In this document: in pieces, positions 1-32,808 of the stretch | How the letters are laid out: every line of letters begins with the position of its first letter | How positions within the stretch are numbered: position 1 is the stretch's first letter | Assembly: GCA_030728985.1 (NCBI GenBank) | Contig: JANQYI010000007.1 | Location: 1-32,808 of the forward strand | DNA: 32,808 nucleotides | Source of the DNA: Burkholderiaceae bacterium | Lineage (GTDB): Bacteria > Pseudomonadota > Gammaproteobacteria > Burkholderiales > Burkholderiaceae_B | Reading direction: 5' to 3' | Program-made: the position numbers and the translations under genes | The notes under the pieces: generated by a model | The model's database searches: none | Seen by the model: only the letters and a program-made list of their open reading frames with translations | Told to the model about the DNA's origin: nothing

Positions 1-1
1 A

Positions 2-868
2 ATGAAAATGCAAAAGTCGGTGATTTCAATTGATACAACCGCCGCTTGTTTACCCTCGGCATTTAAAGTGGCTGCCATTCAAATGGTATCGGCCGCTTCT
101 GTGGAAAGTAATATCGAGCGCGCGGGATATTGGATTGCCGAGGCCGCCAAACAGGGCGCGCAGTTGGTTGTTTTACCTGAATATTTTTGTTTAATGGGCA
201 AAAAGGAAACCGATAAACTTTTAGTGGCAGAAACGGAAGGAGTAGGACCCATTCAGGATTTTTTATCTGGTGTGGCGCGACAACATCATATTTATTTGTC
301 TGCGGGGAGTATTCCTCTGGTTTCGCCCGACGCGGGTCGAGTATTTAATACCCAGCTGGTCTATGACCCACACGGCGAGCAAATCTCACGTTACGACAAA
401 ATACATTTATTTAGCTTTTCTCGGGGCGAGGAAAGTTACGATGAATCTCGCGCTATTTTGGCGGGAGGCAATATGTCTCGCGTGCAGACTCCCGACATTA
501 CTCTTGGCTTATCGATTTGCTATGACCTCAGGTTTCCTGAGCTTTACAGGGCCATGGGGCCGGTGGACTTGATTTTGGTCCCCTCAGCCTTTACTTACAC
601 CACTGGAAAGGCGCACTGGGAGATTTTGCTCCGAGCTCGGGCGATTGAGAACCAGTGCTATGTTTTAGCACCTGCCCAGGGGGGGCATCATGAAAATGGT
701 CGTCGCACCTGGGGTCATTCCATGTTGATTGACCCTTGGGGCGATATCCTGGAGGTGTTATCCGAGCATGAGGGTATCGTAAGCGGTACCATAGAGCCTG
801 ACCGTTTAATGGAAGTCCGTCAATCCCTGCCGGCTCTTTCACACCGAACTTTTTTTGCTGATAAATGA
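2..868 (+). CDS. Carbon-nitrogen hydrolase (nitrilase superfamily, Nit1/Nit2-like amidase)
   Basis: This is a cytoplasmic amidase of the nitrilase superfamily. The catalytic triad is visible: Glu60 in LPEYF, Lys133 in DKIHLF and the nucleophile Cys173 in [13 protein letters not shown]. The surrounding sequence and the ending (PALSHR) resemble deaminated-glutathione amidase (Nit1) and omega-amidase (Nit2), which hydrolyse amides left by transaminase side reactions, so metabolite repair is the likely role. The exact substrate is inferred only. At 288 residues it is a normal full-length family member. Its end overlaps the tldD start by 4 bases (ATGA), implying translational coupling. ATG codons lie at 2 and 8. 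The true start could be either, or could lie before the window, because the conserved core begins only near residue 22 (KVAAIQ). No upstream promoter or ribosome binding site can be seen. Confidence 0.9.
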
Positions 869-2322
869 AACTGACTGATCCTGCTATCGCATCACTCTCC
901 ACGGCCAAGTCATTGCTGCTGGATCCTTGGGACCTAAGTGAGTCTGATATAAATCGCGCCCTCGGTGAAATATTTACCCACAAGGTTGATTACGCGGACT
1001 TGTACTTTCAATACACGCGCAGCGAGGGCTGGAGTCTCGAAGAAGGCATCGTTAAAACAGGTAGTTTTTCGATTAGCCAAGGCGTGGGCGTTCGTGCTGT
1101 CGCGGGTGAAAAAACGGCATTCGCGTATTCTGACACCCTGTCTGCCGACGCGCTGCTGTCCTCGGCGCACGCCGTGCGTAGCATCGCGCGTCAAGGTGCC
1201 GGTAAAGCCCGTGTGCCCGGGCCTAAAGCCAAGCGTGGATTGAGCCTATATCAGCCGGTTGACCCTTTGTCGACGATGACAGCGCCTGACAAAGTCGGTT
1301 TGCTTGAGCGCGTGGAAAAAATGGCGCGAGCCAAAGACACGCATGTCAAGCAGGTGATGGCGAGCCTTGGCATGGAATACGACGTCGTCATGATCGCAGG
1401 CAGTGATGGCCGCTTGACCGCGGACGTGCGTCCCTTGGTACGGTTATCGCTTTCGGTGGTGGTCGAGCGTGATGGACGCAGAGAGACGGGCAATGCTGGT
1501 GGAGGCGGTCGTTCGGGATTGGAGTATTTTTCTGACGAGCTTTTGCGCCATTATGTGGATCTCGCTGTGCACGAGGCGATGGTCAATCTTGATGCACGTC
1601 CCGCCCCCGCGGGAGAAATGACTGTGGTGTTGGCCGCGGGGTGGCCTGGCATCTTGCTGCATGAAGCCGTCGGTCACGGTCTCGAGGGAGATTTCAACCG
1701 TAAGGGCTCCAGTGTTTTCTCGGGCAAGGTGGGTCAGCGCGTCGCCTCCAAGGGCGTTACGGTCGTGGATGACGGCACGATCGAAGGTCGTCGCGGCTCT
1801 CTGAACGTCGATGACGAGGGCAATCCCACCCAGCGTAACGTTTTGATCGAGGACGGTATTTTGCGAGGGTATTTGCAGGATACGTTGAATGCGCGCTTGA
1901 TGAAAACAGGCGTGACCGGGAATGGGCGCCGTGAGTCCTTCGCTCATTTGCCAATGCCACGGATGACCAATACTTTTATGTTGTCGGGCAAAGAAGATCC
2001 CGAAGAAATGATTGGTTCGGTTAAAAAAGGTATTTACGCTGCGAATTTTGGCGGTGGCCAGGTGGACATTACCAGTGGGAAGTTTGTGTTTTCAGCGTCC
2101 GAGGCCTACATGATCGAAAACGGTCGTGTCACTTATCCCATCAAAGGGGCGACCTTAATTGGTAGTGGTCCGGAGTCGATGAACCGTGTGAGCATGATCG
2201 GCAACAACATGAAGCTTGATAGCGGCGTGGGTACGTGTGGCAAAGAAGGCCAGAGTGTGCCAGTCGGTGTGGGCATGCCGACGATCAAGATGGAAGGTTT
2301 GACCGTTGGCGGTACCGCCTGA
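865..2322 (+). CDS. tldD: Metalloprotease TldD
   Basis: This is the TldD subunit of the TldD/TldE (PmbA) heterodimeric metalloprotease, a cytoplasmic protease that degrades unfolded or modified peptides (microcin B17 maturation and CcdA turnover in E. coli). The metal-binding HExxxH is visible as HEAVGH at residues 266-271, followed by [10 protein letters not shown], which is typical of the catalytic TldD subunit rather than TldE. The glycine-rich end ([17 protein letters not shown]) is also characteristic. Its 485 residues compare with about 481 in E. coli. The start overlaps the preceding amidase by 4 bases. Its partner pmbA/tldE is not in this window, as is usual because the two genes are often unlinked. 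Confidence 0.96.
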
Positions 2323-2371
2323 GTTTTATCTTATTTTTAAATCGAATTGTTATACGTTTCAGGGGTGAGTT

Positions 2372-3445
2372 GTGCCACATAATACCGATGACCTGCGTAT
2401 CCGCGAGATCAAGGAGCTAGCTCCACCTTCGCATGCGATGAGTGAGAATCCCTGCACGCCCGAAGTCTCCTCGCTCGTGTTCGAGACGCGTCAGTCCTTA
2501 CATCGTATTTTGCATGGTATGGATGATCGTTTAGTTGTGGTGATCGGACCGTGTTCGATTCATGATACTAAAGCTGCGATTGAGTATGCCCAAAAGCTTA
2601 AGACGCAGCGCGATCGCCTGAGCAGTGAGCTCGAAATTGTGATGCGCGTGTATTTTGAAAAGCCACGCACAACGGTCGGCTGGAAAGGGTTGATTAATGA
2701 CCCTGAGCTCGATGGCAGCTTTAACATCAACAAAGGTCTTCGTACGGCTCGTAGTTTGTTGCTCGAGATCAATGCGATGGGTTTGCCTGCGGGCTGCGAG
2801 TTTTTAGACATGATTACGCCTCAGTACATCGCTGATCTTGTTTCATGGGGCGCCATCGGTGCGCGCACGACCGAGAGTCAAGTGCACCGCGAGCTGGCTT
2901 CCGGTTTATCGTGTCCTGTGGGTTTTAAAAACGGTACAGACGGAAATGTACGTATCGCTGTCGATGCCATGAAGGCTGCCTCGCAGCCGCATCACTTTTT
3001 GTCTGTCACAAAAGCGGGTCACTCGGCCATTGTGTCCACCTTGGGTAATGAAGACTGTCACATCATTTTGAGGGGGGGCAAAGCCCCTAACTTCGATGCC
3101 GCAAGTGTGCAAGCTGCCTGCGACGAAATGGCTAAGGCCGGACTGGCGCAACGCGTCATGATTGATGCCAGCCACGCCAACAGTAATAAAAAACCTGAGA
3201 ATCAACCTGCGGTGTGCGCAGATGTCGGTTCACAGATTGAGCAAGGTGAGACCAGAGTGATGGGTCTGATGATCGAGAGCCATCTCCTGGCGGGCCGCCA
3301 AGACTTGATCGCAGGCCAGCCTCTTGTTTACGGACAAAGCGTGACGGACGGTTGTATCGACTGGGATAGCTCGGTAAAGGTTCTTGAGGCACTGGCTGAG
3401 TCCGTTCGTGAGCGTCGTCGCACCTTGCTTAAAAATGAGCAGTAG
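2372..3445 (+). CDS. aroG: 3-deoxy-7-phosphoheptulonate synthase, class I (AroG type)
   Basis: The enzyme condenses phosphoenolpyruvate with erythrose 4-phosphate, the first step of the shikimate pathway. The protein matches the E. coli AroG/F/H class from end to end: DDLRIREIKEL at the N-terminus, the metal-ligand Cys61 in GPCSIHD, EKPRTTVGWKG, WGAIGARTTESQVHREL, CPVGFKNGTDG, GHSAIV and IDASHANS. The length is 357 residues against 350 in E. coli. The start is a GTG at 2372 with AGGGG at 2361-2365, chosen because it gives the family N-terminus. The AroG-like N-terminal extension and conserved inhibitor-pocket stretch suggest a feedback-inhibited isozyme, but which amino acid inhibits it cannot be read from sequence alone. 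A 49-base gap separates it from tldD. Confidence 0.95.
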   Translation: MPHNTDDLRIREIKELAPPSHAMSENPCTPEVSSLVFETRQSLHRILHGMDDRLVVVIGPCSIHDTKAAIEYAQKLKTQRDRLSSELEIVMRVYFEKPRTTVGWKGLINDPELDGSFNINKGLRTARSLLLEINAMGLPAGCEFLDMITPQYIADLVSWGAIGARTTESQVHRELASGLSCPVGFKNGTDGNVRIAVDAMKAASQPHHFLSVTKAGHSAIVSTLGNEDCHIILRGGKAPNFDAASVQAACDEMAKAGLAQRVMIDASHANSNKKPENQPAVCADVGSQIEQGETRVMGLMIESHLLAGRQDLIAGQPLVYGQSVTDGCIDWDSSVKVLEALAESVRERRRTLLKNEQ

Positions 3446-3496
3446 AGCGCTTGTTCAAGCCAGTCGACTGAGTCAAACTATAGGATTTTTTTTGAG

Positions 3497-4912
3497 ATGA
3501 ACGCACCACACGACATCCAATCTTTGCGTTGCCCGCTTCCTGAGGAAATGATCGTCGAGTTGAAAGCTCAGTTCGGTGATCGTTTCTCCATGGCGAACGC
3601 AGTCAGAGATCATCACGGTCGCGATGAGTCGCCTTATCCATCGATGTTGCCCGATGGGGTCGTATTCGCTGAAAGTACAGATGAGGTTGTTACGGTCGTC
3701 AAGCTATGCGACAAGCATGGCGTGCCGCTGATTCCCTATGGTTCTGGCTCCTCCCTAGAGGGTCATATTTTGGCGGTCCAAGGTGGCATCAGCTTGGATC
3801 TCACCAAGATGAACAAGATTATCGTGCTGCACGCGGAGGATCAAACGGTCACGGTGCAGGCAGGCTTGACGCGTAAACAACTCAATGAACAGATTCGAGA
3901 TACGGGTTTGTTTTTCCCGATTGACCCGGGCGCCGATGCTTCGCTGGGTGGAATGTCTGCGACGCGTGCTTCGGGAACGAATGCCGTGCGTTATGGAACG
4001 ATGCGTGAAAACGTCGTGAATCTTACTGTTGTAACGGCGCAAGGCAATGTGATCCGGACAGCGCGTCGTGCGCGAAAATCATCGGCCGGTTACGATTTGA
4101 CGCGCCTGTTTGTGGGGAGCGAGGGCACGCTCGGTGTGATCACAGAGGTCACCGTTAAACTGTATCCTCAGCCAGAGGCCGTCAGTGCGGCGGTGTGTAA
4201 TTTCCCCAGCGTGCATGAAGCCGTTGCCTGCGTGATCCAGACCATACAGCTTGGAGTCCCTGTCGCGCGCGTCGAGTTGATGAACGCGGACGCCGTGCGT
4301 GCGAGTAATCTCTACAGCAAGCTGACCTTGCGTGAAACACCATTACTTTTGTTTGAATTCCACGGCAGCGACGCGAGTGTCAAAGAGCAGGCTCAGACGG
4401 TACAAGAGCTCGCCAAAGATTGTGGCGGCATGGACTTTGAATGGGCTGAGCGTCCCGAGGATCGCAACCGTCTGTGGACTGCGCGCCACAATGCGTATTT
4501 TGCAGGCTTGCAGTTACGTCCCGGTTGCAAGGCCAGTACGACCGATGTCTGTGTGCCTATTTCCAGACTTGCCGAGTGTATTGACGCCGCCACAGAGGCA
4601 TTGTCAAAGGTCAGTTTTCCCAGCACGATTGTGGGTCATGTGGGTGACGGTAATTTTCATGTGTTGATGTTGCTTGATCCCAATAGCGAGAGCGAGTGGC
4701 AGGAGTCCGAGCGTTTGAACTATCAGCTCGTGACTCAGGCGATTGATGCGGACGGTACTTGTACGGGTGAGCATGGCATTGGCCTGCATAAAAAACAGTT
4801 CATGGTGCGGGAGCATGGTGAGGATGCCCTTGACCTGATGCGCATGCTGAAACAGTCCTTCGATCCCAACAATATCCTCAACCCTGGAAAGGTCATTGAC
4901 CCTCGGATTTAG
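3497..4912 (+). CDS. FAD-binding oxidase, D-lactate dehydrogenase (cytochrome)/GlcD-like
   Basis: This is a VAO/PCMH-fold flavoprotein that probably oxidises a D-2-hydroxy acid and passes electrons to a quinone or cytochrome. The FAD-binding domain (about residues 50-225) shows IPYGSGSSLEGH, PGADASLGGMSATRASGTNAVRYG and LFVGSEGTLGVITE. The C-terminal FAD-oxidase domain shows VGHVGDGNFH and CTGEHGIGLHKK, which carry the substrate-site histidines. At 471 residues it is most like the D-lactate dehydrogenase (cytochrome) branch. It is a paralogue of the glcD that follows after 61 bases and probably belongs to the same unit. Upstream, a weak TAGGA sits 11 bases before the ATG behind an eight-T run, so translation initiation may be inefficient. 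It could instead act on glycolate or 2-hydroxyglutarate. Confidence 0.9.
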   Translation: MNAPHDIQSLRCPLPEEMIVELKAQFGDRFSMANAVRDHHGRDESPYPSMLPDGVVFAESTDEVVTVVKLCDKHGVPLIPYGSGSSLEGHILAVQGGISLDLTKMNKIIVLHAEDQTVTVQAGLTRKQLNEQIRDTGLFFPIDPGADASLGGMSATRASGTNAVRYGTMRENVVNLTVVTAQGNVIRTARRARKSSAGYDLTRLFVGSEGTLGVITEVTVKLYPQPEAVSAAVCNFPSVHEAVACVIQTIQLGVPVARVELMNADAVRASNLYSKLTLRETPLLLFEFHGSDASVKEQAQTVQELAKDCGGMDFEWAERPEDRNRLWTARHNAYFAGLQLRPGCKASTTDVCVPISRLAECIDAATEALSKVSFPSTIVGHVGDGNFHVLMLLDPNSESEWQESERLNYQLVTQAIDADGTCTGEHGIGLHKKQFMVREHGEDALDLMRMLKQSFDPNNILNPGKVIDPRI

Positions 4913-4973
4913 GGCAAACATCGGGTAAGTCCTGTCCTGCGCAAACTTGTCTTCCGCGCTATTGTTGTGTCCT

Positions 4974-6470
4974 ATGAACGCGATCATTGACACAGGATTA
5001 TCTCCCCTTATTGTGCCGCCAAAAGAAGAGGTGGTGCTTGCGCTGCGTGCGGTCGTGCCGCCCCACTGCGTGTTGAGTCGCGAAGAGGAGACTCGGCCGT
5101 ATGAATGCGATGGATTGTCTTTATATCGATCGCTGCCGATGGCTGTGGTGTTGCCAGAGACCGAGGTTCAAGTCCAAAATGTTTTGAAAGTTTGCAAACG
5201 CCTGAATGTTCCTGTCGTGGCTAGGGGAGCGGGTACGGGTTTGTCCGGGGGCGCGATGCCTCATGCCCAAGGCGTCTTGCTGGGTTTGTCTAAATTCAAT
5301 CAAATCAAACAGATTGATGCGACCGCCGCGATAGCGGTCGTACAGCCAGGCGTCCGCAATCTCGCAGTCTCAGAGGCTGCGGCACCCTTCGGTTTGTACT
5401 ATGCCCCGGATCCCTCGAGTCAAATTGCTTGCACGATTGGCGGTAACGTCGCCGAAAACTCTGGCGGCGTGCATTGCCTGAAATACGGATTGACGATCCA
5501 CAACGTCCTTAAGGTGAGGATGATCACGATGGATGGTGAGATCGTCGAGCTTGGTTCACACGCCCCTGACAGTCCCGGTCCTGATTTGCTGTCGGTTTTT
5601 GTGGGATCGGAAGGCATGCTTGGGGTGGTGACGGAGGTGACCTTGCGTCTGACTCCCAAGCCCGCTTTGGCAAGCGTCATCATGGCGAGTTTTGATGATG
5701 TGGAAAAGGCCAGTGATGCTGTGGGCAAGATTATCGGCGCAGGTATTATTCCTGCCGGGCTCGAAATGATGGATAAACAAGCGACCCAAATGGTTGAGCC
5801 TTTTGTCAAAGCCGGCTACGACATGAACGCTGAGGCGATCTTGCTTTGCGAGTCTGATGGCACCGTGGAGGAGGTTGCCGAAGAACTTCAGCGCATGGAG
5901 CAGGTGTTCCAGCGCGCAGGTGCAACGCGACTTCAGGTCTCGACGAGTGAAGAGGAGCGGTTGCGCTTTTGGGCGGGGAGAAAGAACGCATTTCCGGCTG
6001 CCGGGCGTGTTTCTCCTGATTACTACTGCATGGATGGCACGATTCCCAGACGACGGTTGGGTGACGTGTTAAAGGCGATTCAGGGCATGGAGACGCAGTT
6101 TAGACTTCGTTGCGCCAACGTGTTTCACGCTGGTGACGGTAACCTCCATCCTTTGATTTTGTTTAACTCCAACATCGAGGATGAAGTGCGACGCGCAGAG
6201 GACTTCGGCGCTGCGATCCTTGAGCTCTGTGTCGAGGTTGGAGGCACCATCACTGGTGAGCACGGCGTAGGCATGGAAAAGATTAATCAAATGTGCGTGC
6301 AATTTAGCCGGGATGAGCTTGATGTGTTCATGGCGGTCAAGCGCGCTTTTGATCCTGCATGCTTGCTCAATCCGGAAAAGGTGATTCCGACACTCGCGCG
6401 TTGCGCCGAATACGGCAAGATGCATGTGCACGGCGGGGCCATCGCTTTCCCTGATTTGCCGAGATTTTGA
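4974..6470 (+). CDS. glcD: Glycolate oxidase subunit GlcD
   Basis: This is the FAD-linked catalytic subunit of membrane-associated glycolate dehydrogenase, which oxidises glycolate to glyoxylate together with GlcE and GlcF. The 498 residues match E. coli GlcD (499) almost block for block: YECDGLSLYR, VARGAGTGLSGGA, YYAPDPSSQIACTIGGN, NSGGVHCLKYGLT, VGSEGMLGVVTE, AGRKNAFPAAGR, NVFHAGDGNLHPLI and GEHGVGMEKI. I chose ATG 4974 because MNAIIDTGLSP aligns with the family start; a TTG at 4947 would only add residues not seen in the family. No clear Shine-Dalgarno precedes it. glcE begins 3 bases after its stop. Confidence 0.96.
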   Translation: MNAIIDTGLSPLIVPPKEEVVLALRAVVPPHCVLSREEETRPYECDGLSLYRSLPMAVVLPETEVQVQNVLKVCKRLNVPVVARGAGTGLSGGAMPHAQGVLLGLSKFNQIKQIDATAAIAVVQPGVRNLAVSEAAAPFGLYYAPDPSSQIACTIGGNVAENSGGVHCLKYGLTIHNVLKVRMITMDGEIVELGSHAPDSPGPDLLSVFVGSEGMLGVVTEVTLRLTPKPALASVIMASFDDVEKASDAVGKIIGAGIIPAGLEMMDKQATQMVEPFVKAGYDMNAEAILLCESDGTVEEVAEELQRMEQVFQRAGATRLQVSTSEEERLRFWAGRKNAFPAAGRVSPDYYCMDGTIPRRRLGDVLKAIQGMETQFRLRCANVFHAGDGNLHPLILFNSNIEDEVRRAEDFGAAILELCVEVGGTITGEHGVGMEKINQMCVQFSRDELDVFMAVKRAFDPACLLNPEKVIPTLARCAEYGKMHVHGGAIAFPDLPRF

Positions 6471-6473
6471 AGT

Positions 6474-7574
6474 ATGACGCATTACGAAATCTCTCAATTG
6501 ATTGATCAAGTGCTCGCCGCACGTGCGAGCTTTAAAACATTATTGATTCGTGGTGGCGGTACTAAAGCCTTTTATGGCAATCCCTTCGAGCGTCAGGGCG
6601 AGTCTCCAGTGATGCTCGATATGAGAAGCGTGCGAGGAATCGTCAATTACCATCCCTCCGAACTGGTGATCACGGCCTTGGCGGGCACCCCTTTGCATGA
6701 AATTGTGGAAACACTGGATGCCTCTGGTCAGATGTTGGCGTTTGATCCCCCCGCTTTTGGTGTCGAGGCGACGATTGGGGGCTGCGTTTCAGCCGGTCTT
6801 TCAGGTCCTGGCAGATTAGGCGCTGGCCCCGTAAAAGATTATGTGCTGGGTGCGCATTTGCTTGATGCGCAGGGGCGCGTGTTGAAATTTGGTGGCGAAG
6901 TCATGAAAAATGTCGCCGGGTACGACGTCTCACGCTTGCTGACGGGCGCGCTCGGCATGTTCGGGGCGTTGACGCAAGTTTCGGTCAAGGTGGCTCCCAA
7001 GCCTTTCGAGGTGTGTACCTTGGAATGGGAGCTCGGGGAGTCTGCCGCATTGACTCAATGTTTGAGTTGGCGCGCGCAGCCTTTACCTATTTCAGCGACT
7101 GCTTGGTCAATGGTGGGTGGCGCTGGTCGTTTGCGCGCGCGCTTGGCTGGCTCTGCTGCCGCATTGCTCTCGGCGCGCCAACTACTGGGTGGTCAAATCG
7201 TGGAGCTTGCCGAGGCCACGCAATATTGGTATGAGTTACGTGAGCAAACCCTTGATTTTTTTAATACGCCTGTGTTGTGGCGAGTTGCCTGCGCGCCCGG
7301 GACACCGGCACTCGAGGCGGGTTCCACGCTGATCGAATGGGGGGGAGGGCAACGTTGGATCGCTGCGGACTGCGACCCTCAGCTGATTCGCAATATCGCT
7401 GAGAAGGCGGGTGGTCACGCGACGCTGTTTAGGCAGTCAGAGGGCAGAGCACTTCCGCCGCAAGGCGTTTTTCATCCTCTCACGCAAGGCGCTGCGACCA
7501 TCGCGCGACGTCTTAAGTTTGAGTTTGATCCGAAAGCTGTCTTTAATCCCGGGCGCTTGATCGCCGGCTTATAA
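6474..7574 (+). CDS. glcE: Glycolate oxidase subunit GlcE
   Basis: This is the second FAD-binding subunit of glycolate dehydrogenase, carrying only the PCMH-type FAD domain. Visible motifs are IRGGGTKAFYG near residues 26-34, PSELVITALAGTPLHEI, FGVEATIGGCVSAGLSGP and KNVAGYDVSRLLTGALGMFGA, the last matching the GSxGxxG block of its paralogue GlcD. The protein ends KAVFNPGRL, typical of the family. Its 366 residues compare with 350 in E. coli. It lies 3 bases after glcD and 10 before glcF, so the three are surely cotranscribed and assembled as one complex. No glcC regulator, glcG or glcB (malate synthase) is adjacent. Confidence 0.95.
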   Translation: MTHYEISQLIDQVLAARASFKTLLIRGGGTKAFYGNPFERQGESPVMLDMRSVRGIVNYHPSELVITALAGTPLHEIVETLDASGQMLAFDPPAFGVEATIGGCVSAGLSGPGRLGAGPVKDYVLGAHLLDAQGRVLKFGGEVMKNVAGYDVSRLLTGALGMFGALTQVSVKVAPKPFEVCTLEWELGESAALTQCLSWRAQPLPISATAWSMVGGAGRLRARLAGSAAALLSARQLLGGQIVELAEATQYWYELREQTLDFFNTPVLWRVACAPGTPALEAGSTLIEWGGGQRWIAADCDPQLIRNIAEKAGGHATLFRQSEGRALPPQGVFHPLTQGAATIARRLKFEFDPKAVFNPGRLIAGL

Positions 7575-7584
7575 AGAGACAATC

Positions 7585-8814
7585 ATGCAGACCAATTTGG
7601 CGCAGTGGGCACGTGACTCCAAACTCGGACAAGAAGCCGACGATATTTTGCGTCGTTGCGTGCACTGTGGTTTTTGTTCTGCGACCTGTCCGACCTATCA
7701 AGTCTTGGGCGACGAGTTGGATAGCCCGAGGGGGCGCATTTATTTGATTAAAGAGGTGCTGGAGGGCAAGGCGCCGTCTCTGGCGACGCAACAGCATCTG
7801 GATCGTTGTCTGACTTGCCGTAATTGCGAAACAACGTGTCCCTCCGGAGTCGAGTACGGTCATCTGGTCGATATCGGTCGTCAGATCGTCGAAGAAAAAG
7901 TACAACGACCTTTAAGTCAACGGCTTGCACGTAAGCTCTTGCGAGAGGGGTTGACGTCACGTTTATTTGCACCGGCGTACAAGTTGGGGCAGTCACTGCG
8001 TGATTGGTTACCGGAAACATTGCAACGCAAGGTGATTGCGACTAGGCCGGTTGGCGATCGCCCTTTCACCTCCGGGCTTGCTCGTCAGGTTCTTTTGTTA
8101 TCGGGGTGTGTGCAGCCTACGATGATGCCCTCAATCGATGCCGCATCGATTCGTGTGCTGAATCGTCTGGGGATTGGGACGCAAGTCGTGGCGGGTGCGG
8201 GCTGTTGCGGTGCACTGAGTTTTCACCTGGATGATCAAGAGCGCGCGCGTGCGCAGATGCGTCAAAACATTGATGCGTGGCTCCCTTATGTCGAGTCCGG
8301 CAAGATCGAGGCCATCGTCATGAACGCCTCGGGCTGTGGTGCGATGGTGGTGGAGTACGCCCATCATCTGAGAGATGACCCTGTTTATTTGCCCAAGGCA
8401 GAAAAGATTGTTTCTTTGGTGCGGGATATCGCACAAGTTGTCGGACCTCACGCGCAGGCGCTTGCTCAACACATTGATGTCTCTAAACTCCCGCAAAGAC
8501 CTGTGTTTCATCCGCCATGCACTCTGCAGCACTGGCAAGGCTTGCGTCCTGCGAGTGAGCAGCTGCTGGCAGCGCTTGGACTGACTTTGCAACCGTTCAC
8601 CGAAACGCATTTGTGTTGCGGCTCTGCCGGAGCTTATTCTGTATTGCAACCAGAGATTGCGACCAAACTGCGTGATCGCAAATTGGATCACCTCAACGCA
8701 GCCAAACCAGACATGATGTTGTCGTCCAATATTGGCTGCATTGGTCATTTGCAAAGCGGGACGGACACGCCGGTCCGTCACTGGATCGAAGCGGTCGATG
8801 CCGCCTTGAAATAA
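7585..8814 (+). CDS. glcF: Glycolate oxidase iron-sulfur subunit GlcF
   Basis: This is the iron-sulfur subunit that passes electrons from GlcD/GlcE to the membrane quinone pool. Two ferredoxin-type 4Fe-4S motifs are complete: Cys25, 28, 31 and 35 (CVHCGFCSATCP) and Cys75, 78, 81 and 85 (CLTCRNCETTCP). Two CCG domains follow, with GAGCCGALSFH and HLCCGSAGAYS, plus FHPPCTLQH. The length of 409 residues is close to the E. coli protein (407). It is the last gene of the plus-strand block. Its TAA stop (8812-8814) directly abuts the stop of the convergent pntB (8815-8817) with no base between them. Confidence 0.96.
   Translation: MQTNLAQWARDSKLGQEADDILRRCVHCGFCSATCPTYQVLGDELDSPRGRIYLIKEVLEGKAPSLATQQHLDRCLTCRNCETTCPSGVEYGHLVDIGRQIVEEKVQRPLSQRLARKLLREGLTSRLFAPAYKLGQSLRDWLPETLQRKVIATRPVGDRPFTSGLARQVLLLSGCVQPTMMPSIDAASIRVLNRLGIGTQVVAGAGCCGALSFHLDDQERARAQMRQNIDAWLPYVESGKIEAIVMNASGCGAMVVEYAHHLRDDPVYLPKAEKIVSLVRDIAQVVGPHAQALAQHIDVSKLPQRPVFHPPCTLQHWQGLRPASEQLLAALGLTLQPFTETHLCCGSAGAYSVLQPEIATKLRDRKLDHLNAAKPDMMLSSNIGCIGHLQSGTDTPVRHWIEAVDAALK
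8760..8779. other. Perfect stem-loop inside the 3' end of glcF
   Basis: GACGGAC (8760-8766) and GTCCGTC (8773-8779) form a perfect 7-bp GC-rich stem around a 6-base loop, about 35 bases before the glcF stop. No T-run follows on either strand, so it is not a classical intrinsic terminator. It could pause polymerase at the zero-gap convergent junction with pntB, but coding constraint alone might explain it. Confidence 0.3.
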
Positions 8815-10263
8815 TTAAGAGTGATCGACTGCTTTGACCAAGTCTTCAATCACTTTCTTGGCATCGCCAAAAACCATCATGGTTTTGTCCATGTAAAACA
8901 GATCGTTATCCAGGCCGGCATAGCCTGAGGCCATAGAGCGCTTGTTCACGATAATGGTTTTAGCTTTGTAGGCCTCGAGGATTGGCATGCCAGCAATGGG
9001 TGACTTAGGGTCTGTTTTTGCGGCGGGATTCACCACATCATTGGCGCCCAGGACCAACACCACATCTGTTTGCGCAAATTCGCTGTTAATGTCTTCCATC
9101 TCGAACACTTGATCGTAGGGCACTTCGGCCTCGGCGAGCAGAACGTTCATATGGCCAGGCATACGTCCGGCCACAGGATGGATGGCGTACTTTACGATCA
9201 CACCGCGTTCGGTCAGTTTTTCAGCCAACTCTTTGAGTGCGTGCTGGGCTCGCGCGACAGCCAAACCATAGCCTGGCACGATGGTGACGGTTTCTGCGTT
9301 GGTCAACAGAAACGCGACATCATCGGAGCTGCCTGAGCGCACGGTGCGTTGCACGCCGTCGCCCGCGGCTGGACCCGCATCGGTCGCACCGCCAAAACCT
9401 CCCAAAATCACGTTAAAGAAGGACCGATTCATGGCCTTGCACATGATGTAGGACAAAATCGCACCCGAGGAGCCCACGAGAGAGCCTGCGATGATCAGCA
9501 TCGGGTTGTTGAGCGAAAAGCCAATACCTGCAGCGGCCCAGCCCGAGTAGCTGTTGAGCATCGACACCACCACGGGCATATCTGCGCCACCAATCGGGAT
9601 GATGATCAGTACGCCGAGGATAAAGGCGATGATCGTCAGGATCACAAAGGGCGTCCAGTCCTGCGTCAGCATGAACCAGATGCCGCAGCCGAGCATCACT
9701 AAGGCGAGGGCAAGGTTGACCATGTGCTGGCCAGCAAAAACAACCGGCGCGCCCTGGAAAAGGCGAAACTTGTATTTGCCGGAGAGCTTGCCGAAGGCAA
9801 TCACTGATCCTGAAAAGGTAATGGCACCGACAAACGTACCGATGAACAATTCAAGGCGATTGCCAAAAGGAATGGGGTCGCCTTTGGCGGCCACAATACT
9901 AAAGGCGTGCGGTTCGGCGACGATGGCGACGGCGATCGCGACAGCGGCCAGACCAATCATGCTGTGCATGAAGGCGACGAGCTCTGGCATCTTGGTCATT
10001 TCGACCCGCTTAGCCATGATGGTGCCCACTGAGCCGCCAATGAGCAGGCCCACCAAGACCCAAGCTAAACCAATGCCCGCCTGCGCTTCGCGCGAGAGGC
10101 TGACGATCAGCGCCGCAGTGGTCAACACAGCGATGACCATACCCGCCATGCCGAAGGCGTTGCCCAGTCGCGAGGTCGTGGGGTGAGATAAGCCCTTGAG
10201 CGCCTGGATGAAGCAAACCGAAGCGATCAGATAGAACAGGGTGACCACGTTAATAGAAATCAT
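8815..10263 (-). CDS. pntB: NAD(P) transhydrogenase subunit beta (PntB)
   Basis: This inner-membrane subunit of the proton-translocating transhydrogenase couples proton entry to NADP+ reduction by NADH. The N-terminal ~280 residues are hydrophobic domain II, including the conserved proton-pathway histidine in FMHSMIGLAAV (His100). The C-terminal domain III binds NADP(H), with VPGYGLAVA (331-337), HPVAGRMPGHMNVLLAEA, LGANDVVNPAA and KSPIAGMP. It has 482 residues against 462 in E. coli. The start overlaps the pntAB stop by 4 bases (ATGA), so translation is coupled. It is the last gene of its operon, and its stop touches the glcF stop. Confidence 0.97.
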   Translation of the reverse strand: MISINVVTLFYLIASVCFIQALKGLSHPTTSRLGNAFGMAGMVIAVLTTAALIVSLSREAQAGIGLAWVLVGLLIGGSVGTIMAKRVEMTKMPELVAFMHSMIGLAAVAIAVAIVAEPHAFSIVAAKGDPIPFGNRLELFIGTFVGAITFSGSVIAFGKLSGKYKFRLFQGAPVVFAGQHMVNLALALVMLGCGIWFMLTQDWTPFVILTIIAFILGVLIIIPIGGADMPVVVSMLNSYSGWAAAGIGFSLNNPMLIIAGSLVGSSGAILSYIMCKAMNRSFFNVILGGFGGATDAGPAAGDGVQRTVRSGSSDDVAFLLTNAETVTIVPGYGLAVARAQHALKELAEKLTERGVIVKYAIHPVAGRMPGHMNVLLAEAEVPYDQVFEMEDINSEFAQTDVVLVLGANDVVNPAAKTDPKSPIAGMPILEAYKAKTIIVNKRSMASGYAGLDNDLFYMDKTMMVFGDAKKVIEDLVKAVDHS

Positions 10264-10601
10264 GCGTGGCTCCCATTGTCCGATGCTTTGTCTTTAGCGG
10301 CTTTATCTTTGGGTGTTTTCTTTTTAAACATTTCGAGCATGCGCCGGGTGACCAGAAAACCACCAAAGACGTTGACCGCAGCGAGTGCAACCGCAAAAAC
10401 ACCCATGCCGCGAGCGAGTCCACCCTCGGTGAGGGCTGCGGCTAACATCGCGCCGACAATGACGATGGCCGAGATGGCGTTCGTGACCGCCATCAAGGGG
10501 GTGTGCAGAGCAGGTGTGACGTTCCAGACGACGTGGTAGCCGACATAGATCGCCAGCACGAAAATGATGAGATTCACCAGGGTGGGGCTAATGACTTCCA
10601 T
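10260..10601 (-). CDS. pntAB: NAD(P) transhydrogenase subunit alpha part 2 (PntAB)
   Basis: This small membrane subunit (113 residues) corresponds to the C-terminal transmembrane part of E. coli PntA. It shows LVNLIIFVLAIYVGYHVV, then the family signature HTPLMAVTNAISAIVIVGAM, then a third hydrophobic stretch and a lysine-rich cytoplasmic tail. The start at 10599-10601 forms TAATG with the pntAA stop (1-base overlap) and is preceded by an AAGGAAG ribosome binding site. An in-frame start further upstream would overlap pntAA by 43 bases and add a charged, non-family N-terminus. A split alpha subunit, as in Rhodospirillum rubrum, is common in proteobacteria. Confidence 0.95.
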   Translation of the reverse strand: MEVISPTLVNLIIFVLAIYVGYHVVWNVTPALHTPLMAVTNAISAIVIVGAMLAAALTEGGLARGMGVFAVALAAVNVFGGFLVTRRMLEMFKKKTPKDKAAKDKASDNGSHA

Positions 10602-11719
10602 TATTTCTTCCTTAAGTTTTTGCCGCCTTCGCAGACGAGGCAAGCTGCAACGATATCGTCATCACGCGCAATCGCCAGTTTGGCTTCCTTGTCGATGATG
10701 AGCTTGAGGAAGTCCAGCACGTTGCGGGCATATAGCGCAGAAGCATCGGTGGCGAGCATACCGGGCAGGTTGGTCAGGCCAACGAGTGCGACACCGTTTT
10801 CATAGACGACTAGACCCTTTTGAGAAAGAGGGCAGTTACCGCCTCGTTCTACCGCGAGGTCGACGATCACCGAGCCAGGCTTCATTGCGCGCACGGTGTC
10901 GGCTGAAATCAGCGTCGGGGCCGGGCGACCCGGGATGAGTGCCGTAGCTATCACGATGTCGGCTTGTTTGCAGCGCTCAGAGACGAGGACAGCCTGACGT
11001 TGCATCCAACTGGCGGGCATGGGGCGGGCATAGCCGCCCACGCCTTTGGCGATTTCACGCTCCTCATCAGTTTCGAACGGGACGTCGATGAATTTAGCAC
11101 CGAGAGATTCGACCTGTTCCTTGGCGGCAGGACGCACGTCGGAAGCCTCCACTACAGCGCCGAGACGCTTGGCCGTCGCGATCGCCTGTAAACCGGCTAC
11201 ACCCGTGCCTAAAATGACCACGCGCGCCGCTTTGACGGTACCCGCTGCCGTCATCATCATTGGGAACATGCGGCCGTAGTAATGCGCGCCAAGTAAGACG
11301 GCTTTGTAACCGGCTAGGTTGGCTTGCGAAGACAAAACGTCCAGGCTCTGCGCACGTGTCGTACGAGGCGCGGCCTCGAGGGCAAACGCGGTGATCCCTG
11401 CTTGCGCCATGGCATCGAGTCCCGCTTCGTCAAATGGATCGAGCATGCCGACCAGAGTGCTGCCTGCGGAGAGCGTGGTGAGTTCTGAGGCGCTCGGTGC
11501 ACGGACTTTAAGAATGAGCGGTGCTGCCAAGGCTTGCGAGGCATCAACGATTGTCGCGCCAGCCTGCTCATAGGCTAGATCGGTAAAGTGTGCAGCCAAG
11601 CCTGCGGCCTGTTCGACTAAGACTTCGTGTCCTGCGGCAACATATTTTTTGACCGTTTCCGGTGTCGCTGCCACACGTGTTTCGCTATCGCGAGTCTCGC
11701 GCGGAATTCCAATGCGCAT
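10601..11719 (-). CDS. pntAA: NAD(P) transhydrogenase subunit alpha part 1 (PntAA)
   Basis: This is the soluble NAD(H)-binding domain I of transhydrogenase, related to alanine dehydrogenase. Visible features are MRIGIPRET at the N-terminus, the loop around Gln132 (LSSQANLAGYKA) that contacts NADH, and the Rossmann motif GTGVAG at 171-176 followed by the acidic ASDVRP. The length is 372 residues against about 384 in R. rubrum. AGGGAGA lies just before the ATG as the ribosome binding site. It is the first gene of the pntAA-pntAB-pntB operon, so its promoter should lie in the 143-base divergent gap shared with mnmA; a TATAAC element on the minus strand there is a weak -10 candidate. Confidence 0.97.
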   Translation of the reverse strand: MRIGIPRETRDSETRVAATPETVKKYVAAGHEVLVEQAAGLAAHFTDLAYEQAGATIVDASQALAAPLILKVRAPSASELTTLSAGSTLVGMLDPFDEAGLDAMAQAGITAFALEAAPRTTRAQSLDVLSSQANLAGYKAVLLGAHYYGRMFPMMMTAAGTVKAARVVILGTGVAGLQAIATAKRLGAVVEASDVRPAAKEQVESLGAKFIDVPFETDEEREIAKGVGGYARPMPASWMQRQAVLVSERCKQADIVIATALIPGRPAPTLISADTVRAMKPGSVIVDLAVERGGNCPLSQKGLVVYENGVALVGLTNLPGMLATDASALYARNVLDFLKLIIDKEAKLAIARDDDIVAACLVCEGGKNLRKK

Positions 11720-11862
11720 CGAGCTCTCCCTGGATGTGATGTTGAATCGTAAGGTTATACACCACGTAGCGGGGTCAATGCCCGAGATTCAGTATGTTTT
11801 AGAGTGAACTTGGATCAATTCCTCCTGAGTTGTTGGTTCAGAGCGACTACAATTTAAAGATT
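11720..11862. promoter_or_regulatory. Divergent promoter region between pntAA and mnmA
   Basis: This 143-base gap must drive pntAA leftwards and mnmA rightwards. On the plus strand a TACAAT (11848-11853) makes a plausible -10 only 9 bases before the mnmA ATG, without a good -35. On the minus strand TATAAC sits about 35 bases before the pntAA start, with TTGACC upstream but only 13 bases away, which is too short. The assignments are low confidence, and no operator-like palindrome stands out. Confidence 0.3.
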
Positions 11863-12960
11863 ATGGAAACAGCAAAAAAACGCGTGGTCGTTGGCATGTC
11901 GGGAGGTGTGGACTCCTCGGTCACGGCATGGTTGCTCAAAGAGCAGGGCTACGAGGTCATCGGGCTGTTTATGAAGAATTGGGAAGACGATGATGACTCC
12001 GAGTACTGCTCGACCCGACAAGACTGGCTCGACGCGGCGAGCGTTGCCGATGTGGTGGGCGTGGATATTGAGGCTGTGAACTTTGCAGCAGAATACAAAG
12101 ACCGTGTTTTTGCCGATTTTTTGAGAGAGTATTCTGCGGGTCGCACCCCCAATCCTGATGTGCTTTGCAATGCTGAAATCAAATTCAAAGCTTTTCTTGA
12201 TCATGCGATGACGCTCGGAGCCGATCATATTGCAACCGGTCATTACGCGCGGGTTCGTCAGTCCGGTGGGGGTTTTGAACTACTCAAGGCCGTTGACCAT
12301 ACCAAGGACCAGAGCTATTTCTTGCACAGACTCAATCAAGCGCAACTCTCCCGCACGCTGTTTCCGTTGGGTGAAATCAATAAAACTGAGGTCAGGCGGA
12401 TCGCGCTTGAGCTTGGATTGCCGAATGCGACTAAAAAGGACTCTACGGGGATTTGCTTTATTGGTGAAAGACCTTTCAGAGAGTTTCTCAACCGATATTT
12501 ACCCACCCAGCCTGGTCCGATTTTGACGGAAAATGGAAGGCAGGTCGGCACGCATCATGGGCTATCGTTTTATACCTTAGGGCAGCGCAAGGGTTTGGGA
12601 ATCGGTGGCGTCAAGGGGTATCAGCACGAGGATGGAACGGGACCTGTCTGGTATGTGGCACGCAAGAATATGGCCCGCAATACGCTTTATGTGGTCGAAG
12701 GACATGATCATCCATGGCTGCTAAACGAAATGCTCGTCGCAGACCAGATAAGTTGGGTGAGTGGAGAGGCTCCAACCGCAGGTGCTTACGCAGCGAAAAC
12801 AAGATATCGTCAACAAGACGCTCCTTGTTCACTGATTGAGAGCAAAAAGGGAACTGAGTTTGAACTCAGATTCGAGCAGCCTCAGTGGGCGGTCACCCCC
12901 GGACAGTCAGCCGTTTTATATGACGGTGATGTCTGCCTTGGGGGAGGCATTATTGCTTAG
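11863..12960 (+). CDS. mnmA: tRNA-specific 2-thiouridylase MnmA
   Basis: MnmA activates U34 of tRNA(Glu/Lys/Gln) with ATP and thiolates it to 2-thiouridine using sulfur relayed from IscS/Tus proteins. The PP-loop SGGVDSS (13-19) and both catalytic cysteines, Cys102 in NPDVLCN and Cys198 in [12 protein letters not shown], are present. The C-terminal [11 protein letters not shown] block and the final beta domain are intact. It has 365 residues against 368 in E. coli. I chose ATG 11863 because [15 protein letters not shown] matches the family start; a GTG at 11830 would add 11 unrelated residues. No Shine-Dalgarno precedes the ATG. Its stop directly abuts the stop of the convergent GST gene. Confidence 0.96.
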
Positions 12961-13572
12961 TTATGACTTTGGAGGTTCGGTGTCGAGAAAACTCTGACGC
13001 TGGCTAAGTTTTGCGTAGAGTCGCTCAAGATTCGGTGACTCCGCTCGCCAATCGATGTGTGGAAAGCGAAAATCCAGATATCCCAAAACACAGCCTACTG
13101 CAACATCCGCCAAACTAAAATTTATACCCATACAGAAACTTTTAGCCCCCAGATCGGCTTCCATGGCTTTGATCGCAGCATGAATTTTGTCGTACTGACG
13201 CTCAATCCATTCTGGGCTTTGTTGGGCTGCGGAGCGCTGCTGTTCCTTGACGATGATAATCGCAGCGTCGAGTGTGCCATCCGCTAACGCTTCCCAGCAC
13301 TTAGCTGCCGCGCGATCGCGTCCTGTTTTGGGGATAAGCTGACTAACAGGCGAGAGCGTATCCAAGTATTCGGCGATGACACGTGAGTCAAAGAGCCTGT
13401 TGTCATCTTCTATGATGAGGCATGGCACTTTGCCAAGTGGATTGAACTCTTGCATCACGGTATCTGGTGCCCAGACATTCTCGATTTGCATCTGGTAATC
13501 GAGTTTTTTTTCAGCCATGACGATGCGAACTTTGCGGACATAGGGGCTGGTGAGTGATGCGATGAGTTTCAT
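12961..13572 (-). CDS. Glutathione S-transferase, YibF-like
   Basis: This is a cytosolic GST-fold protein of 203 residues. The N-terminal thioredoxin-like domain shows the TSPYVRKVRI start (candidate active-site Ser9), FNPLGKVPCLI with the cis-proline, and the glutathione-binding DSRVIAEYLD. The C-terminal helical domain shows EALADGTLDAAI and LADVAVGCVLGYLDFR, and the protein ends DTEPPKS. The whole protein follows E. coli YibF, whose physiological substrate is not well defined, so the chemistry remains unknown. It is transcribed as a single gene towards mnmA with zero intergenic bases. Confidence 0.9.
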   Translation of the reverse strand: MKLIASLTSPYVRKVRIVMAEKKLDYQMQIENVWAPDTVMQEFNPLGKVPCLIIEDDNRLFDSRVIAEYLDTLSPVSQLIPKTGRDRAAAKCWEALADGTLDAAIIIVKEQQRSAAQQSPEWIERQYDKIHAAIKAMEADLGAKSFCMGINFSLADVAVGCVLGYLDFRFPHIDWRAESPNLERLYAKLSQRQSFLDTEPPKS

Positions 13573-15151
<1,579 letters not shown>

Positions 15152-15183
15152 TGGTCAATGTCATTTCCCAAAGGAGTACGCCC

Positions 15184-15642
15184 ATGAGAAAGCTGTCGAT
15201 ATTGTTAGTTTCCGGTGCTTTGCTGTCTCCGCTGTGGATGTCTTCGGCGAGCGCCCAGTTTGCTAAACCTGAGGATGCAATCAAATATCGCCAATCGGCA
15301 TTTGTCGTGATGGCGTCTCAGTTTGGACGCATGCAATCCACCGTTAAAGGACAAGTCCCTTATGACGCTGCTGCGATTAAAGCAAACGTCGCTCTGGTCA
15401 AGACCTTGTCAACCTTACCTTGGGGCGCCTTTGGCCCAGGCACGCAGGGTAAGAGTAACGCTAAACCAGAGGTTTGGTCTGATGCCGCTGGTTTCAAAGC
15501 GGCTCAAACTAAATTCGAAGGTGCCGTTGTCAAACTTTCTGCCGCGGCTGACTCTGGCGATTTAGACAAGCTACGTGCAGCGTTTGGCGATGTGGGCGCT
15601 AGTTGCAAAGCTTGTCATGACGCTTATCGCGTCAAGAAATAA
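15184..15642 (+). CDS. Cytochrome c' (class II cytochrome c), periplasmic
   Basis: This 152-residue periplasmic haem protein has a clear Sec signal peptide (hydrophobic core then SSASA, cleavage near residue 24) and a single C-terminal haem motif CKACH at 141-145 followed by DAYRVKK. A haem site at the very end on a four-helix bundle defines cytochrome c' (class II), whose members bind NO or other gases or relay electrons; the role here is not certain. AAGGAG (15171-15176) lies 7 bases before the ATG; a GTG further upstream lacks a signal peptide. A membrane cytochrome b561 gene, its usual partner in my recollection, lies nearby but on the opposite strand beyond pcaD. Confidence 0.9.
   Translation: MRKLSILLVSGALLSPLWMSSASAQFAKPEDAIKYRQSAFVVMASQFGRMQSTVKGQVPYDAAAIKANVALVKTLSTLPWGAFGPGTQGKSNAKPEVWSDAAGFKAAQTKFEGAVVKLSAAADSGDLDKLRAAFGDVGASCKACHDAYRVKK
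15618..15634. other. Perfect stem-loop at the cytochrome c'/pcaD overlap
   Basis: TGACGC (15618-15623) and GCGTCA (15629-15634) pair perfectly around a 5-base loop. The right arm contains the minus-strand stop codon of pcaD. No T-run follows on either strand. It may help separate the two converging transcripts, but this is speculative. Confidence 0.3.
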
Positions 15643-16405
15643 AAGGGTGCACCGCCGCCAGATATTCATTTGGGATCTCTGGTGGCGCGATGTGCGCGCT
15701 TGGCACCTTGATCATACGGGCGCCATTGATGCGGTCAACCAAGGCTTGTCCACGGGCCTCGGGTGTCGACAAGTCCATCTCCCCGACGACCACGAGTGTC
15801 GGGACTTGAATCCGCTCAAGACGCGGGTATAAATCCATATCACGAATGGCACCACAACACGCTGCATAGCCACTTGGGGCCTGCGATAACGCGATATTGC
15901 GGATGCGCTTTAGATTGACTGTATTTTGTGTCACAAAGTCTGGTGTGAAGAAACGACCGATGACTCCATCGATAATGGCCGCCATTCCGCCCGTTTTCAA
16001 TGCTGTGATCCGCTGATCCCAGATACCCGCATCAAACTCTGCGGCAGTATGACTCAGCACGAGCTTTTTCAGGCCGATAGGTTTGCGCGCTGCGAGTTCC
16101 ATGCCGATCATGCCGCCCAAGGAAATACCCCAGTAGGAGTACTGACTTAAGCGAGCCGCAGCGATCACGGCTTGGGCATCGTCGGCGAGCTGTTCGATCG
16201 AGTATGGGCCAGGGGGTATGTCAGAACCGCCGTGCCCCCGGGTGTCGAAGCGCACAACGTAGAAATGGCGCATGAGCGCCTCCAGCATTGGATCCCAAAG
16301 GGTAATGTCTGTCCCGAGTGAGTTGCCCAGCACCAGGGCAGGAAGTTGGGCGTCCCCATCGCCTCGCCAATAAATCCTGCAGTCACCGTTATTTAAAATC
16401 GGCAT
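15632..16405 (-). CDS. pcaD: 3-oxoadipate enol-lactonase (PcaD-like alpha/beta hydrolase)
   Basis: The enzyme hydrolyses 3-oxoadipate enol-lactone to 3-oxoadipate in the beta-ketoadipate branch of aromatic catabolism. It has an alpha/beta-hydrolase fold of 257 residues with nucleophile Ser95 in GISLGGM, Asp211 in VGEMDLSTP and His238 in SAHIAPPE. PcaD-specific stretches include LGNSLGTDITLWDP, RFDTRGHGGSD, PYSIEQLADD and GYAACCGAIRDMDL. No other pca genes are nearby, so this copy is orphaned and might have drifted to another lactone or ester. Its last 11 bases overlap the end of the convergent cytochrome c' gene. CGGGGAA precedes the ATG as ribosome binding site. The cytochrome b gene lies 79 bases upstream in the same direction. 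Confidence 0.82.
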   Translation of the reverse strand: MPILNNGDCRIYWRGDGDAQLPALVLGNSLGTDITLWDPMLEALMRHFYVVRFDTRGHGGSDIPPGPYSIEQLADDAQAVIAAARLSQYSYWGISLGGMIGMELAARKPIGLKKLVLSHTAAEFDAGIWDQRITALKTGGMAAIIDGVIGRFFTPDFVTQNTVNLKRIRNIALSQAPSGYAACCGAIRDMDLYPRLERIQVPTLVVVGEMDLSTPEARGQALVDRINGARMIKVPSAHIAPPEIPNEYLAAVHPFIS

Positions 16406-16484
16406 GTTGTTCCCCGGATCGTTTTTATATTTAGTGGATTGACCCAGTATTATTCCCTAAAAGCGGAAAATGAACGAGTCTTTC

Positions 16485-17204
16485 TCAGGTGAAGCTCGCA
16501 GGGGCATTAAATGCCAGATTGATGAGCCACCAAGCAAGCACCGTCAGCAGTGCAGCGAGAATGCATGCGCCGAGTCTCACGCGCCAGTCGTCCCGAGCGC
16601 TGTGCGTGCCTGCTGTGAGGGTGTGCTTAGGCACATCGCCCGTCACCATGGGTTTTACCAAGCCCTCGCCTCTGAAGCTGTAAAAAGCAATGGCGCCGAG
16701 ATGTAGGACGATGAGGGCATAGAGGACATACTCGCTCAGACGATGCAAGCGAGTGAATAAAGCAACGGTATCGTTACTGACAAACTGGGCGAGCGGACCT
16801 TGCGTCATCACGTCATCATTTGCAAAGAGTCCCGTTGAGCTTTGAAATAAAAAAAGACTCAGCATCGCAATGACGGACCATGCGCCCAAGGGATTATGAC
16901 CTGCGTGACGAGTACCTTTGCTGTCACGTAAATAGGCAAGTGTCTTGGCTGGCGAGCACAGAAACTGACTAAAGCGTGCATAGCGCGGCCCGATCAGACC
17001 CCAAATCACGCGAAAGAGCAGCAACACAAAACTCGCAATGCCAAATCTGACGTGCCAGTCCATCCAGGCGCCGCCTAGGTTAATCGTGACGAGCGCACCG
17101 GTGATGCTGATCGCCAGCAACCAGTGAAAGAGGCGTGTTGGTAAGTCCCAGATGCGCAGTGCGGGGATGACTTGTTGTGTTGGTCGTGAACGGAGGGAAG
17201 ACAT
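16485..17204 (-). CDS. Cytochrome b561-type membrane haem protein
   Basis: This is an integral membrane diheme cytochrome b of the bacterial b561/Ni-hydrogenase type (239 residues from ATG 17204; a GTG at 17210 is an alternative start). Hydrophobic segments appear at FHWLLAISITGALV, FGIASFVLLLFRVIWGLIG, VIAMLSLFLFQSSTG, YVLYALIVLHLGAI and ACILAALLTVLAWW. Candidate haem histidines sit in LFHWLL, DWHVRFG, RLHRL and VLHLG. Such proteins move electrons from the quinone pool to periplasmic c-type cytochromes, so the cytochrome c' at 15184-15642 is a plausible partner. It heads a two-gene minus-strand unit with pcaD. The substrate and partner are inferred. Confidence 0.88.
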   Translation of the reverse strand: MSSLRSRPTQQVIPALRIWDLPTRLFHWLLAISITGALVTINLGGAWMDWHVRFGIASFVLLLFRVIWGLIGPRYARFSQFLCSPAKTLAYLRDSKGTRHAGHNPLGAWSVIAMLSLFLFQSSTGLFANDDVMTQGPLAQFVSNDTVALFTRLHRLSEYVLYALIVLHLGAIAFYSFRGEGLVKPMVTGDVPKHTLTAGTHSARDDWRVRLGACILAALLTVLAWWLINLAFNAPASFT

Positions 17205-17360
17205 GCGCACTGGCCTAGGTTTATCTATGATTTAATTTATCACTCTTTTAGGCCAAGACAAGCAATGCTTTGCTTTAGGCAGTTGTCATCGAACTTAAAT
17301 AAAGTTAAGTTAAGCTGAGAGGCAAATAACAATAATCAAATTAAGAGAGTACGTCACGAT
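17205..17360. promoter_or_regulatory. Divergent regulatory region with inverted repeats before the ABC operon
   Basis: This AT-rich gap contains TGGCCTA (17211-17217) and its exact complement TAGGCCA (17249-17255) flanking 31 AT-rich bases, then a compact hairpin AAGCAA-tgct-TTGCTT (17260-17275). TTTAGGC occurs twice, at 17247-17253 and 17274-17280. These look like operator material for the divergent cytochrome b and ABC transporter units. A TTGTCA (17283-17288) is a possible -35, but no convincing -10 lies at the right distance. Confidence 0.35.
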
Positions 17361-18392
17361 ATGAATGCAGTTGAATTTGAGCAGGCCGGTAAAAACTGGG
17401 GGGCGACTGCCGCGCTACACCCGACTGATTTGCAACTGGAACAGGGGCAGTTTTCTGTTTTACTAGGGCCATCTGGCTGTGGAAAAACGACGACCTTGCG
17501 GTTGATCGCCGGCCTTGAAATGACAACTTCCGGACGCATCCATATCTTTGGTCGTGATGTCACGCAGGTGCAACCTGCACAGCGTGGTGTGTCGATGGTG
17601 TTTCAGAACTACGCACTCTTTCCACATCTATCGGTGGCTGAAAACGTAGTGTTTGGTTTAAAAGTCAGGCGCGTACCCAAGGCGGAAATCGCTGAACGTT
17701 TACGTAAAACACTCGATCTGTTGAGCTTGTCTCCATTGGCAGATCGCAAGCCTGGCGAATTGTCTGGTGGCCAGCAACAGCGCGTGGCACTCGCACGTGC
17801 TCTCGTGGCAGACAGCCAATTATGCTTAATGGATGAGCCGTTATCAAACCTTGATGCACAATTGCGTCAAGAGATGCGCGCCGAGTTACGTGCTTTGCAG
17901 CGCAAGCTCGGTCTGTCAGTGGTCTATGTGACGCATGATCAGACAGAAGCGATGAGCATGGCAGATCGTGTGATCTTGCTTAAAGGGGGACGTGTCGAGC
18001 AGGTGGCGACACCGACCGAAATTTATCAACGGCCCCGCACACTTTTTGCCGCGGAGTTTATTGGGAGTGCCCGCATGAACGTGCTGGAGCTTGAGGGCTC
18101 ACGCATTGCAGGCACAGACATTGTTTTACAAGCACCCGAAGGCGCCGTACGTGTGGGGATCCGACCTGAGGATGTCCGCTTGGGCGGCACACATCGCTTG
18201 CCATTGCTCAGAACCGACTTTACAGGTGCTGATCTGATGCTGCATGTGGGGGTGGGTTCTCAGGTGTTAGTTGTACGTGCAGAGGGTAAGCATGCGCGAG
18301 AGGTGCAGGGTGAGATCCTGTTGGGTTGGGAGCCGTCAAGTCTGCATTGGTTTGACCAGAGTGGATGTCGTATTGATGAAGTCGTTGAGTGA
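17361..18392 (+). CDS. ABC transporter ATP-binding protein, UgpC/MalK-like
   Basis: This is the ATPase of a CUT1-type importer (343 residues). The nucleotide-binding domain shows Walker A GPSGCGKTT (36-44), Q-loop VFQNYALFPH, signature LSGGQQQR (134-141), Walker B CLMDEP (155-160) and switch His192 in VTHDQTEAMSMADR. The C-terminal part has the TOBE/MalK-type extension, with QVATPTEIYQRP, EFIGSARMN and VGIRPEDVRLGG. It heads a five-gene unit with the binding protein, two permeases and a phosphodiesterase, which is the UgpB-A-E-C-Q gene set in a different order. The substrate is inferred to be a glycerol-phosphate-like or other small organic compound. Shine-Dalgarno complementarity before the ATG is weak (AGAGAG, 12 bases away). 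Confidence 0.92.
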   Translation: MNAVEFEQAGKNWGATAALHPTDLQLEQGQFSVLLGPSGCGKTTTLRLIAGLEMTTSGRIHIFGRDVTQVQPAQRGVSMVFQNYALFPHLSVAENVVFGLKVRRVPKAEIAERLRKTLDLLSLSPLADRKPGELSGGQQQRVALARALVADSQLCLMDEPLSNLDAQLRQEMRAELRALQRKLGLSVVYVTHDQTEAMSMADRVILLKGGRVEQVATPTEIYQRPRTLFAAEFIGSARMNVLELEGSRIAGTDIVLQAPEGAVRVGIRPEDVRLGGTHRLPLLRTDFTGADLMLHVGVGSQVLVVRAEGKHAREVQGEILLGWEPSSLHWFDQSGCRIDEVVE

Positions 18393-18436
18393 AACGTTAA
18401 CTTTTGAATGTTGACTAAACCGTAAAGGAGAAGTGC

Positions 18437-19717
18437 ATGAATAAACTCTTAAGTCGTGCAGCGCTAGTCGCTGCTGGTCTTTGTCTGAGTGCAACTGCAT
18501 TCAGTAAAACCGAGGTGTCGTTTTATTTTCCGATCGCAGTCGGAGGACCAATTACAAAAATCATTGATCAGTATGCGACTGATTTTAATAAAGCCAATCC
18601 AGGCTACAACGTTACCCCTGTTTACTCGGGCACTTATCAGGAAACGATCGTCAAGGCATTGACTGCACATAAGGCTGGCAAGCCACCCACCGCTGCGATC
18701 TTGCTATCCACAGATACGTTCACCTTGGCCGACGAGGGGGCCATCACACCCATCGATAAATTTGTCAAAACCGATGAAGATCGCGCCTGGATGAAAAGTT
18801 TTTTTCCAGCCTTCTTGTTGAATGGTCAGTTTGATAATAAAACCTGGGGTATCCCTTTCCAGCGCTCAACTGTCGTGTTGTATTGGAACAAAGAGCTGTT
18901 TAAACAAGCCGGCCTGGATCCAAACACACCACCTAAAAATTGGGCTGAAACCATCAGCATGGGACAAAAGCTCACCAAGAAAGATGCCAATGGCAATGTC
19001 ACGCAATGGGGTATTCAGGTGCCCTCAAGCGGCTTTCCTTACTGGTTGTTTCAGGGTTTCAGCACGCAAAATGACGCCATCCTGGCAAATGCCGCAGGCA
19101 ATCAAGTCAGGTATGACGATCCCAAGGTTGTAGAAGCGTTGCAATACTGGGTCGATCTGTCCAAAAAATATGGCATTCACCCTTCGGGTGTTGTGCAGTG
19201 GGGGACAACGCCTCGCGACTTCATGGAAAGAAAGGCTGCCATGATCTGGACGACGACGGGCAACTTGACCAACATTCGCAGCAACGCCAAGTTTGATTTC
19301 GGCGTGGCGATGTTGCCCGAAGGCAAGCGTCGTGGCTCCCCGACCGGTGGCGGCAACTTCTTTATTTTCTCCAAAGCTTCCGCCGCTGAGCAAGAGGGTG
19401 CTTATAAGTTCGCAAAATGGTTGACGCAGCCTGAGCGTGCGGCGCAGTGGAGTATCGACACAGGCTATGTGGCTGTTTCTCCTGCTGCGTATCAAACACC
19501 TGCGTTAAAAAAATATGCAGCTGAGTTTCCTCCCGCCTTGGTTGCTCGTGATCAGCTACCCTTTGCCGTGGCAGAGTTGTCGACCCACGACAATCAGCGT
19601 GTCACCAAAGCGTTGAACGATGGCTTGCAAGCTGCTCTGACCGGTGCGAAAACACCTGCTCAAGCAATGAAGGATGCACAGGCCGAAGCAGATCGTCTGT
19701 TACGTAAATATAAGTAA
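18437..19717 (+). CDS. ABC transporter extracellular solute-binding protein, UgpB-like
   Basis: This periplasmic receptor (426 residues) delivers solute to the permeases encoded downstream. It has a Sec signal peptide (basic MNKLLSR, hydrophobic core, cleavage near AFS-KT at residue 23). The mature domain follows UgpB closely: KIIDQYATDFNKANPGY, PVYSGTYQETIVKAL, VLYWNKELFKQAGLDPNTPPKNW, MIWTTTGNLTNIR and AKFDFGVAMLP. The tail (GAKTPAQAMKDAQAEADRLLRKYK) is also UgpB-like. UgpB binds sn-glycerol 3-phosphate and glycerophosphodiesters; whether this one does cannot be decided by eye. A good AAGGAG ribosome binding site lies just before the ATG. A 9-bp stem-loop follows the gene. Confidence 0.92.
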   Translation: MNKLLSRAALVAAGLCLSATAFSKTEVSFYFPIAVGGPITKIIDQYATDFNKANPGYNVTPVYSGTYQETIVKALTAHKAGKPPTAAILLSTDTFTLADEGAITPIDKFVKTDEDRAWMKSFFPAFLLNGQFDNKTWGIPFQRSTVVLYWNKELFKQAGLDPNTPPKNWAETISMGQKLTKKDANGNVTQWGIQVPSSGFPYWLFQGFSTQNDAILANAAGNQVRYDDPKVVEALQYWVDLSKKYGIHPSGVVQWGTTPRDFMERKAAMIWTTTGNLTNIRSNAKFDFGVAMLPEGKRRGSPTGGGNFFIFSKASAAEQEGAYKFAKWLTQPERAAQWSIDTGYVAVSPAAYQTPALKKYAAEFPPALVARDQLPFAVAELSTHDNQRVTKALNDGLQAALTGAKTPAQAMKDAQAEADRLLRKYK

Positions 19718-19738
19718 TGTAAACATAGTTGAGTGCTA

Positions 19739-19770
19739 AGGCGATCATGGCAATGGTGTTGTGATCGCCT
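19739..19770 (+). other. Intercistronic stem-loop after the solute-binding protein gene
   Basis: AGGCGATCA (19739-19747) and TGATCGCCT (19762-19770) form a perfect 9-bp stem with a 14-base loop in the 71-base gap between the binding-protein and first permease genes. There is no T-run, so it is not a full intrinsic terminator. Stem-loops here typically protect the upstream mRNA or cause partial termination, giving more receptor than permease. That role is inferred by analogy with mal-type operons. Confidence 0.55.
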
Positions 19771-19788
19771 CGTTAACCTGAACAACCG

Positions 19789-20664
19789 ATGACTCTGACT
19801 TCGCGCCATATTCACGCCTATTTATTGCTTTTGCCCGCCTTTGTTTTTCTGGTGGGTTTTACGCATTTTCCCGCGATCGGTACCTTGATCGACAGTTTAA
19901 TGTCGACCCCGCGCGCAGGGCGTGCGGCTGTTTTCGTGGGGCTTGAGAACTATCAGGTGATGAGTGAGGATCCTAATTTTTGGAAAGCCTTGCGCAACAA
20001 TTTCTGGTTTGCACTCGCGACCATTCCTATTTCCATCGCGCTCTCGATTGCGATGGCACTTTGGGTCAATGACAAAATTGCAGGCCGACAGTTTTTGCGT
20101 CTCTCCTTCTTTTTGCCAACTGTTCTGCCGATGATTGCGGTGGCAAATATTTGGATATTTTTTTACACCCCCGGATACGGCCTGATCAATCAAGTTTTAG
20201 GCTTGTTTGGGTTTGCGAGTCAAAATTTTCTGGGAGATCCCCAGCTTGCGCTCGGCGCGGTCACCGTCGTCGCGATCTGGAAAGAAGCGGGTTTCTTCAT
20301 GATCTTTTATCTCGCGGCATTGCAGACCTTGAGTCCGAGCTACCAAGAAGCCGCTCAGATCGAAGGTGCGGGACGCTGGTATTTCTTTCGACGCATTCAG
20401 TGGCCACTATTGATGCCCACGACGATTTTTGTTTTAGTCAATGCGTTGATCAATGCTTTTCGCATGGTCGATCATATTATTGTGATGACCAAAGGCGGAC
20501 CGGATAATGCAACTTCATTGTTGTTGTTCTACTTGTATGAAGTGGGTTTCAGTTTTTGGGATCGAGGCTATGCTTCGGCCTTGACGGCGGTGCTGTTGCT
20601 GATCTTGGCGGTGGTGGGCTTGTTGCAGTTCTTCATGCTTGATCGCAGGACGCATTACAGATGA
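19789..20664 (+). CDS. ABC transporter permease, UgpA/MalF-like
   Basis: This is an inner-membrane permease of 291 residues with about six hydrophobic segments, starting HAYLLLLPAFVFLVGF. The EAA loop that docks on the ATPase is visible as YQEAAQIEGAGRWYFFRRIQWP. Other family marks are FFLPTVLPMIAVANIWIF and FRMVDHIIVMTKGGP, the latter typical of UgpA. It pairs with the permease encoded next, whose ATG overlaps its stop (ATGA, 20661-20664). No clear ribosome binding site precedes the ATG at 19789, which together with the stem-loop upstream may hold expression below that of the binding protein. Confidence 0.92.
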   Translation: MTLTSRHIHAYLLLLPAFVFLVGFTHFPAIGTLIDSLMSTPRAGRAAVFVGLENYQVMSEDPNFWKALRNNFWFALATIPISIALSIAMALWVNDKIAGRQFLRLSFFLPTVLPMIAVANIWIFFYTPGYGLINQVLGLFGFASQNFLGDPQLALGAVTVVAIWKEAGFFMIFYLAALQTLSPSYQEAAQIEGAGRWYFFRRIQWPLLMPTTIFVLVNALINAFRMVDHIIVMTKGGPDNATSLLLFYLYEVGFSFWDRGYASALTAVLLLILAVVGLLQFFMLDRRTHYR

Positions 20665-21539
20665 GCACCATGACTACACCCGTGCGACCCACCAAGCCCG
20701 CGACACCTTCGCCCCGGGTCGCGACCTCTCTAGGTCAACCGGCAGGATTATTGTCGACGCTCGGTGCTTGGGTGCTTGCTCTGTGTTGGATTGCGCCATT
20801 GCTCTATGCTTTTTGGGCGGCCATACACCCTTCAGAGTTTGCGACCAAACTGATCTGGAACGCGCCCCTGACGCTCGATAATTTTATCGCTGCATGGGAG
20901 GCTGCGCCTTTTGCGCGCTATTTTTTAAATACAACCATGCTGGTCACGATGATTTTGATGATTCAGCTTGTGCTGTGTACGTTGGCCGCCTATGCCTTCG
21001 CACGCTATGAGTTTTGTGGCAAGAATATTCTTTTTTCCCTGATGCTGGTGCAATTGATGGTGATGCCTGAAATCCTGATCGTCAGAAATTATCAGACCTT
21101 GTCGCAACTTGGTTTGGTCGATACATTGTTCGGTATTGGCCTACCTTATTTTGCTTCAGCATTTGCGATATTTTTGTTACGTCAAACGTTTAAGACAATC
21201 CCTAAAGAGCTTGTCGAAGCGGCCATGATGGAAGGGGCTACTGCCTTGCAAGTCCTGAGACATGTTTATATTCCTTTGGCTAAACCTACCTATCTCGCTT
21301 TTGCTCTTGTGTCTGTTAGTTACCACTGGAACAATTTTCTCTGGCCGCTTGTGGTCAGTAACTCAGTCGAGTCGCGACCGCTGACCGTGGGCTTGCAGGT
21401 TTTTTCTTCGACTGATCAGGGCATCGACTGGTCTATCATTACCGCGGCGACTTTGTTGACTTCTGGGCCCTTGTTATTGGGTTTTTTGATATTCCAGCGT
21501 CAGTTTGTTCAATCCTTTATGCGAGCAGGCATTAAATGA
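20661..21539 (+). CDS. ABC transporter permease, UgpE/MalG-like
   Basis: This is the second inner-membrane permease of the importer (292 residues). A soluble, proline- and threonine-rich N-terminal stretch of about 30 residues precedes the first hydrophobic segment (LGAWVLALCWIAPLLYAFWAAI). The EAA loop reads LVEAAMMEGATALQVLRHVYIPLAKP. YHWNNFLWPLVVS and a SRPLTVGLQ stretch are typical of the UgpE/MalG family. The gene overlaps its neighbours by 4 bases on both sides (ATGA at 20661 and at 21536), so all three downstream genes of this unit should be translated in a coupled way. Confidence 0.92.
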   Translation: MSTMTTPVRPTKPATPSPRVATSLGQPAGLLSTLGAWVLALCWIAPLLYAFWAAIHPSEFATKLIWNAPLTLDNFIAAWEAAPFARYFLNTTMLVTMILMIQLVLCTLAAYAFARYEFCGKNILFSLMLVQLMVMPEILIVRNYQTLSQLGLVDTLFGIGLPYFASAFAIFLLRQTFKTIPKELVEAAMMEGATALQVLRHVYIPLAKPTYLAFALVSVSYHWNNFLWPLVVSNSVESRPLTVGLQVFSSTDQGIDWSIITAATLLTSGPLLLGFLIFQRQFVQSFMRAGIK

Positions 21540-22402
21540 AAATTCTGACATGGAATGTTCAATGGTTCAAAGGACTCGACGGCGTCGTGGATATCGAGCG
21601 TGTCTTACATAAAGCCCGGGAGATGGCAGATTTTGATGTCCTCTGCATGCAGGAGATCAGTGTCAATTACCACGCCTTGACGGGGGAGACCCCTGCGGAC
21701 CAAGTGGCACGCGTACGCGAATTGCTGCCAGATTATGAGGTGTTCTTTGCTCCGGCAATCGATGAGTTATCCCCCTGCGGAACCTATCGCCAGCAGTTTG
21801 GAAATTTGATTGCTTCCCGTCTGCCTGTCCGCTTAGTTGAGCATATATTGTTGCCGGATCCGGCTGCAGAAGGTGAAAAAAATACGCCGAGTATGCGGCG
21901 CGTTTGTGTCGTGTGCACGGTAGAGGCACCTTGGGGGCCGGTACGCGTCATGACCTCGCACCTCGAGTATTACAACGCGACGGCACGCGTTGCTCAGGTC
22001 AGTGCGCTGCGAGAGATTCATCTTCGCGCATGCGCGCGGGCAGCTCGACCGCCAGAAACCATCCAAGACAGTCCCTACCAACGCAAGCCTTACACGATGG
22101 ATGCGGTGCTGTGTGGTGATTTTAATTTCGAGCTCGACAGTGCTGAGCATGCAACGATGATTCAGCCTGATCTTTTAGGCGCGCTGATAAACGCCTGGAC
22201 TACTTTGGATTCTTCAAAATCCTATCCCGCAACTTTTCGTATTTTTGATCGTACTTATGGGCCTGAGCCTGTAGGGTGCGACTTCTTTTTTGTCAGTCCC
22301 TCAATGGCCAAGCGTGTTCAAGTGGTGTCGGTCGATCAGCAGACTCAGGTTTCTGATCACCAGCCCGTGCTGCTTGAACTCAGTGACGTTATTGGTGCGT
22401 AA
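21536..22402 (+). CDS. Endonuclease/exonuclease/phosphatase (EEP) superfamily hydrolase coupled to ABC importer
   Basis: This is a 288-residue metal-dependent hydrolase of the DNase I-like/EEP superfamily with no signal peptide, so presumably cytoplasmic. All the usual catalytic positions are present: Asn7 (WNVQWF), Glu40 (MQEI), His142 (TSHLEYYN), Asp195 and Asn197 (CGDFNF), and Asp274-His275 (SDHQPV). The superfamily includes nucleases, sphingomyelinases, inositol phosphatases and other phosphodiesterases. The start overlaps the permease stop by 4 bases, so it is part of the importer operon and occupies the slot of ugpQ, which encodes an unrelated GDPD-fold glycerophosphodiesterase. I infer that it cleaves an imported phosphoester. 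A nuclease role seems less likely given the context. Confidence 0.85.
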   Translation: MKILTWNVQWFKGLDGVVDIERVLHKAREMADFDVLCMQEISVNYHALTGETPADQVARVRELLPDYEVFFAPAIDELSPCGTYRQQFGNLIASRLPVRLVEHILLPDPAAEGEKNTPSMRRVCVVCTVEAPWGPVRVMTSHLEYYNATARVAQVSALREIHLRACARAARPPETIQDSPYQRKPYTMDAVLCGDFNFELDSAEHATMIQPDLLGALINAWTTLDSSKSYPATFRIFDRTYGPEPVGCDFFFVSPSMAKRVQVVSVDQQTQVSDHQPVLLELSDVIGA

Positions 22403-22413
22403 GTGCCTGATGA

Positions 22414-22449
22414 GCACTGTCTTGGTGCGTTGTTGCACCAAGCTTTTGC
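22414..22449 (+). promoter_or_regulatory. Tandem NtrC-like enhancer sites
   Basis: Site 1 is GCACT-N5-GGTGC (22414-22428), which matches both half-sites of the NtrC (GlnG) consensus. Site 2 is GCACC-N5-TTTGC (22435-22449), with two mismatches in the right half-site. Their centres (22421 and 22442) are 21 bp apart, two helical turns, so they face the same side of the DNA. They lie about 50-80 bp upstream of a consensus sigma-54 promoter, the normal arrangement for an NtrC-activated gene. Confidence 0.7.
22421..22447 (+). terminator. Possible rho-independent terminator of the ABC-EEP operon
   Basis: CTTGGTGC (22421-22428) and GCACCAAG (22435-22442) form a perfect 8-bp stem with a 6-base loop, followed by CTTTTGC with only four Ts. 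It could end the upstream operon. The same bases also form the inner half-sites of the two NtrC-like sites, so the symmetry may come from protein binding rather than an RNA hairpin. The two functions are not exclusive. Confidence 0.4.
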
Positions 22450-22491
22450 ATTAAGCGTGTGAAAGCTCGCTATTTAGGCTCATCATTATTG

Positions 22492-22508
22492 TTGGCACGC
22501 TATTTGCT
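22492..22508 (+). promoter_or_regulatory. Sigma-54 (RpoN) promoter of the cyanate operon
   Basis: TTGGCACG-ctat-TTGCT is a full match to the sigma-54 -24/-12 consensus (YTGGCACG-N4-TTGCW). The GG (22494-22495) and GC (22506-22507) elements have the required spacing. Transcription should begin near 22519, about 30 bases before the ATG at 22548, leaving room for the AGGGG ribosome binding site at 22535-22539. Confidence 0.85.
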
Positions 22509-22547
22509 TTGACCCTTGTACCGAGTTTCATCACAGGGGTGTTCAAT

Positions 22548-23921
22548 ATGTCGATTTTTTCAAATCCATTTGATTCAAAGCTGCGTTTACGTTGTTCGTG
22601 TGGTCAGCATGTGTCAGCCGCTGAGCATGAGGCCAGTCAGATCGCGTCGTCTGAGTTGAGCGATCGTTCCAACGAGGCTCTCAACGCACGTGTTGTTGAG
22701 CAAGCCGTCATGCGAGCCGTATTTCCCCAAGACGATATGCGGCGAAGATTTTTGCAAGCTGTCGGGGCCCCCGCAGCTCTTGCAGCAGTCTCAGCAATTT
22801 TTCCAATGGCTTTTGCTAAAGAGGCATTTGCTCAAGGCGGAAAGCTGGAAAAAATGAATTTAAAGGTCGGCTTTATCCCGATTACTTGTGCAACACCTAT
22901 CATCATGGCTGATCCCATGGGCTTTTACAAAAAGCAGGGTCTCAATGTGGAGGTTGTGAAGACAGCAGGGTGGGCGGTGGTTCGGGATAAGGCGCTCAAT
23001 AAGGAGTATGACGCTGCCCATATGCTTTCGCCAATGCCACTGGCTATTTCAATGGGAGCAGGTGCCTCCCCGACACCCTACACTGTGCCTGCTATTGAAA
23101 ATATTAATGGTCAGGCGATTACCTTGGCGATCAAACATAAGGGCAAACGCAACCCTAAGGATTGGAAAGGCTTCAAGTTTGCGGTGCCCTTTGACTATTC
23201 GATGCACAACTATCTGCTTCGTTATTACCTTGCGGAAAATGGCATCGACCCTGATCGTGATGTTCAGATTAGAGTGGTGCCACCTCCAGAAATGGTCGCA
23301 AACTTACGCGCCGATAACATTGATGGGTTTTTGGCCCCCGACCCTGTTAATCAGCGTGCGGTGTATGACGGCGTAGGTTTTATCCATATCCTGTCAAAAG
23401 AGCTCTGGGACGGTCATCCATGCTGCGCCTTTGCGGCGAGCAAGGAGTTTATGACGGCGAATCCAAATACGTATAGCGCCTTGCTACGAGCGATTGTTGA
23501 AGCGACCGCGTATGCTCAAAAGGCTGAGAATCGAAAAGAAATTGCTGCGGCCATTCATACTCCAAACTATTTAAATCAACCGTTGACCGTCGTCGAACAG
23601 GTCTTGACGGGGACCTATGCCGATGGTTTGGGAAGCGTGAAAAAAGTCCCTGATCGTATTGGGTTTGATCCGATGCCCTGGGAATCATTCGCGGTGTGGA
23701 TTATGACGCAAATGCAGCGCTGGGGTCAGGTCAAAGGCGACGTTGATTACCAAAAGATCGCGCAAGAGGTGTTTCTGGCAACAGATGCCCGTCGTGCCAT
23801 GGAGCAAGCTGGTCTTGCGGTTCCCGCAGCAGGAAGTAAAAAAATTGTTGTCATGGGCAAGGTCTTTGACGCCAGCAAACCTAAGGAGTATCTCAATAGC
23901 TTTGCGATCAAGAGAGTTTGA
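22548..23921 (+). CDS. CmpA/NrtA-family ABC substrate-binding protein (probable cyanate, CynA-type)
   Basis: This is the exported receptor of a nitrate/cyanate/bicarbonate-type importer (457 residues). An unusual N-terminal region of about 64 residues, containing CSC (Cys16, Cys18) and H-rich AAEHEAS, precedes a Tat-like signal: RRRFLQAVG at 65-73, then a hydrophobic stretch ending AFAQG. The mature domain shows LKVGFIPITCATPIIMADPMGFYKKQGL, YDAAHMLSPMPLAISMG, GFKFAVPFDYSMHN and DGFLAPDPVNQRA, as in NrtA/CmpA proteins. I chose ATG 22548 because it has AGGGG 8 bases upstream and lies just downstream of the sigma-54 start; ATG 22737 would give a conventional Tat peptide but has no ribosome binding site. 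Cyanate is inferred from the downstream cyanase. Confidence 0.9.
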   Translation: MSIFSNPFDSKLRLRCSCGQHVSAAEHEASQIASSELSDRSNEALNARVVEQAVMRAVFPQDDMRRRFLQAVGAPAALAAVSAIFPMAFAKEAFAQGGKLEKMNLKVGFIPITCATPIIMADPMGFYKKQGLNVEVVKTAGWAVVRDKALNKEYDAAHMLSPMPLAISMGAGASPTPYTVPAIENINGQAITLAIKHKGKRNPKDWKGFKFAVPFDYSMHNYLLRYYLAENGIDPDRDVQIRVVPPPEMVANLRADNIDGFLAPDPVNQRAVYDGVGFIHILSKELWDGHPCCAFAASKEFMTANPNTYSALLRAIVEATAYAQKAENRKEIAAAIHTPNYLNQPLTVVEQVLTGTYADGLGSVKKVPDRIGFDPMPWESFAVWIMTQMQRWGQVKGDVDYQKIAQEVFLATDARRAMEQAGLAVPAAGSKKIVVMGKVFDASKPKEYLNSFAIKRV

Positions 23922-24763
23922 TGATGGTCAATGAGCGTGCGCGTGCTGTGATCTTGTCTGTTTTAATTTTTGCGATTTTCGTGATGTTTTGGCAAATCGC
24001 AACGATGCCGACTCAAGGTGCACAGATCGTTGATGAAGAGTATGCCAAACTCGTGGGCGCTGCAGCGGCTACAGGTCAAAAATCCACGTTTCCTGGGCCA
24101 TATGATGTGGGCGCAAAGTTAGTGGAACACTTGTCAGACCCTTTTTACGATCGTGGTGCGAACGATAAAGGTATCGGCATTCAATTGGCCTGGTCTGTAT
24201 CGCGGGTAGCGCTCGGATTCGGTTTGGCGGCTCTGGTCGCCATTCCGCTGGGTTTTTTAATTGGCATGTCTCGTCTGTTTTTTCAGGCGCTAGATCCTTT
24301 TATCCAAGTGCTCAAGCCAATTTCTCCGCTGGCTTGGATGCCTTTAGCGTTGTTCACACTGAAGGACTCGAATGTCTCCGCTGTTTTTGTGATTTTTATT
24401 TGCTCCATTTGGCCAATGCTTATCAATACTGCTTTTGGCGTGGCCTCTGTTCGAAAAGAGTGGATGGAGGTTTCCCGCACATTAGAAGTAAGTCCTCTGC
24501 GCAAGGCATTTTTTGTCATTCTACCCGCTGCGGCCCCCACGATTATGACGGGTATGCGGATTTCAATCGGCATTGCTTGGCTTGTGATTGTGGCCGCTGA
24601 AATGCTCGTGGGTGGGACTGGGATTGGATATTTCGTATGGAATGAGTGGAATAACTTATCTATTGCAAATATTTTAGTAGCCGTCCTGATGATCGGTTTC
24701 ATTGGAATGTTGCTTGACATGTGTTTTGCACGCCTTCAAAGAGCTGTGACATACAAAGATTAA
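23921..24763 (+). CDS. ABC transporter permease, NrtB/CynB-type
   Basis: This inner-membrane permease of 280 residues has an N-terminal hydrophobic segment ([19 protein letters not shown]), a periplasmic loop of about 70 residues, then the transport core: [35 protein letters not shown] and the ATPase-docking loop [38 protein letters not shown] and [14 protein letters not shown] are typical of NrtB/SsuC/TauC permeases, and the long loop favours NrtB. Its ATG overlaps the preceding stop (TGATG); the ATG 3 bases later is an alternative start. It probably works as a homodimer. Confidence 0.92.
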
Positions 24764-24780
24764 GCGTGAAAGGAACGTGC

Positions 24781-25584
24781 ATGATGCAAAATTTTTTACA
24801 AGTACAAGGTCTGCGCAAGACCTTTCCAGGTTTGAATGGCGCAGAGGACTTGGTTGTCTTTGATGATGTGAACTTCACCATTGATCGAGGTGAATTCGTC
24901 TGCATCATTGGTCATTCTGGTTGTGGCAAGACAACGATCTTGAATGTGTTGGCGGGTCTTGAAGAGCCAACTGACGGTCATTCTTTTATTGACGGACGTG
25001 AGATCAGCGGCCCAAGTCTTGACCGGGGTGTGGTGTTTCAAGCCCATGCGTTAATGCCTTGGATGACGGTTCGCAGCAATATTGCTTTTGCCGTGCGTTC
25101 CAAATGGCCAGACTGGTCACGTGAAAAAGTCGATGCGCAAGTCCAGCAGTATATCGATATGGTGCATTTGACGGGCTCCGAGGAAAAAAAACCGTCTCAA
25201 CTTTCAGGCGGGATGAAACAGCGTGTCGGCATTGCTCGCGCCTTTGCGATTCAACCGAAAATGTTGCTGCTCGATGAGCCTTTTGGCGCCTTGGATGCTC
25301 TGACGCGCGGCAACATACAAGATGAGCTCGTGACGATCGTGCGTGGCACACAGCAAACAGTGTTCATGATTACACACGACGTGGATGAGGCGATTTTGTT
25401 GTCAGACAAAATATTTTTAATGAGTAACGGACCACGTGCGGTACTCGCCGAGATTGTGAACAATCCTTTGCCCAAGGATCGCACGCGCGCAACGATGCAC
25501 CATGATCCCAAGTTTTACGAAGTTCGCAATCACCTGATTGATTTTTTGGTGCATCGGTCCAAGACCTATGCAGCCGCTGCATGA
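24781..25584 (+). CDS. ABC transporter ATP-binding protein, NrtD/CynD-type
   Basis: This is the ATPase for the cyanate-type importer (267 residues). Motifs are Walker [10 protein letters not shown] (44-52), Q-loop [13 protein letters not shown], signature LSGGMKQR, Walker [13 protein letters not shown] and H-loop [21 protein letters not shown] and [12 protein letters not shown] are typical of the nitrate/sulfonate/taurine class. It lacks the C-terminal substrate-binding fusion seen in cyanobacterial NrtC/CmpC, so it matches NrtD. The start was set at ATG 24781 with AAAGGA just upstream; an in-frame ATG at 24784 is possible. The cyanase gene follows after 38 AT-rich bases. Confidence 0.92.
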
Positions 25585-25622
25585 TTTATTTCAAAAATTT
25601 ATTCATTCATTAGGAGTAAAAA

Positions 25623-26093
25623 ATGGTTTCAAAAGCAATCGCAAAACCGATGACCCGCGAGGATGTGACGGATCTGATTTATTCGGCTAAGGTACAAAAG
25701 GGGCTGAAATGGGCTGATGTTGCCAAGAAAATCAAGCTTTCAAAAGAGTGGACTACAGCTGCTTGTATGGGACAAATGACACTCACCAAGGCTCAGGCGC
25801 TTGTAATTGGGAAAACATTTGATTTACCTGCCGAGGCCATCGCTCTTTTGCAGGTTGTCCCCTACAAGGGCTCTTTGCCTACTGCCGTGCCAACCGATCC
25901 ACTGATTTATCGCTGGTATGAAATCGTGAATGTTTATGGAACGACGATTAAAGAATTGATCCACGAAGAGTTTGGAGATGGCATCATGAGTGCGATTGAC
26001 TTTTCAATGGATATTAAACGCGAACCAGACCCGAAAGGCGACCGCGTCAACGTTGTTTTATCGGGTAAGTTTTTACCCTATAAGTCTTACTAA
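25623..26093 (+). CDS. cynS: Cyanate hydratase (cyanase) CynS
   Basis: Cyanase converts cyanate and bicarbonate to carbamate and CO2; carbamate then releases ammonia. The protein has 156 residues, identical in length to the E. coli enzyme. The catalytic triad is present one position later than in E. coli: Arg97 and Glu100 in YRWYEIVNVYG, and Ser123 in FGDGIMSAIDF. The N-terminal helix-turn-helix-like domain and the ending KFLPYKSY are also conserved. TAGGAG lies just upstream of the ATG. It is the last gene of the sigma-54-driven importer operon, so imported cyanate is used as a nitrogen source as well as detoxified. Neither cynT (carbonic anhydrase) nor cynR lies in the window. Confidence 0.97.
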   Translation: MVSKAIAKPMTREDVTDLIYSAKVQKGLKWADVAKKIKLSKEWTTAACMGQMTLTKAQALVIGKTFDLPAEAIALLQVVPYKGSLPTAVPTDPLIYRWYEIVNVYGTTIKELIHEEFGDGIMSAIDFSMDIKREPDPKGDRVNVVLSGKFLPYKSY

Positions 26094-26106
26094 GTCCTGA
26101 AAAAGA

Positions 26107-26177
26107 GTCCCAGTCCAGATTAAACTGTAAGCCTAGCTTGGTGGTGACAGGCGCAGCTTTTCTTACAGGGACTGGAC
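26107..26177 (+). promoter_or_regulatory. Structured leader that could occlude the ribosome binding site of the next gene
   Basis: In the 84-base gap before ATG 26178, the right arm 26162-26177 is one continuous stretch reaching the start codon. It pairs with three left blocks: CTGTAAG (26125-26131) with CTTACAG (26162-26168), AGTCC (26112-26116) with GGACT (26169-26173), and GTCC (26107-26110) with GGAC (26174-26177). This gives 16 base pairs with an 8-base bulge on one side. The AGGGA Shine-Dalgarno (26167-26171) lies inside the paired arm. A competing GCCT/AGGC pairing (26131-26134 with 26149-26152) followed by a T-rich run could form a weak terminator. This is a candidate translational switch; no known riboswitch class is recognised. 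Confidence 0.5.
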
Positions 26178-27431
26178 ATGGCGGTTTTACAAGAAGTCGG
26201 TCAAGACATTATGCAGTGGTCTGAGCGCTTGGCTCAGCACAGCGAGCCAGGTTGGGTAGAGAAGGGTCAGTTAACGGTGACGTATCTGACCCCGGCCCAT
26301 CTGGCGGTTGCGGCTGAGCTCAAAGCGTTGATGCAAGAAGCCGGTTTTGATGAGGTTTCGGTCGATGCCGTCGGTAATGTGGTCGGCGTTTATCATGGCG
26401 ACACCACAGACGCTGCGTCGCTGCTGACAGGCTCTCATTACGACACTGTGCGCAATGGCGGCAAATATGATGGTCGCTTGGGCATTTTGATACCCATCGC
26501 GGTTGTGAAATCCCTTTCTAGTCAAAAGCGTCGCTTGCCCTATGGTATCGAGGTTGTTGGTTTCTCCGAAGAAGAAGGTCAGAGATTTCGCGCGACCTTC
26601 TTGGCTGCTGGCGCGTTGACGGGTAGTTTCGATCCCGAATGGTTGTCCCAACGTGACGTCGATGGCATTTCCATGGCTGAGGCGATGAAAACGGCTGGCC
26701 TGCCCGGAACCCTCGCAGCCATCCAGACGATTAAGCGTGACCCACAAAAATACCTCGGCTTTGTCGAGGTGCATATCGAGCAGGGTCCCGTTCTCTGCGG
26801 AAAAGAGCTTCCGCTTGGTGTGGTGACTTCGATCAATGCGGGTGTTAGAGCCACGTGTAAAACCATCGGTCTTGCAGGGCATGCGGGGACAACACCCATG
26901 TCGATGCGGCAGGATGCGATGTTGGCCGCAGCGGAAATCAGTCTGATGGCCGAACAGCGCGCGCGTCTCGACGAGGGGTCGGTGGCGACGGTCGGGCAGA
27001 TACAGGTACCTGGCGGCTCGATTAATGTGATTCCGGGCGAGTGTGTCTTTACCTTGGATATGCGCGCGCCAACAGACCCGCAGCGTGATGCTTTAGTCTC
27101 GAATATTGTCAAAGAAGCGCACGCAATTGCGAACCGCAGACAAGTCCAGTTCGAATACACCGAGGTGATGCGTGCGAGTGCTGCACCCTCTGATCCTGGC
27201 TGGCAGTTGCGCTGGGAGAGGGCGGTCGCCAAGATCGGACAGCCCGTATTCAAGCTTAATAGCGGTGCCGGTCACGATGCCATGAAAATGCACACCATTA
27301 TGCCGCAGGCGATGTTGTTTGTGCGGGGTGGCAATCGCGGCATCAGTCACAATCCTCTTGAAATCATTACTGCCCAGGACGCCACGCTCGCGACTCAAGC
27401 TTTTGAAGCCTTATTAGACGAAATCAACTAA
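26178..27431 (+). CDS. Zn-dependent hydrolase, M20 allantoate amidohydrolase/carbamoylase type
   Basis: This is a binuclear metal hydrolase of the hydantoinase/carbamoylase branch of the M20 family (417 residues), which removes carbamoyl groups from ureides or N-carbamoyl amino acids with release of ammonia and CO2. Metal ligands appear in order: His87 (TGSHYDTV), Asp98 (GGKYDGRLG), Glu132/Glu133 (SEEEGQRF), His199 (VEVHIEQGP) and His391 (GISHNP). The dimerisation lid contains GLAGHAGTTPM. Allantoate amidohydrolase is a likely reading but the substrate is unproven. The start is ATG 26178 with AGGGA 6 bases upstream, inside a long inverted repeat. It follows cynS by 84 bases and precedes another M20 gene by 16. 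Confidence 0.88.
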   Translation: MAVLQEVGQDIMQWSERLAQHSEPGWVEKGQLTVTYLTPAHLAVAAELKALMQEAGFDEVSVDAVGNVVGVYHGDTTDAASLLTGSHYDTVRNGGKYDGRLGILIPIAVVKSLSSQKRRLPYGIEVVGFSEEEGQRFRATFLAAGALTGSFDPEWLSQRDVDGISMAEAMKTAGLPGTLAAIQTIKRDPQKYLGFVEVHIEQGPVLCGKELPLGVVTSINAGVRATCKTIGLAGHAGTTPMSMRQDAMLAAAEISLMAEQRARLDEGSVATVGQIQVPGGSINVIPGECVFTLDMRAPTDPQRDALVSNIVKEAHAIANRRQVQFEYTEVMRASAAPSDPGWQLRWERAVAKIGQPVFKLNSGAGHDAMKMHTIMPQAMLFVRGGNRGISHNPLEIITAQDATLATQAFEALLDEIN

Positions 27432-27447
27432 AAACCCATCCTAAAAC

Positions 27448-28692
27448 ATGAACAACAATAATCACGCCGAACTCTATACCAAGCTTGATCAATGGATCGA
27501 CGCGCACTTTGACGAGCAAGTGAAATTTTTGCAATCGGTCATCCAAGTTCCGACCGATACGCCACCAGGCAACAACACACCACATGCCGTTCATGTTGCC
27601 AAATTGATTGAGTCTTTTGGCATGAAAGCCGAGCAACATACTGTACCCGAGGCCGTGGTACGTGAGGCAGGACTGGAGTCGATTACGAACCTCATCGTTA
27701 AAAGACAATACGCGGACGGTGGCAAAGTTTTGGCGCTCAATGCCCACGGTGACGTAGTGCCACCTGGGGAAGGGTGGACCTATCCTCCTTACGGAGGCGA
27801 AATACATGACGGTCGCATCTATGGACGTGCGGCGGCTGTCAGCAAGTGTGATTTTTCGACGTACATTTTTGCTGTGCGCGCGCTTGAGTCACTTGGCGTG
27901 CCGCTCAATGGACGTATCGAATTACAGTTCACCTACGACGAAGAGTTCGGTGGAGAGTTAGGCCCTGGTTGGCTGCTCAAAAATAATCTTACCAAGCCTG
28001 ATCTTGCAATTGCGGCGGGTTTTAGTTATCAAATTATTACTGCGCATAACGGGTGCTTGCAGTTTGAGGTAACAGTGAACGGCAAAATGGGGCACGCGGC
28101 TGTGCCCACTTCAGGTGTGGACGCGCTTCAGGCCGCCGTCAAGATCATGAACGCGCTATATGGTCTGAATGAGACCTATAAGTCGGTTAAAAGTCAGGTT
28201 CCAGGGATTAATCATCCCTACTTGAACATCGGTTTGATTCAAGGGGGTACCAACACCAATGTGATTCCCGGCAAAGTCGTTCTCAAGCTTGACCGACGGA
28301 TGATTCCCGAAGAGGACCCAGCGCAGGTTGAGGCGAGTATTCGCGCGACGATTGATGCGGTCTGGAAGCAAATCCCAGGTATCACGGCTGAAACCAAGCG
28401 TATTTTGTTGGCCCGTGCGCTCAAGCCTCTGCCCGGGAGCACCGAGCTCGTCGAGGCTTTGCAACATCATGCTGAAACACAGTTTGGCGAAAAAGTCCCT
28501 GCTTGCGGAACACCGCTTTACGCTGATGCGCGTTTGTATTGCGAAGCGGGTATTCCTGTCGTGTTGTATGGTGCCGGTCCCCGTACCGTCGAGGAAAGTC
28601 GTGCCAAGCAGCCTGATGAGCGCCTGGAGCTCGAGGATTTACGTCGGGCGACGAAAGTGATCGCCCGAACCTGTCTCGATATGATGCGCTAA
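27448..28692 (+). CDS. M20 family peptidase/deacylase (ArgE/DapE-like) with altered metal-site motifs
   Basis: This 414-residue protein has the ArgE/DapE fold: NAHGDVVPPGEGW (His100, Asp102), the acidic pair Glu165-Glu166 in YDEEFGGELGPGW, a lid domain with GKMGHAAVP, and DARLYCEAGIPVVLYGAGP. The usual bridging aspartate of GRGxxDMK is Val131 here (GRAAAVSKCDF), and the usual AHxPDE histidine is Lys387 (AKQPDE), so the binuclear zinc site may be partial or remodelled. I recall relatives with an AVSKSDF-type motif, so this may be a subfamily trait. The substrate is unknown; an N-acyl or peptide amide is likely. It is cotranscribed with the preceding hydrolase, and its stop lies 1 base from the convergent amidohydrolase stop. 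Confidence 0.85.
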   Translation: MNNNNHAELYTKLDQWIDAHFDEQVKFLQSVIQVPTDTPPGNNTPHAVHVAKLIESFGMKAEQHTVPEAVVREAGLESITNLIVKRQYADGGKVLALNAHGDVVPPGEGWTYPPYGGEIHDGRIYGRAAAVSKCDFSTYIFAVRALESLGVPLNGRIELQFTYDEEFGGELGPGWLLKNNLTKPDLAIAAGFSYQIITAHNGCLQFEVTVNGKMGHAAVPTSGVDALQAAVKIMNALYGLNETYKSVKSQVPGINHPYLNIGLIQGGTNTNVIPGKVVLKLDRRMIPEEDPAQVEASIRATIDAVWKQIPGITAETKRILLARALKPLPGSTELVEALQHHAETQFGEKVPACGTPLYADARLYCEAGIPVVLYGAGPRTVEESRAKQPDERLELEDLRRATKVIARTCLDMMR

Positions 28693-28693
28693 A

Positions 28694-29560
28694 TCACGCT
28701 GAAAAACGATATAGCTTCTGTGGGTTATCCACCATCAGTTGCTGTAGTAATGCTGGCTCGGGCGCGATTTGAGCCAGTGCATTGACGAGTTCTGCGTCAT
28801 CCGGGATGTGCGTATGGTTGGGGTGAGGCCAGTCTGAGCCCCAAACGCAACGGTCCGGATAGGTCGTGACAAGATGCCGTGCGAACGTAATGCCTCGCTC
28901 ATAGGGCACTTGAGTATCGATACGGTCGATGCCGCTGACCTTAACTATAAAGCCTGGGAGTTCTAGCAAGCGGCAGAAGTCTTGAAAGTGCTTATGTTCC
29001 ATGCCGAGCGTGGCGTCAACGCGGCCCATATGATCCATGACAACCGGCACTGCCGATTGTTTGAGCAAGGGCATTAATTCTTTGGCATACATCCCATGCA
29101 ACTGCAGCTGTAGGTGCATGCCCAAGGGTTCTAGTCGACGGGTCAAGGAAATCACCTGCTCCGGGGTGTAGTCGATTTTGTACCCAGGCATAAAGTGGAA
29201 CCTTAGGCCGCGAAAGCCTGCCAAGGCTAGGCGCTTGAGTTCCGCGTCACTCGGATCGACTGGGGTGAGGGCGATGCCTAGATATCGACCTTCTGCAGCG
29301 CGCATGGCATCCTCGACAACGCTATTGTCAAAACCATGCAGAAGCGTATTGACGATGACGCAGCGGTCGATACCCAGCTTTTTATGCAGGGCGAAAAGGG
29401 TTTCCTTTGGGGCATCCTCTGGGGTAAAGCCGCGGCTTTCAGCAAAGGGAAATTTGTTGTTTGGACCAAAAATATGCACATGCGTATCCGTCGCGCCAGC
29501 GGGCAATTTAACCGTGACGGTGCTGGGGTGGTCCAAGTAAGTTTTTATAATTTCAGACAT
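28694..29560 (-). CDS. Amidohydrolase family 2 protein, LigI (2-pyrone-4,6-dicarboxylate lactonase)-like
   Basis: This TIM-barrel metal hydrolase has 288 residues. The N-terminal metal motif DTHVHIFGP (His27, His29), FPFAESRGFTPEDAP, the FRGLRFHF strand, VVMDHMGRVDAT and the terminal WGSDWPHPN-HTHIPDDAELV all follow LigI, which opens the lactone of 2-pyrone-4,6-dicarboxylate, and the related sugar-lactone hydrolases. No other protocatechuate 4,5-cleavage genes are seen, so the lactone may be a different one. It is the last gene of a minus-strand group of hydrolases, 86 bases after the carbamoylase-type gene. A TATACT sits shortly before the ATG and might be an independent -10. Ribosome binding site complementarity is weak. 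Confidence 0.85.
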   Translation of the reverse strand: MSEIIKTYLDHPSTVTVKLPAGATDTHVHIFGPNNKFPFAESRGFTPEDAPKETLFALHKKLGIDRCVIVNTLLHGFDNSVVEDAMRAAEGRYLGIALTPVDPSDAELKRLALAGFRGLRFHFMPGYKIDYTPEQVISLTRRLEPLGMHLQLQLHGMYAKELMPLLKQSAVPVVMDHMGRVDATLGMEHKHFQDFCRLLELPGFIVKVSGIDRIDTQVPYERGITFARHLVTTYPDRCVWGSDWPHPNHTHIPDDAELVNALAQIAPEPALLQQLMVDNPQKLYRFSA

Positions 29561-29646
29561 TGTTAGTCTCTAGTATAGTTTTAGTATGTTGGGCTCTGGC
29601 GCTGTCTCATAAAAGGAGAACCCGTAGCACTCGGTAATCGAAAAAC

Positions 29647-30930
29647 TCATTCCATGGACAGGGACCACAGCACATTTGCCAAAACTTGAGTGCCGTTCGT
29701 CAGGTCTCTTGGATGGGTCAGCTCCGCTTCGTTATGAGTGATGCCGCTCACACTGGGCACGAAAATCATCCCCGCAGGATACTTGCTTTGGATCGGGCCT
29801 GCATCATGGCCAGCGGCAGAAAGCATGAACCGATACGTCATGCCTAGATCGCGAGCAGCAGCTTCGATATTTTGTTGTAATCGCTGATCAAACTCAATCG
29901 GCGCCGCCGTATACAAGCGTTCGACATGAGCCGAGCAAGGGGCTGCCATGCGGTTGCAGACCTCCGGAACAAGCGCGCTGAGCTGCTCGAGAAGCTCACG
30001 ATCTGGATGTCGTAAATCAACGCTAAAAACGACCTCTTGTGGCACTACCGAGGGCGCATTCGGGTAGACGTTCAAGCGACCGACCGTAAATCGCGTGATA
30101 TCTTGGGCATCGCATAACTCTGTGGCAAGAGCGGTCACCATGCCAGCCGCCGCAAGCAAAGCATCCTTGCGCGTTTTGTGCGGCGCCGTTCCTGCGTGTG
30201 CTGCCTCACCCGTCACGGTGACTTTATAAGTGTGCTTGCCCTGAATCCCGGTAACCACACCAATTTCCAAACCATCCTTTTCCAGAACCGGTCCTTGCTC
30301 GATATGCGCCTCGATATAACGATAGATAGGCAGTCCCATCGGTCGCATGGGAATAGATGTAAACAAGGGCTCTAATTGTTGCAATGCAGCCTTCACGGAT
30401 ACGCCCTCGGCATCGACAAGATGGAGTGCAGCGTCCAGGCTTCGCAAGACCGCATACACCCCCGAGCCCATCATGCTTGGCGCAAATCTTGATCCTTCTT
30501 CGTTGACCCATGCCACGACCTCGACGGAGCGCGACACGGCACAACCTGACTCGACAATTGCCTGAACGGCTTCTAAAGCAGCAATCACTCCATAGATGCC
30601 GTCAAATTTTCCGCCCGTGGGTTGTGAGTCGATGTGTGAGCCTGATAAAACAGGCAACAACTCAGGCTGTGTACCCTCGAGTCGGAGAAACAGGTTGCCG
30701 ATCGCATCACGGGTGACAAACAATCCGAGATCGGTTGCCCATCGTGCCAATTGCAACTGAGCTTTTGCATCCTCAGGTGTCAAGGCCGCTCGATTCACAC
30801 CGCCACCTGGTGTGGCGCCGATTTTGGCCATCTCGGACAGGCGTGCGTTCAAGCGTTCGTGATTGACAAAGTTGGAGGGACGCGCAGATTGATCGACTTG
30901 GGTTAGAGATTGATGTTCAGTCATACTCAT
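29647..30930 (-). CDS. Zn-dependent hydrolase, N-carbamoyl-amino-acid hydrolase/ureidopropionase type (M20)
   Basis: This second hydantoinase/carbamoylase-family enzyme (427 residues) has all expected ligands: His99 (SGSHIDSQ), Asp110 (GGKFDGIYG), Glu144/Glu145 (VNEEGSRF), His209 (EAHIEQGP) and a late histidine in SGITHNEAE. GEAAHAGTAPH marks the lid domain. It probably hydrolyses an N-carbamoyl amino acid or ureido acid to the free amine, ammonia and CO2. It is clearly diverged from the 26178-27431 enzyme, so the two likely have different substrates. Its ATG overlaps the M81 gene stop by 4 bases (ATGA), showing coupling. An ATG two codons later is an alternative start. Confidence 0.9.
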   Translation of the reverse strand: MSMTEHQSLTQVDQSARPSNFVNHERLNARLSEMAKIGATPGGGVNRAALTPEDAKAQLQLARWATDLGLFVTRDAIGNLFLRLEGTQPELLPVLSGSHIDSQPTGGKFDGIYGVIAALEAVQAIVESGCAVSRSVEVVAWVNEEGSRFAPSMMGSGVYAVLRSLDAALHLVDAEGVSVKAALQQLEPLFTSIPMRPMGLPIYRYIEAHIEQGPVLEKDGLEIGVVTGIQGKHTYKVTVTGEAAHAGTAPHKTRKDALLAAAGMVTALATELCDAQDITRFTVGRLNVYPNAPSVVPQEVVFSVDLRHPDRELLEQLSALVPEVCNRMAAPCSAHVERLYTAAPIEFDQRLQQNIEAAARDLGMTYRFMLSAAGHDAGPIQSKYPAGMIFVPSVSGITHNEAELTHPRDLTNGTQVLANVLWSLSME

Positions 30931-32432
30931 GCGGGTCTCCTGGAAATGCTATCTGGTAATTGAGTCCAATGATAATCGCCTGGATCCACGGCCTTGGGTC
31001 CAGGACACTTTGCAATCAGAAAGTCAGTTTCAGGGTCCGTGACCATTGCACTAAAGTCTGCTCGAAAATGGTTCGCACTTTTAATGACGATGAGTTTCAT
31101 TTGAGTCGGATCGAGACCGACCATGCTGATCTGGACGCGGTCTAGTAATTGCATCTTTCCGGTAACGACGATGACATATACGTGATTGATTTCTAATAGG
31201 GCCGTTTTGCCGAGTTGGGTCACCAAGCCTGTCATCATGGGGCCTGCGAGCTTGCATACGCCATCGGTGAGCGCCACCACTCGATATTGTCCCCGTAACG
31301 GTGGCTCACTCATGCTGCCATCGAACGTTTGGACCGAGGTGCCTACCTCAGCGTCAATGACAGCACCCACTCCCGCAGCCCATGCCTGAGCGGCTGTCAC
31401 GGGATCATGGAGCAAGCCAAAGACGACTTGCTTCGGGAACCGCTCTCCTGCACTGTTTCGAAGCAGGGCATGTAGCATTCCACAGGTATTGCCGTCAGCG
31501 CCACCGCTAGGATTGTCCTGCGTGTCCGCAATAATGATCGGAGACCGCCCCTGATCAGCCATGTCAAGCGCCCGTCGTACGGAATCATCCGGTAGATACA
31601 CAGATTTCAACTGCCATTGAGTGGGTTCTGAAATGGCCGCATACAAAGCATTTAAGGTATCTTCTGCTTTTTCACCATAGGACCAAGCCATGGGCGCGCA
31701 TTCATCAAAATCCGCAGCTGGAAAACCCATGGCAAAACTACTGATCGTATTATTTTTTTCGTCCAATGCCCTCATCAGTGCGTAATGGCCTTTTGCTGGC
31801 TCTAGCCAAGTCGATTGAGAGTTTGTTGGGATCAGAAAAGGGAGGCGACGAAAGGCGCATTGCTCCCGAGCACCCGTAGTCAAACGACGATCAAGAAGCT
31901 TTGCGGCAAGGGCACCCGCATCCGCCATATCGACATGCGGATAGGTGCGAAATGCTGTCATGGCATCCGTCTCAGCAAACATCAGTTTGGTGACGTTGGC
32001 ATGTAGATCCAGGCTCGTGACAATTGGCATCTTCGCACCAACCACAGATCGGATGCGTCGCAATAGTTCGCCTTCGGTGTCATCGATATGTTCTGCGACG
32101 CCGGCGCCATGAAAATCGATATAAATCGCGTCGAAAGTTTCTTTTGTCACAAAACGGAGAAACGCTTCGCTAATGCGTTCGAACGCATCTTCAGTGACGT
32201 GCGCAGAGGGGGTCGCGCCACACCAAAATCCGGGCACCAAGGTCCAGCCGTATCGAACCGCTTCATCAATAAATCCAGCCATGGGAAGATTAACGCCACG
32301 CATACTCTGAACCATTGCGTCGCCTTCGATATACGCGGGGAAAGTATCACCGCGATTAAAAGCAGCCCAGTCCGCCTTAGAGGGAGCAAAAGTATTTGTT
32401 TCATGTTGATAGCCAGTAATCAAAATACGCAT
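30927..32432 (-). CDS. M81 family metallopeptidase (MlrC/microcystinase C-like)
   Basis: This 501-residue protein belongs to the MlrC family (M81), whose founding member cleaves linearised microcystin fragments; most relatives have unknown substrates. Signatures are QHETNTFAPS (9-18), the metal-binding DFHGAG (106-111) and DLHANVT (142-148), TYPHVDMADAG, ADTQDNPSGGADGNT and the C-terminal IKSANHFRADF. It is predicted to hydrolyse small peptide or amide bonds using zinc. AGGA lies 8 bases before the ATG on the minus strand. It is translationally coupled to the carbamoylase-type gene and lies 89 bases after an MmgE/PrpD gene, a combination consistent with stepwise breakdown of an amide or ureide compound. 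Confidence 0.92.
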   Translation of the reverse strand: MRILITGYQHETNTFAPSKADWAAFNRGDTFPAYIEGDAMVQSMRGVNLPMAGFIDEAVRYGWTLVPGFWCGATPSAHVTEDAFERISEAFLRFVTKETFDAIYIDFHGAGVAEHIDDTEGELLRRIRSVVGAKMPIVTSLDLHANVTKLMFAETDAMTAFRTYPHVDMADAGALAAKLLDRRLTTGAREQCAFRRLPFLIPTNSQSTWLEPAKGHYALMRALDEKNNTISSFAMGFPAADFDECAPMAWSYGEKAEDTLNALYAAISEPTQWQLKSVYLPDDSVRRALDMADQGRSPIIIADTQDNPSGGADGNTCGMLHALLRNSAGERFPKQVVFGLLHDPVTAAQAWAAGVGAVIDAEVGTSVQTFDGSMSEPPLRGQYRVVALTDGVCKLAGPMMTGLVTQLGKTALLEINHVYVIVVTGKMQLLDRVQISMVGLDPTQMKLIVIKSANHFRADFSAMVTDPETDFLIAKCPGPKAVDPGDYHWTQLPDSISRRPA

Positions 32433-32521
32433 AGCTTTGTTCCTAGTCTTTGAATAAAAACGCAGTCTTAATAGTCATGTAATCCCGGTGGGAGCGGCAT
32501 TCGCAAGACACTGTATGCGCT

Positions 32522-32808
32522 TCAGGTATCGGTTTTTTGTGTGGAAATCGTCATGAGCAGATCAGTAATGTTGGTCTGGCCATCCAGATGATCGACCTGT
32601 TCGATGAGTTGCTTTCCTAGTCCATTGAAACCGCATTCGTCTAACAGTTGTATCGCTTTGTTCTCAGCCTCTCTGGTCATTCTCGTGGGGTCAGTTTGAT
32701 ATATGTTTGCCTCTGGATCTCCCGAAGGACAGGTGCTGTGAAGGCGGAGCACACTGTCATCCTTGAGCGTGATCAACAGTTCGACGTTGTATACGTCTGG
32801 ATAGGCTT
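32522..32808 (-). CDS. MmgE/PrpD family protein, C-terminal part (cut by window edge)
   Basis: The minus-strand reading frame is open to the end of the window, so only the last 95 residues are visible. The sequence YPDVYNVELLITLKDDSV, then HSTCPSGDPEANI and a helical tail, matches the C-terminus of the MmgE/PrpD family, where a strand with a DGS-like turn is followed by P-x-G-D-P and a helical end. Members include 2-methylcitrate dehydratase, iminodisuccinate epimerase and aconitate decarboxylase; the visible part cannot tell which. The true start lies beyond the window; an internal TTG at 32774-32776 should not be used as the start. It precedes the M81 gene in the same direction. Confidence 0.75.
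   Translation of the reverse strand, partial: AYPDVYNVELLITLKDDSVLRLHSTCPSGDPEANIYQTDPTRMTREAENKAIQLLDECGFNGLGKQLIEQVDHLDGQTNITDLLMTISTQKTDT

Follow-up and report, generated by a model that had tools for sequence, protein, structure and literature searches.

The cynTSX genes of Escherichia coli are controlled by CynR, and the cyn genes of cyanobacteria by NtcA. A different arrangement has been described for the cynFABDS genes of Pseudomonas pseudoalcaligenes CECT5344, where a putative sigma-54 promoter precedes cynA and CynF is a dedicated activator; cynABDS of this organism is strongly induced by cyanate and repressed by ammonium, CynF being essential (PMC6627978). Sigma-54 control of cynABDS had already been proposed in Pseudomonas, a precedent that was left out of the preliminary description of the DNA analysed here. 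Cyanate lyase has also been listed among the sigma-54-enriched genes of alpha- and gammaproteobacteria (PMC12316311). The NtrC regulon of proteobacteria has been described to include glnA, glnB/K-amtB and genes for nitrate and urea transport (PMC5343134), and the main text of that survey, its regulon tables apart, contains no word beginning with cyn or cyan. None of the cyn terms tried occurs in a study of E. coli RpoN and NtrC targets (PMC8743547), and passages of two further papers (PMC10965572 and PMC11103875) proved irrelevant. Judged by titles and the openings of abstracts, no description of NtrC sites at a cyn promoter was found among the papers listed. For the cynABDS operon described below, control by NtrC and sigma-54 is very probable on the evidence of sequence comparison.

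The window, that is the whole stretch of 32,808 nt that was analysed, corresponds to contig 7, bases 1-32808, in a draft genome of 2.35 Mb that is 86.7% complete. The genus is one of freshwater Alcaligenaceae, with Zwartia panacis as its closest named isolate. The description of Zwartia mentions NtrB/NtrC for three genomes and cyanate lyase for two of them, in passages that say nothing on how cyanate lyase is regulated (PMC10535154). The importer-cyanase operon put forward in the preliminary description is present, with binding protein, permease, ATPase and cyanase following one another in this order (Table 1). The cynA product reached the cut-off of no NCBIfam model, the best being that of the SsuA family (63.2 versus 163.5 bits). 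The models above cut-off for the importer name nitrate; the substrate of CynABD is probably cyanate, as suggested by linkage to cynS. The N-terminus of CynA (22548-22830) shows a CSCGQH stretch followed by a twin-arginine-like RRRFLQ signal. Two further genes form a possible extension of the operon. Among 80 named cyn loci fetched as relatives (the best 80 of at least 587 confirmed), the carbamoylase-family amidase lies 3' of cynS in eight, all from the same genus, and the ArgE/DapE-like deacylase comes next in seven, one contig ending early. Since cyanate carbamoylates amino acids, it is conceivable that the amidase and the deacylase serve the salvage of N-carbamoyl amino acids.

Table 1. Features of the cyn locus in the window, and members of the PAS sensor family at other cyn loci
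Feature	Position	Strand	Evidence or remark
Putative main NtrC-type enhancer palindrome, GCACTGTCTTGGTGC (GCACT-GTCTT-GGTGC)	22414..22428	.	glnK matrix and conservation
Weak, doubtful second NtrC-like site, GCACCAAGCTTTTGC (GCACC-AAGCT-TTTGC)	22435..22449	.	10.6 bits; centre 22442
9-bp inverted repeat with 4-nt loop bridging both NtrC-like sites (hairpin or weak terminator of upstream gene)	22421..22442	+	stem scan
Sigma-54 promoter, -24/-12 elements, TTGGCACG-CTAT-TTGCT	22492..22508	+	13/13 consensus positions
Expected transcription start of cynA	22519	+	from the usual spacing to the -12 element
cynA, substrate-binding protein of NrtA/SsuA-like ABC importer, 457 aa	22548..23921	+	sequence and NCBIfam search
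cynB, permease	23918..24763	+	nitrate ABC permease model above cut-off; listed ORF, start unrefined
cynD, ATPase	24721..25584	+	nitrate ABC ATPase model above cut-off; listed ORF, start unrefined
cynS, cyanase	25623..26093	+	NCBIfam NF002773 (225.1 vs 150 bits), TIGR00673 (165.2 vs 113.3 bits)
Hydantoinase/carbamoylase-family amidase, possible operon extension	26178..27431	+	NCBIfam/ORF evidence
ArgE/DapE-family deacylase, possible operon extension	27448..28692	+	NCBIfam/ORF evidence
PAS sensor family member	L087:4933-5373	-	beside cynA
PAS sensor family member	L038:3414-4559		beside cynA
PAS sensor family member	L051:4074-5216		beside cynA
PAS sensor family member	L072:4033-5253		beside cynA

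The full match to the sigma-54 consensus that had been claimed ahead of cynA is present as written, with the GG-N10-GC core and its TGGCACG/TTGC surroundings. The pattern searched, YTGGCACGNNNNTTGCW (the sigma-54 consensus), occurs without mismatch once in the window, with 0.01 occurrences expected from shuffles; at up to two mismatches there is no enrichment (43 matches versus 45 expected). Ten bases separate the -24 GG from the -12 GC, and the C of the -12 element lies 41 bases ahead of the ATG at 22548. Transcription from sigma-54 promoters usually starts 12 bp from the -12 element, on which the start expected for cynA is based. Candidates for a sigma-70 promoter ahead of cynA were sought between 22300 and 28800, and the two matches obtained both lie on the minus strand within cynA or cynB. 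The start regions of cynA (22504-22522) and glnA (L183:1857-2083) have TTGCTTTGACC[C/T]TTGTACC in common, from the -12 element onward.

Both NtrC-like half-site pairs upstream of this promoter carry the letters reported for them, and their centres lie 21 bp apart. The main palindrome has its centre at 22421, which puts it 86 bp ahead of the -12 element and at about -98 relative to the expected start. GCACYN5RGTGC occurs without mismatch once in the window, where 0.14 are expected and 14 of 100 shuffles reach that number; at looser matching, NtrC-like palindromes are not enriched (32 versus 51 expected). A weight matrix was made with zero cyn sequences: 30 PII loci of the genus were fetched and 14 were used, namely those in which a sigma-54 match lies 37-46 bp ahead of a glnK-type gene. 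Among the 16 outside the matrix are L173 and L178, where the sigma-54 site is perfect and about 157 bp from the gene that follows. The matrix (17 bp, symmetric, 16.4 bits) takes one best site per glnK promoter, chosen by the NtrC consensus; in a seedless inverted-repeat scan of the 14 promoters, GCAC-N7-GTGC was the commonest repeat (10/14). Scoring the window with it gave 15.7 bits for 22413-22429, the top rank, and 10.6 bits for 22434-22450, the third rank; 4 of 32,792 positions reach 10 bits or more. Matrix scoring, proposed in the preliminary description as a check, thus places the main cyn palindrome at the top of the window with an independent matrix. When the genome is aligned with its four closest relatives, no other block of 15 columns upstream of the promoter is as well conserved as this palindrome, 10 of its 15 columns being invariant compared with a mean of 2.4.

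The strongly conserved blocks in this five-genome alignment are the main NtrC-type site and the stretch from the promoter to the start, which bears on whether cyanate is sensed by a second regulator. Under such dual control, NtrC and sigma-54 would answer to nitrogen and an unlinked classical regulator, for instance a CynR-like LysR protein, to cyanate by induction or repression, for which CynR of E. coli offers a precedent. Given these two conserved blocks, and given that none of the 29 proteins of the window that were scanned (NCBIfam for 10, Pfam for 20, both for one, smaller and overlapping ORFs falling outside the scan) showed a transcription-regulator family, such dual control is considered unlikely in comparison with control by NtrC and sigma-54.

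The second NtrC-like site has two mismatches to the half-site pattern, and no conservation of it was seen in the alignment of the four closest relatives. Its left half and the right half of the main site pair over 9 bp to form a hairpin, and the RNA fold z-score for 22403-22470 is -2.93. The tandem NtrC-like enhancers of the preliminary description are therefore better described as one well-supported site, first by matrix and conserved, and one doubtful site. Two consecutive hairpins (22421-22467) lie between the upstream gene and the promoter. The 9-bp stem, the short T stretch after it and the fold score would also suit a hairpin that terminates the upstream gene, whose stop is at 22402, and merely resembles NtrC sites, and an 8-bp stem overlaps the main site in the relative L008. 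This alternative is nonetheless very unlikely, as the T stretch is weak, the glnK-promoter matrix puts the main site first, and relatives keep the GCAC/GGTGC pattern but not the stem, which is a different one in L008, L009 and L010 and missing in L091. It accounts better for the second site than for the main one. The promoter of the PII gene likewise has a strong and a weak NtrC site (22.4 and 10.0 bits), and the weak site at cynA may be a helper, as that of the PII gene may be, or a mere hairpin arm.

The components needed for control by NtrC and sigma-54 (NtrB/NtrC and sigma-54) are all encoded in the draft genome. It has one rpoN gene and the gene order glnA-ntrB-ntrC, with NtrB above its model cut-off. 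Searching with Sigma54_activat (PF00158) gave six places, of which one is a full-strength enhancer-binding protein (6.0e-70) and the other five score 1.3e-6 or weaker; the former is NtrC by its NCBIfam model (670.6 bits, cut-off 558.6). As the draft is 86.7% complete, another sigma-54 activator could be missing from it. No divergent sigma-54 activator adjoins cynA beside this operon. Perfect sigma-54 sites number five in the draft and count as four, because two contig ends repeat one region; the genes downstream are cynA, the PII gene, urtA and the gene of a TorF-type porin. The PII gene is taken as glnK (best model 180.4 bits, cut-off 181), and its region is found twice, near the ends of G000 contigs C22 and C35 (L120, L122), probably as an assembly duplicate.

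Backward-pattern controls in this genome gave high counts. With up to one mismatch allowed, 16 control matches stand against 24 for the sigma-54 pattern, and there are seven control palindromes against 11 places (10 distinct) with a perfect GCACYN5RGTGC palindrome; many lone matches of either kind are therefore due to chance. Among the 11 perfect palindromes, a sigma-54 site above 10/13 follows within 15-230 bp only at cynA and the PII gene, and among the 19 one-mismatch sigma-54 sites, an NtrC-like site above 10 bits within 200 bp was found only before a peptide/nickel-type ABC operon. This operon (L184:957-2813), a possible further regulon member, has two NtrC-like sites, which score 12.2 and 7.6 bits. 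The glnA gene has an 11/13 sigma-54 promoter and a 17.7-bit NtrC site. At urtA the promoter is perfect and the best NtrC site reaches 2.4 bits, which counts against a perfectly regular NtrC regulon. Most likely, cynABDS belongs to a compact regulon of NtrC and sigma-54 in the genus.

Homologues of this cynA were identified in 23 of 32 genus genomes (80-100% identity), a 24th having a 36% paralogue alone. The comparison of upstream regions in Alcaligenaceae that had been suggested in the preliminary description found the promoter kept in all 23 cyn-bearing genomes (sigma-54 match of at least 10/13, 38-43 bp before cynA; perfect in 14/23). An NtrC-matrix site of at least 11 bits lies within 180 bp upstream in 21 of the 23, the exceptions being L012 (9.3 bits) and L108 (10.2 bits), and the shuffle p for this matrix is 0.04 or lower in all 23. 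The position of the best NtrC-type site varies from -70 to -150 relative to the -12 element. Nine loci form a second group, in which two other sites are conserved, farther from the promoter and with a spacing of about 39 bases; paired sites therefore recur, though at another place. Two of the records, L012 and L014, are MAGs titled Bordetella parapertussis and Candidatus Methylopumilus that bear the operon of this genus, and as the DNA upstream of it does not differ from that in genus genomes G005 and G013, the titles look wrong.

Sigma-54 activators were counted at E 1e-30 in the 23 cyn-bearing genus genomes: exactly one was found in 13, two or more in nine and none in one (an 89% complete draft). 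Of the 13 single-activator genomes, five have a completeness of 90% or more and a contamination of 5% or less; all 13 have a cyn promoter of at least 11/13, and 12 an NtrC site of at least 11 bits. The single activator of these other genomes is probably NtrC as well, to judge by near-equal scores and frame lengths, the identification by model having been made in the genome described here.

The cyn loci of other genera are organized differently. In 18 of the 80 fetched loci (the best 80 of at least 587), all titled Alphaproteobacteria, a divergent sigma-54 activator with a common PAS sensor lies beside cynA. L064 and L071 were first counted with the loci having an activator neighbour and then left out as doubtful, the doubts being a weak promoter together with an activator like that of L028, and an activator gene located downstream of the operon; later counts refer to the 18. 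Pfam analysis, run on one activator, showed PAS domains in that of L087, and the other PAS activators share 65-83% identity with it where they match. None of these 18 loci has an NtrC site at a threshold of 10 or 11 bits, and five have one at 9 bits. Where sigma-54 cyn loci have no neighbouring activator, 28 of the 37 counted have an NtrC site of at least 11 bits. Dropped before the first count of NtrC sites against neighbouring activators were L012, L018, L047 and L079, for short upstream sequence, and loci whose best promoter scored below 10/13 or lay outside 30-75 bp before cynA. L028 combines a strong NtrC site with a neighbouring activator of a different, GAF type. Eight loci (L023, L024, L033, L046, L053, L061, L073 and L075) have a sigma-54 match before cynA and neither an NtrC site of at least 11 bits nor a neighbouring activator.

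Relatives of the PAS sensor occur beyond these activators. With the sensor of the divergent L087 activator (residues 154-300) as query, relatives of about 36-47% identity were identified upstream of cynA in 24 further loci lacking a sigma-54 match of at least 10, from Achromobacter, Limnobacter, Azoarcus and others. Three of these were examined (L038, L051 and L072), and in each the gene encodes a PAS histidine kinase, next to which comes a response regulator that has receiver and LuxR-type domains. By class, a PAS relative lies upstream in 18/20 activator loci, 24/26 loci without the promoter, 0/17 NtrC-type loci, 0/8 promoter-only loci and 0/1 mixed locus, eight loci with less than 2.5 kb upstream being left out of this count. 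The loci "without the promoter" are the rest class, which also includes L080 (9/13) and, with good sigma-54 matches, L012, L018, L047 and L079; the latter four have too little upstream sequence and stand outside the count by class. The PAS family found beside cynA is a candidate cyanate sensor. NtrC-like palindromes in Achromobacter were rejected as NtrC sites: the palindrome of L043 lies within the end of the coding region of the response-regulator gene upstream, this stretch aligns in the nine Achromobacter loci compared (L032 left out), and there is no sigma-54 core after it (7-9/13).

No relative of the PAS sensor was found at E 1e-5 in the genome described here, and therefore the local sensor of other genera was not found there. 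Matches in 11 of the 32 genus genomes all have 26-34% identity (E down to 2e-12) and are read as other PAS proteins. As an alternative, sigma-54 could drive cynABDS through an enhancer-binding protein of the CynF type that responds to cyanate and has its gene at another place in the genome. The published CynF (PMC6627978) and the PAS-type activators adjoining cynA in alphaproteobacterial loci speak in its favour. It is highly improbable, NtrC being the sole full-strength activator found in the draft, 13 of the 23 cyn-bearing genus genomes having exactly one activator, and the PAS matches in the genus being so remote.

Under the proposed control by NtrC and sigma-54, nitrogen limitation would lead NtrB to phosphorylate NtrC. 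Phosphorylated NtrC would bind the main palindrome, perhaps aided by the adjoining weak site, and loop to the sigma-54 polymerase at the promoter, with transcription from near the expected start. CynABD would then import cyanate, and CynS would split it into CO2 and ammonium. As no local cyanate-sensing activator was found, the main signal would be nitrogen status and not cyanate, and we lean, with some reserve, towards cyanate having no strong role in induction. The earlier proposal that the operon is switched on by nitrogen limitation rather than mainly by cyanate appears to fit the comparative evidence (NtrC as sole full-strength activator, the promoters of nitrogen genes, and neither a local regulator nor a PAS relative upstream of the testable loci); the second enhancer, as a conserved element, drops out of it.

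The three cyn control types require four changes over the 70 labelled rows of a tree of 90 CynA proteins, and the NtrC-type and activator-type loci alone require two. The loci are therefore not independent observations, and represent few switches, each with later conservation; for this reason the Fisher p of 1.8e-7 for NtrC site versus neighbouring activator is not used as a test of independence. Most NtrC-type loci fall in the freshwater Alcaligenaceae clade, with L025, L034 and L054 elsewhere on the tree, and a single clade of NtrC-type loci is rejected (p-AU 0.0007, for a group named after the first tree was seen). A wider account, about evenly poised between right and wrong, would be that of one operon with three masters. 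In it, cynABDS has been rewired more than once with its gene order kept. The PAS sensor is fused to a sigma-54 activator in most of the fetched alphaproteobacterial loci and, in Achromobacter, Limnobacter, Azoarcus and others, belongs where examined to a kinase paired with a NarL-type regulator. It was not found in the freshwater Alcaligenaceae nor, as a separate case, in a few further betaproteobacteria; there NtrC would act on the same kind of sigma-54 promoter at nearly the same position, so that cyanate would be scavenged on nitrogen hunger alone, unsensed. If true, this would be a clear case of an operon moved, in either direction, between substrate sensing and global nitrogen control, the switch being made by a changed enhancer and activator around a kept sigma-54 core. 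Cyanate would then be a routine nitrogen source in nutrient-poor fresh water, and the PAS family would gain interest as a candidate for its sensor.

The cyn genes of E. coli and cyanobacteria resemble the present ones in encoding cyanase, those of cyanobacteria also in having an ABC importer and nitrogen control, but both are under other regulators and are not known to use sigma-54. There is a likeness also to cynFABDS of P. pseudoalcaligenes (PMC6627978), which has the same four structural genes in the same order and a putative sigma-54 promoter before cynA; unlike that system with its divergent sigma-54 activator CynF, the operon described here has no such neighbour and an NtrC-type site at its promoter, and no PAS-sensor relative was found. 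The 18 alphaproteobacterial PAS-activator loci share the arrangement of the Pseudomonas genes, being likened to them by gene layout, with the PAS sensor seen in the fetched activators. With the NtrC regulon of proteobacteria as described (PMC5343134), the operon has the activator family, the palindrome and the sigma-54 core in common, and glnA and the PII gene of its own genome have both elements. Control of cyn genes by NtrC without a local regulator would be the new feature of this locus, and one well supported by comparison.
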